Source: Eisenbergiella tayi
GTDB lineage: Bacteria; Bacillota; Clostridia; Lachnospirales; Lachnospiraceae
Direction of reading: 5' to 3'
DNA length: 64,000 nucleotides
Assembly: GCF_001881565.1 (NCBI RefSeq)
Contig: NZ_MPDJ01000005.1
Location: 647,347-711,346, forward strand
Shown here: in pieces, positions 1 through 64,000 of the stretch
Position numbering within the stretch: position 1 is the first letter of the stretch
How the letters are laid out: each line of letters begins with the position of its first letter
The notes under the pieces: generated by a model
Database searches by the model: none
What the model saw: the letters and a program-made list of their open reading frames with translations, nothing else
Told to the model about the DNA's origin: nothing
Position numbers and translations under genes: made by a program

Positions 1-145
1 TCTTACTGTTTTTGGGTGTCTTAAAGGTCTTCTCTCGAAGCTTTAAAACTTGTTCTCTGAATTTTCTTTTTTAGAATTTTCAGGGTTGCATTACTGTTTA
101 TTTGTCAAGGTTCTGTGTGCTGCTTTCTCAGCCGCAACAGTTGAT

Positions 146-200
146 ATCTTATCACATGTTGTTCTGTCAGTCAAGCACTTTTTTTAACTTTTTTTATTTC
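146..200 (-). promoter_or_regulatory. Strong promoter reading left out of the window, rRNA-leader-like
   Basis: On the minus strand a TTGACT -35 box (174-169) is followed by a 17-base spacer and a TAAGAT -10 box (151-146). A very A-rich stretch lies just upstream of the -35 box (about 175-200) and looks like an UP element. The transcript would run through 145-1, which holds no ORF and resembles a clostridial rRNA leader. The assignment to an rRNA operon is inference, because the 16S gene would lie outside the window; a tRNA or other stable RNA is possible. Confidence 0.6.
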
Positions 201-310
201 TTTCAAGCTGTTGTTTCACCGTTGTTCGCGGTGAGTCTTATTTTAGCATTATGTATCGTTAGATGTCAACATTTTTTTTGAATTTTTTAACAACTTTTTG
301 GAATATTTTA

Positions 311-355
311 TTAACCCCAATATCTTGTGTTTTTCAGTACAAGATATTGTGTTAA
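311..355. repeat. Perfect 11-bp inverted repeat with outer TTAAC/GTTAA arms
   Basis: CAATATCTTGT (318-328) pairs perfectly with ACAAGATATTG (339-349). The flanking TTAAC and GTTAA extend the dyad to about 311-355. No U-tract follows on either strand, so it does not look like an intrinsic terminator. It lies between the cvpA terminator and the left-pointing promoter, so an operator or an RNA-end hairpin is possible. The rest of 1-434 is AT-rich and holds no ORF I can support. Confidence 0.5.
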
Positions 356-426
356 CAGAGGCTTTTTATCGGGGCTCCGCTCTCTTTTTTCCTCCAGGAG
401 GGAGAAGGCCGGATTGAGGTGTAAAA

Positions 427-468
427 TAAAAAAGGGCCGGATATCTATAGAAAAGGAGATATCCAGCC
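427..468 (-). terminator. Intrinsic terminator overlapping the cvpA stop codon
   Basis: A 12-bp stem with one mismatch (435-446 with 457-468) is followed on the minus strand by a T-rich run (433-427). The TAG stop of the CvpA gene falls within the hairpin, so the last codons are part of the terminator stem. Confidence 0.8.
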
Positions 469-933
469 TGAAATATAATTGGAGTTATACAAACGGAGCA
501 GCCATTCATTTTCATTGGTCCACTTCATAATCTGTTCACCGAAGGAGCCTGTCGGGAAGTTTTGTATAATAATGTAGAGAATCCAAAAAGCGACCGCCAC
601 CTCCAAAACTCCTGCTGCGATTCCTAAAATGCTGTTGAAGAAACTGATGATGGGAAGCTTGGCCACCGTTTTCAGGGAGTTGAGCACAATACTCAGGAGA
701 TGGAAAACGATCCCTGTTATTATAATAAGGATAACAGCCACTATCCCGTTCTTAGTATTATGATCCATAAAGCTGGAAATGGCCATAATGGAAAGCGCCA
801 GTACGAAGAGGGCGACCACCAGGGAAATAAGCCGGTATATTTCTTCTGCCATCCCTACGCGGAATCCTCTGTAGGCTCTCCACAGACACAGGGCCAGAGC
901 AATGATCAGCAGAATATTAATATTCATTTGCAT
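445..933 (-). CDS. CvpA family membrane protein
   Basis: A hydrophobic protein of about 162 residues with four likely membrane segments, at roughly 5-20, 30-55, 65-90 and 105-130. The N-terminal stretch with ALCLWRAYRGFRVGM resembles CvpA, where a first helix is followed by a GF/RG-containing turn. CvpA proteins are small inner-membrane proteins linked to colicin V export in E. coli and to envelope stress elsewhere; the molecular role is unknown. Three in-frame ATGs follow AGGAG closely. I chose the second (933) because it gives a seven-base spacing; 939 would leave one base and 927 is possible. It follows the DUF5711 gene by ten bases and is probably cotranscribed with it. Confidence 0.75.
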   Translation of the reverse strand: MQMNINILLIIALALCLWRAYRGFRVGMAEEIYRLISLVVALFVLALSIMAISSFMDHNTKNGIVAVILIIITGIVFHLLSIVLNSLKTVAKLPIISFFNSILGIAAGVLEVAVAFWILYIIIQNFPTGSFGEQIMKWTNENEWLLRLYNSNYISGWISPFL

Positions 934-943
934 ATGCATACTC

Positions 944-2146
944 CTATTTCATTTCTATGATATCAATACTGTCTTTGGAAACGGTCAGGTATTTTTTCGT
1001 GCTGATGGGTGAAAATAAAAGAACAGGCTTTTCAAATTCACCGCGGAACCGTTCCAGACCTTTCATATTAAATATCGTACATTGAGTTTCATTATATATA
1101 ATGACTATGTCCTTGTACAGGATGATATCCTTATAATCCATATCAAAGTACAGGGAGGTGACTACGGTTCCGGAGGTATTATAGATATCCAGGCGATATT
1201 TTCCTGCACCGGTTGTGTCGAGGAATACCAGACCGATGTAATTTTCATTGTAAAAAATACTCTGTATTTCTTCTTCCAGCGAAACGTCCGCCGTGCTTTT
1301 CGGTCTCTGGTCTCCGCTGTAAATGACAAGGCGGTTATCCGCTACGGCAAAAGCTGTATCGCCGTTTATGAATGTGAGATAGGGAATGACAGCATCCACG
1401 TAGTCTGCTCCGCTGGCAAAATTATCTACAAAGTTCTGGCCGACCGAGCTGAAATTATAAAACGCAACACTGCTTTTGGCAGCACCGCTTTCCACTGTAA
1501 TATAGGATACCGCCATCAGCTTTCCGTCCGGGGAAAGGGCAACCGCTGCCGGATAGCCGCTTTTCTGCATGGTGGTCTTTATATATGCCACTTTTTCACC
1601 TGCGGAATTATAGAGATAAATCCAGGTGATATTAGTATCTTCCAATATGGCCGCCACCATACCATTTTCGGCCAATGCAAATTGGCGGATTGGCAGATTG
1701 GTATCTATCTCCACAGCATCCCCTGATAATGCTATGTTATGTATGATGTGTCCGTTATAATCTGCCACGGCAACTCTGGTCCTGGCTATGCGTACCATAG
1801 GATCCTGCATTTCAAAGGTCTGGTTCCAAATAGCATTGCCTTTGTTATCCGTATAGCTGATACCATCCTTACTGTAGGTCAGGAAACCCTTTTCATAGTT
1901 TAAGCATACCGCATTATCATACTGCTGCTTATCAACGGAAGAAAGGGTAACATAACTCGTAAAAACCTGATTTTTAAGCTGTACGTAGATCGTGGCGCCC
2001 AGGGCGGCACAAAGAAGGATTACCAGAATCGTTCTGGAAATAATGGCCATCCTGTGTTTAATTATCAGGTTTCCCACATTTTTTGCAGTTTGTTTATTTT
2101 CTTTACGCTCTGCTCTTTTACGCAGATAGTCACGCACATTTGACAT
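944..2146 (-). CDS. DUF5711 family membrane-anchored protein (WD40-like beta-propeller)
   Basis: About 400 residues. A basic cytoplasmic N-terminus rich in RKRAERK is followed by one membrane segment at about 38-58. The extracellular part is rich in beta strands with repeats of the type 'NGMVAAI', 'DGKLMAVS', 'NENYIGLVF', which suggests a beta-propeller. This matches the DUF5711 proteins that sit beside CvpA in Lachnospiraceae; the function is unknown. The ATG at 2146 follows GAGG at about eight bases, so the longer upstream reading frame is not used; it runs back through the terminator of the LysM gene. It is probably the first gene of a two-gene unit with the CvpA gene. Confidence 0.7.
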   Translation of the reverse strand: MSNVRDYLRKRAERKENKQTAKNVGNLIIKHRMAIISRTILVILLCAALGATIYVQLKNQVFTSYVTLSSVDKQQYDNAVCLNYEKGFLTYSKDGISYTDNKGNAIWNQTFEMQDPMVRIARTRVAVADYNGHIIHNIALSGDAVEIDTNLPIRQFALAENGMVAAILEDTNITWIYLYNSAGEKVAYIKTTMQKSGYPAAVALSPDGKLMAVSYITVESGAAKSSVAFYNFSSVGQNFVDNFASGADYVDAVIPYLTFINGDTAFAVADNRLVIYSGDQRPKSTADVSLEEEIQSIFYNENYIGLVFLDTTGAGKYRLDIYNTSGTVVTSLYFDMDYKDIILYKDIVIIYNETQCTIFNMKGLERFRGEFEKPVLLFSPISTKKYLTVSKDSIDIIEMK

Positions 2147-2188
2147 AAAAATCCTCAAATCATGATTGTTCTTTCGCTTCGCTGTATA

Positions 2189-2230
2189 AAAAAAGCCCCG
2201 TTGATGCAAAATCACGCGGCTTTTTTTCAC
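2189..2230. terminator. Bidirectional terminator after the LysM gene
   Basis: AGCC..CG..TGAT pairs with ATCA..CG..GGCT and is flanked by A7 (left) and T7 (right). This gives a U-tract on both strands. On the minus strand it lies just past the stop of the LysM protein gene at 2266. Confidence 0.7.
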
Positions 2231-2265
2231 CTGGCTCTGCCCTATTGGGATTATACCATAAATTT

Positions 2266-3609
2266 TCAGTTAGGAAGTAAAATTTTTTGTCCCGGGGTCA
2301 GACGATTGGGGTTGGAAATAGAATTCAATTCGCAGATTTCATCCATTTTATCCAGATTACCGTAAAAACGGCGGCATATCAGGGCAAGGCTGTCTCCGGA
2401 CTGTACGATATAGCTGGAAGGGATCTGTGCGGAAGCCGCTACCGCATCGGATGTAATATCAGAAGCCGGCTGGACCTCAGCGTCTGATTCCGCCGGAGTA
2501 TTCTGACCTTCCGCTGCTGCGGTATCCTGATCGGCTGCTGCCTGGCCGGAGTTTTGTGAGTCCTCCGGGGACTGTCCTGCTGGTGCCTGTGTTTCCGGCA
2601 CTGAGTTCTGTACCTGCTGTTCACCGGCATTTGCCGCATCAGGAAGAGACTGCTGTTCTTCCGGAGCTGTTCCATTCACCGATGAAGATAGCACCGGCAG
2701 TGAAATGCTCTCTCCGGCCGTACCGTTATCCGTATCAGGCAGGGCTGCCTGTTTTTCTTCTATCTGGAAACCGGTTTTTTCCCCACTGCCTGCCGCCGCT
2801 TTTTCTTCCCCGTTATTATCAAGCTGGCCTGCCGCGCCGGCAAACATATTTCCCGCTTCTTTCATATCATTATAGCGGTTAATGGAAGTCACTCCGATTA
2901 CGCAGAGTACAAGAAGGATTGCAAGTCCTGCTGCCCTGCTGAAAAATGAGCTGTGGGATACCGCTGACCGCCTGCTGTTCGTCTGTTGGCTGTCAGGCCT
3001 TTTCCGGCTATAGGTTTCAGCCGCCTGCATAACCTTTTCCTGGCCGCTTTCCTTCTCAATCTCCGGTTCCATATTATAATTATGCGGAAAACGTCTGATT
3101 CTCCGGGGTTCTGCGCTGGCCGTTTCTTTTTCTTCCGGAGGCTCCGCCGTACTTTCATATACCCTTCTGCTCTTTTCAGGGCTTCTCACCGCCCTGGGCC
3201 TGACCTCCTGCACGGTTTCCCCGGGCTGGTTCTGGTGTACCGCTATAAGATAGGACTGCATATCCTCATTTTGCTCATAAAAAATAAAATAGCCTTCCAG
3301 AGGGGTGGCATAGCCGTCTTCAAAAAAAAGCCAGGCTTCCTGTTCATCCACAGAAGCCTCCCCGATTCTGATCTGTCTGGAAAAATATCTTCTTGCCGTC
3401 ATTTCCCATCCGGGTCCTTCTTTTGCCGCACCATAAATAAAATAGTACCGGACTTCTCCTTCTGTCTCCGTTTTTCCATACAGGCAGAAATCCGCGGACT
3501 TGTCCCCACTCCGGTTTTGGGAAAGATATGTATATACGTAGTCTTCTATGTATATTTTGTGACAGGGGTCCACGTCGCCTGCCTGTACCACATTTTTAGG
3601 AATCTGCAT
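2266..3609 (-). CDS. Membrane-anchored protein with C-terminal LysM domain
   Basis: About 447 residues. The first ~140 residues form a cytoplasmic domain I do not recognise, followed by a charged linker. One membrane segment (around 225-240, AAGLAILLVLCVIGV) precedes a long Glu/Gln/Ala/Pro-rich spacer of about 150 residues. One LysM motif closes the protein (YIVQSGDSLALICRRFYG ... NPNRLTPGQKILLPN). LysM binds peptidoglycan, so the C-terminus probably touches the wall across the spacer. The ATG at 3609 follows AAGGCGGTGG; the longer frame upstream has no ribosome site. The linker is of low complexity. The role is unknown, perhaps wall-associated signalling or scaffolding. Confidence 0.75.
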   Translation of the reverse strand: MQIPKNVVQAGDVDPCHKIYIEDYVYTYLSQNRSGDKSADFCLYGKTETEGEVRYYFIYGAAKEGPGWEMTARRYFSRQIRIGEASVDEQEAWLFFEDGYATPLEGYFIFYEQNEDMQSYLIAVHQNQPGETVQEVRPRAVRSPEKSRRVYESTAEPPEEKETASAEPRRIRRFPHNYNMEPEIEKESGQEKVMQAAETYSRKRPDSQQTNSRRSAVSHSSFFSRAAGLAILLVLCVIGVTSINRYNDMKEAGNMFAGAAGQLDNNGEEKAAAGSGEKTGFQIEEKQAALPDTDNGTAGESISLPVLSSSVNGTAPEEQQSLPDAANAGEQQVQNSVPETQAPAGQSPEDSQNSGQAAADQDTAAAEGQNTPAESDAEVQPASDITSDAVAASAQIPSSYIVQSGDSLALICRRFYGNLDKMDEICELNSISNPNRLTPGQKILLPN

Positions 3610-3710
3610 ACTGCCACCGCCTTTTTTTCTTTCAATATAGCAAAGAAAGGACGCACATTTTGGCGGAATGCGCGGCAATGGTTATATTCTTTTCGACAAA
3701 AAACGGTATA

Positions 3711-3749
3711 TAAAAAGCCAGAACCGCATAGAATGCAAATTCTGGCTTT
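3711..3749 (-). terminator. Intrinsic terminator of galM
   Basis: AAAGCCAGAA (3714-3723) pairs perfectly with TTCTGGCTTT (3740-3749). On the minus strand it is followed by TTTTTAT and lies just past the galM stop at 3765. Confidence 0.85.
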
Positions 3750-3764
3750 CAGGCTTATCTTCTT

Positions 3765-4805
3765 TTATTCAAAACGGAAAATGGTTACGCTGTGGTAATC
3801 CTTATCCGGGCCGAAAACTGCGGAAGGGAAATCCGGTTCATTGGCCGTATCGGGATAGAACTGTGTCTCCAGGCAGTAAGCGGTGCGGCTTCCATAGTTT
3901 GCCCCGCCTTTTCCGGTCTGCTCGGCCATACCGTTGCTGGTATAGAACTGTACGCCGGGAAGGTCGGTAAATACCTTCATGGTTCTGCTTCCGGAAGGAT
4001 TGGTTACTGAGGAGACAAGTCTCACCTTGCCGTCATAGTTATCCAGACACCAGTTATGATCATAGCCTCCAACCTTTTCCAGCTGATCCCATTCCTTATC
4101 AATTTCTTCCCCTATTTTTTTAGGAGTATTGAAGTCCATGGGCGTTCCTTCCACAGGAACCAGCTTTCCGGTAGGAATAGCGCCGGGAAGAATCTCCGTA
4201 AAATATTTGGCATGGATAGTAACCTGATGCTCGGATATATCTCCGGCATCATGGCCGTCCAGGTTAAAATAGGAATGGTTGGTCATATTAATAATTGTGT
4301 TTTTGTCGCTGATTCCGCTGTATTCCAGCTTAAGTTCATTTTCTTCATTAACTGAATATGTAACCTTAAGTGTTTTATTTCCGGGAAATCCTAAATCTGC
4401 ATCAGGCATATCAACGGAAAATACAACGCCGTTTTCAATCTCCTGTGCTTCCCATATTCTCTTATGAACGCCCAGATCCTTATGGCTGTGGAGATTATTC
4501 ATACCGTCATTTGGATCCAGATGGTATTCCACCCCGTCAAGTATGAATCTGGCATTGGCTATACGGTTGGCATTGGGTCCGATAACCGCTCCGAAGAAGC
4601 AGCCATTTACAAAATATTCGGACAGCTTATCATAGCCAAGAACCACATCAGCTGTTTTGCCTTCTTTGTCAGGCACGATCAAATCCACAAGGATGGCTCC
4701 GTAGTTCATCACCTTCGCCTTCATACCCCTGCTGTTGGAAAGGGTATAAAGGTATACCTCTTTTCCCTCCTTGTCAGTACCAAAAAGTTCCTTCTGTACT
4801 CCCAT
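3765..4805 (-). CDS. galM: Aldose 1-epimerase (galactose mutarotase)
   Basis: About 346 residues, normal for GalM. It interconverts alpha and beta anomers of galactose and glucose, feeding the Leloir pathway. Visible family signatures are GAVIGPNANRI near residue 70, a conserved His in NMTNHSYFNL near 170 (catalytic acid), YDHNWCLD, and the C-terminal catalytic Glu in AYCLETQFYPD. The ATG at 4805 follows GAAGGGAG; the upstream extension is Arg-rich and not typical of the family. It is the last gene after recR. The galactose link fits the GH42 beta-galactosidase about 8 kb away, though it is not in the same operon. Confidence 0.92.
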   Translation of the reverse strand: MGVQKELFGTDKEGKEVYLYTLSNSRGMKAKVMNYGAILVDLIVPDKEGKTADVVLGYDKLSEYFVNGCFFGAVIGPNANRIANARFILDGVEYHLDPNDGMNNLHSHKDLGVHKRIWEAQEIENGVVFSVDMPDADLGFPGNKTLKVTYSVNEENELKLEYSGISDKNTIINMTNHSYFNLDGHDAGDISEHQVTIHAKYFTEILPGAIPTGKLVPVEGTPMDFNTPKKIGEEIDKEWDQLEKVGGYDHNWCLDNYDGKVRLVSSVTNPSGSRTMKVFTDLPGVQFYTSNGMAEQTGKGGANYGSRTAYCLETQFYPDTANEPDFPSAVFGPDKDYHSVTIFRFE

Positions 4806-4856
4806 TTTACGCTCCCTTCTGCGTGCCCGGGCACACATTTACGCATACTGTTTCCG

Positions 4857-5453
4857 TTACATTTCCACTCTGCCTTCCAGCGCGCGCAGCAGAGTGACTT
4901 CATCTATATATTCAAGGTCTCCGCCTACCGGGACACCGCTGGCAATTCTTGTCACCTTAATTCCTGTCGGCTTTATGAGCTTCCCGATATACATAGCTGT
5001 TGTTTCCCCTTCAAGGCTGGAGTTGGTGGCAATGATCACTTCCTTAACCTCTCCGGTAAGGCGGTGCATCAGTTCCTTCAGTTTGATATCATTGGGCCCA
5101 ATTCCCAGCATGGGGGAAATGGCTCCGTGAAGGACATGATATACCCCTTCATATTTGCCGGTTTTTTCATAAGCTGCCAGATCCCTGGTATTTTCCACCA
5201 CCATGATAACGGAGTGGTCTCTGCGTTCATTCGCACAGATCGGACATTTTTCGGAATCCGTAAGGGTATAGCATTCTTCACAATACCTCACGTGCTCCTT
5301 GGCATCCGTCATGGTTCTGGCAAGCCTCTCTACTTTGGCCGCCGGCATATTGATGATATGAAAGGCCAGCCGCTGGGCGGATTTGCTTCCGATTCCCGGC
5401 AGGCCTGACAGCTCATCGATTAACTTATTAATATATCCGCTGTAAAGATCCAT
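4857..5453 (-). CDS. recR: Recombination mediator RecR
   Basis: A 198-residue protein, normal for RecR. It starts with a helix-hairpin-helix ([15 protein letters not shown]), then a zinc finger with CxxC pairs ([16 protein letters not shown]), a Toprim domain ([14 protein letters not shown] ... [10 protein letters not shown]) and a C-terminal Walker-B-like stretch with [15 protein letters not shown]. RecR acts with RecO and RecF in gap repair and loading of RecA. The start codon overlaps the last base of the ybaB stop, so translation is coupled. The dnaX-ybaB-recR order is conserved in Firmicutes. Confidence 0.97.
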
Positions 5454-5800
5454 CAGAAGGGAAAGCCTCCGCCAAGACCGCCGGTCATTTTGCCCATCAT
5501 TTCCGTATTGGCTTCTTCCGCCATTCGCAGGGCTTCATTGGCCGCCGCCACCACAAGATCCTCAAGCATTTCGATATCATCAGGATCCACTACCTCTTCA
5601 GACAGCTTTACCTTTGTAATTTCCTTCTTGCCAGTAACAGTGACTTCCACCGCACCGCCTCCTGCCTTTGCCGTAAATTCCTTGGTTTCCAGCTCTTTCT
5701 GGCTTTCTTCCATCTGACGCTGCATCCTCTGTGCCTGCTTCATCAGGTTATTCATATTTCCGGGCATACCGCCGCCCGGGAATCCGCCTCTTTTTGCCAT
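5453..5800 (-). CDS. ybaB: YbaB/EbfC family nucleoid-associated protein
   Basis: 115 residues. After a Gly-rich N-terminus ([11 protein letters not shown]) comes the coiled helix [15 protein letters not shown] and the conserved beta core ([24 protein letters not shown]), ending in a Gly-rich tail. The fold forms DNA-binding dimers. In Borrelia the homologue EbfC compacts DNA, and the gene sits between dnaX and recR in most bacteria, as here. A good ribosome site lies upstream. Confidence 0.95.
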
Positions 5801-5836
5801 AATCTGTTATGACCTCCTTATTTCTTGCTTTTGTTG

Positions 5837-7417
5837 TTATTCTTCTTCTATTTCCATGTGGATGATTTGGGTTAAATCCACGTAGGAATCTTCAAAATCC
5901 CTGTCGGAACGGGAAACCGTCATATTTACCTCGACCTTTTTCTGAGCGAATTCGGAAAGCAGCTTCTCCAGCTCTTCCTTATTGCCTTCCTGCTTCAGGA
6001 AATAATCGGAAGCAAGGCCATCCTCCAGAACTATCATCAGACGGTTATCACCGCCCAGGCTGAGTTTCGCCTTTTTCAGGTACAGCTTCATGGGCATAGC
6101 CGTCTGTCCCACAAGGGTCGGCCAATTGGCAACGATATTGGATACATCTTCCGGTATGGCCTTGGGAAGCTCCGCCATGGAGATACCGGGACGGGCCGTT
6201 TTCTGTTCCGGGGCGCTGCCCTGAGCTGCCGTCTGAGCAGGCTGCTGCACGACTACTCCTTTTTCCAGCTGCTGTTCCACGGCCCGGAGCCTGTCAAGCA
6301 GGGAATCCTGGCTGATTTCCATCTGAGGACGGCACAGCTTAATCAGCGCCATTTCTATTAAAATCCGCTTCTGGCCGGCATAGCGTATTCTTCCGGAAAG
6401 CTCGGAAAGCTCCCGGATATAGCGCATGATGGCATCCGTTTCGGCCATCCCCGCTTCTTCTTTCAGCCTGACAAGATTATCACTGGAAACATCGACCACA
6501 TCTTCTATAGCGTTGTCTTCCGAGGTCTTTATGAGCAGAAGGTTGCGCAGATACCAGGTAAAATCCGATACAAACTGGGACAGTTCCCTGCCCTGCATGA
6601 CGATTTCTTCCAGAATGCCGATGCAGTCCGTCACGCTGCGTTCCAGCACGGCGCGAAGAAGCCGGCTGAAAACCTCCGTATCCACGGCTCCCAGCACATC
6701 CAGAACCATATCGTAGGTAAGTTCTTTTCCATAATGAAAGGCAATGCACTGATCCAGGAGGCTCAGGGCGTCACGCATGGAGCCGTCCGCTGCCTTAGCC
6801 ACATAACGAAGGGCTTTTTCCTGCACCTGCTGGTTTTCCTGAACCATCAGATCCCGAAGCCGGTCGGTGATTGTTTCTATGGAAATTCTCTTAAAGTCAT
6901 ATCTCTGGCACCTGGAAAGAATGGTCACAGGAATTTTATGCACCTCCGTGGTGGCAAGTATGAATATTACATAGGACGGCGGTTCCTCCAGGGTTTTTAA
7001 AAGGGCGTTAAAGGCTCCTATGGACAGCATATGCACTTCGTCTATAATATAAACCTTAAAACGGCCTTCGGCAGGAGAATAGGATACCTCATCCACAATT
7101 TCGCGGATGTTATCGACGCCGTTGTTGGAAGCGGCGTCGATTTCTATCACATTCATGCTGGCGCCTGCCGCGATGGAACGGCAGCTTCGGCATTCCCCGC
7201 AGGGAGAACCGTCCACCGGATTTTCGCAGTTGACCGCTTTTGCAAATATTTTGGCAATGGTCGTTTTGCCTGTCCCTCTTGTCCCGCAGAACAGATAGGC
7301 ATGGCCGATTCGATCCGCCTCTATCTGATTTCTTAATGTAGTAACAATGTGGTCCTGGCCTTTCACATCTTCAAAACGTTCCGGCCGGAATTTACGGTAA
7401 AGAGCTGTGTAAGACAT
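5837..7417 (-). CDS. dnaX: DNA polymerase III subunits gamma and tau
   Basis: 526 residues. It contains the AAA+ clamp-loader core with Walker A (GTRGTGKTT, about 45), the zinc site (CENPVDGSPCGECRSC), Walker B (VYIIDEVHML) and sensor 1 (FILATTEVHKIP), then the collar domain and a short C-terminal tau-like part. It loads the sliding clamp and couples polymerase to helicase. I saw no A-AAA-AAG slippery heptamer, so a programmed frameshift to make gamma is not evident. It follows pfk by only 13 bases, unusual because an ffs/tadA region often precedes dnaX in Firmicutes. Confidence 0.97.
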   Translation of the reverse strand: MSYTALYRKFRPERFEDVKGQDHIVTTLRNQIEADRIGHAYLFCGTRGTGKTTIAKIFAKAVNCENPVDGSPCGECRSCRSIAAGASMNVIEIDAASNNGVDNIREIVDEVSYSPAEGRFKVYIIDEVHMLSIGAFNALLKTLEEPPSYVIFILATTEVHKIPVTILSRCQRYDFKRISIETITDRLRDLMVQENQQVQEKALRYVAKAADGSMRDALSLLDQCIAFHYGKELTYDMVLDVLGAVDTEVFSRLLRAVLERSVTDCIGILEEIVMQGRELSQFVSDFTWYLRNLLLIKTSEDNAIEDVVDVSSDNLVRLKEEAGMAETDAIMRYIRELSELSGRIRYAGQKRILIEMALIKLCRPQMEISQDSLLDRLRAVEQQLEKGVVVQQPAQTAAQGSAPEQKTARPGISMAELPKAIPEDVSNIVANWPTLVGQTAMPMKLYLKKAKLSLGGDNRLMIVLEDGLASDYFLKQEGNKEELEKLLSEFAQKKVEVNMTVSRSDRDFEDSYVDLTQIIHMEIEEE

Positions 7418-7430
7418 TTTTTACCTCTTC

Positions 7431-8504
7431 TTAATCGCCAAAGCTGATTCCCAGCATTTTGGCTTCTTTTACAATGGAAGAATTGGGATCTACCATTTTC
7501 AGTTTGCCCGCCACTTCCTCAAGGGGCACTTTTACGATTTCCCGGTTCTTATAACCTACCATAAAACCGTACTCACCCTTCAGGATCAGCTTGCCGGCTT
7601 CCGAGCCGAGGCGGCTTGCGAACACTCTGTCATAAGGGCAGGGAGTTCCGCCTCTCTGTGTATGTCCGGGCACGGTCACCCGTACTTCCATTCCGCTTTT
7701 CCTGGCGATCTGATCCGCCAGTTCATAGGACACGGACGGGAAGGTGTAATTCTCCAGTTTTTTCTTATATTCCTTCTTGCTGAGCTTGGCGTCTTCTTTG
7801 GAGATGGCGCCTTCCGCCACTGCAAGGATGGTAAAACGGCTTCCTCTGTCATGGCGTTCTTTAATGGCGGCGATAACCTTATCGATATCATAAGGGATTT
7901 CAGGTATCAGAATCAAATCGGCCCCGCCTGCCATTCCTGCATTCAAAGTGAGGAAACCAACCTTATGGCCCATAACCTCCACGATGAATACCCTTCCATG
8001 GGAAGCAGCCGTGGTATGGATATTGTCAATGGCTTCTGTTGCGATGTTTACCGCGCTCTGGAAGCCAAAGGTCATATCGGTTCCCCACAGATCATTATCA
8101 ATGGTTTTAGGGAGCGTAATGACATTAAGTCCCTCCTCTTTCAGCAGGTTAGCCGTCTTATGGGTTCCGTTGCCCCCCAGGATAACCAGGCAGTCCAGCT
8201 GAAGCTTATGATAATTCTGCTTCATGGCCTCCACCTTGTTCAGGCCGTTTTCGTCCGGATCGCGCATGAGCTTAAAGGGCATCCGGCTGCTGCCTAAAAT
8301 GGTGCCGCCTTTGGTAAGGATACCGGAAAAATCCGAGCTGGTCAACATACGGAATTTTCCATAGATCAGACCCTTGTAGCCATCCAGGAATCCATAGATT
8401 TCCACTTCCTCCTTAGCATTGAACAATGTTTTGGCAACACCTCTCATAGCCGCATTCAGAGCCTGGCAGTCCCCGCCGCTGGTTAACATTCCAATTCTTA
8501 TCAT
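7431..8504 (-). CDS. 6-phosphofructokinase, group with GGNGT motif
   Basis: 357 residues. It phosphorylates fructose 6-phosphate to the 1,6-bisphosphate. Signatures are LTSGGDCQALNAA (10), GGNGT (110-114), PKTIDND (132-138, holding the catalytic Asp) and the substrate-binding stretch PGHTQRGGTPCPYDR. Gly at the fourth position of GGNGT points to ATP use, because PPi enzymes carry Asp there, but the Lys in PKTIDND is typical of the PPi/mixed group. The Asp that binds Mg in GGDG of E. coli PfkA is Asn here. The combination marks a group III-like PFK. The phosphoryl donor cannot be settled from sequence alone. It leads the dnaX-ybaB-recR-galM stretch. Confidence 0.9.
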   Translation of the reverse strand: MIRIGMLTSGGDCQALNAAMRGVAKTLFNAKEEVEIYGFLDGYKGLIYGKFRMLTSSDFSGILTKGGTILGSSRMPFKLMRDPDENGLNKVEAMKQNYHKLQLDCLVILGGNGTHKTANLLKEEGLNVITLPKTIDNDLWGTDMTFGFQSAVNIATEAIDNIHTTAASHGRVFIVEVMGHKVGFLTLNAGMAGGADLILIPEIPYDIDKVIAAIKERHDRGSRFTILAVAEGAISKEDAKLSKKEYKKKLENYTFPSVSYELADQIARKSGMEVRVTVPGHTQRGGTPCPYDRVFASRLGSEAGKLILKGEYGFMVGYKNREIVKVPLEEVAGKLKMVDPNSSIVKEAKMLGISFGD

Positions 8505-8685
8505 GGACAGAACCCTCCTTTTATCTTTGTTTTCTGCAATCTATCCCATGCAGAGCCTTGCCCTGCAGGAAAATCACCCCCAAAAAACAATGCCGGAAAT
8601 CCCCTGAAGAAAGCCTTCCGCAGATTTAGCCGGCGATTCTATTATGCAACATATTAACATAGATAAAATACACTGATTACCTAAA

Positions 8686-8720
8686 ATTATACAATGTTTT
8701 GCCGGCTTGTACAATGTTTT
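8686..8720 (-). promoter_or_regulatory. Promoter of pfk with direct repeats
   Basis: On the minus strand TTGTAC (8714-8709), a 17-base spacer and a consensus TATAAT (8691-8686) lie about 180 bases before the pfk start. An ACAATGTTTT direct repeat begins at 8691 and again at 8711, spaced 20 bases, overlapping both boxes on one face of the helix. The repeat may be an operator; that is inference. The leader from the promoter to 8504 holds no ORF I can support. Confidence 0.65.
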
Positions 8721-8750
8721 TTTCGAATGCCGGTTTTCAATCAGGATATA

Positions 8751-8785
8751 AAAATACCGGCAGCTTAATAAAGTGCCGGTATTTT
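8751..8785. terminator. Bidirectional intrinsic terminator after the first sugar ABC operon
   Basis: AAAATACCGGCA (8751-8762) pairs perfectly with TGCCGGTATTTT (8774-8785), with T-runs on both strands. It ends the minus-strand transporter operon whose last stop is at 8829. Confidence 0.9.
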
Positions 8786-8828
8786 TTATCTTCATTAATG
8801 TATATGGCATAAAGGATTCCGGATGACG

Positions 8829-9692
8829 TCAGCCTTTTACAGCCCCGGCCATCATCCCTTTAACCAGCTTATCCTGGAAAGTAATGAATAATATAATCAT
8901 CGGCAATACAGACAGTACCAGTACGGACAGTATGATCGGAATGTCCAGTGAATGTTCTCCTTTAAACTGTCCCAGGGCCAAGGGCAGGGTTTTGTTGGAA
9001 GCTGTCTGCAGGAGGGTATTGGCAAATGCAAATTCATTCCACATGGAAACACCATTATAAATAGCCAGTGTGGAAAGTCCTGATTTGGAAAGAGGAAGGA
9101 TGATGGCGAAAAAATTCCTGAACTTGTTGCAGCCGTCAATTTCGGCGGATTCTTCAATTTCCTTCGGAATGGTTGTCATGAAGGCTGTGAGGATAAATAC
9201 GGACATAGGAAGCGCAAAGGTAACATAGGGGCCTACCAGTGCCTGCAGGCTGTCGTACAATCCCATATTTGTGGTCATTTTAAAAATGGGGATCAGTGTC
9301 ACATGCATGGGGATAGACATCATTGCCACGATTCCTGCATAGATAAAACCCCTCAGCTTGAATTTCATTCGGGAAAGAGGGTATGCGGCAAAGGCGGAAA
9401 TCGCCAGCATCAAAATCAATGAAACGGCAACGACAAGCACACTTCGGAAGAAATAGCCGAAGAAGCCGTGGGTCATGACTTCCACATAATTGTTGAAATA
9501 CCATGGATCGGGAAGATGGAACACTCCCTGGGCCAGCATATCAAACTGTTTGCGGAAAGAGTTCATGATCATAAAGAAGAACGGAACCAGCGTAACTACC
9601 AGCCAGGCACATGCAAAGAAAATGGCGATCGCCCATGCAATTCTGGATTTCAGCTTTTCCTTCCGGTAATCAACCTCTTTTTCTCCACTCAT
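8829..9692 (-). CDS. Carbohydrate ABC transporter permease, MalG type (CUT1)
   Basis: 287 residues, with a first membrane helix near 15-37 and five more, as in MalG-type permeases. The EAA loop that contacts the ATPase is visible as EESAEIDGCNKFRNFFAIILP. It forms the inner-membrane channel with the neighbouring MalF-type permease. It starts directly after the stop of that gene. No ATPase gene is present; CUT1 systems of Firmicutes usually share MsmK/MsiK encoded elsewhere. The substrate is probably a glycan fragment, judging from the GH42 gene upstream. Confidence 0.93.
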   Translation of the reverse strand: MSGEKEVDYRKEKLKSRIAWAIAIFFACAWLVVTLVPFFFMIMNSFRKQFDMLAQGVFHLPDPWYFNNYVEVMTHGFFGYFFRSVLVVAVSLILMLAISAFAAYPLSRMKFKLRGFIYAGIVAMMSIPMHVTLIPIFKMTTNMGLYDSLQALVGPYVTFALPMSVFILTAFMTTIPKEIEESAEIDGCNKFRNFFAIILPLSKSGLSTLAIYNGVSMWNEFAFANTLLQTASNKTLPLALGQFKGEHSLDIPIILSVLVLSVLPMIILFITFQDKLVKGMMAGAVKG

Positions 9693-10607
9693 TTAATAGT
9701 CCTCCTTTACTACAAAAATCTTCTGGAACAGCAGCGCGATGGCAGTTATCAGAATGAACATACCTGCCGCGACACAGGAGCCATAGCCCATATTGAACTG
9801 CTGGAAGGACAGCTTATACATATAAGTAGCCATCAATTCCGTTCCCCCTGCAGGACCGCCGCCGGTCATATTCCAAATCATGTCAAAATATTTCAGGGAA
9901 CCAATCAGGGACATAGTACATGCGGTCTTAAAAATCGGCCCCAGCAGAGGAATAGCAATCTGCCTCAGGTACTGGCCTCTTGTGGCTCCGTCAATAACGG
10001 CCGCTTCATAAATTGTGGTATCAATATTTCCGTAGCCGGCAATAAAATAAACCATATAGAAAGGGGTAAACTGCCATGCCATTACTCCGATTACCGAGAA
10101 AAGCGCATGAGGGTTTCTTCCCAGAAGATCCACGGTCACTTTGCTTCCCTTGATCAGAGTTCCCAGAGAGGAGAAGATACCTCCGTTCGTAGCCAGTGCA
10201 TAGGTAAACAAAAAGGCAATGGCTACGGAGCTCATCAGATAAGGCAGAAACCATATGATCTTAAAGATATTGAATTTCTTGCCTCCTGCATCCAAAAAGG
10301 TAGCAAGCAGAAGGCCCAGGGGAATCTGAAGCAGGATGGAAAAAATCATGACTATCACATTATGGCCGAATGCAGACCAGAAGGAATGATCCGACAGCAG
10401 GGTTTTCCAGTTGCTGATTCCGATATAGATTTTGTTGGAGGAAATACCGTTCCAGCTGTAAGCGCTTGTCACAAAGGTATCGATGACAGGATAGATCATA
10501 TACACCACAATTAAAATTAATGCGGGAAGGAGGAATACCGCAGCCGCTTTGGCGGTACTTTTTGCTCTCGCTCCGGCCAGACCGTTTGCTTTTTTTTCAG
10601 GACCCAC
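9693..10607 (-). CDS. Carbohydrate ABC transporter permease, MalF type (CUT1)
   Basis: About 305 residues with six predicted membrane helices. The EAA loop is YEAAVIDGATRGQYLRQIAIP and the family motif FDMIWNMTGGGP follows. I place the start at a GTG (10607) five bases after AGGAG; the longer frame runs back through a hairpin and lacks a ribosome site. It sits between the SBP and the MalG-type permease, the usual order in CUT1 operons. Confidence 0.9.
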   Translation of the reverse strand: MGPEKKANGLAGARAKSTAKAAAVFLLPALILIVVYMIYPVIDTFVTSAYSWNGISSNKIYIGISNWKTLLSDHSFWSAFGHNVIVMIFSILLQIPLGLLLATFLDAGGKKFNIFKIIWFLPYLMSSVAIAFLFTYALATNGGIFSSLGTLIKGSKVTVDLLGRNPHALFSVIGVMAWQFTPFYMVYFIAGYGNIDTTIYEAAVIDGATRGQYLRQIAIPLLGPIFKTACTMSLIGSLKYFDMIWNMTGGGPAGGTELMATYMYKLSFQQFNMGYGSCVAAGMFILITAIALLFQKIFVVKEDY

Positions 10608-10674
10608 ATTATCTCCTTTCCGGTAAACTATTTTCCAAATAGTCTGCCTTTCAAATAATTCTGTAGTAAAATCC

Positions 10675-10701
10675 GCCCGCAGGAGAAATTTTCCTGCGGG
10701 C
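10675..10701. other. Intercistronic hairpin between SBP and permease genes
   Basis: GCCCGCAGGA (10675-10684) pairs perfectly with TCCTGCGGGC (10692-10701). A T5 run follows only on the plus strand, where no gene would use it; the minus strand reads GGATTTTAC. It therefore probably acts as a 3' stabiliser or weak attenuator that keeps SBP mRNA in excess over permease mRNA. Confidence 0.65.
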
Positions 10702-10775
10702 TTTTTGAACAACGGATGGCCCGCACTGCGTGACAAACGTTGTTTCCAATCATCTTATCGCCGGCCCGCCGAATT

Positions 10776-12236
10776 TTATTCGGCTATGGCCGCCTTCATA
10801 GCGGCATCCTGCTCCTGGCCTATCTGTTCAGGAGTTTTCTGCAGACCGAACAGTTCCGTCATACAATCCTTATGCACTTCTGTAACCGACGCAGGCAGGT
10901 ACTGGTCATACCATAGCTGCACATTGGATGCGGTAAAGAATACATCCGCAACCACTTTCATGTTGGGATCATCAATGGTTTCTTCAAATCCTTTGATGGA
11001 AGGAATGGTTCCGCTGTCAAGCTGTCTCTGGTTATAGGCATCATCGTTATAATACTGTGTCGCAAGCACATAACAGGCATCCAGCTTTGTCTGATCCACG
11101 GAACCGTCAGCGTTCCAGCAGTTGAAGGAGAAGCCGTTACCGATCGCCGTTCCGATTTCAACATCCTGGGGAACCCCTTTTGCAGCTGCTTCCGAATCCT
11201 CAGGGAAACGGAATACGCCGATATTCTCATCGTACCATTCCTGATTATCCGCCCTGATACCGGATACCTGCCAGGAACCATGCAGCATCATCGCCGCCGT
11301 ATTGTCATACAGCAGGGCCTTGTCCTGTCCGTCATCTGTGGAAAGTGAGTTTACACCATCGGGGAAATATCCTTTTTTTACCCAATCCTGGATCTTCTCT
11401 CCTGCCCAGATAAAAGCGTCGGAGGTAAAGGATCCTTCCTGGGTATAGGCAGCGTCAAACTCAGCATTTCCTGAATGACGCGCTACCAGGTACATATAAT
11501 ACATGGAACCGGTCCACTTGGATCCGTTTGCCAGTGCGAAGGGCACATAGCCTGCCGCCACCAGCTTATCACATGCCGCTTCCAGCTCATCGATCGTCTC
11601 AGGAACTTCAATTCCCACTTCCGCGAAAATAGTCTTGTTGTAGAAAATATCGCATCCGGACAATCCGCCGAAAGGTATGGAAAGAATTTTTCCGTCATAG
11701 GAAGCCTGCGCCACCGCCGCATCAATAAAGTCGGGATGGTCATAGGTATTAAACATATCCGTGATATCATTTACGAAACCGGATTTGTAGTATTCTGCCA
11801 TAGGGCCGCCGCCCCAGTGGATATACATATCCGGCGCTTGCTTGGAGCTCATCGCCACCACCAGCTGCTGTTTGTAATTATCATTCTGCTGATGCACCAG
11901 ATTAATGGTGATATTGGGGTAGTCATCCATAAATCTCTGTACTGCCCCTTCCATTGTGGTCTTGCCGGGATCTTCCGTTGAAATATCCCAAAGGGTAATT
12001 GTCAGAGGTTCTGTCGTCAGCTCCGGAAGGTTCTTGCCGTCTGTCTGCTTTCCGGAAGCGCCTGCCGAAGAGGAGTCCGCCGCTTCAGCCGTTGTTTCCG
12101 CCTTGCTTTCCGTTCCGGTTTCTTTTCCTGCCGCCGGAGCATTCTGGCTGCCGGAAGAACTCCCGGATCCGCATCCCGCGAGCATGGTTCCTGCTAAAGC
12201 AGCCGCAAGAACGATAGATAAAAGCTTTCTCTTCAT
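10776..12236 (-). CDS. Extracellular sugar-binding lipoprotein of CUT1 transporter
   Basis: 486 residues with a lipoprotein signal (MKRKLLSIVLAAALAGTMLAGCGS; lipidated Cys at about 22), a Ser/Glu-rich linker and a periplasmic-binding-protein fold. It captures an oligosaccharide and delivers it to the two permeases downstream. It belongs to the family SBP_bac_1. Its promoter contains a G9 tract (see 12378-12406). The gene is separated from the beta-galactosidase by palindromic element A, so it forms its own operon with the two permeases. Substrate unknown; a galactoside is a reasonable guess from context. Confidence 0.93.
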   Translation of the reverse strand: MKRKLLSIVLAAALAGTMLAGCGSGSSSGSQNAPAAGKETGTESKAETTAEAADSSSAGASGKQTDGKNLPELTTEPLTITLWDISTEDPGKTTMEGAVQRFMDDYPNITINLVHQQNDNYKQQLVVAMSSKQAPDMYIHWGGGPMAEYYKSGFVNDITDMFNTYDHPDFIDAAVAQASYDGKILSIPFGGLSGCDIFYNKTIFAEVGIEVPETIDELEAACDKLVAAGYVPFALANGSKWTGSMYYMYLVARHSGNAEFDAAYTQEGSFTSDAFIWAGEKIQDWVKKGYFPDGVNSLSTDDGQDKALLYDNTAAMMLHGSWQVSGIRADNQEWYDENIGVFRFPEDSEAAAKGVPQDVEIGTAIGNGFSFNCWNADGSVDQTKLDACYVLATQYYNDDAYNQRQLDSGTIPSIKGFEETIDDPNMKVVADVFFTASNVQLWYDQYLPASVTEVHKDCMTELFGLQKTPEQIGQEQDAAMKAAIAE

Positions 12237-12377
12237 ACTGTTTGTTTCCTCCTTGGTTTCCGTAATAAATGATATTTCCTCAGCAGGATATACAGGTATT
12301 CAGGCGACTGATGGGCCCACTTTTCCCTCTCAGCAATTCGCACAAAGATATATCATTTATACAATTTTTATAGTGCA

Positions 12378-12406
12378 ATTATACCCCCCCCCTATTTTTG
12401 CAAGCA
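12378..12406 (-). promoter_or_regulatory. Promoter of the SBP-permease operon with a G9 homopolymer spacer
   Basis: Minus strand: a TTGCAA (12403-12398) and a consensus TATAAT (12383-12378) enclose 14 bases, nine of which are an unbroken G run (C9 at 12384-12392). An alternative -35, TGCTTG (12406-12401), gives a 17-base spacer. A homopolymer between the two boxes is prone to slippage, so the spacing and promoter strength may vary. The stretch 12237-12377 is leader and holds no ORF. Confidence 0.55.
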
Positions 12407-12507
12407 CTTTTTACTAGATTTTTAAGGTTTTGCAGCAAAAATATATTATATATGTAAAAACGATTATTATCTCTCCTTTTTCAGCTTGTTCACATTAAAT
12501 ATCAGTA

Positions 12508-12802
12508 ACTCAAACTCCGCACATGCCCCTGTCCCCTCCGGCCTCTGTTTCCGGCGCTGTCAGCCGGTTTGGATTTCCATCCCCCTGCGCCGGCCGTGCA
12601 GGGTTTCCTGTAAGGGGCGTATAAACTCGCCGGTCCTTAGGCCGCGTATTTTGCGGCCTTAGTACCGCTGCGTGTTTATCCGAACGAGAGTGTCCCCTTT
12701 AAGGATTCCTGCACGGCCGGCGCAGGGGGATGGAAATCCAAACCGGCTGATAGCGCCGGAAACAGAGGCCGGAGGGGACAGGGGCATGTGCGGAGTTTGA
12801 GT
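12508..12802. repeat. Long palindromic element A (two 95-base arms)
   Basis: The left arm (12508-12602) and right arm (12708-12802) are reverse complements over 95 bases with one mismatch (G opposite T). The 105-base centre folds further: TAAGGGG with CCCCTTTA, ATAAAC with GTTTAT, and a hairpin AGGCCGC-GTATTTT-GCGGCCT. It lies between the beta-galactosidase terminator and the promoter of the next operon, so it may not be transcribed from either. The centre contains CTAAGGACCGGCGAG on the minus strand, resembling CTAAGGACGGGCAG in elements B and C. The small ORF within it is an artefact of the palindrome. Confidence 0.9.
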
Positions 12803-12829
12803 CAGTAAAATGAAACAGACATAAAAATA

Positions 12830-12859
12830 GGCCCTTTCTCCCATCTGAGAGAAAGAGCC
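12830..12859 (-). terminator. Intrinsic terminator of the GH42 gene
   Basis: GGCCCTTTCTC (12830-12840) pairs with GAGAAAGAGCC (12849-12859) with one mismatch. On the minus strand it is followed by TATTTTTATG. It lies just after the stop codon at 12889 and before element A. Confidence 0.8.
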
Positions 12860-12888
12860 AAAAATAATTTGCCATATATTTTGTAATA

Positions 12889-14895
12889 TCAGGCGTTCTG
12901 TTCCTTAAAGAGAACCACTCCTTTTGTCTGCAGAACGATTTCGTCTCCGGGACGGTATTCTTTTCCGGTGAGCAAATCGGTTCCCGGCTTTTCAGCGATA
13001 AGCACTGTTTCCTGCGGATTATGATTCAGGAAGAAGAGGAAATTGGTTTCTTCTTTCCGGCGGATGGTGATTTCCACTCCCTTACAGGGCTTGAAAACCG
13101 GCTCCACGCCCTGCTCTTCCAATACCTTGTTGAGGAAATCGGCATAGAAATCCTGTCCGGCGCGGGTTGCCACATAATAGGCATGGCCTTTGCCGAATTC
13201 ATTTTTGGACAGTACAGGGGTTCCTTCATAGAAATCCTTATCATAGCAGGCAAGGGCCTGTGCGTTTTCCATATGCATGATATCGCAGATCAGGCCGCAG
13301 TCATAGTCCTTTCCGTTCCAGGAAAAACTGTTCTTCATATATGAGGGCAGCGCATCTGTTTCTTCCACCCAGATACCCAGGATATCGCGCAGCTTTCCGG
13401 GATATCCGCCTGTGATGACAAGATCGTGTTCATCCACAAGGCCGCTTAAGAAGGTGGTTACAAAGGTGCCTCCTTCGGATACGAACTTCCTGATTTTTTC
13501 ATCCGCACCGGGCTTTGTCATATACATAACCGGGGCGATCACCACTTTGTAATCATCCAGCGGATCCTGTGCGGATATGATGTCCACGGAGATATTATTG
13601 TCGTAAAGAGCCGTATAATAGTTAGCGAGTTCGTCCATGTATTTCAGGTCACAGCTGGGGCCTGCGGAGTATTCCAGAGCCCACCAGTTATCCCAGTCCA
13701 CGAGCATCGCCGCTTTGGAAGGCGTCCTGGAATCCAGGGTGGTGTCTCCCAGCTGCTTCAGTTCCTCTCCAAGCTGGCTTACTTCCCGGAATACCCGGGT
13801 ATTTTCGGTGCCGACATGGTCAATGACCGCGCCGTGGAATTTTTCGCAGGCGCCGATGCTTCTGCGCATCTGGAAAAACATCACGGTATCCGCGCCGTGG
13901 GCCACCGCCTGATAGCTGATGAGCCGCATATCACCGGGGCGTTTCAGGAGATTATAGGACTGCCAGTTAGTCACGCTGGGGGTCTGCTCCATGAGCATGA
14001 AGGGGGCTCCCTGCTTCAGGCCGCGCATCAGGTCATGGCGCATGGCAACCAGCGCGGGGGGATCGGTGGGATCGGGATAATTGTCCCAGGACACCACATC
14101 CATGTATCCGGCCCATTTCTGGTAATCGAGGGCCTTATAGAAGCCCATCAGGTTGGTCGTCACCGGAATATGAGGGGTAACAGCCTTGACCGCTTCATAC
14201 TCTCTCAGATAATTTTGGAGAATGGAATCGGAATTGAACCTGCGGTAATCCAGGGAAATCCCCTGAAATGTGGTGCGATCCTGGGCAAAATGCTCGCTCT
14301 GCAGGTTGGGAACGACGATTTCATCCCAATCATAGAAGGTATGTCCCCAGAAGCTGGTATTCCAGGCCTTGTTGAGAGCCTCGATACTTCCGTACTTTTC
14401 TTTCAGCCATACGCGGAACGCTTTTTCGCAGTTTTCGCAGTAGCATTCTCCGCCGTACTCATTGGAAATATGCCAGGTCACAATGTTGTCATACGTTCCG
14501 TAGCGTTCTGCCAGCTTACGGGCGAGGGCCACGGAATATTTTTGGTAGACGGGGCTATTGGGACAGGAATTGTGCCTGCTGCCGAATTTTCTTTTCATGC
14601 CGTTGAATTCCGTGCGCAGCACTTCGGGATATTTTTTTGCCATCCAGGCCGGATGGGCCGCCGTAGAGGTAGCCATTACCACCTTCAGGTTATTTTTACG
14701 AACCAGCTCCATAATCTTATCCAGCCGTTCGAAATGATAGGTTACCTCATCGGACTGAAGGGCCGCCCAGCTGAATACGTTCAATGTCACGCAGTCAATC
14801 CCTGCGAGACGGAACATGCGCATGTCCTCTTCCCAAACTGCTTCGTCCCACTGCTCCGGGTTATAATCGCCGCCATATAACATTTTTTTAACCAT
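12889..14895 (-). CDS. GH42 beta-galactosidase
   Basis: 668 residues, the normal GH42 length. It hydrolyses terminal beta-galactosides. The TIM barrel occupies about 1-380 and starts with YGGDYNPEQW. The acid/base Glu is E146 in HISNEYGG, and the nucleophile is E303 in LMEQTPS. The zinc-binding cysteines of the family are present (C111 and C151, C153, C156 in CYCENC). A trimerisation (GATase-like) domain and a small C-terminal beta domain follow. There is no signal peptide, so it acts on imported oligosaccharides. The ATG at 14895 follows TAGGAG. It lies 43 bases after the esterase gene and is probably cotranscribed with it. Confidence 0.95.
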   Translation of the reverse strand: MVKKMLYGGDYNPEQWDEAVWEEDMRMFRLAGIDCVTLNVFSWAALQSDEVTYHFERLDKIMELVRKNNLKVVMATSTAAHPAWMAKKYPEVLRTEFNGMKRKFGSRHNSCPNSPVYQKYSVALARKLAERYGTYDNIVTWHISNEYGGECYCENCEKAFRVWLKEKYGSIEALNKAWNTSFWGHTFYDWDEIVVPNLQSEHFAQDRTTFQGISLDYRRFNSDSILQNYLREYEAVKAVTPHIPVTTNLMGFYKALDYQKWAGYMDVVSWDNYPDPTDPPALVAMRHDLMRGLKQGAPFMLMEQTPSVTNWQSYNLLKRPGDMRLISYQAVAHGADTVMFFQMRRSIGACEKFHGAVIDHVGTENTRVFREVSQLGEELKQLGDTTLDSRTPSKAAMLVDWDNWWALEYSAGPSCDLKYMDELANYYTALYDNNISVDIISAQDPLDDYKVVIAPVMYMTKPGADEKIRKFVSEGGTFVTTFLSGLVDEHDLVITGGYPGKLRDILGIWVEETDALPSYMKNSFSWNGKDYDCGLICDIMHMENAQALACYDKDFYEGTPVLSKNEFGKGHAYYVATRAGQDFYADFLNKVLEEQGVEPVFKPCKGVEITIRRKEETNFLFFLNHNPQETVLIAEKPGTDLLTGKEYRPGDEIVLQTKGVVLFKEQNA

Positions 14896-14938
14896 AATGC
14901 TCCTATCTGTCCGCAGAGGCGGACCTGCAATCTGTTAT

Positions 14939-15772
14939 TTATACCTTCCAGTCAAAACGGGTGCACAGCCATTCGCAGCTCAATTCAAACCAATGCGCCA
15001 CATGGGGATAGTCATCTCCCACCTCCTGGGTGCACATGGACAGGCCGTGATGCCCATGCTCGAAAAGGTGGCATTCTGCCGGGACTCCATGCTCATACAG
15101 GCTTTTCACAAAGCGCATGGTATTGGTGACGCACACGCAGTCGTCATCCATGGTATGCCAGCAGAAAGCGGGCACCGTATCTTCGTCCACCTGGTTTTCC
15201 AGTGAAAAATAGGCTTCTTCCTCCTCCGTGCGTTCCGGGCCCAGAAGAGCGCTGAAGCTGTCATGCCACTCCGGATGAACCTCCTTTTGAGCGGAAATGA
15301 CAGGATAGGAAAGGATCATGGCATCCGGACGGTTCTGCCGTCCCTCCGCCGGACAGAGGGCACGGAGTTTTTCGCTGTTCCAGTGGACTCCCAGGCTGGC
15401 TGCCAGATGGCCTCCGGCAGAGAAGCCGCAGACCGCGATTTTGGCGGGATCCACTCCGTATTCTTCCGCGTGCTCCCTGATATGTACCACACTTGCGGAA
15501 AGCTCGCATAATGGCGTAAAACCGGTTGCCGGACGCTCCATTTCCTTTCCTGTGGTACTGTAATAGAGGACAAATACCTGGAAGCCTTTTGCAAAATAAG
15601 CTTCCGCTATGGGATCCGCTTCCCTGTCGGAGCAGTATTTATAAGCCCCGCCGGGACATATCACCACACAGGGACGCGTCTTCCTGTGGGGCATTTCTTC
15701 AAAATAAGGGTGCAGGTAACCGGTCAGAAGGGTTCCGGAATCCTGCAGAGGATAAATTGAAATTGTTTTCAT
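14939..15772 (-). CDS. Alpha/beta hydrolase, BD-FAE/acetyl esterase type
   Basis: About 277 residues. The oxyanion region CVVICPGGAY, the nucleophile elbow GFSAGG, an Asp in HTMDDDCV and the His in HGHHGLS form the catalytic set of the small carbohydrate-esterase group of alpha/beta hydrolases. There is no signal peptide, so it probably removes acetyl or other ester groups from imported sugars before the GH42 enzyme acts. The start is uncertain: ATG at 15781 has only two bases after AGGAG, while ATG at 15772 has eleven and matches the family start. The substrate is not known. Confidence 0.85.
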   Translation of the reverse strand: MKTISIYPLQDSGTLLTGYLHPYFEEMPHRKTRPCVVICPGGAYKYCSDREADPIAEAYFAKGFQVFVLYYSTTGKEMERPATGFTPLCELSASVVHIREHAEEYGVDPAKIAVCGFSAGGHLAASLGVHWNSEKLRALCPAEGRQNRPDAMILSYPVISAQKEVHPEWHDSFSALLGPERTEEEEAYFSLENQVDEDTVPAFCWHTMDDDCVCVTNTMRFVKSLYEHGVPAECHLFEHGHHGLSMCTQEVGDDYPHVAHWFELSCEWLCTRFDWKV

Positions 15773-15807
15773 GTCTGCCATCACTCCTGTTATACTTATT
15801 TATCCAT

Positions 15808-15848
15808 AAAGAAATGGAACCCACGCCATGCGCGGGTCCATTTCCTTT
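15808..15848 (-). terminator. Terminator hairpin after the second ABC transporter operon
   Basis: AAAGAAATGGA-ACCC pairs with GGGT-CCATTTCCTTT with a one-base bulge, and CGC/GCG continue the stem inside. On the minus strand TTTCTTTAT follows. It lies between the permease stop (15909) and the esterase start. Confidence 0.75.
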
Positions 15849-15908
15849 ATACAATATCCTGTGTATGCCGTCAATACCGGCGGAAGGAATATACTTTTTT
15901 CCCGTATA

Positions 15909-16760
15909 TCAGCCCTTTACTCCGGCGAAGGCAACGCCTTCCACAATATATTTCTGTCCGATGCAGTATACGATGATGATGGGGATAACCGAACACACCG
16001 TGCCTGCCATAATAGCGCCGTAATCCGCCGAGAACTGCTGCTGGAAGGACGCAAGGCCCAGCTGGATGGTTTTCAGCCTGTCGCTGTCCAGGTAAATCAT
16101 GGGGCCCATGTAGTCGTTCCATACACTGTTGAAGGTGAGGACGGTAAGGGTCGCCAGACCGTTCTGGGACAGGGGAAGGATAATCCTGCGGTAAATGCCG
16201 AAGGTGGAGCAGCCGTCAATCTTCGCCGCTTCATGAAGGCTGTTAGGTATGCTCAGCATGTTCTGGCGCAGAAGGAATACGCCGAAGGCGCTGAATGCCT
16301 GCAATACAATGAGGGAAAGGTGGGTATTGTACATGCCGAACGCCTTAACCACGATGAACTGGGGGATCATGATGGCATGCCAGGGAACCATCATGGTTGC
16401 CAGGTAAGCCACAAATATTTTATCTCTTCCCGGAAACTGCAGCTTGGTAAATGCAAAGGCCGCAAGGGAGCAGGTGAACAGCTGGAGCAGGGTGATGATA
16501 ACCGCCAGCTTCAGGGTGTTCAGAAAATACTGCAGGAAGGGTATGCTCTGCCATACTTTTTCATAATTCAGTGTCCGGAACACTTCCGGAATCCACTTTA
16601 CGGGATAGGAGAAAATCTCCGAATTCAGCTTAAAGGAAGCGCTGACCATCCACACAAAGGGGACTAACATCGTAAATGCCACGATACAGCAGAAAAGGAA
16701 AATCAGGACAGTACTGATTTTTAATTTCTTTTTGTTCTGTTGCTGTGCTTGTTTTGCCAT
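15909..16760 (-). CDS. Carbohydrate ABC transporter permease, MalG type (CUT1)
   Basis: 283 residues. The N-terminus is basic (KQAQQQNKKKLK), followed by six helices. The EAA loop is HEAAKIDGCSTFGIYRRIILP, and the typical end VEGVAFAGVKG closes it. It works with the permease and SBP upstream. The 12-base gap to the preceding permease shows cotranscription. Confidence 0.93.
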   Translation of the reverse strand: MAKQAQQQNKKKLKISTVLIFLFCCIVAFTMLVPFVWMVSASFKLNSEIFSYPVKWIPEVFRTLNYEKVWQSIPFLQYFLNTLKLAVIITLLQLFTCSLAAFAFTKLQFPGRDKIFVAYLATMMVPWHAIMIPQFIVVKAFGMYNTHLSLIVLQAFSAFGVFLLRQNMLSIPNSLHEAAKIDGCSTFGIYRRIILPLSQNGLATLTVLTFNSVWNDYMGPMIYLDSDRLKTIQLGLASFQQQFSADYGAIMAGTVCSVIPIIIVYCIGQKYIVEGVAFAGVKG

Positions 16761-16772
16761 TGCGGACCTCCT

Positions 16773-17693
16773 TTAATCTTCGTTTACCCAGTTTTTCTGA
16801 CCCTTCCACTGAATCAGGGTGATGATCAGAATGATAACAAACAGGAAGTAAGCGATTGCGGATGCATATCCCATCTTCCATTCACCGAATGCTTCCTTGT
16901 AAATGCGGAATACAAGCACACTGGTGGAGCGTCCCGGCCCTCCCTGCGTGGTTACGTTGATGATATCGAATACCTGGAAGGATGCGATAAAGCACAGGAT
17001 AGCAACCATGAAGGTTGTGGGGGAAAGCATCGGCCAGGTCACATGCCAGAAAAGTTTCCATGAATTGGCACCGTCAATCTTCGCTGCTTCATACAAATGA
17101 TTGGGAATGCTTTTCAAGCCGCCCATAAACATAATCATATAATAACCGGCCTGTTTCCATACTACTACGATGATTACCGTAAGAAGGGCCGTTTTGGTGG
17201 ACATAAACCATTTGGGCAGATGCTCCTGGGCGATGCCGATAGCACGCAGCGCCTGGTTGACAGGTCCGTCCACGGGCTGGAAGAGCAGCATGGCAATACA
17301 TCCGATAGCTACCATGGAAGTCAGGTTGGGGAAAAAGAACACGGTTTTGAAAAATCCGCCGCCAAACAGCTTCCGATTGAGTGCCAGCGCGAGTATCAGT
17401 GAAAATGCTATGGTAAGAGGTACGCTGACTACAGAGTATACCAGGTTATTCACAAGGGCCGCCTTGAACTGAGAGTCCCCGAACATTTTTAAATAATTGC
17501 TAATCCCTACAAATTTCCATTTGAAACCGTTGTAATCGGTAAAGCTGATTAAAAGTCCCAAAATGATCGGAATAGCTGTGAATATGAAAAATCCGATGAA
17601 GTTGGGGAGCAAATACAGGTATCCTGTGATAGCTTCTTTTCTTGCCGCCCTGCTCATCCGTTTCTTAGGCTGTTTCTTCACGGAAGCTGCCAT
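16773..17693 (-). CDS. Carbohydrate ABC transporter permease, MalF type (CUT1)
   Basis: 306 residues with six helices, the EAA loop YEAAKIDGANSWKLFWHVTWP and the family stretch FQVFDIINVTTQGGPG. A strong ribosome site (GGAGGAG) precedes the ATG. It follows the SBP gene after an intercistronic hairpin. Confidence 0.93.
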   Translation of the reverse strand: MAASVKKQPKKRMSRAARKEAITGYLYLLPNFIGFFIFTAIPIILGLLISFTDYNGFKWKFVGISNYLKMFGDSQFKAALVNNLVYSVVSVPLTIAFSLILALALNRKLFGGGFFKTVFFFPNLTSMVAIGCIAMLLFQPVDGPVNQALRAIGIAQEHLPKWFMSTKTALLTVIIVVVWKQAGYYMIMFMGGLKSIPNHLYEAAKIDGANSWKLFWHVTWPMLSPTTFMVAILCFIASFQVFDIINVTTQGGPGRSTSVLVFRIYKEAFGEWKMGYASAIAYFLFVIILIITLIQWKGQKNWVNED

Positions 17694-17755
17694 GCTACAT
17701 CTCCTCCTTTTTCACATATGCCCATACCCGCAGGCCGGCATATCATAGCCGCTAA

Positions 17756-17786
17756 AATCCGGCGCCCCTGTCAAAGGCGCCGGATT
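17756..17786. other. Intercistronic hairpin between SBP and permease genes
   Basis: AATCCGGCGCC (17756-17766) pairs perfectly with GGCGCCGGATT (17776-17786). The minus strand continues TTTAGCGG, a poor U-tract, so partial termination or mRNA stabilisation is more likely than full termination. A second small dyad, AAGTACA/TGTACTT, lies at 17801-17819. Confidence 0.65.
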
Positions 17787-17827
17787 CACGCGGTTTCCTC
17801 AAGTACAATTTCTGTACTTTTGCTGTC

Positions 17828-19141
17828 TTAGTTCAAAATCTCGTCACGTAACTCGGCGTAATTGCTGAAGGTATCATCCAGTGACTGTTCGTCCAGCAGG
17901 TAGAGCTGCAGTTCCTGATTGTATGCTTCAATCAGAGAAGCATAACCTTCCTCACCCTTCTGCTCATCCAAAATCTTTGCAGAGAAACGGTACTCTACAC
18001 CCGGAACATTAACCTGAGTCTTATATACTTCCATAGCTTCATCTGTCGTATAAGAAGGAACATCACTGTTTTCAGCAATAATAGAGGTTCCTTCCGGAGA
18101 GGTACAATAGAACTCGATGAACTTATATGCTTCATCCGGATGCTTGGAGGTAGAAGAAATTACCAGATAAGAGCTCTGTCCAACGCTGGATCCTTCTTCT
18201 TCGCCTTCAAAAATCGGCAGCGGAGCTGCGCCCCATTCAAAATCAGCTTCCAGCAGTCTGAACATCCAGTCACCGTTGATCATGGTGTAAATATTGCCTG
18301 CCTGGAAATAAGCCGTGATGTCAAAGGTACCGGAGGTCATTTCTGCAATTCCGGGTGCGCTTGCATCATCTACATACATACGGTGCTGAATCTGTGCAAA
18401 TTCTTTTGTTCTTGTCAGGTTCTCATCATCAAGGTATTCGCCGGTAGGAATGGCTCCCAGGTTAGGAGTCCAGATAGGCATAAGGCCGCCCCAGTATTTG
18501 GTACCGTCTTCTTCTCCGGTCAGTTCCTTAATCAGATCAAGGTATTCATTCCATGTGAGATTTTCGGGATAATCAATGCCTTTTGCATCGAATAATTCTT
18601 TGTTGTAAAACAGCATCCAGCAGGAGCCGCTTGTAGGATATCCGTAAAATGCACCGTTTGCATCGGTTACACCTGCAAGAGAGGAATCCTTAATAGGGCT
18701 TAAATCCACACCGGTGCTTTCCGCATAGGGAGCCAAATCTACAAATGCACCGTTTTCTGTATACTGTGCCATCTGGGCAGGGGTACGAACCCAATAGATA
18801 TCAGCATCTGTGGATCCGCCGGCCGTCATAACCTTAACCTTATCATCATAGTCGCCTTCTGCCACACTGTGTCCAACGACTTCAATATCACTGTTAGCTG
18901 CATTGAATGCCGCTATTTCTTTGGATGCCGTTTTCTCAAGGTCTGTGGAATAATAGAAGTTAATAACTGTCTTGTCTCCGCTTGCAGCCGCTTCGTTTCC
19001 TGCCGCTTCGCTCTGTGCTGCGGTGTCTCCTGCTGCTGCGCCAGAGCCTGCAGCGTTATCGGAAGAGCTGCTGCCGCATCCTGCCAGCATGGTAACTGCC
19101 ATTGCTGCAGTAAGAAGAATGCTTAATGCTTTCTTTTTCAT
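17828..19141 (-). CDS. Extracellular sugar-binding lipoprotein of CUT1 transporter
   Basis: About 437 residues. It has a lipoprotein signal (MKKKALSILLTAAMAVTMLAGCGS) and an SBP_bac_1 fold with MINGDWMF and the block WGGLMPIWTPNLGA. It is clearly paralogous to the SBP next door (19415-20695), which carries WGGYLPIWVPNLGA and MINGDWTI at matching positions. The ATG at 19141 follows AAAGGAGG; the longer frame runs back through the promoter. A TATAAT lies at 19198-19193 without a good -35, so activation by the neighbouring response regulator is likely. Ligand unknown. Confidence 0.93.
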   Translation of the reverse strand: MKKKALSILLTAAMAVTMLAGCGSSSSDNAAGSGAAAGDTAAQSEAAGNEAAASGDKTVINFYYSTDLEKTASKEIAAFNAANSDIEVVGHSVAEGDYDDKVKVMTAGGSTDADIYWVRTPAQMAQYTENGAFVDLAPYAESTGVDLSPIKDSSLAGVTDANGAFYGYPTSGSCWMLFYNKELFDAKGIDYPENLTWNEYLDLIKELTGEEDGTKYWGGLMPIWTPNLGAIPTGEYLDDENLTRTKEFAQIQHRMYVDDASAPGIAEMTSGTFDITAYFQAGNIYTMINGDWMFRLLEADFEWGAAPLPIFEGEEEGSSVGQSSYLVISSTSKHPDEAYKFIEFYCTSPEGTSIIAENSDVPSYTTDEAMEVYKTQVNVPGVEYRFSAKILDEQKGEEGYASLIEAYNQELQLYLLDEQSLDDTFSNYAELRDEILN

Positions 19142-19338
19142 AATTGCCTCCTTTGAACTAAAACATCTCGTTTCGTGTTTCCTGATGATTTTATTATAAC
19201 TGCTGTATCGATTCTGAAAAGTCACAAAAAATCTACACCTTTTAAACAAAAAAATAATCTTTGTTTTGTCTATTTTTCCTTGAAACACAGCGTTTTATAC
19301 TTCTTATTTGCTCTAATCAATCAAAATAGACAATAAAA

Positions 19339-19368
19339 AGAGGATGAGATTTTCTACACCCACCCTCT
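19339..19368 (-). terminator. Intrinsic terminator of the kinase-regulator-SBP operon
   Basis: On the minus strand AGAGGGTG pairs with CATCCTCT (one G-U wobble) and is followed by TTTTTATTG. It separates the sensor operon from the transporter operon. Confidence 0.75.
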
Positions 19369-19414
19369 GAAAGAAGTTATCGGAAAAAAGTCAACCGTGC
19401 CTTTTTCCTGTATT

Positions 19415-20695
19415 TTATTTTTGAAGAGCATTCCTCGTCTGCATATAATCCTTCATTGCCTGATCCAGGGATTTTTCCCCTTTCAGATAAGAAGTCGCCT
19501 CCCTGTCAAAGATATCCCTCATATCCTGGTAAAGCACGTGCTTGCCTTCTTCATTCTGCAGAATGGCATCAAAGAAAAATCCGGTCTGTGCAAAATCTAC
19601 ATTCTGCATATAGTTTTCTCTGCCGCTCTCCGTGAAGTAGGAGGGGAAGCAGTAACGGGCCGCAAGAATGGAGGCGCCTTCCTCCCCGCAGCAGAATTCC
19701 AGGAATTCAAAAGCATTCTCCGGATAACGGCTTTGGGAATAAACCGCAAGATAGGAGTTGCTTCCTATGGAGGTTCCCGCCTCCGCTCCGTTGGTCAGCG
19801 GAAGGGGCGCCGCATCCCAGCGGCAGTTTTCCGTTCTGGACGCCTCCAGGTTCTGCAGGATCTGTATCGTCCAGTCCCCGTTTATCATCATTCCTATTTT
19901 CCCGTCCAGGAAGGTGTCATAGCCCGGCGCATAGATTTCCTCCATTTCTGTCGGGTTCGGATGGCTGTGATCCTTGTTATAGAGACGATCCATCAATGTC
20001 AGGAAATCCATGGTCGCAGGCAGTTCATCATCATACAGGTATTCTCCCAGCTCCAGGGCGCCCAGATTGGGAACCCAGATCGGAAGATAACCGCCCCATC
20101 TGACATCGTCCGGATCGGTACCGTTGATTTTTACCGCCAGCTGTGCGTATTCCTCCCAGGTCATCTGTCCCGGATACTCCAGCTGAAGCTCATCGAAAAT
20201 ATCCTTATTATAAAATAGAAGCCATATATTCTGGATAAAGGGCAGGGAATAAATCCGCTCATCCAGCTGGACAATATCAAGGGACTGTCCGTATTTGGAA
20301 ATATCCAGACTGCTGCGGGTTACCATATCGGAGAGATCATAGAGTCCGCCGGCTTCCGCCATCCGGTTGGACTTGGAGGGCTGGCGCAGCCATAGGATGT
20401 CCGGCTTTTCACCGGATTCCAGTACCCGGGCTATTTCATCCTCATAGTCTGAATCCTCCAGATAACGCATTTCCACCTCAGTGGTGCTGCTCTGTGCGTT
20501 AAACACGCTCACTAGATCCTCCATATAAGGAGCGCTGACCGTCACATCATAGCATATGATTTTTTGTTTTCCCAAAGGCTGTATTTCACCCGGTTCGGTA
20601 TCCTGCCTGTCTCCGTCTTTTCCGCAGGACGCAAGCAGAAGGGCCGCTGATATCCCAAGCGCCAGAAGGGCCGGGGCTTTCCTTTTTCTTTTCAT
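19415..20695 (-). CDS. Solute-binding lipoprotein linked to a two-component system (sensor SBP)
   Basis: 426 residues. A lipoprotein signal (LLALGISAALLLASCGK) is followed by the SBP_bac_1 fold. The blocks WGGYLPIWVPNLGA, MINGDWTI and SIGSNSYLAV align with the transporter SBP 270 bases downstream. The ATG overlaps the response-regulator stop as ATGA, so kinase, regulator and SBP are translated as one unit. No permease belongs to this unit. Inference: it binds the same or a related sugar and presents it to the kinase, as the SBPs of three-component systems do. It could also be a second receptor for the permeases downstream. Confidence 0.85.
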   Translation of the reverse strand: MKRKRKAPALLALGISAALLLASCGKDGDRQDTEPGEIQPLGKQKIICYDVTVSAPYMEDLVSVFNAQSSTTEVEMRYLEDSDYEDEIARVLESGEKPDILWLRQPSKSNRMAEAGGLYDLSDMVTRSSLDISKYGQSLDIVQLDERIYSLPFIQNIWLLFYNKDIFDELQLEYPGQMTWEEYAQLAVKINGTDPDDVRWGGYLPIWVPNLGALELGEYLYDDELPATMDFLTLMDRLYNKDHSHPNPTEMEEIYAPGYDTFLDGKIGMMINGDWTIQILQNLEASRTENCRWDAAPLPLTNGAEAGTSIGSNSYLAVYSQSRYPENAFEFLEFCCGEEGASILAARYCFPSYFTESGRENYMQNVDFAQTGFFFDAILQNEEGKHVLYQDMRDIFDREATSYLKGEKSLDQAMKDYMQTRNALQK

Positions 20696-21393
20696 CTCGT
20701 ATCCTTCAAGTCCATATTTTTTACATTATGGAGATAATCATAAATTTTGAGGTCATTCACAAGCTTAACCACCTCAGCCATGGAATCCAGGTCGAATTTC
20801 TTAAGAATATTATGGATATGTCTCTTCAGGGTGGTCATCTCCACGCAGCGCATGGAACAGATTTCCGAGCGTTCATAGCCCTGACGAAGAAGATCCAGAA
20901 TATCGATTTCGGTCTGTGTCAGCTGAGTGACCAGCATGAGATTATACAGGAAGCTGTCTTCACTCTGTTTGACACGCTGGAATTCCCGGCGGATTTTCTC
21001 CGCAATCACCGGCCGGATCGGGGAACGGCCCGCATAAGCATCCTTCACACAGGTAATCAGCTCTTCCTGTTTGGAATTTTTGAGAACATAATCGGAAACA
21101 CCCAGCTTGAATGCCTGGAATACATTTTCATCATCCTCATAGGAAGTGAGGATGATGATTTTTACCTCAGGATATTGGGAAAGGATCTGGCTGGCGGCAT
21201 CCAGCCCCGCGGTCCTTGTTTCCATCTCAATGTCCATCAGTATGACATCCGGCTGGCAGAGCACGGTCTTCATCACCGCCTCGTATCCATTCTGGACGGC
21301 GGCCACCACCTCCAGCTCACTGTCCTTTTCCAGCAGTCTCTGGTATTTTTTTAATAGAGCGGGCATGTCCTCCGCAATCAGTACTTTAATCAT
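20692..21393 (-). CDS. Response regulator, NarL/FixJ-like
   Basis: About 233 residues. The receiver domain has the acidic pocket ED (9), phospho-acceptor D54 in VILMDIEM, and Lys in DYVLKNSKQEE. The C-terminal helix-turn-helix (about 155-215, QTEIDILDLLRQGYERSEIC ... LKRHIHNILKKF) resembles the LuxR/GerE type but with weak conservation. The ATG at 21393 follows GGGAG; the longer frame is rejected. The partner is the kinase directly upstream. Likely target: the transporter operon at 15909-19141 and possibly the GH42 genes. Confidence 0.88.
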   Translation of the reverse strand: MIKVLIAEDMPALLKKYQRLLEKDSELEVVAAVQNGYEAVMKTVLCQPDVILMDIEMETRTAGLDAASQILSQYPEVKIIILTSYEDDENVFQAFKLGVSDYVLKNSKQEELITCVKDAYAGRSPIRPVIAEKIRREFQRVKQSEDSFLYNLMLVTQLTQTEIDILDLLRQGYERSEICSMRCVEMTTLKRHIHNILKKFDLDSMAEVVKLVNDLKIYDYLHNVKNMDLKDTR

Positions 21394-21428
21394 TTCTGGC
21401 TCCCATCTGTACATTCCAATCAGCGGCG

Positions 21429-22940
21429 TTAAATGCGGCTTACCGGAAGATAAACATGAAATACGGTTCCCTTGCCCACTTCGCTTTCCACATCTATTTT
21501 GCCCCCGGAATCCGTAATTATTTTATGGGTCAGTGATAATCCCATCCCCCAGCTTTTCGTCATGGGCTTTGACGTAAAAAACGGGGTGAATATATTCACC
21601 ATATCCTCTTTGGCAATCCCGCAGCCATTATCCGTTATTTCTATGATTCCCCATCTGCTGTCCTCAAGAAGCATAACCTGGATTTTTTTATTTTTTTCCT
21701 CCGTCTGCTTCAGGGCATCACAGGCATTATTTAAAAGGTTGATCAGGGCCTGCCTGATAAATTCTTCATCCGCAAAGACACAGGGGTCTTCCCCTGGCAC
21801 GCTCACGGTCCATTCGATATCCGTTTCAGGCCGCGAACCCTTCAGTTCCTCCACAGTCTCCCTCACCAGGCCGCCAAGCTGCAGCTGCCTGAAATTCATG
21901 GTATTATCCCTGATGTGTCGGTGTATATCGTCAAGCCGTTCATAAAGGGCTTCGCAGTGCTCCACAAGAAGCGACTTATCCTCCTCGCTTTCCTGCAGCA
22001 CTTCCAGGCTCTCCACCTCCGCCTGCAGGTTCAGCAGCTCATTTTTCATAAAATGACAGAATACCCGAGTGGACATATTGACCGCATTGATGTTTTGGGA
22101 TACCTCCAGACTGTAGTTTTCCATTTTATTCCGGATCACATTCAGACGGTAGCTCCATGCGATCATGAGCAGGATAAACAAAAGTATGATATAAGGAAGA
22201 GCGCGGTACAAGGGGATATAGCTGTTCATAAAAAGGATTTTATACGTAACCACATCCATGGCCTTGGAATACTTTATCATCTGCATGGGCAGGCGTCCCA
22301 TGAACATAAGGTAACAGAGTATCAGCATAAAATAGGAAAACAATACAATAATCAGGGACATTCTGTATACCTTAATGTGTGGCACCCGGATAATATTAAG
22401 CAGGATACTGCCAAGGCACATAAAAAGCAATATAAAATTGATTATGGAAATGGCCGCGCTGAAAATGCTCCAAAGCCGTTCAATGCCAGATACCGTCATA
22501 TAACCCGGATACAGGAAGGAGTAGGTGCGGATATATACCGCCGGGCTGCATACCAGATATTCCAGCAGAAAGAAAAGCCCGATAACCGGATAAAGTTTTC
22601 TGTATTTCTTCCTTTCCTCCTGCTTCATAAAAGAAGCGGCAAATATCAGATTGCTGACCGTAAAAAAGATACAGCTCAGATTCAGGCAATTGATAATCGC
22701 CTCCTTGGAAATCTTCAGGGAATACAGCCTGGCGGCCATACCCCGGGGCACCAGGAAATACTTGAGGAAGATACTCAGGTTAAAGGAAGACTTGCAAAAA
22801 TATAAAATAAAAAAACACAATGACGTTATAAAGAAAAACAGCACCAGAAACATGGACATCAGCTGCATGGTACGGTACTCGGAACGCGTGAACAGCAGCA
22901 GCACGATCACCACTGCGCACACAAGCATCAAATATATCAT
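21429..22940 (-). CDS. Sensor histidine kinase with polytopic membrane domain
   Basis: 503 residues. The N-terminal ~265 residues contain about seven or eight hydrophobic segments with little extracellular loop. The dimerisation helix has the likely phospho-His H296 in VFCHFMKNELLN. The ATPase domain shows N box NLLNNACDAL, G1 DNGCGIA, F box FTPFFTSKP and G2 WGMGLSLTHKI. The short outside loops suggest ligand sensing through another protein, and the SBP two genes down is a natural candidate. It is the first gene of the operon, with the ribosome site AGAGGG. Confidence 0.9.
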   Translation of the reverse strand: MIYLMLVCAVVIVLLLFTRSEYRTMQLMSMFLVLFFFITSLCFFILYFCKSSFNLSIFLKYFLVPRGMAARLYSLKISKEAIINCLNLSCIFFTVSNLIFAASFMKQEERKKYRKLYPVIGLFFLLEYLVCSPAVYIRTYSFLYPGYMTVSGIERLWSIFSAAISIINFILLFMCLGSILLNIIRVPHIKVYRMSLIIVLFSYFMLILCYLMFMGRLPMQMIKYSKAMDVVTYKILFMNSYIPLYRALPYIILLFILLMIAWSYRLNVIRNKMENYSLEVSQNINAVNMSTRVFCHFMKNELLNLQAEVESLEVLQESEEDKSLLVEHCEALYERLDDIHRHIRDNTMNFRQLQLGGLVRETVEELKGSRPETDIEWTVSVPGEDPCVFADEEFIRQALINLLNNACDALKQTEEKNKKIQVMLLEDSRWGIIEITDNGCGIAKEDMVNIFTPFFTSKPMTKSWGMGLSLTHKIITDSGGKIDVESEVGKGTVFHVYLPVSRI

Positions 22941-22984
22941 AAAAAGGCCCTCTTTGCCTGATTTTATCAGATCTTTTTTGTATC

Positions 22985-23914
22985 TTACAATAATTGGCCG
23001 GGGGTGTCAACGGAATGGGGATTGGACAGAGAATATTCATTATATATACGCATGATATTCTGCAGGAGATCCATATGCTCAAAGTCCTTATGGTACACCA
23101 TATTGATTTCCCTGGTCATGCTCAGATTCTCTATGGGAAGTCCTATCAGCTTGCCCTTCTTCAGTTCGTTTGCACAGGCGCTTCTTGCCAGAATGGACAC
23201 GCCGAAATCCCGGCGCACCAGATCCTTGATGGTAGCTACATTATCTACTTCCAGTATGACATTAAATTCATCCAAAGATACATTATTGCTTTCCAGATGA
23301 GAAATAAAAAGGTTCCTTGTTCCCGAATCCGGAAGACGCAGAATCAGGTTCTCTTTCCTGAGTTCATTCAATGTTACCATACTTTTCCGGGACAGGGGAT
23401 TTTTATTGGATACGGCAAGGATCAGGGAATCTGTATCCAGCATTATGGTATTGAAATTGGAATCGGAAATACGGCCCTCCACAATGGCCAGATCTATCTC
23501 ATAGGTTTTGAGCTTCATATAAAGATTATTTATGGTGTCAGAAATAATTGTTATGCGTGTTTTCTTACTCACACTGCTGTATCTGGCCAGGACCTCCACC
23601 ATGATATTGCTCTCCGAGGTATGCGTGATCCCCACCGTTATCTTTCTGGCATGTTCTTTTTCTTCCTTCAGGCTCTGCTCCAGGTTCTGATACAGGCTGT
23701 CAATCCTTTTGGCATACTTGATGACAATCTCTCCCTCCCTGGTAAGCTTGAGATTTCCTTCTCCCCGGGCAAAAATCGTAACTCCGAGCTCCTTTTCCAG
23801 CTGCCTTACATGCTGGCTTACGGCAGGCTGGGTAAGAGACAGCTTTTTGGCCGCCTGGGTAAAGCTGTGCAGTTCGTTCACCATAAGCAGGGTGATGAGT
23901 TTGCTGTCGATCAC
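22985..23914 (-). CDS. LysR family transcriptional regulator
   Basis: 309 residues. The N-terminal winged helix (3-62) has TQAAKKLSLTQPAVSQHVRQLEKELG, the LysR signature; a type-2 periplasmic-binding fold forms the effector domain (about 90-295). Start is GTG at 23914 after AGGAGGG. It is divergent from the antiporter gene at 24037 with 122 bases between them, the usual layout for a LysR activator of its neighbour. The effector is unknown. Confidence 0.93.
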   Translation of the reverse strand: MIDSKLITLLMVNELHSFTQAAKKLSLTQPAVSQHVRQLEKELGVTIFARGEGNLKLTREGEIVIKYAKRIDSLYQNLEQSLKEEKEHARKITVGITHTSESNIMVEVLARYSSVSKKTRITIISDTINNLYMKLKTYEIDLAIVEGRISDSNFNTIMLDTDSLILAVSNKNPLSRKSMVTLNELRKENLILRLPDSGTRNLFISHLESNNVSLDEFNVILEVDNVATIKDLVRRDFGVSILARSACANELKKGKLIGLPIENLSMTREINMVYHKDFEHMDLLQNIMRIYNEYSLSNPHSVDTPGQLL

Positions 23915-23950
23915 GGAAATCCCTCCTTATAAATTTTTATGATGAAGTGG

Positions 23951-23992
23951 TTATAAATCATAATTTGCCTTTATGAATCTCGTTGATATAAT
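23951..23992 (+). promoter_or_regulatory. LysR box and promoter of the antiporter gene
   Basis: TTGCCT (23965-23970), a 16-base spacer and TATAAT (23987-23992) form the promoter. Just upstream lies TTATAAATCATAA (23951-23963), which matches the LysR motif T-N11-A with 4-bp dyad arms. Its position against the -35 box fits an activator site. Confidence 0.6.
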
Positions 23993-24036
23993 TGTACCAT
24001 AGAGGGGAAATATAGCAATACAAGGGGGAACTTTTC

Positions 24037-25368
24037 ATGAAAGATTTTTACACAAGCCTGAACGAGTCAACACTCGTTCTGCTCTCCTTATCCATTATCC
24101 TGTTTGCGGGCTTTCTGCTCACCAGACTGACTAAAAGGCTTCATCTGCCTAATGTCAGCGGCTATATTCTTGCCGGTGTGCTGATAGGGCCGCAGGTTGC
24201 GTCGTTAGTGCCCGCTCATATTCTGTCCCACATGGGCTTTATCAGCGACGTAGCGCTTGCCTTTATCGCTTTCGGGGTCGGGAAATTTTTTAAGAAGGAA
24301 GTTCTTATGAAGACCGGCTGGAAGGTAGTGATAGTCACTCTTTGGGAATCCGTGCTGGCAGGTATCCTGATCACGTTAAGCATGCGCTTCCTTTTTCATC
24401 TGTCCTGGGACTTCTGTCTGATTCTGGGCGCCATCGCTACGGCAACGGCTCCTGCCAGCACAATGATGACCATCCGGCAGTACCGGGCCAAAGGGGATTT
24501 TGTAAATATCCTCCTGCAGGTGGTCGCTCTTGATGATGTGGTCTGCCTGCTCATATTCAGCGTTGTGGTTGCCGTTATCAACGCGGGCCGCAGCGGGCAT
24601 GTCCGCGCAGGAGACGTGCTGCTGCCCATTTTTTATAATATCGCCGCTCTGGGAATCGGATTTCTGTGCGGTTATCTGCTTTCCCGGCTCATCACGCCCA
24701 CACGAAGCAAGGATAACCGGCTTATTCTTGCCATTGCCATGCTTATGGGAATTTCAGGGCTGTGCTCCGCCTTTGATCTCTCCCCGCTGCTTTCCTGCAT
24801 GGTATTCGGCGCTTCTTATATTAATCTGACGGAAGATAAGAAGCTGTTCCGGCAGGTGGATCGGTTTACGCCGCCTGTCCTCTCCATGTTTTTTATCGTA
24901 TCGGGAATGAATCTGGATCTTACGGCGCTTAAAACGGCCGGTGTCATAGGTATCGCTTACTTCCTTATCCGGATCCTCGGGAAATACGGCGGTATGTATC
25001 TGGGATGTGCCATAACGGGCATGCCGGATACCCATAAAAAATATATGGGGCTGGCGCTGATCCCTCAGGCCGGCGTTGCCATCGGGCTCGCTTTCCTGGG
25101 GCAGAGGCTTCTCCCTGAAAACATCGGGAACCTGCTGCTGACCATCATTTTGTCCTCTTCCGTCCTGTATGAGCTTGTGGGGCCCGCCTGTGCAAAGATG
25201 TCCTTTTTCCTTTCCGGCACTATAAAGAGGGAAAAGGCTGCGGTTATTGAGAAAAGTGATGGGGCCGGTACGGCAAAGAAGGAAAAGGCTGCGGTGAACG
25301 CGAAAAACGAAGGGAAGGGAAAAGTGAAAAAATATCCGGATAAGAAATCGGTGAAGCATGCAATATAA
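24037..25368 (+). CDS. CPA2 family cation:proton antiporter
   Basis: 443 residues with about 12 membrane segments, of the Na+/H+ and K+/H+ exchanger superfamily (KefB/GerN-like). Visible are the GYILAGVLIGP stretch at about 45-55 and the transport core GAIATATAPAS near 135 with ALDDVV near 168, the latter holding the conserved Asp. No TrkA domain follows. The last ~50 residues are a Lys/Glu/Ala-rich tail with an imperfect internal repeat (KREKAAV and KKEKAAV) that differs from the rest of the protein. Probably controlled by the divergent LysR protein. The ion is not predictable. Confidence 0.88.
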   Translation: MKDFYTSLNESTLVLLSLSIILFAGFLLTRLTKRLHLPNVSGYILAGVLIGPQVASLVPAHILSHMGFISDVALAFIAFGVGKFFKKEVLMKTGWKVVIVTLWESVLAGILITLSMRFLFHLSWDFCLILGAIATATAPASTMMTIRQYRAKGDFVNILLQVVALDDVVCLLIFSVVVAVINAGRSGHVRAGDVLLPIFYNIAALGIGFLCGYLLSRLITPTRSKDNRLILAIAMLMGISGLCSAFDLSPLLSCMVFGASYINLTEDKKLFRQVDRFTPPVLSMFFIVSGMNLDLTALKTAGVIGIAYFLIRILGKYGGMYLGCAITGMPDTHKKYMGLALIPQAGVAIGLAFLGQRLLPENIGNLLLTIILSSSVLYELVGPACAKMSFFLSGTIKREKAAVIEKSDGAGTAKKEKAAVNAKNEGKGKVKKYPDKKSVKHAI

Positions 25369-25380
25369 GCTTTGCTTTAT

Positions 25381-25417
25381 GGGAAGGAGGCCTGATAAGG
25401 AAGGCCCCTTCCCAATT
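25381..25417 (+). terminator. Terminator of the antiporter gene
   Basis: GGGAAGG-A-GGCCT pairs with AGGCC-C-CTTCCC and is followed by AATTTTG. It sits 12 bases after the stop. Confidence 0.65.
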
Positions 25418-25483
25418 TTGCGGCACAGGGACCGGGAATTATAACACGGTTTTATGTATTTTTATATTCTGTCATTTTACTAC

Positions 25484-25512
25484 TTGCAGAATATGCGAAA
25501 GTACTATAGAAT
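25484..25512 (+). promoter_or_regulatory. Candidate promoter of tRNA-Ser
   Basis: TTGCAG (25484-25489), a 17-base spacer and TAGAAT (25507-25512) lie about 60 bases before the tRNA. Confidence 0.5.
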
Positions 25513-25574
25513 ATATGTGTTGTCTTTGCGGCGGGATGCTGCCATACCGGTAACGGCACCCGTTTGTACAGCAT

Positions 25575-25663
25575 GGAGATGTACCCAAGAGGTCGAAGGG
25601 ACCGCACTCGAAATGCGGCAGGTCGGTTTCCCCGGCGCGTGGGTTCGACTCCCACCATCTCCG
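25575..25663 (+). tRNA. tRNA-Ser(CGA)
   Basis: 89 bases with a long variable arm, as in serine tRNAs. The acceptor stem GGAGATG pairs with CATCTCC, with G as discriminator, as serine tRNAs have. The anticodon stem CCGCA/TGCGG encloses the loop CTCGAAA, anticodon CGA at 25609-25611, reading UCG codons. The T arm has GTGGGTTCGACTCCCAC. CCA is not encoded. Confidence 0.96.
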
Positions 25664-25682
25664 TTAGAAAGCCGGAAGCAGT

Positions 25683-25736
25683 GAACAAAACAGGCACGTT
25701 ACAGAATTATTTATTCTGTAACGTGCCTGTTTGTGT
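25683..25736. terminator. Bidirectional terminator shared by tRNA-Ser and the MCP gene
   Basis: ACAGGCACGTTACAGAAT pairs perfectly with its complement at about 25713-25731, with a TATTT loop, and the stem extends with mismatches into GAACA/TGTTC. The right arm encodes the last residues of the MCP, and its stop codon is in the loop-proximal part. One hairpin therefore ends two convergent genes. Confidence 0.8.
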
Positions 25737-27410
25737 TCTGAGCTTGAACTGGTTAACCAGACCTTTCAGCATCTGCGCCTGTCCGGAAAGCTCTTCGCTC
25801 GCAGCGGCGCTTTCCTCAGCGGTGGCCGAGTTGTTCTGCACGATACTGGAAATCTGCTCAACCCCCTGCGTCACCTGGACAATGGAAGCTGCCTGTTCGC
25901 CGGATGCCCTGGATATTTTTTCAACCACGACGACCACCTGTCTGGCACTCTCCACGACTTCTGTCAGCGTACGGGCCGTTTCATCCGCCAGTCTGGTCCC
26001 TGAATGTACGGCCTGTATCGTCCCTTCTATCAGCGCTGCCGTGCTCTTAGAGGCTTTCGCAGAGCTTTCGGCCAGGATACGTACCTCATCGGCTATGGCG
26101 GCAAAGCCTTTCGCCTCCGTACCGGCGCGGGCCGCTTCCACCGCGGCATTCAGGGCAAGAAGCTTGGTCTGGAAAGCGATGGCTTCTATAGTCTTAATAA
26201 TTTCCCCGATTTGATCCGATTTATCGTTTATATCCTTCATTGCCGCGATCATCCTCTGCATCTGCCGGCCGCCCTCTTCGATTTTCATTCCGGCGGTTTC
26301 GGCCAGTTCACAGCCCTGCTGTGCATTTTGTGCATTTTCTTTAATCTGTGAGGATATCTCATTTATGGAATACGCTAATTCTTCCACAGAGGAAGCCTGA
26401 TCAATTGCACCCTGTGCCAATGTCTGTGCACCGGAGGAAACCTGGTCACTGCCGGAAGATACCTGATCGGATGACTGATTGATCTGTCCCATTGTAAAAT
26501 TCAGCTTATCAATGATCTGATACATGGAAGCCGCAAGCCCGTAAAAATCTCCGATATAAAGCTCCTTAGACTGGGATTCCACTGTAAAGTCACCGTTTCC
26601 TAATGCCGCAAGCCCATTCCCTATATCGTTGATAATGCCTTTGAACATTTTTATCAGGGTGCGAATGCTGTCGGACAGATTACCCAGCTCATCTTCCGAT
26701 TGGTACTCTATCGACACCTCCAGATTACCCGCCGCCATTTTTTCCGCGGTGTCCCTGATTTCTTCTATCGGCCTGCGTATTCCATTGGATATGTAGAGCC
26801 CCAGCAAAGCCGCCAGAACTATAGTAAGTACAATAATTACGACAACCACCAGCATGGAGGTCATCTGCAGCTGCTGACCCTGGATTACCATTTTCTTTGC
26901 ATTGGCTGCGGCCTGTGTTGAAATTTCATCCAATGTGTCCGCCATCTGATTCAGCAAAGGGATATAACTTGTTTTCATCAATGCGAACGCTTCCTCATTC
27001 TTCATTACTTCCGCCAATTCAAAAACCTGATCCCGATAAATTACAGCCTCCGCCAATATGGATTCCACCTCATCCATCAGTGTCATATCCCCTTTAAAGC
27101 GTTCCCGGATATGGGGAAGAACGGCCCGCATTTCAGCGAGTGCGGCGGCGGCATTGTCCAGAGCAGCCTGTGCTTCCTCCCTGTCTGTCTCCAGCAGGGC
27201 TTCCAGGATATCCGCCCGTGCATACTGCATCTTGTGTTTGGCCGTCCAGACATTGACTGTCACATTATAATTATTATCGTAAAAGCTTGTCAGATTACCG
27301 CTGATCCGCTTCATCATGATCAGCGCGGCAACACTGGCCGCAAGGCAAAGTATAATGATAACCGTGTATGACAGAAGCATCCGTGACCTGATTTTCATAT
27401 TCTTCAGCAT
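25707..27410 (-). CDS. Methyl-accepting chemotaxis protein
   Basis: About 567 residues. Membrane helix 1 is near 10-32. A helical extracellular domain of about 150 residues follows (4HB-like, DNAAAALAEMRAVLPHI), then helix 2 (about 185-207), HAMP, and a long signalling coiled coil. The tip is recognisable as IAFQTKLLALNAAVEAARAG and GFAAIADEVRILAESS. It signals to CheA, which is not in the window. The ATG at 27410 follows GAAGGAG; the longer frame has no ribosome site. The ligand is unknown. The neighbouring GntR gene is divergent. Confidence 0.93.
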   Translation of the reverse strand: MLKNMKIRSRMLLSYTVIIILCLAASVAALIMMKRISGNLTSFYDNNYNVTVNVWTAKHKMQYARADILEALLETDREEAQAALDNAAAALAEMRAVLPHIRERFKGDMTLMDEVESILAEAVIYRDQVFELAEVMKNEEAFALMKTSYIPLLNQMADTLDEISTQAAANAKKMVIQGQQLQMTSMLVVVVIIVLTIVLAALLGLYISNGIRRPIEEIRDTAEKMAAGNLEVSIEYQSEDELGNLSDSIRTLIKMFKGIINDIGNGLAALGNGDFTVESQSKELYIGDFYGLAASMYQIIDKLNFTMGQINQSSDQVSSGSDQVSSGAQTLAQGAIDQASSVEELAYSINEISSQIKENAQNAQQGCELAETAGMKIEEGGRQMQRMIAAMKDINDKSDQIGEIIKTIEAIAFQTKLLALNAAVEAARAGTEAKGFAAIADEVRILAESSAKASKSTAALIEGTIQAVHSGTRLADETARTLTEVVESARQVVVVVEKISRASGEQAASIVQVTQGVEQISSIVQNNSATAEESAAASEELSGQAQMLKGLVNQFKLRTQTGTLQNK

Positions 27411-27444
27411 TTGGTACTCCTTCCCCGAATAGGCTATAGGTTTT

Positions 27445-27473
27445 ATTATAGATACCTTATCCAAAATTAGCAA
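27445..27473 (-). promoter_or_regulatory. Promoter of the MCP gene
   Basis: Minus strand: TTGCTA (27473-27468), 17 bases, TATAAT (27450-27445). On the opposite strand an extended -10 (TGC-TATACT, 27492-27500) serves the divergent GntR-type gene, so the two promoters lie back to back within about 60 bases. Confidence 0.65.
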
Positions 27474-27529
27474 GAGCTTTTATTTTTTCTGTGCTATACT
27501 AAGAATAGCTTATTAGCGAGGTGATAATA

Positions 27530-28981
27530 ATGGAACAGGAAAGCAGGCTCTATAAAGTGATTTACCAGTCCGTCCTGACACAGATTTACAGCGGCGTTCT
27601 CCGTTACGGACAGGTATTTCCCAGCCAAAATGAGCTCTGTCAGCGGTATCAGGTGGGAATTACCACCATCCGGAAGGTAATCCGTATGCTGGAGCAGGAG
27701 GGCGTAATCCATAGCTCCTCCGGAAAACGTGCTGTCGTCTGTTTCGATGAAAGTGAACAAACCTATATCCTGTCATTGATGCAAAGACGGGAAAGCATCC
27801 TGGATATTTACAAGGGCCTGGAATTAATGATGCCGTCCCTTTATGCAGCGGGAGCAATGCTCTGCTGCAATTTGGATACATATGAAGAATCTTTCTTTTC
27901 CGCCGGCAGTCAGGACATCAACGAGCGGAATGCCATTTCTTTTTTTACGGAAATGCTTCTGCCCTACCAAAATCAGATTGTGCTGGATCTTCAATCCGAC
28001 ATGGAGCACTACGCGCGATATCCTTATGTTATGCAGTCCCGGCTGGAAAATCCCTTCGCCGCATCTGCAGAATTCATCAGGCATAATCTCCCTGTCTTCC
28101 TGGACATGGCAAAGCATAAGGAACTTGAAGCCTTAACCGCACGGCTGGAGCTGATGTACCGTAATGCAGGGGAACAGGCGGGGATTTATCTGAGTGAAAT
28201 ACAGAAAATCGTTCCGGATTCCGGGGAACGGGTGGATTATCAATGGTTCAGGGGGAAAAACCGCTCCCCCCTTTATGCAGCAGTTGCACAAAACCTATAC
28301 CGGCGCGCTCTGTTGGGAGAATTCAATAACCGCACTTATTTTCCGTCGGAACCGGAGATCATGCGTACCTACAAAATATCAAAGTCCACCGCCGCCAAGG
28401 CGATGGCTCTGCTCAGTGATATCGGCCTTATCCATACCATAGAAAAGAAGGGAACCGTGCTGAGGAGTTCGGAGGAACTGACCCCGGTACGCATAGAGCA
28501 AAATATCATTGCCGACAATCTGACCCTTTTTCTGAATGTCCTGCAAATCCTGGCGGTCTGTTCTCAAAAGCTGTCTTTTGCCGCATTTCTGCCACTGGAT
28601 GATTCTGCACTTGCGGATTTGGCCGCCGAATGGGAAGCAAGTCCGCTGAGCCGGACAAGCTCCGGGATCATACATATCCTTACATCTTTTCTGAAAGCAC
28701 ATATGCCGGTTAAATGTCTGGAAAACATTCTTGCACAATTTGATGATGCCCTGATTTGGGGGCATTATCTGGATCGGCCCTATGTAATAGATGAGCAGTG
28801 CGCGGTTTTGGCACAGGAGGGCTTTGAGCAATTCGAGCTTGCCCGTGAATCACTCAGGAAATCCGACCGGGAGAACGCTTCGGTTTCCATCCAAAGGACC
28901 TTCCGGGCCATATATTTGGATGCCCGTCTATATACATTGATCTGCTTTAAGGATTTGGCCTCTGTTCCTGCAGAAATATAA
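27530..28981 (+). CDS. Transcriptional regulator with two GntR-type winged helices
   Basis: 483 residues. A GntR winged helix at about 5-72 (VFPSQNELCQRYQVGITTIRKVIRMLEQEG) and a second at about 246-312 (YFPSEPEIMRTYKISKSTAAKAMALLSDIG) are each followed by a helical region of about 160 residues that matches no effector domain I know. Usual GntR proteins have one such domain and are half this length, so this looks like a tandem duplication or fusion. It starts at ATG 27530 after GAGGTG. The target is unknown; it is divergent from the MCP gene. Confidence 0.85.
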   Translation: MEQESRLYKVIYQSVLTQIYSGVLRYGQVFPSQNELCQRYQVGITTIRKVIRMLEQEGVIHSSSGKRAVVCFDESEQTYILSLMQRRESILDIYKGLELMMPSLYAAGAMLCCNLDTYEESFFSAGSQDINERNAISFFTEMLLPYQNQIVLDLQSDMEHYARYPYVMQSRLENPFAASAEFIRHNLPVFLDMAKHKELEALTARLELMYRNAGEQAGIYLSEIQKIVPDSGERVDYQWFRGKNRSPLYAAVAQNLYRRALLGEFNNRTYFPSEPEIMRTYKISKSTAAKAMALLSDIGLIHTIEKKGTVLRSSEELTPVRIEQNIIADNLTLFLNVLQILAVCSQKLSFAAFLPLDDSALADLAAEWEASPLSRTSSGIIHILTSFLKAHMPVKCLENILAQFDDALIWGHYLDRPYVIDEQCAVLAQEGFEQFELARESLRKSDRENASVSIQRTFRAIYLDARLYTLICFKDLASVPAEI

Positions 28982-29012
28982 CGGACTTTAAGTAAATGAC
29001 GGCATGATCTGA

Positions 29013-29065
29013 AATATCCCCCCGGGATTCCATATTTTTTAAACACGGAATCCTGGGAGGATATT
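29013..29065. terminator. Bidirectional terminator between convergent genes
   Basis: AATATCC..CCC..GGATTCC pairs with GGAATCC..GGG..GGATATT with small mismatches and T-runs on both sides. It lies between the GntR-type gene (stop 28981) and the hybrid kinase (stop 29100). Confidence 0.75.
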
Positions 29066-29099
29066 TTTTCCTGTCTTTTCTTTTTATAATTATAACCGC

Positions 29100-32054
29100 T
29101 TATACAAGCAGGTCCTCCAGAGTCGCAAGCAGCCTGTCTACTTCTATCGGTTTGGAGACATGGGCGTTCATACCCGCACGCAGCGCTTCGCGCACATCTT
29201 CGGCAAAGGCATTGGCAGTCATGGCTACTATGGGAATACTCCCTGCATCCGTACGATCCATCCCGCGTATTTCCCGGGATGCCTCATACCCGTCAAGCTT
29301 CGGCATCTGGATATCCATGAGAATGATATCATAATAACCCTCCGGGGAATCCGCAAACATGCGGACAGCCTCTTCCCCGTCACAGGCCGTGTCGATCTCC
29401 ATCTCCGTGCATTTCAGCATCTCAACGGCTATTTCCCGGTTCAGTTCGTTATCTTCAGCCAGCAGAAGCCTTTTCCCCCTGCAGCAGCCTGCCTTATCTC
29501 TTACAGGGACGGAACCTTCGGAGGACACAAGTCTGTCCGGAGTCCGGAGTGTTTTTTCCTCATTCTTAAGCAGCCGGAAAGTCACCGTAAAGACTGAGCC
29601 TTTCCCCGGACTGCTCTCTATCCGGATATCCCCGTTCATCATATCCACAATATTTTTGGTAATGGTCATTCCCAGCCCGGTTCCTGCAATTTTCTCCACA
29701 TCGCTGTCCCGGGACCGTTCAAACGGATTAAAAATCTTTTTCAGGAATTCCTCTGACATGCCGATTCCCGTATCCGCACAACGGAAAATAAAGCTGCCAT
29801 ATCCAAGCTTCAGTCCGTCCTCCTGCCATACATCTATATATATCCGTCCTCCGGCAGGCGTATATTTCACGGCATTGCTCATAATATTCACAAATACCTG
29901 GCGCAGGCGCAGCGGATCTCCCATTACGGTATCCTCCTCAAGCTCCGGAATATTGGCTGTCAGTTCCAGCCGCTTTTCCTCTGCCTGAGGCCTTATTAAT
30001 TCCACTGCATCCAGTACCAGACGGGAGAAAAGGAAGGCTTCTTCTCTTAAGGCCAGTTTCCCGCTCTCTATTTTGGAAATATCCAGAATATCATTAATAA
30101 GCCCAAGCAGATGGCTGCTGGACAGGCTGATTTTATCCAGACAGTCCTCTATACGGCTCCTGTCGTCCAAATGTGACCGGGCGATGGTAGTCATCCCGAT
30201 GATACCGTTCATGGGAGTACGGATATCATGGCTCATATTGGAGAGGAAGTTACTCTTTGCTTCATTGGCGGAACGGGCGGTGTCCAGGGCATTCTGCAGA
30301 ACCTGTCTCTGCTGTTCTTCTTCGTATTTCTGGTCATCGATACAGCGGGCAAGAAAAATAGCCAGCCTCTCTTCCGTATATGGATTGTCTACATGAATTC
30401 TCTGAAGCAGTACCCAGTGGTACTCATTATCGGAAAGCAGAATGCGGCACTGGGCAAAAACCTCCGTGGAATGTGAAACCGATGCCTGAATGATTTGCCC
30501 GGCGGCGAAGCGTGAGCGGAATTTTTCCTTATAATCCGGATGCAGCCTTTCATTCACAAAGTCCAGCAGGCCTGAATAGCTGCTGTAATTCTGAAGCCCC
30601 TCCAGAAACCCGGGCTTCACATAAATCGTTTTCAAAGTATCTGCCGTCAGATTTACACTGAGGATTACGGCATGAGTATCGGAAATTGCGCGTATTAATG
30701 TACTGCGCTCCAAAAGCTTCTCTTTCTTTTCCTCCTCCTGGGCCAACTTCTCCGATGTAATATCATGGAAGGTGGCTATGAGGATCGGTTCTCCCTCTTC
30801 ATCCAGCATCTTTTCAATAATGCCTGCCGCCCAGAACCAGGTACCGTCCAGCCGCCGGAAACGACTTACATATGAAATCTTCTGTTCCTTTTCCATGGCT
30901 TCCTGAAAACAGGGCTTTGTGCTCTCCCAGTCGTCAGGGTGAATCAGCTCCCTGAGCTTTTTTTCCCTGAGTGCATCATTGGATGCATATTCCGGGTAAT
31001 TCAGAAGGCGCAGGCCCTCATGGTTAATCTGGATAAAACGAAAGGGCGTATCCCTGGAAATCAGGGCTACTCCTTCCGGTACCGCGTTGTAAAGGTGGTC
31101 GATATAGGCCGCCTGGGTACGCAGCTTATGATAGGTTCTTTTCATCTGGAGAATATAAACGAGGGCAAGCATGATAATCGCCAGTGAAACTGCCGCCACA
31201 AAGAAGATTGTCCTTCGCAGAATATCATAGGTCTGCGCACTCACCACTTTCTCAGGAATAATAGAAAGCAGATACCAATCCGAAAAGCCCTTCATTGGAA
31301 CATAGCAGAAAACCGCATCAGCATCCCCATAGGCAAAAACCGCCCAGCCGCTTTTACCGGAAACCAGAGCCTGACGGAATTCTTCCATTGCCCGGCTGTC
31401 GTTCTTTCCCGCAGGAAGCATATCAAAAATATTTTTCACCGTTTTATTGCTGCCCGGATGAGGCGAACGGATCAGAACATCCCCGCCGGTATTTATAATA
31501 TAGGAAAAACCGGCATTATTATAAAAGGAAAGACTGAACTCACCGGCAATAGCCGCCACGTTATATTCTTTCACCAGATAATTTATGCTTCCGTCCGCAA
31601 GCTTTACCTGCGTATAAAAATCGAATACATTAACACCGGTACTGCTGCTGATATGAGGGTTTACTATCCCGTATTCCATAAGGAACTGATCCGCTATATA
31701 CTGATCCGGGCCATTCTTTTCCGGCACGCAGGTTCCGTCCTGTAGATACAGGCTTACGCCATTCTCCATTTTGGAAAATTCAGTTACAATATCCATGACG
31801 CTTTCCCTTGCGTCAGCCGGAAGCTTTTCCAGATATCTTTTTATGGAAACAATAGAAGAAAAATCTTCCCTGAGCTGAATGTTCAGAGCATTTTCCCCCT
31901 GCCGCGTGCTTTCGATGATTGTACCGACAGACTGCTCCCACAGCTGATCCCTTACCTCATTTACAAAGGTAAACGTGAGAATCCCCAGCAGGATGCCGAC
32001 TGCGGCAACAGCAAAAAGGAACCATCTTCTTAACTGTACCTCATTATTTTTCAT
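29100..32054 (-). CDS. Hybrid sensor histidine kinase with extracellular sensor, PAS and receiver
   Basis: 984 residues. Helix 1 is at about 12-30, then an extracellular dCache-like domain of about 240 residues and helix 2 near 280-303. A PAS domain follows (near 325-435), then a second PAS-like region, then the H box FLSNMSHDIRTPMNG near 615. The ATPase domain has DTGIGMSEEFLKKIFNPFERS and GTGLGMTITKNIV, and the C-terminal receiver has phospho-acceptor D914 in ILMDIQMP. No separate response regulator is adjacent, so output must go through a distant partner or HPt protein. The start overlaps the SBP stop as ATGA, which ties the two proteins together. Confidence 0.92.
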   Translation of the reverse strand: MKNNEVQLRRWFLFAVAAVGILLGILTFTFVNEVRDQLWEQSVGTIIESTRQGENALNIQLREDFSSIVSIKRYLEKLPADARESVMDIVTEFSKMENGVSLYLQDGTCVPEKNGPDQYIADQFLMEYGIVNPHISSSTGVNVFDFYTQVKLADGSINYLVKEYNVAAIAGEFSLSFYNNAGFSYIINTGGDVLIRSPHPGSNKTVKNIFDMLPAGKNDSRAMEEFRQALVSGKSGWAVFAYGDADAVFCYVPMKGFSDWYLLSIIPEKVVSAQTYDILRRTIFFVAAVSLAIIMLALVYILQMKRTYHKLRTQAAYIDHLYNAVPEGVALISRDTPFRFIQINHEGLRLLNYPEYASNDALREKKLRELIHPDDWESTKPCFQEAMEKEQKISYVSRFRRLDGTWFWAAGIIEKMLDEEGEPILIATFHDITSEKLAQEEEKKEKLLERSTLIRAISDTHAVILSVNLTADTLKTIYVKPGFLEGLQNYSSYSGLLDFVNERLHPDYKEKFRSRFAAGQIIQASVSHSTEVFAQCRILLSDNEYHWVLLQRIHVDNPYTEERLAIFLARCIDDQKYEEEQQRQVLQNALDTARSANEAKSNFLSNMSHDIRTPMNGIIGMTTIARSHLDDRSRIEDCLDKISLSSSHLLGLINDILDISKIESGKLALREEAFLFSRLVLDAVELIRPQAEEKRLELTANIPELEEDTVMGDPLRLRQVFVNIMSNAVKYTPAGGRIYIDVWQEDGLKLGYGSFIFRCADTGIGMSEEFLKKIFNPFERSRDSDVEKIAGTGLGMTITKNIVDMMNGDIRIESSPGKGSVFTVTFRLLKNEEKTLRTPDRLVSSEGSVPVRDKAGCCRGKRLLLAEDNELNREIAVEMLKCTEMEIDTACDGEEAVRMFADSPEGYYDIILMDIQMPKLDGYEASREIRGMDRTDAGSIPIVAMTANAFAEDVREALRAGMNAHVSKPIEVDRLLATLEDLLV

Positions 32055-33334
32055 CGCCCCGCCTCTCCTGCTTCCGCCTGTTCATCCAGCCATTCCAGAA
32101 CCTCCGGCAATTCTTCACCGGAAAGCAGCTTTACCGCACATTCCGCAGTGAGATCCCAAATCGGTACTTTGAGATCACTGTCTGCGCCTATTACCGTTCT
32201 TTCCTCCTGATACATGTCAATCAGCGGCTGAATCTCCTTCGAGGAAGCCGGCGCGCCTCCTGTCAGAGGGCTGAAGGAACACTGATTATCGGCAAATTTC
32301 CGGATGTTTTCCTGTCCGGTAAAATACTCCACAAATTTCTTTGCTTCTTCTTTATATCGGCTGTCCTCATTAACCGCAATGCGGGTATCCGCATTAATCA
32401 CAAGCACCGAGCCCTGCTCCAATACCGGATATGGCACCACCGTAAAACGGAGCTCCGGAGCCATAGCCTTAACACGATCGGCCGCCCAGCCGCCTGTCAG
32501 CATAAAAGGGGCGTTTCCCTGTGCAAACAGTTCCAGATCCTCAGAGGTCTTTTTCGTGACAAGGGCTTCTTCCGAATTGATATAGCCTTTCTTTAAAAAT
32601 GCTTCCGCGACGGAAAAACCATCCTTCAGGTATTCCCCCAGTGATTCTTCCCCTCTGTTTATTCTGCCGAATACCTCCTTCTGGCTGCCTTCCTGGTACA
32701 GACAGTAAAAGCTGCGGCCTATGGCAAGGGTTTTCAGGGATATATCGTTGTTTGCAATAACAGGGGTAATTCCCATGCCCTTAAAATAATCACACACGGC
32801 CTCCCATTCAGGAAGGGTTTCCGGCACCTTCTGACCGTTTTCTTCCAGCAGATCCAGATTGCAGTACAACCCAAAAGCGGAAACGGTGGTGGGCACCCAG
32901 TAGATTTCTCCCTCATCACTCATCTGATCCAGAATCCGTACGGTAAAATCAGGAATGGTACTGAGGCCGGACAGCTCGCAAAGCTTTCTTTCCTCCTCCA
33001 GCTGCAGCGCCGTATCATGATTTACCATAAAAATATCGTCCCCATTCCCGGTTTCCATCCGTTTCATGAGGGCATCATAATAATCATTTCCCTTCAGGCT
33101 TTCATAGGAAATATAGATATCCGGATTTTCCTCCATAAAAGAGGTGAGTATTTCCTCAATTACCACCACATTTTCCGGTTCATATTTATTCCCGAAAAAA
33201 GTGATTTGTGCCTCAGGCTCTGCTATATCCGGATAGGTTTCCACCTTTCCCTGACGGCCGCAGCCGGCAGTTAAAAATACCGGCAGCAAAACTGCAGCTA
33301 TCCACTTTTTTCCTTTTATCCCTTTTTTCTTCAT
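32051..33334 (-). CDS. Solute-binding lipoprotein coupled to the hybrid kinase
   Basis: About 427 residues. Lipoprotein signal (WIAAVLLPVFLTAGCGR) and SBP_bac_1 fold with FMLTGGWAADRV and GSVLVINADTRIAV. There are no permease genes beside it; translation is coupled to the hybrid kinase by an ATGA overlap. Inference: it is the ligand-binding partner of the kinase. I chose the ATG at 33334 because it begins the basic signal-peptide start; the longer frame adds 15 residues without a ribosome site. Ligand unknown, probably a sugar. Confidence 0.85.
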   Translation of the reverse strand: MKKKGIKGKKWIAAVLLPVFLTAGCGRQGKVETYPDIAEPEAQITFFGNKYEPENVVVIEEILTSFMEENPDIYISYESLKGNDYYDALMKRMETGNGDDIFMVNHDTALQLEEERKLCELSGLSTIPDFTVRILDQMSDEGEIYWVPTTVSAFGLYCNLDLLEENGQKVPETLPEWEAVCDYFKGMGITPVIANNDISLKTLAIGRSFYCLYQEGSQKEVFGRINRGEESLGEYLKDGFSVAEAFLKKGYINSEEALVTKKTSEDLELFAQGNAPFMLTGGWAADRVKAMAPELRFTVVPYPVLEQGSVLVINADTRIAVNEDSRYKEEAKKFVEYFTGQENIRKFADNQCSFSPLTGGAPASSKEIQPLIDMYQEERTVIGADSDLKVPIWDLTAECAVKLLSGEELPEVLEWLDEQAEAGEAGR

Positions 33335-33450
33335 ACAGAATGTCTTTCCGGGTGAGGATAACATATATTTACACAGCATCCCGGAGCCTTTTCTTTTGAT
33401 ATTAAGGATATTGTATCAGAAAAACTCCCGCAATAAAAGGGAACTTTCGA

Positions 33451-34890
33451 TTAACGATGTTTCCAGACATGGCTGGGCTGGGCCCGATAAGTCGGGTAAC
33501 GCAGGAGCAGAGTTTTTAAGGCGGCCCAGTTAAAGGGATACAGAGGCCAGAAGTAGCTTGCCCCGGCGAATGTGGGAGTCGTGATCACGGAAAGCAGGAC
33601 CAGAATCAGCCCGCCTATAAAACCCCACAGCCTGAAAACAGCGGTCATTAATATGATAAATATACGGTAGACGCGGATGGCGTCACCGAATTCCATACTG
33701 GAAAGAGCGACGCTGGTAAGCAGTGTGATAGACGCATAAAATAACACTTCCACCGTAGCCCAATTCAGGCTGACCGCAATATCCCCGATAATAAGACCGC
33801 CTACAATGGACAGAGAGCCGGAAAAACGGCTGGAACTTAAGGAGGCGGAGTTCTTAAACAGATCCAGGCCGAATTCCACTATCAGCACATAGAAAATCAG
33901 GTTTATGGGGGGAATCCTTCCTGATGTAAGCAGCTTCCATTTATCGGACAGCTCCGGATAATAGGCCGTTATCAGAAGGAAAAGGGGCATCAGAAGCAGG
34001 CTTATAAAAATACAGCCGAAACGTACCAGACGAAAATAATTTCCCACCACCGGGCTTTTATAATAATCTTCCGGGCTCTGGGTAAACTGAAATATAGTAC
34101 AGGGCAGGATCAGCGTCTCCGGCGAATTATCCACGACAAGCAGGATATACCCCTCCATAAGATAGCTGCAGGCGACATCCGGACGTTCCGTACTGTGCAG
34201 GCTCGGCAGCGGATTATACCATCTTTTATGCACCAGCAGCTCTTCCAGGCTTTTTGTTCCCATAGTGAGCGAAGTAACCTCCAGGCTGTCCAGCTTTTTC
34301 CGTAAGGTATCCAGCAGTTCTTCATTCACCGAGCCCTTTACATAAGCAATGGCTACATCCGTCTTGCTTTCCGTACCCACACTTTTCACTTCAAAGGTAA
34401 GCCTGGGGGAACGGATACGGCGCCGTATCAGATTGGTATTAAACAGCATGGTTTCCACAAAACCATCCCTTGAGCCCCTGGTAACCTTTTCCGTGTCAGG
34501 CTCGTCGATACCTCTGGCAGGATACGTCCGGACATCCATGATAATAGCCTGGTCAAATCCGTCTATCAGCAGAACTGACGGACCGCTCAGGATATTTTTT
34601 ACGATTTCATCCCAGTCCTCCGTCAAGGAGACCTGGGCATAACCGATTTTGGCATTCATGTAATGCCTGATATCTTCTATACAGGAATCCTTCATATATA
34701 AAGGGTTCTGAAGATCCGAAAAAATCTGCTGGAGTATTTCCGTCCTGCAGAATCCGTTGATTCCGATCCAATAGCCTCTTGTTTCCCCCAGGAATAAATC
34801 CCTGGTTATCATGTCAAAGCTGGTGCCTATGGGCAGAATCTCTTTTGCAGTCTCTATGTTTTCGTCTATCTGCGAAGAAAGCTTTCTCAT
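33451..34890 (-). CDS. GerA/SpoVAF family spore germination protein
   Basis: 479 residues. A soluble N-terminal half holds the GerA signatures ILSGPSVLLIDGFDQAIIMD and TRGSRDGFVETMLFNTNLIRRRI. A membrane half has about five helices (from residue ~285) with PLFLLITAYYPEL and FGLDLFKNSASLS. No gerB/gerC partners are adjacent. That, with the sigma-G-like promoter, suggests SpoVAF or a GerA orphan. These proteins sit in the inner spore membrane and act in nutrient or dipicolinate-linked ion release. The ATG at 34890 follows GGGAG. A hairpin (TGTCCG/CGGACA) lies right before the ribosome site. Confidence 0.9.
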   Translation of the reverse strand: MRKLSSQIDENIETAKEILPIGTSFDMITRDLFLGETRGYWIGINGFCRTEILQQIFSDLQNPLYMKDSCIEDIRHYMNAKIGYAQVSLTEDWDEIVKNILSGPSVLLIDGFDQAIIMDVRTYPARGIDEPDTEKVTRGSRDGFVETMLFNTNLIRRRIRSPRLTFEVKSVGTESKTDVAIAYVKGSVNEELLDTLRKKLDSLEVTSLTMGTKSLEELLVHKRWYNPLPSLHSTERPDVACSYLMEGYILLVVDNSPETLILPCTIFQFTQSPEDYYKSPVVGNYFRLVRFGCIFISLLLMPLFLLITAYYPELSDKWKLLTSGRIPPINLIFYVLIVEFGLDLFKNSASLSSSRFSGSLSIVGGLIIGDIAVSLNWATVEVLFYASITLLTSVALSSMEFGDAIRVYRIFIILMTAVFRLWGFIGGLILVLLSVITTPTFAGASYFWPLYPFNWAALKTLLLRYPTYRAQPSHVWKHR

Positions 34891-34979
34891 ATATTTACTC
34901 CCATCTGTCCGTTAAGCGGACAAGCTGTCTTTTGCAGCCGTCCAGATACCTGGACTTCCGCTGTTTCATTCCTACCGGA

Positions 34980-35010
34980 TAGTATGTGCCGCCGGCAAAA
35001 TCCCTATACT
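34980..35010 (-). promoter_or_regulatory. Sigma-G-like forespore promoter
   Basis: Minus strand: AGTATA (35010-35005), 18 bases, CATACTA (34986-34980). The -10 matches the sigma-G consensus CATACTA and the -35 is close to TGAATA. It lies about 90 bases before the GerA-family start. Sigma-G control is inference from these boxes and the gene's role. Confidence 0.5.
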
Positions 35011-35053
35011 TCCGATAGCTTTTAAAAAATTTCAGAAATTTTATATTCTCCCC

Positions 35054-35099
35054 TTGACAAGCCTTTCTGTACACGCTATAGTTACAGTATAAACTGTAA
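35054..35099 (+). promoter_or_regulatory. Promoter and palindromic operator of trxA-trxB
   Basis: Consensus TTGACA (35054-35059), 17 bases, TATAGT (35077-35082). Directly after it lies a perfect inverted repeat, TTACAGT-ATAA-ACTGTAA (35082-35099), covering the likely transcription start. Such a site would let a dimeric repressor block the promoter. The regulator is not in the window. Confidence 0.75.
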
Positions 35100-35146
35100 T
35101 TAGAATTTTTACAGAATAAAAATACAAAAGACAGGAGGATATGAAT

Positions 35147-35473
35147 ATGTCTGTTACAGCAATAGGAAAAGTAAATTTTGATAAAGAGGTACTGCAGTCT
35201 GAGCTTCCGGTCCTGGTGGATTTCTGGGCCCCCTGGTGCGGATACTGCCGGAGACTCAGCCCGGTTATTGATCGGCTTGACGCTGCATACGAAGGACGGC
35301 TGTCCATCCGTAAAGTGAATATCGATGAGGAACCGGAACTGGCGGATACGTATGAAGTGGAGACCATACCCACTCTGTATTTATTCCAAAAAGGCAAAAC
35401 CCCCGTATCTGTCATAGCTCCCCAGGCCAAGTCACAGGTAACGGACTGGCTGAAGGAAAACGGCGTGGATTAA
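35147..35473 (+). CDS. trxA: Thioredoxin
   Basis: 108 residues, normal length. It reduces protein disulfides and is reloaded by the TrxB encoded next. The active site is WCGYC near residue 30, with Tyr in place of the usual Pro, which should make the redox potential less reducing than standard thioredoxin. The conserved cis-Pro stretch is ETIPTLYLF. ATG 35147 is eight bases after AGGAGG; ATG 35141 is too close. The operator just upstream suggests redox or stress control. Confidence 0.95.
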   Translation: MSVTAIGKVNFDKEVLQSELPVLVDFWAPWCGYCRRLSPVIDRLDAAYEGRLSIRKVNIDEEPELADTYEVETIPTLYLFQKGKTPVSVIAPQAKSQVTDWLKENGVD

Positions 35474-35509
35474 GCAGATATCATGTTCTATAGAAAGAAG
35501 GGTTAACAA

Positions 35510-36424
35510 ATGAAAAAAGAACTCTACGATGTGGTAATTATAGGAGGCGGCCCCGGCGGATACTCCGCCGCACTGTATTGTGCCAGGAACGGATACTCCG
35601 TACTCGTTCTCGAAAAGCTTTCCGCAGGAGGCCAGATGGCTACCACCGGCCAGGTGGACAACTATCCCGGCTTCGACGAAGGAATCGACGGCTTCGAGCT
35701 GGCTGAAAAAATGCAGAGAGGTGCGGAACGTTTCGGAGTGGAAACTGAATATGCCGAGGTGAACTCCGTGGATTTAAGCCCTGCGATCAAAAAAATCACT
35801 ACCTCCTCCGGAATCGTCTCAGCAAGAAGCATGATTGTAGCTACCGGCGCTTCCCCGAGAGAACTGGGCCTCCCGGAAGAATCTTCCTTACGCGGTAGAG
35901 GCGTGGCATACTGCGCCGCCTGTGACGGCCAAATGTACCGCAGCAAAACAGTTGCCATAGCCGGAGGCGGAAACAGCGCCGCGGCCGACGCCCTTCTCCT
36001 TTCCAAAATATGCGCCAAGGTTTACCTTGTCCACCGCCGCGACAGCCTCAGAGCCTCCCGCATCTATATGGAACCCCTGAAAAACAGCGGCGTGGAATTC
36101 GTATGGGACAGTAAAATCACAGAAATTCTCCACGATAAACGTGTATCCGGAATCCGCGTGGAAAATGTAAAAGACAAGACCACCAGAGAAATTCCCGTTG
36201 ACGGCGTCTTCGTCGCAATAGGCCGGGTTCCCGATACCGAATTATTCAAAGGCCAGCTGGATCTCGATCCCCACGGCTATATCATAGCCGATGAAAGTAC
36301 CCGCACCAACATCGAAGGCGTTTTTGCCGTAGGAGACGTGCGTACCAAAGCGCTGAGACAGATTGTGACAGCCGCCGCGGACGGAGCAAACGCATCCCAT
36401 TACGTAGAAGAATATCTGATGTGA
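35510..36424 (+). CDS. trxB: Thioredoxin-disulfide reductase
   Basis: 304 residues. FAD-binding GGGPGGYSAALYCA (about 12), the redox site CAAC (near 135; usually CATC), the NADPH-binding GGGNSAAADAL (about 150) and the C-terminal FAD motif GDVRTKALRQIVTAAADG are all present. It passes electrons from NAD(P)H to thioredoxin. The HRRDSLRAS stretch fits NADPH as donor. Cotranscribed with trxA, 36 bases apart. Palindromic element B starts 26 bases after the stop. Confidence 0.96.
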   Translation: MKKELYDVVIIGGGPGGYSAALYCARNGYSVLVLEKLSAGGQMATTGQVDNYPGFDEGIDGFELAEKMQRGAERFGVETEYAEVNSVDLSPAIKKITTSSGIVSARSMIVATGASPRELGLPEESSLRGRGVAYCAACDGQMYRSKTVAIAGGGNSAAADALLLSKICAKVYLVHRRDSLRASRIYMEPLKNSGVEFVWDSKITEILHDKRVSGIRVENVKDKTTREIPVDGVFVAIGRVPDTELFKGQLDLDPHGYIIADESTRTNIEGVFAVGDVRTKALRQIVTAAADGANASHYVEEYLM

Positions 36425-36449
36425 ACTATTTTCTCCAATAACGCGGAGG

Positions 36450-36856
36450 GGAAGGGAGTATGATTCCGGCCCCGTATCCCTGGCGCTGCATTCGGCTGCC
36501 TCCCTGCCCGGAGCCTCTGCGCCCTCCCTCCCCTGCCCTGTGGGATTCCTTATGTATCATACGGTACAGACAAAAAAAGGTGCTGTTTCTAACTGTTTTG
36601 TCCCTATCCTTTACTGCCAACGCGGCTGAACTCCTCCCTGCGGTCGTCGTAGCGACTTTAGTCGCTTACATCGCCGCTAAGGACGGGCAGTAAAGGATAG
36701 GATCAAAACAGTAAGAAACAGCTACCTTTTTTTGAGATGCACCGTATGATACATAAGGAATCCCACAGGGCAGGGAAGGGAGGGCGCAGAGGCTCCGGGC
36801 AGGGAGGCAGCCGAATGCAGCGCCAGGGATACGGGGCCGGAATCATACTCCCTTCC
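36450..36856. repeat. Long palindromic element B (arms of about 170 bases)
   Basis: Left arm 36450-36618 and right arm 36686-36856 are reverse complements apart from a few mismatches and small indels near the inner end. Inside the arms are A7 (36572-36578) and T7 (36727-36733) next to a CTGTTTCT/AGAAACAG dyad, which would form an intrinsic terminator in both directions. The core (36614-36690) has CTCCTCCCTGCGGTCGTC, a small hairpin GTAGCGAC-TTTA-GTCGCTTAC and CGCCGCTAAGGACGG. The core and inner arm motifs recur in element C in the other orientation. It lies between the convergent trxB and Fe-ADH genes. Confidence 0.92.
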
Positions 36857-36861
36857 TATAT

Positions 36862-38043
36862 TTATGCCATCATCTGTAAAAGAGTGAGGATATCACCTCT
36901 GTTCATAGGATAGAAGGAGCCGCAGGTGTGGGTTCCTTTATTTGTCATAAGATCCGCAATCAGTTCGAATTTTTCTGTACCGATACCGGCTTCGCTTAAG
37001 GTTAGCGGCAAACCGGATTCATTTATGAGGGAGCGAAGTCTTTTTATGCCTTCTTTTGCTGTTTCCCGGGGGTTTTCAAAATTCATTTGTGCGTTCCAGA
37101 CGCGGACTGCCATCTGGGCCAGCTTGGGGATACATTCCTGTTTGTCAGATAAAAATTCCATCCAGGCGGGGAAGGAGATGGCAAGGCCTGCTCCGTGGGC
37201 GATGTCATAAAAGCCGCTGATTTGGTGTTCCAGGCCGTGGTTGAACCAGTCCTGCTGTCTGCCGCAGCCGGTCATGTCGTTCTGGGCCCAGGTTCCGCAT
37301 AGCATGATTTCGGCTCTTGCGTCATAATCCCGGGGGTTTTCCAGTGCTTTGGGCAGGTTGTGGATTACGGTGGCCAGGATTCCTTCCGTTACGCGATCTG
37401 TCATTTCCACATTTGGGGTCCTGGTGAAATATCTTTCCATGGCGTGGGCCATGATATCCATGCAGCCGCATGCGGTTTGGTAGGGAGGAAGGGTGAAGGT
37501 CAGTTCTGGATTCATGATGGAGAAAACAGGGCGCATTAACGGGGAGCCGAAGCCTGTTTTCATGGGAATGGTTTCATCGGAAATGACGCAGCTGTCGCTT
37601 TCTTCGCTGCCTGCGGCGGGAAGGGTAAGGATATCTGCAACGGGGATTCTTTTTTCTCCGGGTCTGGTTTTACCGGAAATCAGATCCCATACATCACCTT
37701 CATAATAAACACCGAAAGACATGGCTTTACAGGTATCAATAACGCTTCCGCCTCCTACAGCCAGAAGGAAATCAATATCTTTTTCCCGGCAGATTTCAAC
37801 CCCTTTTCTTACCAGGGATACTCTGGGATTAGGGACTACGCCAGGTAATTCCTCGAAAAAAAGACCGGCTTCCTTCAGCGCATGAATCACTTTATCATAC
37901 AGGCCGTTTTTCTTTATGGAAGAGCCTCCGTAAACGAGAAGGACTCTGGATGCACCGTACTTTTTCAGTTCTTCTCCTACGCACAGTTCTTTATCTTTTC
38001 CGAAAATCATCTTTGTTCCGCATTGAAATTCAAATCCGTTCAT
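36862..38043 (-). CDS. Iron-containing alcohol dehydrogenase (butanol dehydrogenase type)
   Basis: 393 residues. The NAD(P)H-binding motif is GGGSVIDTCKA (about 98) and the metal site is visible as the Asp and His of CGCMDIMAHAMERY and the two His of NHGLEHQISGFYDIAHGAGL. It reduces aldehydes to alcohols or the reverse, in the cytoplasm. It is the last gene of the eight-gene operon starting at 45985, with a 15-base gap to the M24 gene, so its substrate probably comes from that pathway. The stop lies six bases from element B. Confidence 0.92.
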   Translation of the reverse strand: MNGFEFQCGTKMIFGKDKELCVGEELKKYGASRVLLVYGGSSIKKNGLYDKVIHALKEAGLFFEELPGVVPNPRVSLVRKGVEICREKDIDFLLAVGGGSVIDTCKAMSFGVYYEGDVWDLISGKTRPGEKRIPVADILTLPAAGSEESDSCVISDETIPMKTGFGSPLMRPVFSIMNPELTFTLPPYQTACGCMDIMAHAMERYFTRTPNVEMTDRVTEGILATVIHNLPKALENPRDYDARAEIMLCGTWAQNDMTGCGRQQDWFNHGLEHQISGFYDIAHGAGLAISFPAWMEFLSDKQECIPKLAQMAVRVWNAQMNFENPRETAKEGIKRLRSLINESGLPLTLSEAGIGTEKFELIADLMTNKGTHTCGSFYPMNRGDILTLLQMMA

Positions 38044-38058
38044 TGCTGCTCCTTTTCT

Positions 38059-39126
38059 TTACAAGATAATCAGTTCCTTGGGGCTCCTGGTCAGGTTTTC
38101 AAATCCGTTTTCCCTGACCACTATCATATCCTCAATTCGTACCCCGAATCTTTTTTTCAGATAAATGCCGGGTTCCACGGTTATCACAATTCCCGGTTCA
38201 AGCCTGTCGTTGCAGACCTCGTTAAAGCGGGGATTTTCATGAACCTCCACACCTACGCTGTGGCCCAGGCCGTGGGAGAAACAGCCCTCATAGCCCTCCT
38301 GATAGATAAATTTACGGGCGGCGGCGTCCACCTCCGAGCAGGCTGCTCCGGGGCGGATCTTATCAAATGCCCTTTTCTGGGCTTCCCGGACAGTCTCATA
38401 GACATGCCGCTGCTCCTCCGATACGCTTCCCACCGCCACAGTACGGGTCATATCCGCCAGATATCCTCCGCAGACAGCGCCGAAATCCATGGTGACAAAA
38501 TCCCCTTTTTGAATGAGGCGGCTGGTTGCAAATCCATGGGGCAGGGAGCTGTTGGGGCCGGATGCCACAATAAAATTGAAATTCTTATCGTCTGAGCCCA
38601 GTCTGGTCAAGGTGACGCCGATTTCCCTCGCCACATCAATTTCCGTCAAACCGGGCTTTATGATTCCGAGAATATGGGAAAAGGTATGATCCGTGATCTG
38701 CTGTGCCTTTCTGTGGCAGGCGATTTCCTCTTCATCCTTTTCCCGGCGCAGGGAATCCATGAGGCCGGAAAGGCTGTCTGAGACATCCAGGGAAATTCCC
38801 TTAAGGGCGGTTTCCAGCTGTCTGTACTTTTCTAAGGTAACCAGTCCGGTATGCAGAGAAAGAGCAGATATTCCTTCTGCCTCCAGAAGCTGTTTTATCT
38901 GGGAATGCAGGTTTTTTTCTTCGATTACTCTGCAGTTTTTTACCTTTTCTTCCGCTTCTTCGAAATAGCGGAAATCAATGATCAGCCATGCCTTATTTCT
39001 TGTGACCAGCACGGTTCCTGCAGAGGATTTCATTCCTGTCAGGTAAAAACGGTTGGCTGCGTCCTGCAGGATTGCCGCTTCCATATCAGAAGGCATGGCC
39101 TGCTGCAGCCTGATTATTTTATCCAT
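38059..39126 (-). CDS. M24 family peptidase (Xaa-Pro aminopeptidase/creatinase fold)
   Basis: About 355 residues. An N-terminal creatinase-type domain (1-130) is followed by the pita-bread domain with the five metal ligands: Asp in VTMDFGAVCGG and LADMTRT, His in GLGHSVGVEVHENP, Glu in VITVEPGIYL and Glu in GVRIEDMIVV. All ligands are present, so it should be an active metallopeptidase rather than a creatinase-like amidinohydrolase. ATG 39126 follows AGGAAG; the longer frame is rejected. It is in an operon with the M20 peptidase. Confidence 0.9.
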   Translation of the reverse strand: MDKIIRLQQAMPSDMEAAILQDAANRFYLTGMKSSAGTVLVTRNKAWLIIDFRYFEEAEEKVKNCRVIEEKNLHSQIKQLLEAEGISALSLHTGLVTLEKYRQLETALKGISLDVSDSLSGLMDSLRREKDEEEIACHRKAQQITDHTFSHILGIIKPGLTEIDVAREIGVTLTRLGSDDKNFNFIVASGPNSSLPHGFATSRLIQKGDFVTMDFGAVCGGYLADMTRTVAVGSVSEEQRHVYETVREAQKRAFDKIRPGAACSEVDAAARKFIYQEGYEGCFSHGLGHSVGVEVHENPRFNEVCNDRLEPGIVITVEPGIYLKKRFGVRIEDMIVVRENGFENLTRSPKELIIL

Positions 39127-39163
39127 ATGCACTTCCTGTCCGCATGCCCGCACTTCGGGCATA

Positions 39164-40507
39164 CTATAATTTTTTCAGCAGGACTGAATAACATTGTGCC
39201 GCGTCTTTTACTGCCTGTATGGAAGCGTATTCGTTGTCCCCATGGACACCGCTTCCCTGTTCGGGCAGGGCATACATAGGGGAAAAGCGCAGTACATTAT
39301 CTGTCAGTTCCAGAAAATGACGGGAGTCTGTTCCGCCGCCCAGGACAAAGGGAATTACCGGAAGGCCGGGATATGTTTCTTCCACGCTGGCCTTCATCGC
39401 CAGATAGCCCGGCGCACCGGGGCTGCTTTCCGGCGCGGCATCTCTGCCGCCTGCCAGTTCACATAACAGGTCATGTCTTTCGGCAGCTTTTTTCAGTTTT
39501 TCCGTTATTTCCTCCGCTTTTTCCGTACAGGATACCCGTACATTGGCCGTCAGTACCGCTTTCTTTGGCATGACATTAAAGGCGGTTCCTCCTTCTATCA
39601 TGGTAAAGGCAATGGTGGCTCCCAAAAGGGTATCCGCATCCTTACAGATTTCATGCAGTACGGGATAATCTCCCTGTTCATCCGCCGCCTGCAGAAGCTT
39701 ATCCCGGATCGTGTCCGGGGAATATCCGGCTGCGGCACGCAGCATTGCGCGGTTTCCCTCACTCAGCTCCTTTCGGAAAAAATCGGCATACTCCACTTCA
39801 TGGATAAAATCAGCCAGACGTACAATCGCTGAATGGGCCGGAGGATTGGCGGAGTGTCCGCCCCGGGAGAGCGCGGTAAACCGGTATTCCAGCGAACCCT
39901 TTTCCGCTATTCCGAAAAGGGCGGCTTTTCCTTTTACCAGACCCATAAAATCATCACAAATGGTGCCGCCTTCGTCGAATACGGTCTCAAGATGTATCTT
40001 TTTGTCCTTTAACAGCTTTGCGGCCCGGCCTGTGGTAAGGCCGCCTGTTTCTTCATCACAGGAAAGATACAGCCATATATCCCGTTTGGGGCGCCAGCCT
40101 TCTTCCAGCAGGCTTTCAAAAGCAGATAATAACGCGCATTGAGGTCCCTTCATATCCTGAGAGCCTCTTCCCCAGACGCAGCCGTCCGCGATCCGGCCGG
40201 AAAACGGAGGATACTTCCAGGAGGCTTCGTCCGCGGCGGGAACCACGTCCATGTGTCCGGTGAATAATACGGGAGGAGGGGTGCCGGGAGTTTTCTCCTC
40301 ATGAAGGAGACGGCTGCCGGTTCCCCGGAGTTTAATCAGGAGGGCTTCCCCTACCGGTGTGATATCGGCAGCGGTGAACAATGTTTGGAATGTGGTTCTC
40401 AGATAATTCCGGTATTCCTCTATGTGGTAAAACGGTTCGTTTCCGGCACCGCTCACGGTGGGGATCGATATCATGGCGGACAGGTTTTCACCTATATTTT
40501 CAAACAT
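39164..40507 (-). CDS. M20 family metallopeptidase (ArgE/DapE/CPG2-like)
   Basis: 447 residues. The zinc ligands are seen in VLFTGHMDVVPA, VWGRGSQDMKG and the catalytic Glu in LSCDEETGG; a later GGGTDSRHFLE and a His near the end (SGVHGDNEYAS) complete the site. A dimerisation domain sits between. It cuts an amide or peptide bond of an N-acyl amino acid, dipeptide or similar. It is encoded six bases upstream of nothing else but directly after the permease gene, so the imported substrate probably carries an amide bond. Confidence 0.9.
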   Translation of the reverse strand: MFENIGENLSAMISIPTVSGAGNEPFYHIEEYRNYLRTTFQTLFTAADITPVGEALLIKLRGTGSRLLHEEKTPGTPPPVLFTGHMDVVPAADEASWKYPPFSGRIADGCVWGRGSQDMKGPQCALLSAFESLLEEGWRPKRDIWLYLSCDEETGGLTTGRAAKLLKDKKIHLETVFDEGGTICDDFMGLVKGKAALFGIAEKGSLEYRFTALSRGGHSANPPAHSAIVRLADFIHEVEYADFFRKELSEGNRAMLRAAAGYSPDTIRDKLLQAADEQGDYPVLHEICKDADTLLGATIAFTMIEGGTAFNVMPKKAVLTANVRVSCTEKAEEITEKLKKAAERHDLLCELAGGRDAAPESSPGAPGYLAMKASVEETYPGLPVIPFVLGGGTDSRHFLELTDNVLRFSPMYALPEQGSGVHGDNEYASIQAVKDAAQCYSVLLKKL

Positions 40508-40513
40508 TTTTTG

Positions 40514-41341
40514 TTACTCCTTCATGCCGGATACGGCGATTCCCTCTACGAAAAATTCCTGAGCAAAGCAATATAAAATAAGCAGCGGCAGCATGGATAT
40601 CAGCGCGCCCGCCAGAGCAGGGCCAGTCTCACGCACACCTTCCCCTACAAACATGGCAAGTCCGGCGGAAAGTGTCCGCATCTTGGTGGAATTGGTCATC
40701 ATCAAAGGATAAATCAGGTCATTCCAGTTGGAGGTCAGGCAGAAAATGAAAAAAGTGACAAACGCTGGTTTACATAACGGGAACATGATTTTCGTATAAA
40801 TACCGAATTCATTCATACCATCAATTCTGGCCGCTTCTTCCAGGCTCTTGGGGAGTCCTATATAAAAGGAACGCATGAAAAACATTCCGTAAGCAGATGC
40901 AATACGCGGCAGAATCAGCCCGATATAAGTATTTAATATACCGAAGGTATGCAGTTCCAGGTACAAAGGAATCATAATGATCTGGAACGGAATCAGCATA
41001 GTGAGAAGGACAATATTGAAAATGATTTCCTTACCTTTAAATTCAAGACGGGCAAAGGCATAACCGGCCATGGAATCCAGAAGGGCGGAACAAACGGAAA
41101 CCACACCCGCAAAAATAACGGTATTTTTAATATAATCTGCCAGAGGGATTCTGGACCATACCTGGATATAGTTTTTGATTGTCCATGCTTTGGGCCACAA
41201 GGTAGGCGGCCATTTTATGATATCCTTCTGCAGTTTAAAGGTGCTCAATATCAGCCATACAAACGGAAATACAATCAGAAACAGTACGAAAAGGCATATG
41301 AGAACTCTCAGCACGTCATAAACTTTAATTTTTTTCTTCAT
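40514..41341 (-). CDS. ABC transporter permease, MalG type (CUT1)
   Basis: 275 residues with six helices, the EAA loop EEAARIDGMNEFGIYTKIMFP and the end VEGIAVSGMKE. It pairs with the MalF-type permease 12 bases upstream. No ATPase gene is nearby. Confidence 0.93.
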   Translation of the reverse strand: MKKKIKVYDVLRVLICLFVLFLIVFPFVWLILSTFKLQKDIIKWPPTLWPKAWTIKNYIQVWSRIPLADYIKNTVIFAGVVSVCSALLDSMAGYAFARLEFKGKEIIFNIVLLTMLIPFQIIMIPLYLELHTFGILNTYIGLILPRIASAYGMFFMRSFYIGLPKSLEEAARIDGMNEFGIYTKIMFPLCKPAFVTFFIFCLTSNWNDLIYPLMMTNSTKMRTLSAGLAMFVGEGVRETGPALAGALISMLPLLILYCFAQEFFVEGIAVSGMKE

Positions 41342-41353
41342 CCTGCTCTCCTC

Positions 41354-42268
41354 CTACATGTTTCTCGCTATTTTGCGTTCCATATAGCCCTTGAAAATCA
41401 ATATAATAACTGCGATGACAAAGAATAATTCAATACACATGGCTGAAGCGTATCCCAGATCATAAGGCGCCGAAAAGCCTCTGTTATATATGTACTGCAC
41501 CACTGTCTCCGTTTTGTAAAGAGGGCCGCCTCCCGTGGTAACGTAAACAACGTCGAAAACCTGAAAAGCCCCGATTATTGTGGTAAGAAGGGTAAAATTA
41601 ATGGTAGGCAGAAGATTGGGCAGTGTAATATGGAAAAACTGCTGTGTCTTCGTGGCCCCGTCAATTTCCGAAGCTTCAAAATAGGTACTTGGGATATCAT
41701 TAATGCCTGCCACCAGAATGATCAGCGTTTTCCCGAACGCCTTCCAAACGGAAATGAAAATAATGATAGGCATGGCAAATTTCACTTCACTGAGAAGGGC
41801 TATAGGTTCGCCGTATACCAGACTGATCAGATAGGGAATATAACCTACCGTGGAATTCAGAATCAGGTTGAATAAGATACCGATTGCCGTAAAGGAACAT
41901 AGTACCGGCACATAAAATACGGAGCGGCACATCTTATTAAAACGGGTGGGCTTATACAGCCAATAGGCCAGTACCAGCGCCACAATAAGCTGAATGGGCA
42001 CCGATATCACCACATAATAAAATGTATTTTTGAATGCATTCCAGACACGTTCATCCCCCAGCGTGCGTTTAAAGTTATCCAGTCCCACAAACTGAGGCCA
42101 TGCCAGGAAAATATCCAGATTTGTCAGGCTGATGATAAATGAAATCACCAGAGGAATAATCGTAAATACAAATAATACCAGTACAGCAGGAAAAATAAAC
42201 AGATATCCCACTCTGTCTTTTTTCGTCCATTTGGCTATACATCTTTTCATTGGGCTGATTTTTTCCAT
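41354..42268 (-). CDS. ABC transporter permease, MalF type (CUT1)
   Basis: About 304 residues with six helices, the EAA loop FEASEIDGATKTQQFFHITLP and FQVFDVVYVTTGGGP. ATG 42268 follows AAGGGAG; the longer frame runs into the intercistronic hairpin. Downstream partner of the SBP at 42342. Confidence 0.92.
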   Translation of the reverse strand: MEKISPMKRCIAKWTKKDRVGYLFIFPAVLVLFVFTIIPLVISFIISLTNLDIFLAWPQFVGLDNFKRTLGDERVWNAFKNTFYYVVISVPIQLIVALVLAYWLYKPTRFNKMCRSVFYVPVLCSFTAIGILFNLILNSTVGYIPYLISLVYGEPIALLSEVKFAMPIIIFISVWKAFGKTLIILVAGINDIPSTYFEASEIDGATKTQQFFHITLPNLLPTINFTLLTTIIGAFQVFDVVYVTTGGGPLYKTETVVQYIYNRGFSAPYDLGYASAMCIELFFVIAVIILIFKGYMERKIARNM

Positions 42269-42292
42269 CCTCAGGCTCCCTTCTGAATAAAG

Positions 42293-42318
42293 GATGCCGC
42301 TGCCTGCAGCCGCATCCT
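42293..42318. other. Intercistronic hairpin between SBP and permease genes
   Basis: GGATGC..GCTGC pairs with GCAGC..GCATCC. The plus strand has a T5 but the minus strand continues TTTATTC. It is the third SBP-permease junction in the window with such a hairpin. Confidence 0.55.
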
Positions 42319-42341
42319 TTTTCATAGCTTATCAGAATTTA

Positions 42342-43661
42342 CTATTTCAAAATACCCTGGATGACTTCGTTGTACTTATCCAGTGTTGTCTTAATATCTG
42401 CACCAGCAAAAATTTCTTCCATGGCAGGATATAAACCATCGGTCGAGATTGTATTTACACCATTCAGCTTACATTCAATGTGTCCGTAGGAAAGAGGCTC
42501 CGATAATGCCAGTGTCTGCGGATCATTCGCGAAATTAGCCTGTGCGGAAAGCAGATATGCAGGAGTACCGCATTCCTTTGTCCATTTGGTACAGATTTCT
42601 TCCGTATTCCAGTAGTTTACAAACTTATAAACAAGTTCCTTATGCTCCTCTGAAGTCGTTTTAGGAATAGAAAAGCCTACAGGGATTACCGCTGCATCCT
42701 GCTCAACGCCCGTACATGCAGGAACCGCTTTTACGCCATAATTAATTTCATTTTCACGAAGCCCGTTAATAATCCAGGGACCGTTGATAAACTGTGCAAG
42801 CTGACCGCTGATATAGGTATTATCATCGGAATCCTTAGGGGAACATTCATACAGTGTTTTCAAGGTTTCAAAAGCTTTTACGTTCTCCTCGGAATTGAAT
42901 ACCGCTTCTGTTTCATCTTCATTCACGTAGCCGCCGCCATAAGCATACATGGTATACTGGGCAGTCACATTATTATTGACAGGCACGCAGAAGCCGTACT
43001 GGTTTTTGCTCTTATCCGTAAGCAGCTTTGCATTCTCCACAAGCTCTTCAAAGGTTTCCGGAGGGGATTCGGGATCCAGTCCTGCCGCTTCATAAAGATC
43101 TTTATCCCAGTAAAAATAATGAGATACCATCTGCATGGGAACACCAACGCATAAATCATCATAATACAGCAGATCTACAACGTTTTTGTCAAAGTCATCG
43201 GCATTTACTTCCGGTAATTCATAGAAATCACTTACATCCTGGAAGCTGCCGGCTTCCACATAAGGAGCATAATATCCGGAAGAACAAAGCACAAAATCCG
43301 GTGCATTTCCCGCCGCAATAGCTGCCGGAAGCTTTTCGTTAAAGGTTGCCCATGGCATTACGTCCATTTCAATGGTAATATTCCATTCGTTCGATGCATT
43401 AAAATCATCCACAATCTGCTGAAGGACTTCACCGTCTGTACTGGTAAATCCATTCCAGAAAGTGAGTGTTGTAGGTTCATAGGTCTTTTCTTCTCCCGCT
43501 TCCGATGCATCCGCCGAATCGGAAGCCGCCGTTGAGGGCGCCGCGCTTTGCGGTTCTGCTGCTTCACCGGAAGTATCCGCTGACTGTCCAGAACATGCGG
43601 TGAGTGCCAAAGTCATGGAAAACGCCATCCCCAATGCCAATAATTTGTTCCACTTTTTCAT
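42342..43661 (-). CDS. Extracellular solute-binding lipoprotein (CUT1 type)
   Basis: 439 residues. Lipoprotein signal MKKWNKLLALGMAFSMTLALTACS, an Ala/Ser/Glu linker and the SBP_bac_1 fold (WNGFTSTDGEVLQQIVDDF, FINGPWIINGLREN). It is the receptor for the permeases downstream. The company of a cysteine desulfidase-like enzyme, a UroD-like protein and two peptidases suggests the ligand is not a plain sugar; perhaps a glycosylated or N-acylated compound, or glycerol-phosphate-like. A perfect 16-base palindrome (AAAGGGAATTCCCTTT) lies just upstream at 43699-43714. Confidence 0.9.
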   Translation of the reverse strand: MKKWNKLLALGMAFSMTLALTACSGQSADTSGEAAEPQSAAPSTAASDSADASEAGEEKTYEPTTLTFWNGFTSTDGEVLQQIVDDFNASNEWNITIEMDVMPWATFNEKLPAAIAAGNAPDFVLCSSGYYAPYVEAGSFQDVSDFYELPEVNADDFDKNVVDLLYYDDLCVGVPMQMVSHYFYWDKDLYEAAGLDPESPPETFEELVENAKLLTDKSKNQYGFCVPVNNNVTAQYTMYAYGGGYVNEDETEAVFNSEENVKAFETLKTLYECSPKDSDDNTYISGQLAQFINGPWIINGLRENEINYGVKAVPACTGVEQDAAVIPVGFSIPKTTSEEHKELVYKFVNYWNTEEICTKWTKECGTPAYLLSAQANFANDPQTLALSEPLSYGHIECKLNGVNTISTDGLYPAMEEIFAGADIKTTLDKYNEVIQGILK

Positions 43662-43698
43662 AATACTCTTCCTTTCTATGTGTGCTTTTTCTTTTTTA

Positions 43699-43714
43699 AA
43701 AGGGAATTCCCTTT
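43699..43714. repeat. Perfect 16-base palindrome between the UroD-like and SBP genes
   Basis: AAAGGGAATTCCCTTT lies in the 58-base gap. As RNA it has no loop, so an operator or mRNA-processing site is more likely than a terminator; function unknown. Confidence 0.5.
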
Positions 43715-43719
43715 ATTTA

Positions 43720-44697
43720 TCAGATACTTCTTGCCGCTTCAATAATCCAGCGGATTCTCTCCCAGTCAAGCTTTGCATCTATTGTGCAGTCCCCGCCCAG
43801 CATCAATCCTATTTTGCCATGATTGAGAATTAGATCTGTGGTGTATTTCTGCAGTTCTTCCTTGGTACCGGTATAAAGAATTCCCTGCTGGGTGTGTTCG
43901 TCCCAATGAGTTTCAAAACCGCCCAGAGAGGTTCTGCCCCCGATAAAATAACGGCCGGCATCCAGAGACAGGCCTTCCACAAATACAGCCCAGTTTACTA
44001 CCTTTGCGGGATAATCCTGCCAGATTGCAAGCTGGTTCCGGTTTCCTGCCCAGCCGCACATATGTATGATGTTATTATCCGAAAAACGGTTTGCGTGCTC
44101 CAGAACATACAGATCACTGGGAGTGATGGTTTTCCTGTATTCTTCCGGGGTAAAACGGTCATATTCCCCGCCCTGCACACAATAGTAAACGCCGTCACAG
44201 CCCGCTTCCGTAATAAGCAGCTCCGCAAGAAGGGCGTTGGACTGTGCGATCACATCCAGAGCGTCCATTACGGCATTTTTATCCTCTCTTATGTATTCCA
44301 TTACGTCCGAATCCGTTAAGCCCACTGCTTCCGCGCCGAAACGGAGGGATGAAAAGGGAGCGAATACATTATAGAAAACACAGCGTTCTTTTCCGATATC
44401 CTCAACGATAGCTTTGGCTCTCTCCACCTGCTCCCTGATAAAGGGATGATCGGAGGTCAGCGGTTTTAAGCTTTTCCAGTCCTCTGCCGTTTTTATTTCC
44501 GGCAGCGGATACGGGAAATAACCGTCGCACATAATTTTCACAAAATCCAAGTCTGTTTCCCGATAGTATTTTAAATGTGCATTTATGCAGCCCTGACCGG
44601 AAGCTTCTTCTCCGGCGAAATGAAACCAGAAGCCTACCGGAACATGATCCACCTCCTTTTTATTCATTGCATTCAGAACTCGTGTCCTCTTATCCAT
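43720..44697 (-). CDS. Uroporphyrinogen decarboxylase family protein (methyltransferase-like)
   Basis: 325 residues, TIM-barrel UroD superfamily. The N-terminus (MDKRTRVLNAMNKKEVDHVPVG cut here) and the metal-site motif HMCGW (near 215) fit the corrinoid methyltransferase branch (MtaA/MtbA-like) better than heme UroD. Such proteins often sit with ABC transporters in clostridia, and most are uncharacterised. No corrinoid protein is in the window. Ribosome site and 16-base gap show cotranscription with the upstream gene. Confidence 0.85.
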   Translation of the reverse strand: MDKRTRVLNAMNKKEVDHVPVGFWFHFAGEEASGQGCINAHLKYYRETDLDFVKIMCDGYFPYPLPEIKTAEDWKSLKPLTSDHPFIREQVERAKAIVEDIGKERCVFYNVFAPFSSLRFGAEAVGLTDSDVMEYIREDKNAVMDALDVIAQSNALLAELLITEAGCDGVYYCVQGGEYDRFTPEEYRKTITPSDLYVLEHANRFSDNNIIHMCGWAGNRNQLAIWQDYPAKVVNWAVFVEGLSLDAGRYFIGGRTSLGGFETHWDEHTQQGILYTGTKEELQKYTTDLILNHGKIGLMLGGDCTIDAKLDWERIRWIIEAARSI

Positions 44698-44713
44698 TTC
44701 TTTTTCCTCCTTT

Positions 44714-45985
44714 TTATCTGCAAACCATCATATCCAAAATCACCTGATCCGTATCAGCCATACCCCGGTTTCCCAGTTCTCCCAGATTTCTGATGGTGCT
44801 TTCCACATCTTCCGTTACAATGCCGTCCAGGCCGCCGGCGCTATGGTTTTTCAAAGCCAGCATAGAGCACTGGAACGCACTTGATATAACAGTTGCTATT
44901 TTTAAAGCGCAGCCTGCTTTTGCTCCGTCACAGATAATTCCCGAAACATCGGCTATCATATTATTAATGGCATTCTTAATTTGCTTCAGTCCGCCTCCCT
45001 GCATATATACGAACGCGCAGCAGGCTCCGATGGATGATCCCATGCCGCAGCCACAAAGCGGTGAAAGCTTTCCAATATAGCTTTTAACATGAATGGTTAT
45101 TAGACAGCTGAGGGCCAGCGAACGGTACAGCATTTCCGGGGAGCCTTTTCTTTTATAAACAGCTGCAATAACCGGCAATGTGGCTGTTAAGCCCTGATTT
45201 CCGCTGCCGCACACCGTCATTACCGACATGGCGCATCCGGCCATTCTTGCATCTGCCGCCGCTGCAGTTACTGCAATAGCATAATTCCTTATATCATCCC
45301 CGGCGGTTCCTTCTCCCATATCTTCATAGATACTTTGTCCCACACGGAGCCCATAACGCCCTTTCAGCCCTTCCTGAGCCACCGCCCAGTTCATTTTTAT
45401 ACACTCATCAAGGAAAGAAAGCCGGTCTGTATCCACATTCTGTATAAAATCATAAATGTTATCCACAGTAAGCGCTGATTTATCACTCTCATCCGCCGGA
45501 AGCTCCTCGCAGCTCCCTTTTTCATAGATACAGGTAAGCCCATGTATTATGCGGGTAATATTGGTATGACTGTCTTCAATAATGACTGCCGACATATCAT
45601 CCTCTGTTTCCAGAATAACTTCTATGTAAAGCTTTTTCGGCGTATCCTTCCGTTCCACACGAACCTGTGTCCCGGCAAACAGCCTGGCTTCCTCCACCTG
45701 TTCCGGGGTAATGGAGTGCAGAACCTCCAGAATCGCTTCACTGTCGCCGCCTATAATTCCCAATGCCGCCGCCATTTCCAGCCCTGCCATATCCGTTCCG
45801 GGAATCCCGACTCCCATGGCATTTTTCAAAATATTGCAGCTCACCTTTACCTGTGCCCGCACCGGTTTCTTTCCCAAAACTGCCCTTGCCTTGGCAGAGG
45901 CATAAGCAATTGCAACAGGCTCCGTACACCCCGTTGCCGCCGCCATTTCCTGTTTCAGAATCTGCAGAATCTGATTATGATTCAT
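44714..45985 (-). CDS. UPF0597 family, L-cysteine desulfidase/serine dehydratase-like
   Basis: 423 residues. The family signature TGCTEPVAIAYA with C20 is followed by VSCNILKNAMGVGIPG. C-terminal cysteines lie in PLCGCGMGSSIGACC and ICDGAKAGCALK and could hold a [4Fe-4S] cluster as in L-cysteine desulfidase (CyuA/YhaM). The known reaction makes pyruvate, ammonia and sulfide from cysteine. It is the first gene of the eight-gene operon, so an amino acid or its derivative may arise from the imported compound. The exact substrate is uncertain. Confidence 0.88.
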   Translation of the reverse strand: MNHNQILQILKQEMAAATGCTEPVAIAYASAKARAVLGKKPVRAQVKVSCNILKNAMGVGIPGTDMAGLEMAAALGIIGGDSEAILEVLHSITPEQVEEARLFAGTQVRVERKDTPKKLYIEVILETEDDMSAVIIEDSHTNITRIIHGLTCIYEKGSCEELPADESDKSALTVDNIYDFIQNVDTDRLSFLDECIKMNWAVAQEGLKGRYGLRVGQSIYEDMGEGTAGDDIRNYAIAVTAAAADARMAGCAMSVMTVCGSGNQGLTATLPVIAAVYKRKGSPEMLYRSLALSCLITIHVKSYIGKLSPLCGCGMGSSIGACCAFVYMQGGGLKQIKNAINNMIADVSGIICDGAKAGCALKIATVISSAFQCSMLALKNHSAGGLDGIVTEDVESTIRNLGELGNRGMADTDQVILDMMVCR

Positions 45986-46026
45986 CTTTTTATCCTCATA
46001 CTTATAATAATCGTTATATGCATACC

Positions 46027-46084
46027 GCTAATATGATTAGCAATATGATATTTAGAATATAATAGAAATATTATAAAAATGCAA
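46027..46084 (-). promoter_or_regulatory. Promoter and dyad upstream of the eight-gene operon
   Basis: Minus strand: TTGCAT (46084-46079), 17 bases, TATATT (46061-46056). A dyad GCTAAT-CAT-ATTAGC (46041-46027) lies about 15-30 bases after the -10, a place for an operator. The rest of 45986-46211 is AT-rich without an ORF. Confidence 0.6.
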
Positions 46085-46211
46085 GACATTTTTTCTTATT
46101 TTTTATCTTTTTGTACAATTGCATAAAAAGAGAGGGCATTTTTTGTGTATTGTATAGAAAGACATTTCCAAAAACAAAACCAGGAGATGCCACAAAAAGA
46201 CATCCTATAAC

Positions 46212-46252
46212 GAAGAAACCGTCCCTGTCTGCCGACAAAGGACGGTTTCTTC
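46212..46252. terminator. Terminator hairpin after the sulfatase gene
   Basis: GAAGAAACCGTCC (46212-46224) pairs perfectly with GGACGGTTTCTTC (46240-46252). The U-tract is weak on the minus strand (GTTAT) and moderate on the plus strand. Confidence 0.7.
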
Positions 46253-46285
46253 TCTTAATTTATATCCCATTTTTTCAGATGAGCC

Positions 46286-47761
46286 TTATTCTGCCTCCAG
46301 CCCCATCCTCACATACTGTTCCTTCGGCGCATCATTCTCTTTCATAATCCGCACCATTTCCTTCCTGAAATACTCCTCCACTTCCGGATTAGATATAGGT
46401 TCTGACTCCTTCGGATCCTTCTCCAAATCAAAAAGCAGCGTTTTATAAGGATGCTCACCCAATCCACTCGTATACTCTCTTTTTTCCACATTCTTTATTT
46501 TAAGAAGCCGGCAGCCCTTCGTAAAAGAAAAAGGCTCACTCAATTCCAGCTCCTGCAGCTCCTTAGGAGGAAACATCTCCCGCATATGAGTCGGCATCAA
46601 AGTATAATTATAAAGCGGCTCATTGGTTTTAACCGCCGGAGCCAGCACATAGGCATAATGCCCGTCCGTACAGCTTATCTGCGCGCCGCAGGTCCCATAC
46701 AGACAGGTTTCCCGCACTGGTTTTCCTTCCGCAATCGTATCCTTCAGCACATGCCCCAGCATATCCCCTGGAACCGGCAGCCCGAAAAACTCCAACAGCG
46801 TAGGCGCCAAATCAATCGTCTGCACAAGACACTCACACCGCCCCGCCGCCCTGCTTCTGGGATCATAAATAAACAAAGGCGTATGAACGATCTCCTCATA
46901 AAAATTAATTTCATTACTCTTCGCCCACCAATCATGCTCCCCCAACATAAAACCATGATCCGTATTCACGATCAGCATCGTATCTTCCCACAGATTATAC
47001 TCATCCATCTTATCCAAAATCTTCCCCAGATTCCGATCACACATCTGAAGCAGCGCCGCATACTTATTACGCACATGCTGCACATAAGGCCGCTCCTCCT
47101 CCGTTACCCTGTGATATCCAGGCCAGTCAAACAAGGGGCCGTCATACTCCGCCTCAAACCCCATCAAATCCTCATCCTGCACATAAAAAGGCTCATGCGG
47201 ATCAAAAGTCTCCACCTGCAGGAACCAATTATCCGCCCCATGATTCCTCTCCAGAAATTCCACCCCCGCCCGGAACGTAACACTCTGAGCCATTCTGTCT
47301 TCCGTATCCGTATATTCCCGGTTAACCATATCCTGCTTACCGCACTGCCCGATATGAGGAGGAAGCACCTTATCCCCGACACACCCCTTCCAGGGATCCC
47401 CCTCCTGTCCCCTCACATTCTCCCAGCTGCTGTACCGATTATGATAAGTACACCCGCCATCCTCCCAATAATGATAATGATCACTGATCAAATGCGAGTA
47501 AACCCCATTCCTCTTCAAAATCTCCGGCATAGAATCATCATAAGGCTCCATAGGCCCCCAGCTCCGATGCAGGAAATTATAACGCCCCGTATGAATCTCC
47601 CTCCGCGCCGGCATACAAGGCAGACTCCCCACATAACACTTATCAAAAGTAACACACCTCTCCGCCAGCCTCTCAAAATTAGGCGTCTTAGTCCACTCAC
47701 ACCCATAAGGCGCAAGCATATGCCGATTCAAAGAATCATACATAATCATTATAGCCTTCAT
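46286..47761 (-). CDS. Sulfatase, Cys-type formylglycine site
   Basis: 491 residues, alkaline-phosphatase superfamily. The active-site motif CMPAR (C49-P51-R53, in SLPCMPARREIHTGR) is the CxPxR that must be oxidised to formylglycine. The metal sites fit DS at residues 9-10 and VNTDHGFMLGEHDWWAK. No signal peptide, so it acts in the cytoplasm on imported sulfated sugars. No anSME maturase gene is present in the window. It follows element C and lies downstream of the YesMN-Lpl operon, whose transporter may supply its substrate. The start follows AGAAGGAGGG. Confidence 0.92.
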   Translation of the reverse strand: MKAIMIMYDSLNRHMLAPYGCEWTKTPNFERLAERCVTFDKCYVGSLPCMPARREIHTGRYNFLHRSWGPMEPYDDSMPEILKRNGVYSHLISDHYHYWEDGGCTYHNRYSSWENVRGQEGDPWKGCVGDKVLPPHIGQCGKQDMVNREYTDTEDRMAQSVTFRAGVEFLERNHGADNWFLQVETFDPHEPFYVQDEDLMGFEAEYDGPLFDWPGYHRVTEEERPYVQHVRNKYAALLQMCDRNLGKILDKMDEYNLWEDTMLIVNTDHGFMLGEHDWWAKSNEINFYEEIVHTPLFIYDPRSRAAGRCECLVQTIDLAPTLLEFFGLPVPGDMLGHVLKDTIAEGKPVRETCLYGTCGAQISCTDGHYAYVLAPAVKTNEPLYNYTLMPTHMREMFPPKELQELELSEPFSFTKGCRLLKIKNVEKREYTSGLGEHPYKTLLFDLEKDPKESEPISNPEVEEYFRKEMVRIMKENDAPKEQYVRMGLEAE

Positions 47762-47831
47762 AAAAAAATCCCTCCTTCTCTTAAATTACATTCTACTTTT
47801 TTCCACCTAAAAAAGCCATCCCTGCCCTTCA

Positions 47832-48195
47832 GGTTCTTTCTCCCGTCAGGGTATTCCTCGTCCGCGCTGTGACCTTACGCTCCCCATTCTCCTTCGTCCT
47901 GTGTCCGGCCAGGCACGTTGCTGTTTGGCATGGACATCTCAAAAAAAGGGAACTGTTTCTTACCATTTCCTTTCCATGATCTGCTGCCGTCCCTAGCGGC
48001 GCTGTCTGACGACCGCAGGGAGGAGTTTAAGCCACGTTGGCAGCGGAGCATGGAAAGAAAATGGTTAGAAACAGCCCCTTTTTTTGTCTGTCCATGCCAA
48101 ACAGCAACGTGCCTGGCCGGACACAGGGCGAAGGAGAATGGGGAGCGTAAGGTCACACAGCGCGGACGAGGAATACCCTGACGGGAGAAAGAACC
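47832..48195. repeat. Long palindromic element C (arms of 157 bases)
   Basis: Left arm 47832-47988 and right arm 48039-48195 are reverse complements with a few mismatches and a 2-base indel. On the minus strand the core (48043-47984) matches the core of element B: CTGCCAACG, CTCCTCCCTGCGGTCGTC, CGCCGCTAGGGACGG, but the small internal hairpin is absent. A7 (47941-47947) and T7 (48079-48085) flank CTGTTTCT-type motifs as in B. Outside the arms, AAAAAAGG..CAT pairs with ATGG.CTTTTTT, so the fold may extend to about 47810-48222. It lies between the SBP stop and the sulfatase start. Confidence 0.92.
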
Positions 48196-48222
48196 GTCCG
48201 CGCACGCCATGACCTTTTTTAT

Positions 48223-49878
48223 TTATTCTTCAGCCAGCTTCATCATTCTGTCGTAATATTCCTGATTCAGTTCGGTATATCTTTCATAACTGAACTTTCT
48301 GCAGTCCTCCAGATGTTTCTGCCACTTGGCATCATCAATGCCGTTCATTACGCTTTCCGCCATGAAGTTATCCATATACGTTCTCAACTCTGTCAGAAGC
48401 ACATTGATTTCCTGGGTGTTTTCAGGATAATCCTGGCCCTCCGGAAGGAATTCCTTTACGGCGCAGTCCATGTAAGGCTCCTGTCTTTCCATATACTTGA
48501 TTTCACGATCCGAAGTAACCGCGAATTTGGCATTATCTTCTTCTGTCCAAAGGAAAATACCCTTGATGCCCATGGATAAGGTATGGCGTACCTCCGCATA
48601 GCTGTTGTAGCCTTCCAGGACAGGATCTGCTTTTTTGGAAATGGTTCCGTCTCCATTATCCACCCAGGCCATATCCTTGGGGCCCCAGCCGAAGAGAAGC
48701 CGGTTGTCAAAAGAACTGTTGATATAGTCATAAAGTCTGAGCATCGCTTCGGGATAAGGGCAATTGTTGGTGATTGCGAACTGGTTGACAATAACGGTGC
48801 CCGACCACGCGCTGGGCTGATAATGTCTCTCGCCGTTGCTGTCCTTTAAAGGCAGAAGATAGGTATAATCCCCCGCATAGTCCCCTACTGTAATATCATC
48901 ATAAGAATAATTCGGAAAAACGCCTATCTGATCATTGGTACCCTTGGCGATCATATCCACTTCTTCCTGTATAAAGCCGTTAGGATCAATCAGTCCGTTG
49001 GAATACAGCTTATTCAGATACTGCAGGTATGCATGATAATTTTCGGAAACAGGATAAAAGTCTACTTTTCCATCCACAACCTGTAAATAAGGGTATTTGT
49101 AATCCTTTTCATCATAACCGGCAAAGCCAAAGGCAGATTTCAGGATATCAAACTTTCTGTCCTTATAGAAAGCAAAGGGAATTTCATCGGCCTGTCCGTT
49201 CCCATTGGGATCCTGGGTTTTAAACGCCATAAGCACATCGAAAAGTTCATCTGCTGTCTCAGGCATTTCCATACCCACCGCATCCAGCCACTTTTTATTG
49301 ATGGCAAGGCTCTTCCCTGCCACATAGCCGTCCAGCTGCACTTCAGGAAGGCCGTAGATGGAACCGTCGGGGAACATGCCCGCAAGCTTGATATTCGGGT
49401 ATTTGTCAAAGAATTCCTTTAAGGATGGCGCATAGTCATCGATCATGTCATTCATTTTGACGAAGGAATCCAGGAACTGTGCGAAGTTGGGGATCTGGCC
49501 GATAAAGGCGTCCGGCAGATCTCCGGCTGCGATCATGATAGCCACCTGGTCATTATAGGATGCCTCCGGAATCCCTACCCACTGGATTTTAAGTCCGGTA
49601 TCCTCCTCAATCTTTTTTACAAAATCTTTGTTTTCCCATCCTCCGATTTTATCTGTGGAGCCTACCGCATATACAATTTTAAAAGTATAGTCCTCGTTCA
49701 TTATAGGATATCCTGTTTTATTTACGGCTTCCGAAGACTTTTGGACACTGCTTTCCGTCTCCGTTCCCGCCGGAACGGTCTGTGCACTTTCTGTTGAAGC
49801 CGAACTCCCGCACCCCGCAAGGCCGGAAACCACAAGAGCTGCTGCAGCGACTGCTGCGATCAATCGATTCTTCTTCAT
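48223..49878 (-). CDS. Extracellular solute-binding lipoprotein, LplA/YtcQ type
   Basis: About 551 residues. Lipoprotein signal ends in VSGLAGCGSS. The longer-than-average SBP with YGLPEVQLDGYVAGKSLAINKKWLD and the aromatic C-terminal half belongs to the LplA/YtcQ group, known for complex glycan and uronide uptake. ATG 49878 follows GGAGGGAG. It follows the two permease genes and shares their transcript. Confidence 0.92.
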   Translation of the reverse strand: MKKNRLIAAVAAAALVVSGLAGCGSSASTESAQTVPAGTETESSVQKSSEAVNKTGYPIMNEDYTFKIVYAVGSTDKIGGWENKDFVKKIEEDTGLKIQWVGIPEASYNDQVAIMIAAGDLPDAFIGQIPNFAQFLDSFVKMNDMIDDYAPSLKEFFDKYPNIKLAGMFPDGSIYGLPEVQLDGYVAGKSLAINKKWLDAVGMEMPETADELFDVLMAFKTQDPNGNGQADEIPFAFYKDRKFDILKSAFGFAGYDEKDYKYPYLQVVDGKVDFYPVSENYHAYLQYLNKLYSNGLIDPNGFIQEEVDMIAKGTNDQIGVFPNYSYDDITVGDYAGDYTYLLPLKDSNGERHYQPSAWSGTVIVNQFAITNNCPYPEAMLRLYDYINSSFDNRLLFGWGPKDMAWVDNGDGTISKKADPVLEGYNSYAEVRHTLSMGIKGIFLWTEEDNAKFAVTSDREIKYMERQEPYMDCAVKEFLPEGQDYPENTQEINVLLTELRTYMDNFMAESVMNGIDDAKWQKHLEDCRKFSYERYTELNQEYYDRMMKLAEE

Positions 49879-49927
49879 TCTTTCTCCCTCCAAATTAATT
49901 ATCTGCTATTTTTATGCCAGGCATCCG

Positions 49928-50830
49928 TCACCCCTTGACGGAGCCGATCATAACACCTTTTACAAAATACTTCTGCAGGAACGGATAGACACAGATGACA
50001 GGCAGCGAGGATACAATAATCACCACATATTTGATAATCTGGGCCACCTTCTGCCGTTCCACCAAAGCCTCGATTTCAGCCGGATCCGTTATCTGGGTCA
50101 GCTGCTGTCCCAGAATCAGGATGTCCCGCAGTACCAGCTGAAGCGGGTATATCTTCTGGTCGGTCACGTAAATCATCGCCGTAAAATAGGAATTCCACTG
50201 GCTGACGCCCACATAAAGGGCGATAACCGCAATAATCGCCTTGGAACAGGGCAGTGCGATTTTGAAAAAGAATTTCCCCACCCCGCAGCCATCCAGCTCC
50301 GCGGCTTCGAAAAGCTCTTCCGGAAGGCTGTTCTGGAAAAAGGTCCTGGCAATAATCATGTTATAGACGGTAACCGTCCCCATCACCACCAGGACAGTTC
50401 TCGTATTCACCATATGAAGGCTGCTGACCACCATATAGGTGGGAATCAGGCCGCCTGAAAAGAACATGGTGAATACAAAAAGCTTGGTTATCACATTCCT
50501 TCCGAAAAGATCCTTCCTGGATAAGGCAAATGCCGCCATCAGGGTAACGCTGGTTCCTAACAGAGTTCCGAAAAAGGTGTAAAATATGGTATTCAGGTAG
50601 CCTCTCCATATTTTCCATTCCTCCAGAACAAACTTATAGGCTGCGAAATTGATTCCTGAAGGAAGAAACCTCACCTTTCCCAGAGAGATATCCTCCGGCG
50701 AGCTGATGGAGGCAATGATTACAAAATACAGGGGATACAGGACGATAACCAGCACCACCAGGGATATCACGGTAACCGTAATATTAAATATCCTGTCTTC
50801 CCTTCCGGCTTTTATTTTTTTCGTTTCCAT
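49928..50830 (-). CDS. ABC transporter permease, LplC/YtcP type
   Basis: 300 residues with six helices, the EAA loop FEAAELDGCGVGKFFFKIALP and the end VKGVMIGSVKG. The insert of about 20 residues (DPAEIEALVERQ) is typical of this group. It lies 12 bases after the LplB-type gene. Confidence 0.92.
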   Translation of the reverse strand: METKKIKAGREDRIFNITVTVISLVVLVIVLYPLYFVIIASISSPEDISLGKVRFLPSGINFAAYKFVLEEWKIWRGYLNTIFYTFFGTLLGTSVTLMAAFALSRKDLFGRNVITKLFVFTMFFSGGLIPTYMVVSSLHMVNTRTVLVVMGTVTVYNMIIARTFFQNSLPEELFEAAELDGCGVGKFFFKIALPCSKAIIAVIALYVGVSQWNSYFTAMIYVTDQKIYPLQLVLRDILILGQQLTQITDPAEIEALVERQKVAQIIKYVVIIVSSLPVICVYPFLQKYFVKGVMIGSVKG

Positions 50831-50842
50831 AACCTTCCTCCC

Positions 50843-51757
50843 TTACCACAATGAATTTTCCGTCGTTTTTCCCGCGATCTGGTTAACGAGAATCAGGATG
50901 GTGAAATTGATGATATTGTTAAAAAGGCCGATGGCGGAAGCATAGGAGTACTGCTGCCCCTGAAGACCGATTTTGTAAACATAGGTGCTGATGACTTCCG
51001 CCGTGGAAAGGTTGGGCGCCGTCTGCATCAGATATACCTTTTCAAAGCCCAGGTTCATGATATTTCCGCAGTTCAGTATGAGCAGAATCACCGCCGTGGG
51101 AATCAGCATGGGAATATCAATGTAAAAAATACGCTGCAGCTTGTTGGCCCCGTCCGCGATAGCCGCTTCATGCAGTTCCGGGCTGACGCCGGAAAGCGCG
51201 GCTATGTAGATAATGGAAGACCAGCCGGTCGTCTGCCAGATGGCGGACCAGACATACAGATGGGGGAAAGCCGCCGGATCCGTAAGTACCTGCGGGTTGT
51301 TCATTCCGAATCCCTTTAATATGCTGGTCCCGATTCCCGACGCCGGGTCAAAGAAGACAAACATCATACCTACCAGCACGACCGTGGAAATAAAGTGGGG
51401 TGCATAGGTCGCGGTCTGTGTGATTTTCTTCAGCCGCTGGCTGGGCGTATAATTCAGAATCAACGCCAGTATGATGGGGATGGGAAAACTGAACACCAGC
51501 TGGTAAAGGCTGATTACCAGTGTGTTTTTCAGCAGCTTCCAGAACATGGGCGAGGTAAAAAACTGCCGGAAATATTTGAAGCCCACCCATTCACTGCCCC
51601 AGATTCCTTTGGTCGCCACAAAATCCTTAAAGGCTATCTGCAGCCCCGCCAGAGGCATGTAATTAAAAATGAAAACGTAGATAATCATGGGAAGCAGAAA
51701 TAAATACAGAATTGAATTTTTCTTCAGACTCTTCCTGAACTTTACTTTGTTTTTCAA
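50843..51757 (-). CDS. ABC transporter permease, LplB type
   Basis: 304 residues with six helices, the EAA loop HEAAIADGANKLQRIFYIDIP and FEKVYLMQTAPNLSTAEVISTYVYKIGL, typical of LplB. The start is a TTG (51757) after AGGAATGAGGGG; no ATG suits this frame, so the start is uncertain by a few codons. A TAAAAT-like -10 (51796-51791) without a -35 lies upstream and could be activated by the YesN-type regulator. Confidence 0.9.
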   Translation of the reverse strand: MKNKVKFRKSLKKNSILYLFLLPMIIYVFIFNYMPLAGLQIAFKDFVATKGIWGSEWVGFKYFRQFFTSPMFWKLLKNTLVISLYQLVFSFPIPIILALILNYTPSQRLKKITQTATYAPHFISTVVLVGMMFVFFDPASGIGTSILKGFGMNNPQVLTDPAAFPHLYVWSAIWQTTGWSSIIYIAALSGVSPELHEAAIADGANKLQRIFYIDIPMLIPTAVILLILNCGNIMNLGFEKVYLMQTAPNLSTAEVISTYVYKIGLQGQQYSYASAIGLFNNIINFTILILVNQIAGKTTENSLW

Positions 51758-51858
51758 GGCCCCTCATTCCTTTCTTTTCCTGATGAGCCTATTTTAGCAA
51801 AGGAAAGGAGAAGAGCCTATGAAGCAAAATCAGTGATTTTGGTAAAATACTCAGTTTT

Positions 51859-53580
51859 TTACAAAATGCCCGTTTCTTCTATGGGAAGTCTCACTGTCAC
51901 AATCACCTTTCCGTCCTTCCCTTCCACGGTAAGTCCCCCTTCCTCCCCATACATCAGCTTCAGGCGGCTCTGTATGTTGACAAGGCCGATCCGTTTTCTT
52001 GCACGTCTTTCCTGATCCAGGAGCTCCCTGTCCGCCAGGGTTTCCTGCAGCTTTGCAAGCCGCTCTCCTTCCAGCCGGCCTCCGTTGTCAATGATGGAAA
52101 AGACAAGGCTTTGTCCTTCCCATCTTCCCTTTATCCAAAGCATTCCGCCTGGCTCGGTGCGTTTTTCCAGTCCATGGTAAACCGCATTTTCAACAAGCGG
52201 CTGGAGAATCATTTTGTCGATAGGCAGCTCCCCGATGCCTTCCTCCATCTCCATTTCCCAGCGGAATCTTCCGTTAAATCTCACGTCGCATATATCCAGG
52301 TATTTTTTCAGGAAATCCGTTTCCTCCCTTACCGTTACCTTGTCGCCTTCCTTAATGGAATAGCGGAAGATTTCAGCCATGTTGGAGGCCATTTCCGCTA
52401 CCAGCGGCTGATCGTTCATCAGAGCGATTCCTCCCATGCACTGCAGGGTATTGTAGAGGAAATGGGGATTGATCTGGCTCCGCAGGGCATAAATTTCACT
52501 CTCGGTTTTCACCAGCTCCGTTTCATAGAGGCGCTGCTGCGTATCGAAGATACGCTGGGACATCTGTGCGTTATTCTTCAGCATTTCATTCATCTTATCC
52601 ACAAGGGGTGTGAGCTGGAAGTGGTATTTTCCGGTGATCTGTTTTTTCCTCCGGTTCGTACCAAGCTCCGCCACTTCTTCTATCAGCCTGTCGATGGGAT
52701 GGGCTATTGTCTGGTTGAACAGCCATCCGATAAGGAGAAGCATACCGACCATGACCGCGCAGCTTAACAGCATCTGGCTTCGGAACAGGTCATATTCCCG
52801 CACTACCTGATGGTTATTGATTTTTCCCACTATCCGGAAACCCTGGCCACCCCATATTTCCCGCTCCAGATAGGTATAGCCCGGCTGCTCCCTCTCCAGC
52901 ACCTCCGCCCCGGAATTGGCGGCTATTATGCGGCCCCGGGGATCGAGAAGATAGAACTCCACCTCTTCCGCATTACCGGTTTCCTCCAGCACCTTCATGA
53001 TGGCGTTGGGGCGTATGACCAGCATCACGGTTCCGATCCGCTGGCTTTCCGTAAAAATAGCCGCTTTATTGGAGTAAATGGGGGTAATGCAGAGAAGCGC
53101 TTCCCTGCCGTCGTCGCCTTTATAAAAGATAAAGCGGTTGTTTACCGCCTCTTTATAGCATTCCCGTTCCACCTTCTGAAGCTCTTCCTGGAATTTCATT
53201 TCTGAGGAGCTGTAGCTGTATTCACATTTCCCTTCTTTATTGAACAGAAGGGCCGTCTGAATCTGGGAATTCATGGCTACCGCCGCCTGGCAGGTATCAT
53301 TTACAAATGTCAGCATCCGGTATTTTTCCAGCTGTTCTTCCTCCGCCAGGAACTGCTGCACTCCGGAATTGATGGAAAAATAGGTGGTGGTATAGGCAAT
53401 GCTTTTAAACGCGGAATCCAGGTTGTTTTCTATCTGCTTTACCGTGGTATTGGTGTAGGAAAGCAGACGCTGTGCTGAATTCTCAGCGATTTTGTGTATG
53501 TAAATAAACTGGCTGCCCACCTGGATCAGAATGGCTGCCAGGATGATCAGTACAATGCTTTTCTTAAAACTCAGTCTCAT
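51859..53580 (-). CDS. Sensor histidine kinase, YesM type
   Basis: 573 residues. Helix 1 (about 9-27), an extracellular Cache-like domain of about 240 residues, helix 2 (about 272-292), HAMP, then the YesM-family histidine box QINPHFLYNTLQCM and an ATPase domain (DNGGRLEGERLAKLQE, IGLVNIQSRLKLMYGEE). The N and G boxes are of the reduced form usual for this family. The start overlaps the YesN stop as ATGA. It senses a ligand, perhaps a sugar bound to the SBP. Confidence 0.93.
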   Translation of the reverse strand: MRLSFKKSIVLIILAAILIQVGSQFIYIHKIAENSAQRLLSYTNTTVKQIENNLDSAFKSIAYTTTYFSINSGVQQFLAEEEQLEKYRMLTFVNDTCQAAVAMNSQIQTALLFNKEGKCEYSYSSSEMKFQEELQKVERECYKEAVNNRFIFYKGDDGREALLCITPIYSNKAAIFTESQRIGTVMLVIRPNAIMKVLEETGNAEEVEFYLLDPRGRIIAANSGAEVLEREQPGYTYLEREIWGGQGFRIVGKINNHQVVREYDLFRSQMLLSCAVMVGMLLLIGWLFNQTIAHPIDRLIEEVAELGTNRRKKQITGKYHFQLTPLVDKMNEMLKNNAQMSQRIFDTQQRLYETELVKTESEIYALRSQINPHFLYNTLQCMGGIALMNDQPLVAEMASNMAEIFRYSIKEGDKVTVREETDFLKKYLDICDVRFNGRFRWEMEMEEGIGELPIDKMILQPLVENAVYHGLEKRTEPGGMLWIKGRWEGQSLVFSIIDNGGRLEGERLAKLQETLADRELLDQERRARKRIGLVNIQSRLKLMYGEEGGLTVEGKDGKVIVTVRLPIEETGIL

Positions 53581-54359
53581 AGCTGTCCCTCATCTGTATT
53601 CCGGTTTCCCGAGTTCCTTCTCTGTCTCCGGTATTGGCTCGGTGTCTCGCCGCTGTATTTTTTGAATACCTTATTAAAATAATAGTAATCCTGTATTCCG
53701 CACTGTACCGCAATTTCTTCCAGAGACAGCGTAGTATGCGTCAGAAGGCGTTCCGCCTCTTTCATGCGTATGGAGGCCAGATATTCGGAAAAAGAACCGC
53801 CTGTCTCTTTGTTGAACAGGGCGCAGCAGTAGTTCGCATTGAGATGAAACTGATCCGCAAGCTCCCTGAGCACCAGTTTTTCCCGGAAATGGGTGTGCAT
53901 AAAGGTCAGCATTTCCTGGAATACCGGATTTTCCGCAAGAGGGATTTCTTCCTTTTCCTGTTTCTGTTCCTTTGTTTCCTCCAGTATGCCGTGCAGCTTA
54001 TTCAGCAGAAGGGTGAGCTTGTCCCTGGCGATGGGCTTCAGGCAATAGTCATATACCACTCCCATCCGAATCGCTTCCTGGGCATAGCCGAATTCCGCAA
54101 ACCCGCTGATGACCACGAAGCGGCAGGGAAGCTTTGCTTCCAGGGCCTTGTGCATAAATGCAAGCCCGTCCAGCTCCGGCATACGGATATCAATGAAAAT
54201 AACATCCGGCGGCTCCGCTGCCGCCCGGTTAAATGCTTCCACGGAATTTTCAAACTTACCCGTAATCCGGAAGCCCATTTCCTCCCACTTCACTATTTTT
54301 TCCAGATAGACGAGCGCCCATGGCTCGTCATCCACTAAATAAACGCTGTATGTATCCAT
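53577..54359 (-). CDS. Response regulator with AraC output, YesN type
   Basis: 260 residues. Receiver with D57 in VIFIDIRMPELDG and Lys in DYCLKPI; AraC-type double helix-turn-helix at about 150-255 (LRELADQFHLNANYCCALFNKETGGSF ... YYYFNKVFKKYSGETPSQYRR cut). First gene of the operon; it probably activates the LplBC-SBP-sulfatase genes. Confidence 0.93.
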   Translation of the reverse strand: MDTYSVYLVDDEPWALVYLEKIVKWEEMGFRITGKFENSVEAFNRAAAEPPDVIFIDIRMPELDGLAFMHKALEAKLPCRFVVISGFAEFGYAQEAIRMGVVYDYCLKPIARDKLTLLLNKLHGILEETKEQKQEKEEIPLAENPVFQEMLTFMHTHFREKLVLRELADQFHLNANYCCALFNKETGGSFSEYLASIRMKEAERLLTHTTLSLEEIAVQCGIQDYYYFNKVFKKYSGETPSQYRRQRRNSGNRNTDEGQL

Positions 54360-54581
54360 TTTCCCGCCCCATGCCTTTCCTGTGATTCGTTACTACTGTT
54401 GTGCTTACTCCTGTTTTAATCAAGTCTATCATCGTTCTTTCTTTTCCACAATTCTATTCTTTTTCCAATAGGCGCAGAAATACCTTTCTTTCTATATGGA
54501 TATCCGTTAAAATCAAATCAGAGATTATCGGATGGGACGCAATACATTATGTATAATGAATACAAGGGGGATACGAGGGAA

Positions 54582-55406
54582 ATGGATTGGACAGCAAGAC
54601 TGAATAAGGTGATGGATTATGTAGAGGAAAATATCCACGGAGAGATAGCAGAGGAAGAAATCAGCAGGATTACGGCCTGTCCGTATACTATGTTCCAAAG
54701 CTCTTTTTCCCAGATCGTGGGGATTCCCTTTTCCGAATATGTGAGAAGAAGACGTCTGACCATGGCAGCCTATGAGCTGCTAAATACCAACAGGAAAATC
54801 ATTGATATCGCCATGGATTACGGCTATCAGTCAGACGATGCGTTCCGGGTAGCCTTTAAAAACCTGCATGGCATCAATCCTGCGGAGGTCCGGAAAGCCA
54901 ACCCTCCCCTGGTGTTTTACTGCCGCCTGGATTTTGAAATAAACATAAAAGGAGTGGATAAGATGAATTACAGCGTAGTGGAAAAGGATGCCTTTCAGGT
55001 GATTGGCATACGGAGAATCACCCCTTACGGGGGCGGAACCTGGGCCATCGTAAAAAGCGACGGAAGCAATGACCGGATTCGGGATCTGACCGGAAGCTTC
55101 TTCGATTTGGGCCTTTGCTTCGGCTTTGATGAAAAGGGAAACAACGATTATATGTGCGCCATCGAATGCAGCGATTACCAGGGGGACGAGTATTCCGCCT
55201 ATCAGTACCCTGCGACTACCTGGCTGAAATTCGAGGCAAAGGGCAAGATTTCGGATAATACGCTGGGCAGTGTCTGGCAGCAGATCAACAATGAATTCCT
55301 GCCCTCCAGCAAGTTCCATAAGGGACCGCTTCCGACGATTGAAAAATATGTATTGTGGAATGATGCGGAGGATATCTGCCTGGTGGAGATATGGATTCCT
55401 CAATAA
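54582..55406 (+). CDS. AraC family regulator with GyrI-like effector domain
   Basis: About 274 residues. AraC helix-turn-helix (1-110, CPYTMFQSSFSQIVGIPFSEY and YGYQSDDAFRVAFKNLHGINP) is followed by a GyrI/BmrR-like small-molecule binding domain (about 125-272). Such proteins sense amphipathic toxins or metabolites. ATG 54582 matches the family start; an ATG at 54549 without a clear ribosome site is the alternative. It stands alone, divergent from the YesN operon. Confidence 0.88.
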   Translation: MDWTARLNKVMDYVEENIHGEIAEEEISRITACPYTMFQSSFSQIVGIPFSEYVRRRRLTMAAYELLNTNRKIIDIAMDYGYQSDDAFRVAFKNLHGINPAEVRKANPPLVFYCRLDFEINIKGVDKMNYSVVEKDAFQVIGIRRITPYGGGTWAIVKSDGSNDRIRDLTGSFFDLGLCFGFDEKGNNDYMCAIECSDYQGDEYSAYQYPATTWLKFEAKGKISDNTLGSVWQQINNEFLPSSKFHKGPLPTIEKYVLWNDAEDICLVEIWIPQ

Positions 55407-55410
55407 CGGC

Positions 55411-55458
55411 AAAAAAAGCGGTTTCCGGATATATCACATCACCGGAAACCGTTTTTTT
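55411..55458. terminator. Bidirectional terminator
   Basis: CGGTTTCCGG (55419-55428) pairs perfectly with CCGGAAACCG (55442-55451), with A7 before and T7 after. It serves the convergent AraC/GyrI gene and the HPr-like gene. Confidence 0.9.
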
Positions 55459-55488
55459 AAGTTCATTATCATTTATACTGTCTGTTAA

Positions 55489-55728
55489 TTATGCTGCCCT
55501 ACGATAACGTTCCACGGCATTCAGCACATCCTGGTCTTCTCCTTTGGAGTTTACAAATACCAGATCAAGCGCTTTACCAATACCAAGGGCAAATACACCC
55601 AGAATGGATTTGGCATCCACTGTGTAGCTGCCGAGAGCAAGATCATATTCTCCTTCAAACTGTCTCATTGTCTGAACAAAGGCTTCTGCGGCCGCTGCAT
55701 TTTCCAAATAAATTTTTACGGATTTCAT
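55489..55728 (-). CDS. HPr-like protein without the His15 phosphorylation site
   Basis: 79 residues. The fold and the Ser46 region of HPr are recognisable (DAKSILGVFALG; Ser41 here), the site that HPr kinase modifies for catabolite repression. But the usual His15 motif (HARPA) is replaced by a Ala-rich helix without His, as in Crh. It therefore cannot pass phosphate in the PTS and is probably a Crh-like regulator, or has another role. ATG 55728 follows AGGAGG; the longer frame is rejected. Confidence 0.75.
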   Translation of the reverse strand: MKSVKIYLENAAAAEAFVQTMRQFEGEYDLALGSYTVDAKSILGVFALGIGKALDLVFVNSKGEDQDVLNAVERYRRAA

Positions 55729-55817
55729 ATGATACCTCCTGTAATTTCTCATTCGTAAAGCTATGTATTGTTTAACTTCCACATCATTTTTATTTTATTT
55801 ATCATACATAAAAAAGG

Positions 55818-55851
55818 CCCCTATGTTAGGAGGAAAATTTTAACATAGGGG
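55818..55851 (-). terminator. Intrinsic terminator of the SBP-kinase-regulator operon
   Basis: CCCCTATGTTA (55818-55828) pairs perfectly with TAACATAGGGG (55841-55851). On the minus strand CCTTTTTTATG follows. Confidence 0.85.
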
Positions 55852-55885
55852 GAAATTTTTGTACTTTTCAGCCTGTTTTTTTGCA

Positions 55886-57415
55886 CTAACCGTTCATTTG
55901 GCGGTATTCTGCGGGCAGAACGCCCACCACATCCTTAAATACCTTGCTCATATATTTGGGGTCGGAAAAGCCTGTCATCGCCGCTATCTGGGTCAGGTTC
56001 TGGTTGGTTCCCAGCAGAAGCGTCTTCACCTTTTCCACCTTTACATTACGGATTTCCTCCGTAAATGAAATACCTGTTTCTTTTTTAAACTGCCTGCTTA
56101 AGTACTCAGGGGATACTCCCAGCTTCCTGGCAACCTCCTCCATGGTGATTCCCTGGCTGTAATATTCTTCAATCATGTGTTCGGCGCGCTGGATCAGGGG
56201 ACTGCGTTCCCCGGTTTCCTCATTTCCGCCCAGCATTATTTTTTTATAAAGGCTGCGCATGATATTTTCTATATCCTCCCAGGTAAAGGCGCCCATGACA
56301 GCCTCCAGCAGCGCCTGGACCTCCAGCTCGTTCTCTTCAAAGGATATGTATTCCCTGGCCGTATTCAGAATCGTCCACAAAAAGGTGATGCAGGCTTCCT
56401 TGATATCCTTCGGCCTGTGTGTCTGGGCCTTGCAGTAATTCAGGAACTCCACAAAACAGGCGGCAAATTCCTTCTCGTCCTTCTTGATCACAGCCTGCTT
56501 CAGCCGAAGGGACATTTCAGGCAGGTATTTCAGGGGAGAAACAGAAATCCCATCAATCCGTTTCTGCGAAATAAGCTTTTCATTTCCAAGGGCAAGGCTC
56601 CAGTCCAGCAGCTGCCTTATGCGCTTCCGGCCTTCCTCCAGCTCATAAAAGCCCCTGCATTCTTCCCATACACACAATGCCTTGTTTTCCGTATTGGAGA
56701 GGATCATGGGCACTACGGAGCTGTCAAAATATTCCTCCCAGTCCTGGGCGGTATCCATATGGTAAAGCACCATGGTACACTGGGTCCTTTCCGCAAATGC
56801 CGTGACAATACTGCGGAAGCCGGCAGCATGCTCCGCCACCTCCTGAAGGATCCGAAGTACGATGTCCTTTCTTTCCTCATAATGGCCGTCCAGCCATACA
56901 ATAAATAAAGCCGTCGGCTCCGTAGCGCTCACGCCATACTTTTTTTCCAGCGCAGCGGTCGTCTCTTCTGTTTTTTCAAGGATTCCGGTCAGGGCGCTGC
57001 GCGCTATATTTTCCAGGCTCAGAAGCGTTTCCTGGCTGTTTTCCTCCCTGACTTCTTCCTCCATTTGCTGCAGGACCTTGCGAAGCTCCTGGATTTTTAC
57101 AGGCTTCAGAAGATAATTGCTCACCCCCAGCTCCATGGCACGCTTCGCATAGGAAAAATCAGAATAGGCACTCAGGATCACAGCCTTGCTTGTTACGCCC
57201 TCTTCCCTGAGCTTCTCCAGCATGGTAAGGCCATCCATATCCGGCATCCTTATGTCCATAATGACCACATCCGGCTTTTCCCTCCGGATAACCTCAAGCC
57301 CTTCCAGACCATCGCATGCCTTACCAGCCAGCACATAGGAAGGGCTCAGCTTTTTCAGGATTTTTTCCATGCCCTCACGTATGGGGGCTTCATCCTCAAC
57401 TATCACAATTCTCAA
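55886..57415 (-). CDS. Response regulator with AraC output, YesN type
   Basis: 509 residues. Receiver with D54 in VVIMDIRMP, a middle domain of about 260 residues typical of long YesN proteins, and AraC helix-turn-helix at about 405-505 (TMEEVARKLGVSPEYLSRQFKKETG cut, AAMTGFSDPKYMSKVFKD). The start is a TTG at 57415, nine bases after GGAGG; it overlaps the kinase stop by 20 bases, so the two are translationally coupled. Confidence 0.92.
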   Translation of the reverse strand: MRIVIVEDEAPIREGMEKILKKLSPSYVLAGKACDGLEGLEVIRREKPDVVIMDIRMPDMDGLTMLEKLREEGVTSKAVILSAYSDFSYAKRAMELGVSNYLLKPVKIQELRKVLQQMEEEVREENSQETLLSLENIARSALTGILEKTEETTAALEKKYGVSATEPTALFIVWLDGHYEERKDIVLRILQEVAEHAAGFRSIVTAFAERTQCTMVLYHMDTAQDWEEYFDSSVVPMILSNTENKALCVWEECRGFYELEEGRKRIRQLLDWSLALGNEKLISQKRIDGISVSPLKYLPEMSLRLKQAVIKKDEKEFAACFVEFLNYCKAQTHRPKDIKEACITFLWTILNTAREYISFEENELEVQALLEAVMGAFTWEDIENIMRSLYKKIMLGGNEETGERSPLIQRAEHMIEEYYSQGITMEEVARKLGVSPEYLSRQFKKETGISFTEEIRNVKVEKVKTLLLGTNQNLTQIAAMTGFSDPKYMSKVFKDVVGVLPAEYRQMNG

Positions 57416-59129
57416 TAATTTGTCCCTCCAAAATTGGTATAAACAGGGTTACCTTTGTATATTTATTCATGTTGCTTTCAAAATGCAGCGCGGCGGCCTC
57501 TCCGTAATAGAGCCGCAGACGTTTTCTGGCATTTTCTATGCCGAAATGGTTTTCCCGGTGGTAGTCCTTTTGGTTCAGGATATCCACAAGCTCCGACGGC
57601 ATGCCTCTTCCGTTATCTTCCACCTCTATTATGAGTCCGTCCATCTCCCGCCTTCCTGTTATCATAAGCAGCGGGGCCCTGTCTATTCCATGCAGCCCGT
57701 GCTTGATGCTGTTTTCCGCAATGGGCTGGAGAAGCAGCTTATGCATCGGGCTTTTCGCGGCTATGGAATCCAGGCTGCAGAAAATCTGAATCTCCTGACC
57801 CAGTTTTTCCTGCTGCAGGCGCACATACTTTTTCAGCCAGGCGATTTCCTCGCCCAGCGTGGTGATTCCTCCTGCATTTTTGATGGCATAACGCAGGATA
57901 TCACCTAAATCGCCAACCATCTCACTGATTTCATACTCTTCCTTTTCGATGGCCTTCCAGTTAATGGTATCCAAAGTATTATAAAGAAAATGAGGATCTA
58001 TCTGGGCCTCCAGGGCGGATATTTCCGCATTCTTCTGTTCCAGGGCCGCCTGTCTTACCTGCCCCAGAAGCAAATCCGTCCGATTAACCATTTCATTAAA
58101 GCCGTCAGCGATTTCATTCATTTCGGCGGGCATATTTTTCCGCTTCTCCACACGTGTGGAAAAATCCCCTTCTTCCACACGGTTCATGGCCTTCAGCATA
58201 TCCTCCACCGAAACAATAACAGGCCGTGTGACAATCAGCACCGCCGCTACCAGAACGACTCCCACTCCCAAAACCAGGCCGATTTGAAGGAGGAACTGGT
58301 CGAACATGGTTTTCCGGTAATGCTCCATGGAATAAAATTCCACTATGTTCCATCCGCTCACTTCATTTTCGGCGAAGGCCACCACATAATCCTGGTATTT
58401 TTTATTTCCGATATACCAAAACTCATCACAGCCTATAGATGCCCCTATCAGCGTATCATCCGGTGCACTGAGAACACGTCCATCCTGTTCCAGATAATAA
58501 ACCTCCCCGGAAATTCTTTCCATAGCTTTCTGCAGCACCTTCTCATTTACACATATGAGAATGCTTCCTACCTCTTTATGGATATCCCGGTAGTCTATCA
58601 GCCTTCTTTGAATGGAAAACACATAGACGGGGGTATCCGGCGCCGCCATGACATATTTCACAGGCTGGTACATTTCCATTTTATCCTGTAGAAGATTCAT
58701 GCTGCTGTTCAGCCAGAGGCTTTCACTGGAGGAAGAGGACAGCCCGTCATAATAAATGCAGTTTCCGTCCCTGGTAAATATAGCCAGTCCGGTCACCCCT
58801 TCATTCCGGTTGCAGATATGCTTCAGCTCCCGGCGGAGATTGATTTTCAGCATCTCCTCATTTTTCCCGCCTGCATTCAGGCTTTCCACCATATCAATGA
58901 TATCATCGTCCGTACTGAGATCATACAGAAGGGTATCGTACTTTTCCAGGGTCAGCGTAAGGCTCCTGTTCGATTTTTCAAGACCGGTCTGAACACGGCT
59001 GTCCAGGCTTTCCCTCATGGCGGAATTCAGCCGAAGCTGGGATACCGCCGCAAAAAGCAGGATAGGAATAAAAAGCAGGAGGATCAACATAAAAATCAGT
59101 CTGATTCGGATACCTCTCGGTTTTGTCAT
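57396..59129 (-). CDS. Sensor histidine kinase, YesM type
   Basis: About 577 residues. Helix 1 (about 9-30), Cache-type extracellular domain of about 230 residues, helix 2 near 285-305, HAMP, histidine box QIDPHFLYNTLDTI and ATPase domain (DNGRGMPSELVDILNQ, GIENARKRLRLYYGE). The ATG at 59129 overlaps the SBP stop as ATGA, a direct tie between the SBP and the kinase. Confidence 0.92.
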   Translation of the reverse strand: MTKPRGIRIRLIFMLILLLFIPILLFAAVSQLRLNSAMRESLDSRVQTGLEKSNRSLTLTLEKYDTLLYDLSTDDDIIDMVESLNAGGKNEEMLKINLRRELKHICNRNEGVTGLAIFTRDGNCIYYDGLSSSSSESLWLNSSMNLLQDKMEMYQPVKYVMAAPDTPVYVFSIQRRLIDYRDIHKEVGSILICVNEKVLQKAMERISGEVYYLEQDGRVLSAPDDTLIGASIGCDEFWYIGNKKYQDYVVAFAENEVSGWNIVEFYSMEHYRKTMFDQFLLQIGLVLGVGVVLVAAVLIVTRPVIVSVEDMLKAMNRVEEGDFSTRVEKRKNMPAEMNEIADGFNEMVNRTDLLLGQVRQAALEQKNAEISALEAQIDPHFLYNTLDTINWKAIEKEEYEISEMVGDLGDILRYAIKNAGGITTLGEEIAWLKKYVRLQQEKLGQEIQIFCSLDSIAAKSPMHKLLLQPIAENSIKHGLHGIDRAPLLMITGRREMDGLIIEVEDNGRGMPSELVDILNQKDYHRENHFGIENARKRLRLYYGEAAALHFESNMNKYTKVTLFIPILEGQIIENCDS

Positions 59130-60367
59130 CGGCCGCCTCCCCGTTCCAGAATCATGGTTATTTTCCCGTCCGTTTCCTGCAGGACAGGCTCCATCTCTTC
59201 TCCCAATATTGCCCACTCCATGGCGGAGGTGATTTCCGCCGATACCTCCGGCCACCAGGGAGTAAAGTCGCGGCACCTCGCAGCGGAGAACAGCCGGACG
59301 AATTCCTGCATCTGCGCATCCTCCGGGAACTGCCGTTCCAGCACATCCTCCCTTGGCGCCAGGAAACCGAAATCATCCAGGTAGCTTTGCATCCTTTCCG
59401 GTTCCGCCAGAAAATGCAGAAACTCCATGGCCTCATCCGGATGACCATCCGCGGATACCCCTATGATCTCTCCTCCCACGGTAGTCACCGCCTCACCATC
59501 AGAAGGAATGGGCGCTATGCCGAAATCAATTTCAGGAGCATTTTTTCTGATATATCCTACCGTCATGCCGGTATTGAACATCATCGCCACTCTTCCCTTG
59601 GAAAACTGGTACATCAAATCGGCCAGGGTCATACTGACACTCTGGCTGTTCAGCGCCCCCTGTCCCGCCAGGCTGGAGAGCATACCGAAGGAAGCCCGTC
59701 CTGCCGGACTGTTTATATTCTTCACATCCCCTCCCATGGACCACAGGATGGGAAGAAATGCATACAGACTTTCTTCACTCCGGATACCTGCCATGGCAAA
59801 GCCGTAATGCGCTTCCCCGGTGGTACGCACCGCCGTATCATAGAACTCCTCCCAGGTTCCCGGGACACCGCAGCCTGCCTCCGCCAGCATCTGTTTGTTA
59901 TAAATGAGGGCGGGACAGTTCATTCCGAAAGGAAGGCCATAAACTCTGCCGCCGCTTTCACAGGGCGCCAGCGCCTTTGGCATATAGGAAGAAAGCTCCG
60001 GAAATTCATCCGTCAAATCCACAAATTTCTTCATATGATGGAAAAACTGGAAATCAGAGGAATCCACAAGAGCGATATCCGGCATGGTTTCCTCCGCCAT
60101 ACTCAGCGCCAGCTGCTTCTTAAAATCCTCATCCGGCACATATTTTATTTCCACAGTGATTCGATCCTGGGAGTTATTGAATTCCAATGCAAGCCTTGAC
60201 ATAGCCTTCTGACAGGCGGGTATATCCCAATAATGCCACAAAGTAACCACTGTCCTGACCGGTTCCTCCGGAATCTTATCCATCTTCTTCCCGCAACCGC
60301 CCGCAAAAAGAAGAAGCATTATTAACAGCGCAATCCCAGCCCTTTTCCCATGTTTACTGCCGTTCAT
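59126..60367 (-). CDS. Solute-binding lipoprotein of an SBP-kinase-regulator operon
   Basis: About 413 residues. Lipoprotein signal (GIALLIMLLLFAGGCGKK) and SBP_bac_1 fold (TLWHYWDIPACQKAMSRLALEFN cut here; YGLPFGMNCPALIYNKQML). It heads an operon of SBP, kinase and regulator with no permease, so a sensing role is likely. The ATG at 60367 is seven bases after GGGAG; 60373 is too close. Confidence 0.88.
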   Translation of the reverse strand: MNGSKHGKRAGIALLIMLLLFAGGCGKKMDKIPEEPVRTVVTLWHYWDIPACQKAMSRLALEFNNSQDRITVEIKYVPDEDFKKQLALSMAEETMPDIALVDSSDFQFFHHMKKFVDLTDEFPELSSYMPKALAPCESGGRVYGLPFGMNCPALIYNKQMLAEAGCGVPGTWEEFYDTAVRTTGEAHYGFAMAGIRSEESLYAFLPILWSMGGDVKNINSPAGRASFGMLSSLAGQGALNSQSVSMTLADLMYQFSKGRVAMMFNTGMTVGYIRKNAPEIDFGIAPIPSDGEAVTTVGGEIIGVSADGHPDEAMEFLHFLAEPERMQSYLDDFGFLAPREDVLERQFPEDAQMQEFVRLFSAARCRDFTPWWPEVSAEITSAMEWAILGEEMEPVLQETDGKITMILERGGGR

Positions 60368-60525
60368 TCCCATTCTCCCTTATCCGGCCTGCTTATGGCA
60401 GACGATTCCGGTATAAACCGGTATCCCGCCGGTTACAGCCCGGAGCCGGATGGCTCCGGGGATAAAATACATAGGTACAGTATAGCATCAAAAAGTTTGT
60501 CTTTCTACATAATCCGGAATAAAAC

Positions 60526-60598
60526 AGAGCGCATCCCGCACTGTACCCGTTTCTCACCCACGGACAGAGAGAAACGGGTACTGCAGAGGATACGCTCT
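60526..60598 (-). terminator. Long terminator hairpin after glmM
   Basis: AGAGCG and GTACCCGTTTCTC pair with GAGAAACGGGTAC and CGCTCT (interrupted by a small internal loop and ATCC/GGAT). The minus strand continues GTTTTATT. Confidence 0.75.
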
Positions 60599-60623
60599 TT
60601 TTCTAATTACTTCCTTATATTTT

Positions 60624-61958
60624 CTAATTTACTTCATCCATTCTTGCTGCGATTTTTTCTGCCAGTTCCCGGCACAGATCTTCGTCCTGCGCCTCCACCA
60701 GGATTCGGATCACAGGCTCCGTGCCGCTTTTACGGATCAGCACCCGTCCTGAACCATCCAGCTGTGCGGATGCCTGATCAATGCTTTCTTTGACGGACGG
60801 GTTCTCCAGAACCTCCGCCGCATCTTTTACCCTTTTATTGATCTGTACTTTAGGGAACAGGCTGACTCCTGCGGTGAGGAAGGAGGCCATTGTCTTCTTA
60901 CCCACGATGATTTCCATCACCCGGATCGCAGTGAGGATGCCGTCTCCGGTGGTACTGTATTTATTGAAAATAATATGTCCGGATTCCTCTCCGCCGATGC
61001 TGTAGCCATGTTCCTGCATCTCCAGGGAGACATATTTATCGCCCACAGGAGTACGCTTCATGCAGATCCCCTGTCTCTCCAGCGCTTTTTCCACGCCCAT
61101 GTTGGAGGCGATGGTGGCGACTACGGTGTTATCGATCAGCGCATGCTCTTCCTTCATGTGTACCGCACACAAATACATAATCAAATCGCCGTCAAGCACA
61201 TTTCCCAATTCATCCACGGCAAAACATCTGTCCGCGTCCCCGTCAAAAGCAAAGCCTACATCCAGGCCTTTTTCCACCACAAATTTCTGCAGGGATTCAA
61301 TATGGGTGGAACCGCAGTCCACATTGATATTCAGTCCGTCCGGTTCGTCATGAAGCATGTAGGTCTTCGCGCCCAGCATCTCAAATACGGTTTTTGCTAT
61401 ACTGCTTGCCGCTCCGTTTGCACAGTCCAGCCCCACTTTATATCCCCGGAAGGAATGGATCGTGGTGGAGGTCAGATAACTGATATATTGGTTCCTTCCC
61501 TGTATATAATCTGTAATCTTGCCGATATTTTCATTTCTGGCACAGGTGATTTCCACCTTTCCGTCCAGGTATTCTTCCACTTTTTCCAGAACGGAATCTT
61601 CCATTTTGAAGCCGTCCTTGTCTATGATTTTAATGCCGTTGTCGTAAAAAGGATTATGGCTAGCGGTGATCATGATGCCGAAATCAAAATCCCCGCTTTT
61701 TGTTACATAAGATACACTCGGTGTGGTAGTGACATGCAGCAGGTTCACATCCACGCCGCCGGAGCTTAAGCCCGCCGCCAGGGCATATTCAAACATGTAG
61801 CTGGAACGCCTTGTGTCCTTGCCTATCACACAGCTGGCTTTCCTTCGGGCTCCGTCCGTAAAGTACCAGCCCAGGAACTTTCCGATATTGAACGCATGAT
61901 CCGCTGTTAACACCTCATTGGCTTTTCCTCTGAAACCGTCTGTTCCGAAATATTTCAT
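60624..61958 (-). CDS. glmM: Phosphoglucosamine mutase
   Basis: About 444 residues. It converts glucosamine 6-phosphate to 1-phosphate for UDP-GlcNAc and peptidoglycan synthesis. Signatures: MKYFGTDGFRGKAN at the N-terminus, the phosphoserine loop ITASHNP (about 97), the metal loop DGDADRC (about 240) and the sugar loop GEESGH (about 325); the C-terminal phosphate loop RKSGTEPVIR is present. ATG 61958 follows AGAGAGG; the longer frame begins in the leader hairpins. Confidence 0.96.
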   Translation of the reverse strand: MKYFGTDGFRGKANEVLTADHAFNIGKFLGWYFTDGARRKASCVIGKDTRRSSYMFEYALAAGLSSGGVDVNLLHVTTTPSVSYVTKSGDFDFGIMITASHNPFYDNGIKIIDKDGFKMEDSVLEKVEEYLDGKVEITCARNENIGKITDYIQGRNQYISYLTSTTIHSFRGYKVGLDCANGAASSIAKTVFEMLGAKTYMLHDEPDGLNINVDCGSTHIESLQKFVVEKGLDVGFAFDGDADRCFAVDELGNVLDGDLIMYLCAVHMKEEHALIDNTVVATIASNMGVEKALERQGICMKRTPVGDKYVSLEMQEHGYSIGGEESGHIIFNKYSTTGDGILTAIRVMEIIVGKKTMASFLTAGVSLFPKVQINKRVKDAAEVLENPSVKESIDQASAQLDGSGRVLIRKSGTEPVIRILVEAQDEDLCRELAEKIAARMDEVN

Positions 61959-61966
61959 TTTAAACC

Positions 61967-62100
61967 TCTCTGCGTGCTGCGGCACGCATGCGGCTGACGC
62001 CGCCTGCTGTCTTACTTATCCAAAGACCGGATACACATTTTTATCCGTATCAGTTTTATGCCGCTGTATATACGGCATGGGCAGATTTGTTTTCCTGCCG
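61967..62100 (-). other. Structured leader upstream of glmM
   Basis: On the minus strand several dyads lie one after another before the ribosome site: GGCAG/CTGCC (62099-62080), ATGCCG/CGGCAT (62078-62058), GCGGC/GCCGC (about 62000) and GCGTGC/GCACGC (about 61985-61972). No known glmS-type ribozyme or riboswitch core was recognised. The rest of 62101-62339 is AT-rich with a TAAAAT-like -10 near 62145-62140 and no ORF I can support. Confidence 0.4.
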
Positions 62101-62339
62101 GAATTGGGATGACATTCCTTTTTTTGTTATTCGTTTGCCATTTTACCACAAATCAGGCTGATGTGCACTATTATTTCCTTTTTTTGCACGAAAGTGGCAT
62201 GTTTATGAAATTTTTTTAATATAGCCTTGTCTGAAAGCCTGTTTTTCTTCAGGATTTTTTTCAATTTATCACCGTGTGAATTTAATATTTTAATCTTATG
62301 CTTAAAGAAAGATCAGTATGAACGTGAGAGGAGGAGCTT

Positions 62340-63386
62340 ATGAGGGATAATATGGAAAACACAGACCAGGAAAAGAAACAGGATATGCAGGAAAAACCTG
62401 TGCATGGCTTTTTTTATCACTTGTTCGGTATTCTCAAGGCCGCAGCGCTGATTATTATCTTTCTTATCGCCGCTTCCGCCGCACTGCATCAGACTATGAC
62501 CGTTTGGGAAAAAGGACGGACTCCGCCGGCAGGCGATCTGGTCACGGCAGACGGCCATAAAATGAGTATTTATGTAACTGGACGGGGAGAGAATACAATA
62601 GTACTGCTGCCGGGCCTGGGTACCGCCGCACCGATCCTGGATTTCATGCCTCTGGCACAGGCTCTTGCCCGGGAAAACCGGGTTGTGGTTGTGGAGCCTC
62701 TGGGTTATGGCTGGAGCGATACAACAAAAGAAGCCCGTACGGTTGAAAATACGGTGGAGGAGCTGCGGAGCGCTTTAAAGGCAGAGGGGCTGGACGGCCC
62801 TTATGTGTTGATGCCTCATTCTATTTCCGGTATTGACGCCCTGTATTATGCCAATACCTATCCGGATGAAGTATGTGCGGTTATCGGAATTGACTGCACG
62901 CTGCCTGCTATGCCGGATTATTTCGGAGAGGGGGAACCAGCACAGGTTCCGGCCGTATTGGGACTGCTTAATCCCGTGGGGATCATACGATGGTCCTGTA
63001 TGCTGAATCCGGATGCTTATATTTCCGATAATAGTTCCGGCTTATATACACCGGGCAATCTTGCCATGCAGAAACGAATCGCCGCCCGGATGGGACAGAA
63101 TGCAACGGTAATCGATCAGATGAACCGGATTGGGGATAATCTGGAGATTACAAAGGATATGAAATTTGACAGTCAGCTGCCGCTGCTGTTTTTTACCCGG
63201 GATGGCAGCAGCCAGGAGGCGAGGGAAGATGGGAAAAGCAGTGCTTCCTTTTATCAGACCTATGTGACGAATGAGGGGTGCCAGAGAGTGGTTCCTTTGA
63301 ACGGGGGACACTACCTGCATTGGACCTGCAGTGAGGAAATGGCGGAGGAGGTTGGGGTGTTTCTGAGGACGGCTTTCGGTAATTAA
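62340..63386 (+). CDS. Membrane-anchored alpha/beta hydrolase
   Basis: 348 residues. A cytoplasmic N-terminus of about 28 residues is followed by one membrane helix (about 30-48), then an alpha/beta hydrolase fold (VLLPGLGTAAPILDF; VVVVEPLGYGWSD). The nucleophile elbow is MPHSISGIDALY, with Ser flanked by His and Ile; the first Gly of GxSxG is Pro here. The final His is in NGGHYLHW. The active site should face outward. The substrate is unknown. ATG follows AGGAGG. It stands alone on the plus strand. Confidence 0.85.
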   Translation: MRDNMENTDQEKKQDMQEKPVHGFFYHLFGILKAAALIIIFLIAASAALHQTMTVWEKGRTPPAGDLVTADGHKMSIYVTGRGENTIVLLPGLGTAAPILDFMPLAQALARENRVVVVEPLGYGWSDTTKEARTVENTVEELRSALKAEGLDGPYVLMPHSISGIDALYYANTYPDEVCAVIGIDCTLPAMPDYFGEGEPAQVPAVLGLLNPVGIIRWSCMLNPDAYISDNSSGLYTPGNLAMQKRIAARMGQNATVIDQMNRIGDNLEITKDMKFDSQLPLLFFTRDGSSQEAREDGKSSASFYQTYVTNEGCQRVVPLNGGHYLHWTCSEEMAEEVGVFLRTAFGN

Positions 63387-63423
63387 CAGTCAAAGCTTAC
63401 CGGCTGCCTGTCCGATAAAGCAT

Positions 63424-63459
63424 TTGCGGAAATAATGCATCATACGCTTATTTCCGCAA
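63424..63459. other. Hairpin overlapping the stop codon of the AraC gene
   Basis: TTGCGGAAATAA (63424-63435) pairs perfectly with TTATTTCCGCAA (63448-63459). The right arm encodes the last three residues and stop of the minus-strand gene. No clear U-tract follows on either strand; it may still be the 3' end signal of the two convergent genes. Confidence 0.6.
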
Positions 63460-64000
63460 GGACCTTCTATATTCTCCCGGCGACATACCCTCCTGCTTTT
63501 TAAAGGATCGGCTCATATTATAAGCATTTGTAAAACCTGCCAGATCAGCTACCTGATCCAGCGTCATATTAGTAGAGCTTAAAAGCTTTCTGATGCAATT
63601 CATTTTTTCTTCCATAATCAAATCACTTACTGATTTCTGCAGTTCCTCCTGCACAAGACGGTTTAAATGTCTGGTGCTTATATTCACATGAGCGGCAACC
63701 GCTTCTGTTGTAATCCCCTCAGATATATTTGAAGTAATATAATATTTCACTTCTCCAATCAGCTGGCCGCTGTCTGACAAAAGCTCCTCCGTTTGCGGAG
63801 CGATCTGTCTGGCCATCTCTAGAAGAAAAAGGTAGATATTCATAACAACTGCTGAAGAAAAATAAGGCTGTGCGCCAATATATCCAAGGCAGTTTTGTAT
63901 ATAGGATTGCGAATGAATACCGGCAGTAAGAGGCTTTATCACTTCCATTTCTTTTAGTGCACTTTGTATATATTGGCCATCCGGATGGAGGGATGGAAAA
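63448..64000 (-). CDS. AraC family transcriptional regulator (5' part outside the window)
   Basis: The frame stays open from the ATG at 63948 to the window end (64000), so the true start is outside. The C-terminal AraC helix-turn-helix is complete (TTEAVAAHVNISTRHLNRLVQEE cut; DQVADLAGFTNAYNMSRSFKKQEGMSPGEYRR cut). The visible N-terminal part is a helical stretch, probably the end of a cupin or other sensor domain. The ligand is not predictable. Confidence 0.85.
   Translation of the reverse strand, partial: FPSLHPDGQYIQSALKEMEVIKPLTAGIHSQSYIQNCLGYIGAQPYFSSAVVMNIYLFLLEMARQIAPQTEELLSDSGQLIGEVKYYITSNISEGITTEAVAAHVNISTRHLNRLVQEELQKSVSDLIMEEKMNCIRKLLSSTNMTLDQVADLAGFTNAYNMSRSFKKQEGMSPGEYRRSLRK

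Follow-up and report, generated by a model that had tools for sequence, protein, structure and literature searches.

Three long palindromes in one genome region

Palindromes whose two arms match each other almost perfectly, yet mostly differ from one copy to the next, raise the question of what keeps the arms alike. An earlier note on the 64,000-nt stretch of DNA analysed here (the window) had described two such elements, B and C, which share a core. As explanations it considered very strong selection on structure, homogenisation of the arms by copying, or an insertion that duplicates its flank in inverted form. For identification of all candidates, inverted repeats with arms of at least 40 nt, up to 1.5 kb apart, were listed over the whole window. 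All listed pairs derive from B (including its inner stem), from C and from a third element, A (Table 1). The near-perfect inverted arms of B and C were recovered in this mechanical search. In B, the arms 36450-36578 and 36728-36856 (129 nt) are 95% complementary, and self-alignment leaves two mismatches outside the CATCTC/CAGAC zone. The arm pairs of C (47832-47871 and 47863-47950 on the left, 48075-48162 and 48156-48195 on the right) are 100% and 91% complementary. The arms of A are located at 12499-12602 and 12708-12811, and its ends are adjoined by the 5-bp direct repeat CAGTA. The spacers between the arms of the three elements measure 105-149 nt. All three sit between presumed genes, as judged from long mechanical ORFs only. 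As described before, B and C carry the same core in opposite orientation, with the A7 and CTGTTTCT inner motifs. In longer genome matches the core of B aligns over query positions of about 8-181. At 60522-60602 the window also has an imperfect inverted repeat of smaller size, with arms of 34 nt (79%).

Known RNA families were considered and rejected. In an Rfam search of the whole window, a tRNA was the only match above gathering score. With B and A alone, a plant miRNA precursor model scored best, with 125.9 bits where its gathering score is 230; we ascribe this to the response of this model to any long hairpin.

Table 1. Coordinates of the palindromic elements in the window (1-based; "." indicates a feature without strand).
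Feature	Position	Strand	Remark
Element B, whole palindrome, 407 bp	36450..36856	.	palindrome detection
Element B, left outer arm, copy-specific	36450..36566	.	counterpart on the right extends to 36856
Element B, conserved core	36567..36740	- (GACGACC strand)	A7/T7 tracts, fixed asymmetric inner stem
Element B, apical motif GACGACC-NNN-GGGAGGAGTT	36629..36648	-	C19:683975-683994, minus
Element C, whole palindrome, 364 bp	47832..48195	.	B family, core orientation opposite to B
Element C, apical motif GACGACC-NNN-GGGAGGAGTT	48008..48027	+	C19:695354-695373, plus
Element A, second, more numerous family	12499..12811	.	type-i ends (ACTCAAAC)
A-family conserved core, 131 bp	12590..12720	+	same-orientation matches 84-97% identical

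The B/C family

With the B core as query (E <= 1e-3), the core proved not to be limited to two copies: about 35 distinct B/C-type places were found in the own genome (G000), merged by hand from 54 matches, with the best 40 of 48 candidates scored. Completeness of this assembly (7.56 Mb in 23 contigs) is estimated at 99.5% and contamination at 12.33%; some contigs may therefore stem from another organism. Among 31 loci examined, 29 self-align as long palindromes around the conserved core and show the motif pattern; L005 differs in its motif and L026 is broken. The asymmetry noted for B and C is a property of the family. Read on the GACGACC strand, TTCTTA (or ATCTTA) lies to the left in 24 of the 29 copies and TTAGAA to the right in 26, and 17 copies combine CATCTC (or CATCTG) on the left with GTCTG on the right. 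None of the 29 has these words the other way round, with CAGACA on the left and TGAGATG or TCAGATG on the right. The outer arms are mostly not shared between copies, again in agreement with the earlier description: 5 of 406 arm pairs score above 99.9% of shuffles, and the best-scoring pair includes core sequence. No target-site duplication was seen. At the ends of 25 of the 29 copies there is no direct repeat of 6 or more, and the other four show 6-mers only, which is nothing beyond chance (null 38/300).

The B core was also found in G001 and G002, two genomes of the same genus, and had no match in the other 58 relatives searched. Its matches to plasmids and phages were short and chance-like only, and we rejected an origin from either on this basis. 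Viral contigs contained no match to either of two exact patterns, one for A and one for B. Relative to neighbouring long ORFs, the B core is co-directional in 8 copies each way, convergent in 5 and divergent in 3, with 5 lacking a call. This balance, which rests on crude longest-ORF calls, led us to reject a link between orientation and transcription. A fixed replication direction is also hard to reconcile with B and C, whose cores point in opposite directions at a distance of 11 kb. Two copies, L021 (G000:C19:408933-409251) and L024 (G000:C8:61971-62290), have a further palindrome, some 150-170 bp long, within the B core. The two inner palindromes resemble each other and have their own arms, which by eye looks like a nested insertion.

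The A family and its two types of ends

The A family occupies at least 70 distinct places in G000 when several match lists are combined, at least 40 of them found by the A-core search alone. We fetched and read 41 loci (L202-L213, L244-L272) and six further elements with a second type of ends. Within the genus, 27 A-like matches were found in G012 (a second species), 12 in G002, 19 in G001 and one in G011; the last was inspected and looked spurious. Part of the A core was detected in 14 of 298 other genomes sampled from the taxonomic family, with the best two candidates per genome considered. Nine loci from other genera of this family (L331-L339) show the apical hairpin of the A core together with neighbouring words. 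In eight of these, differing self-complementary flanks surround or adjoin the A core; in L335 the apical hairpin stands alone.

Two types of ends could be distinguished, and both carry the A core within G000. Both ends were recognised in 16 of 17 type-i copies (ACTCAAAC ends) and in 27 of 30 type-ii candidates (GGGTGYAGATAAA ends). Type-i ends are flanked by 5-bp direct repeats in 9 of the 16 (5 exact), compared with 9 of 240 mismatched pairs (none exact). Type-ii ends show 9-bp repeats, counted with at most 1 mismatch, in 14 of 27 copies (8 exact). Among core-sized type-ii elements these occur in 11 of 22 (7 exact) and in none of 200 flank shuffles, and among the type-ii elements of G000 in 2 of 6 (L304, L305). 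Direct repeats of other lengths at either type of end are few. G012 also contains short type-ii elements without core (L296-L300), of which L297-L299 look by eye like deletion derivatives that kept unequal remnants of the inner arms.

Mobilisation by a RAYT/Y1 transposase was considered and is unsupported, since G000 has no intact Y1 gene and no association between Y1 genes and elements was seen. The two Y1 matches in G000 both contain stops. G012 has 8 Y1 matches, G002 has 3, and G001 has none next to its 19 A-like matches. In the fetched flanks of 12 Y1 loci, the B motif was near none.

Lockstep change of the two arms

Whether the arms of a copy change together was analysed in the A family, in which 17 of the 41 G000 loci were aligned as 34 arms. 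The remaining 24 were left out as partial, located at a contig end, interrupted by N runs or provided with arms of another type. The arm-to-arm distance is 0.040 within a copy (0 to 0.108) and 0.263 between copies, and for 33 of the 34 arms the closest arm of all is the partner in the same copy. We counted 111 alternative states that are mirrored in the partner arm, spread over 76 of 100 columns and made up of 53 transitions and 58 transversions. One-sided differences affect 65 of 1645 cells; when the right arms were dealt out anew among the copies, the mean was 407 and the minimum 257 in 2000 trials. Gap cells are mirrored in 52 cases and one-sided in 3. The one-sided differences consist of 22 GU-type, 21 AC-type and 22 transversion cases and show no wobble bias. 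Counted per 10 columns from tip to core, they number 20, 12, 9, 2, 2, 2, 1, 1, 4 and 12 (chi-square P 3e-9). They are thus most frequent at the tips and beside the core, whereas divergence between copies peaks in the middle of the arm. This position pattern suggests that homogenisation continues after insertion; copying at each transposition could also produce it.

In G012 the same pattern was observed in a weaker form. Of 18 fetched copies 16 were used, L276 and L279 having other arms. Here the distance is 0.052 within and 0.138 between copies. We found 35 mirrored states and 57 one-sided differences (9 GU, 17 AC, 31 transversions) against a shuffle mean of 150 and a minimum of 102 in 1000 trials, but only 19 of 32 arms are nearest to their own partner. 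The earlier note had asked whether an inverted duplication in the assembly might explain the palindromes; their recurrence in the assembly of another species argues that they are real.

Two pairs of copies allow a clean comparison. Between L302 and L303 there are 12 mirrored gap columns, 11 of them in one block, and 5 mirrored substitutions, compared with 2 substitutions and 1 gap that are one-sided. Element C and a copy on contig C18 (L198) differ by 10 mirrored substitutions and 1 one-sided one; of their gap columns 3 are mirrored and 7 one-sided, and unequal inner ends account for 5 of these 7. The centre of L198 is a run of N that hides its core, and the comparison covers the arms. Together with the A family, such pairs support homogenisation by copying as suggested in the earlier note. 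The arms of L274 (14.7% difference within the copy) and L232 (11.8%) are clearly not homogenised; such copies, and the low number of nearest partners in G012, speak against copying.

The mismatches in the outer arms of the B family are distributed differently. In the 26 copies split into zones for one count, there are 14 GU-type, 40 AC-type, 25 transversion and 28 gap cases. A second count, summed over 29 copies and read on the GACGACC strand, gave 43 AC-type and 14 GU-type transition mismatches (P 1.5e-4). Per copy, AC-type mismatches prevail in 18 and GU-type in 5, with 6 ties (P 0.01). The skew corresponds to wobble-type pairs on the strand opposite GACGACC, occurs in co-directional settings of both kinds and has no visible link to the direction of neighbouring genes. 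It runs counter to copying, and RNA-level selection or a strand-biased C-to-T change could account for it.

Sites in a relative and exchange of arms

The genome G012 is syntenic with G000 at about 80% identity and has neither B nor C at the same gene junctions. At these orthologous junctions we found short hairpins instead: at the B site one with a 16-bp stem (by eye) between the same two genes, and at the C site a terminator-like hairpin (stem likewise by eye). B and C can be either insertions in the own lineage or losses in that of G012.

Several sites bear on the question of whether arms are taken from the flank, as in the proposal of the earlier note that an insertion copies its flank in inverted form. 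In L276 of G012, the core is identical to that of its reference sibling at 121 of 126 positions, and the outer arms of about 48 nt are unrelated to those of the sibling and perfectly mirrored. G000 has no element at this site; the gene downstream was taken as glutamate synthase (gltB) from its first residues by eye. Comparison of the L276 arm with this gltB site was not significant on either side (right 574, left 4764 of 5000 shuffles as good). The palindrome of L303 runs 14 nt, with one mismatch, past the transposon end into the flank, and no direct duplication is present. To the left of C, a stretch of 44 nt, made up of 26 nt of flank and 18 nt of the arm tip, matches the G012 site so well that 1 of 5000 shuffles was as good. 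The same result was obtained to the right of B for a stretch of 40 nt with 28 nt of arm and 12 nt of flank. The test on the right side of C was also significant (none of 5000 shuffles as good), and that on the left side of B was not (333 of 5000). Since the significant stretches include plain flank, they show homology of the junction more than of the arm. The copy on contig C18 shares the arm tip of C, so capture at the left side of C can be read in either direction. L276, L303 and the left side of C are hints of a capture or swapping of arms. As a general rule, copying of the flank at insertion does not hold, because target duplications lie outside the arms and arms are shared between copies; what stands of that proposal are the hints at L303 and C left.

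Origin of the arm symmetry

From the patterns of sequence change, we consider A, B and C to be, with good probability, MITE-like palindromes whose arms are kept alike by templated copying from arm to arm. Such an element would be a non-autonomous, interspersed palindrome with a conserved, slightly asymmetric core and arms of about 60-130 nt. One arm would serve as template for the other, most simply by replication template switching inside the hairpin (quasipalindrome correction), or by gene conversion. A mutation or indel in one arm would be either erased or mirrored. The arms would drift fast yet in lockstep, and the core would be kept by its own function. What the data show are the multi-copy families, the junctions of a relative that lack B and C, the target duplications of A-type copies and the lockstep arms with their mirrored transversions and indels. 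The copying enzymes and the transposases that would move the elements are putative, and copying would take place after insertion and not just at transposition. B and C, for which target duplications were not detected, presumably behave like the A elements.

A quite unlikely alternative is that selection for an RNA or single-stranded DNA hairpin keeps the arms complementary through compensatory point mutations. The fixed asymmetries of the core are evidence of selection on some features, the one-sided transitions of the B family are of wobble type on one strand, and by eye the A7/T7 tracts around the inner stem resemble a bidirectional intrinsic terminator, although a consensus terminator scan did not list this inner stem of B. 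Against such selection, mirrored transversions in the A family are as frequent as transitions, gaps are mirrored almost throughout, and the intermediates are balanced between GU and AC types, with one third being transversions. The core orientation is likewise balanced with regard to neighbouring long ORFs. Compensatory mutation needs G-U or mismatched intermediates and would hardly mirror an indel of 11 bases, which favours copying. Of the very strong structural selection considered in the earlier note, what may persist is some selection at the RNA level, as the B skew could mean. Template switching or gene conversion is also favoured, for most copies, over a fresh inverted duplication of flanking host DNA at every insertion. 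The unrelated, mirrored arms of L276 around a near-identical core, the symmetry of L303 beyond its end and the matches at C left and B right would agree with a fresh duplication. We regard it as improbable. Homologous arms recur in many copies inserted at different sites, and the target duplications are located beyond the arms. In addition, the flank tests that gave significance contain flank that is already homologous, and those for B left and both gltB sides were not significant.

It is unlikely, too, that the core is a REP-like mobile hairpin that enters the loops of existing palindromes, such as terminators or core-less MITEs, and that the arms belong to the target. This scheme would fit the terminator-like hairpins at the B and C sites of G012 and the REP dimers published as occurring inside palindromes (described in part of PMC3733652). 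It would also accommodate an A core that is combined with either 5-bp or 9-bp duplicating ends, and a B apical motif whose stems in other phyla are unrelated in sequence. However, the core-less L297-L299 look like deletion derivatives, and lockstep change within one arm family is left without an explanation. An assembler that collapsed or duplicated inverted arms is a very remote explanation. Contig ends and N runs do occur in some copies, but the single-contig assembly of G012 shows the same pattern, one-sided arm differences persist, and different loci have different arms, many with target duplications. In G000, the contigs C7, C11, C12, C17 and C22 end within a few hundred bases of A or B copies, and N runs occur in others; the palindromes probably break assemblies.

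On the reading as palindromes homogenised by arm-to-arm copying, a further step can be suggested tentatively, and we hold it to be rather doubtful: the core may swap its transposon. A mirrored change of arms would give a new matching pair of ends, acquired as a whole in one or a few events, and mobility under a different transposase. The A core between ends that duplicate 5 or 9 bp, the arms of L276 and the B motif on unrelated stems would be possible traces of such swaps.

The earlier note had called the persistence of long palindromes surprising given SbcCD, and this is borne out by an SbcD homologue in G000; loss of SbcD is therefore not the reason for their survival. Homologues above the cut-off were also found in G012, G002 and G001. 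The spacers between the arms may soften attack by SbcCD. These elements raise the question of what allows long palindromes to persist despite an encoded SbcD.

Comparison with known systems

That the arms of a palindrome can evolve in concert is already known for quasipalindrome mutagenesis, RNA stems and some organelles. Like bacterial MITEs, the A elements are multi-copy, have no evident gene and possess inverted ends and, in A-type copies, target duplications. Unlike MITEs, the elements are almost wholly palindromic (up to about 430 bp) with copy-specific arms, and one core is common to two end types with different duplication lengths. REP/BIME sequences of the GTAG and CGTC families, as far as described in passages of PMC3733652, are likewise small conserved apical hairpin modules in many copies, sometimes in larger palindromes; the present elements are far longer, and their conserved cores exceed 20-40 bp. 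The text definition of CGTC REPs given there includes a stem of 8-9 bp that opens with A-T pairs, a loop of 4-5 nt and a CCA-like tail. By eye and against this text definition, B has GGTCGTC followed by AGACA or similar and no such stem.

Homogenisation of inverted repeats by template switching, with multi-base compensatory change, is reported in sections of PMC8794818, PMC8604942 and PMC7202029, and concerted evolution of long palindromes in Nematomorpha mitochondria in a section of PMC6649704. As in quasipalindrome correction described there in part, inverted-repeat arms change in concert with multi-base compensatory changes, and arm differences appear to be removed or mirrored together, transversions and indels included. 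The mitochondrial palindromes (PMC6649704) are similar in length to the present elements. In contrast to those systems, the copies here are mobile elements dispersed by the dozen over a bacterial chromosome; their arms measure about 60-130 nt, and events can be counted. In a literature search with the B motif strings and the topic, which covers text and not figures, none of the papers listed reported such element families. Homogenisation of arms as such is already known; the scale and the interchangeable ends look new and, with the shared apical modules, set these families apart as a variant within a known class of mechanism. Dozens of dispersed copies in one genome, together with sibling species, amount to a natural archive from which the number, position and rate of mirrored and one-sided changes can be read. 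They also caution against taking perfect covariation of a stem as proof of RNA function.

The apical motif of B in other phyla

The pattern AACTCCTCCCTNNGGTCGTC occurs in at least 107 stretches of the genome collection. The matches listed, many of them several per genome, include Bacteroidota, Spirochaetes, Omnitrophota and Gastranaerophilales. At these loci (L036-L142) the apical motif TGTYTGACGACC-NNN-GGGAGGAGTT stands on stems of unrelated sequence. Among the 106 listed sites with flanks of sufficient length, self-complementarity equals or exceeds that of 95% of shuffles in 75 (that of 99% in 58), and some of the other 31 look like coding matches. The three-base centre is mostly purine-first in the 106 listed sites (GAA 51, GCA 17, AAA 16), its last base A being forced by the search pattern. 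Such triloops can form very stable DNA mini-hairpins.
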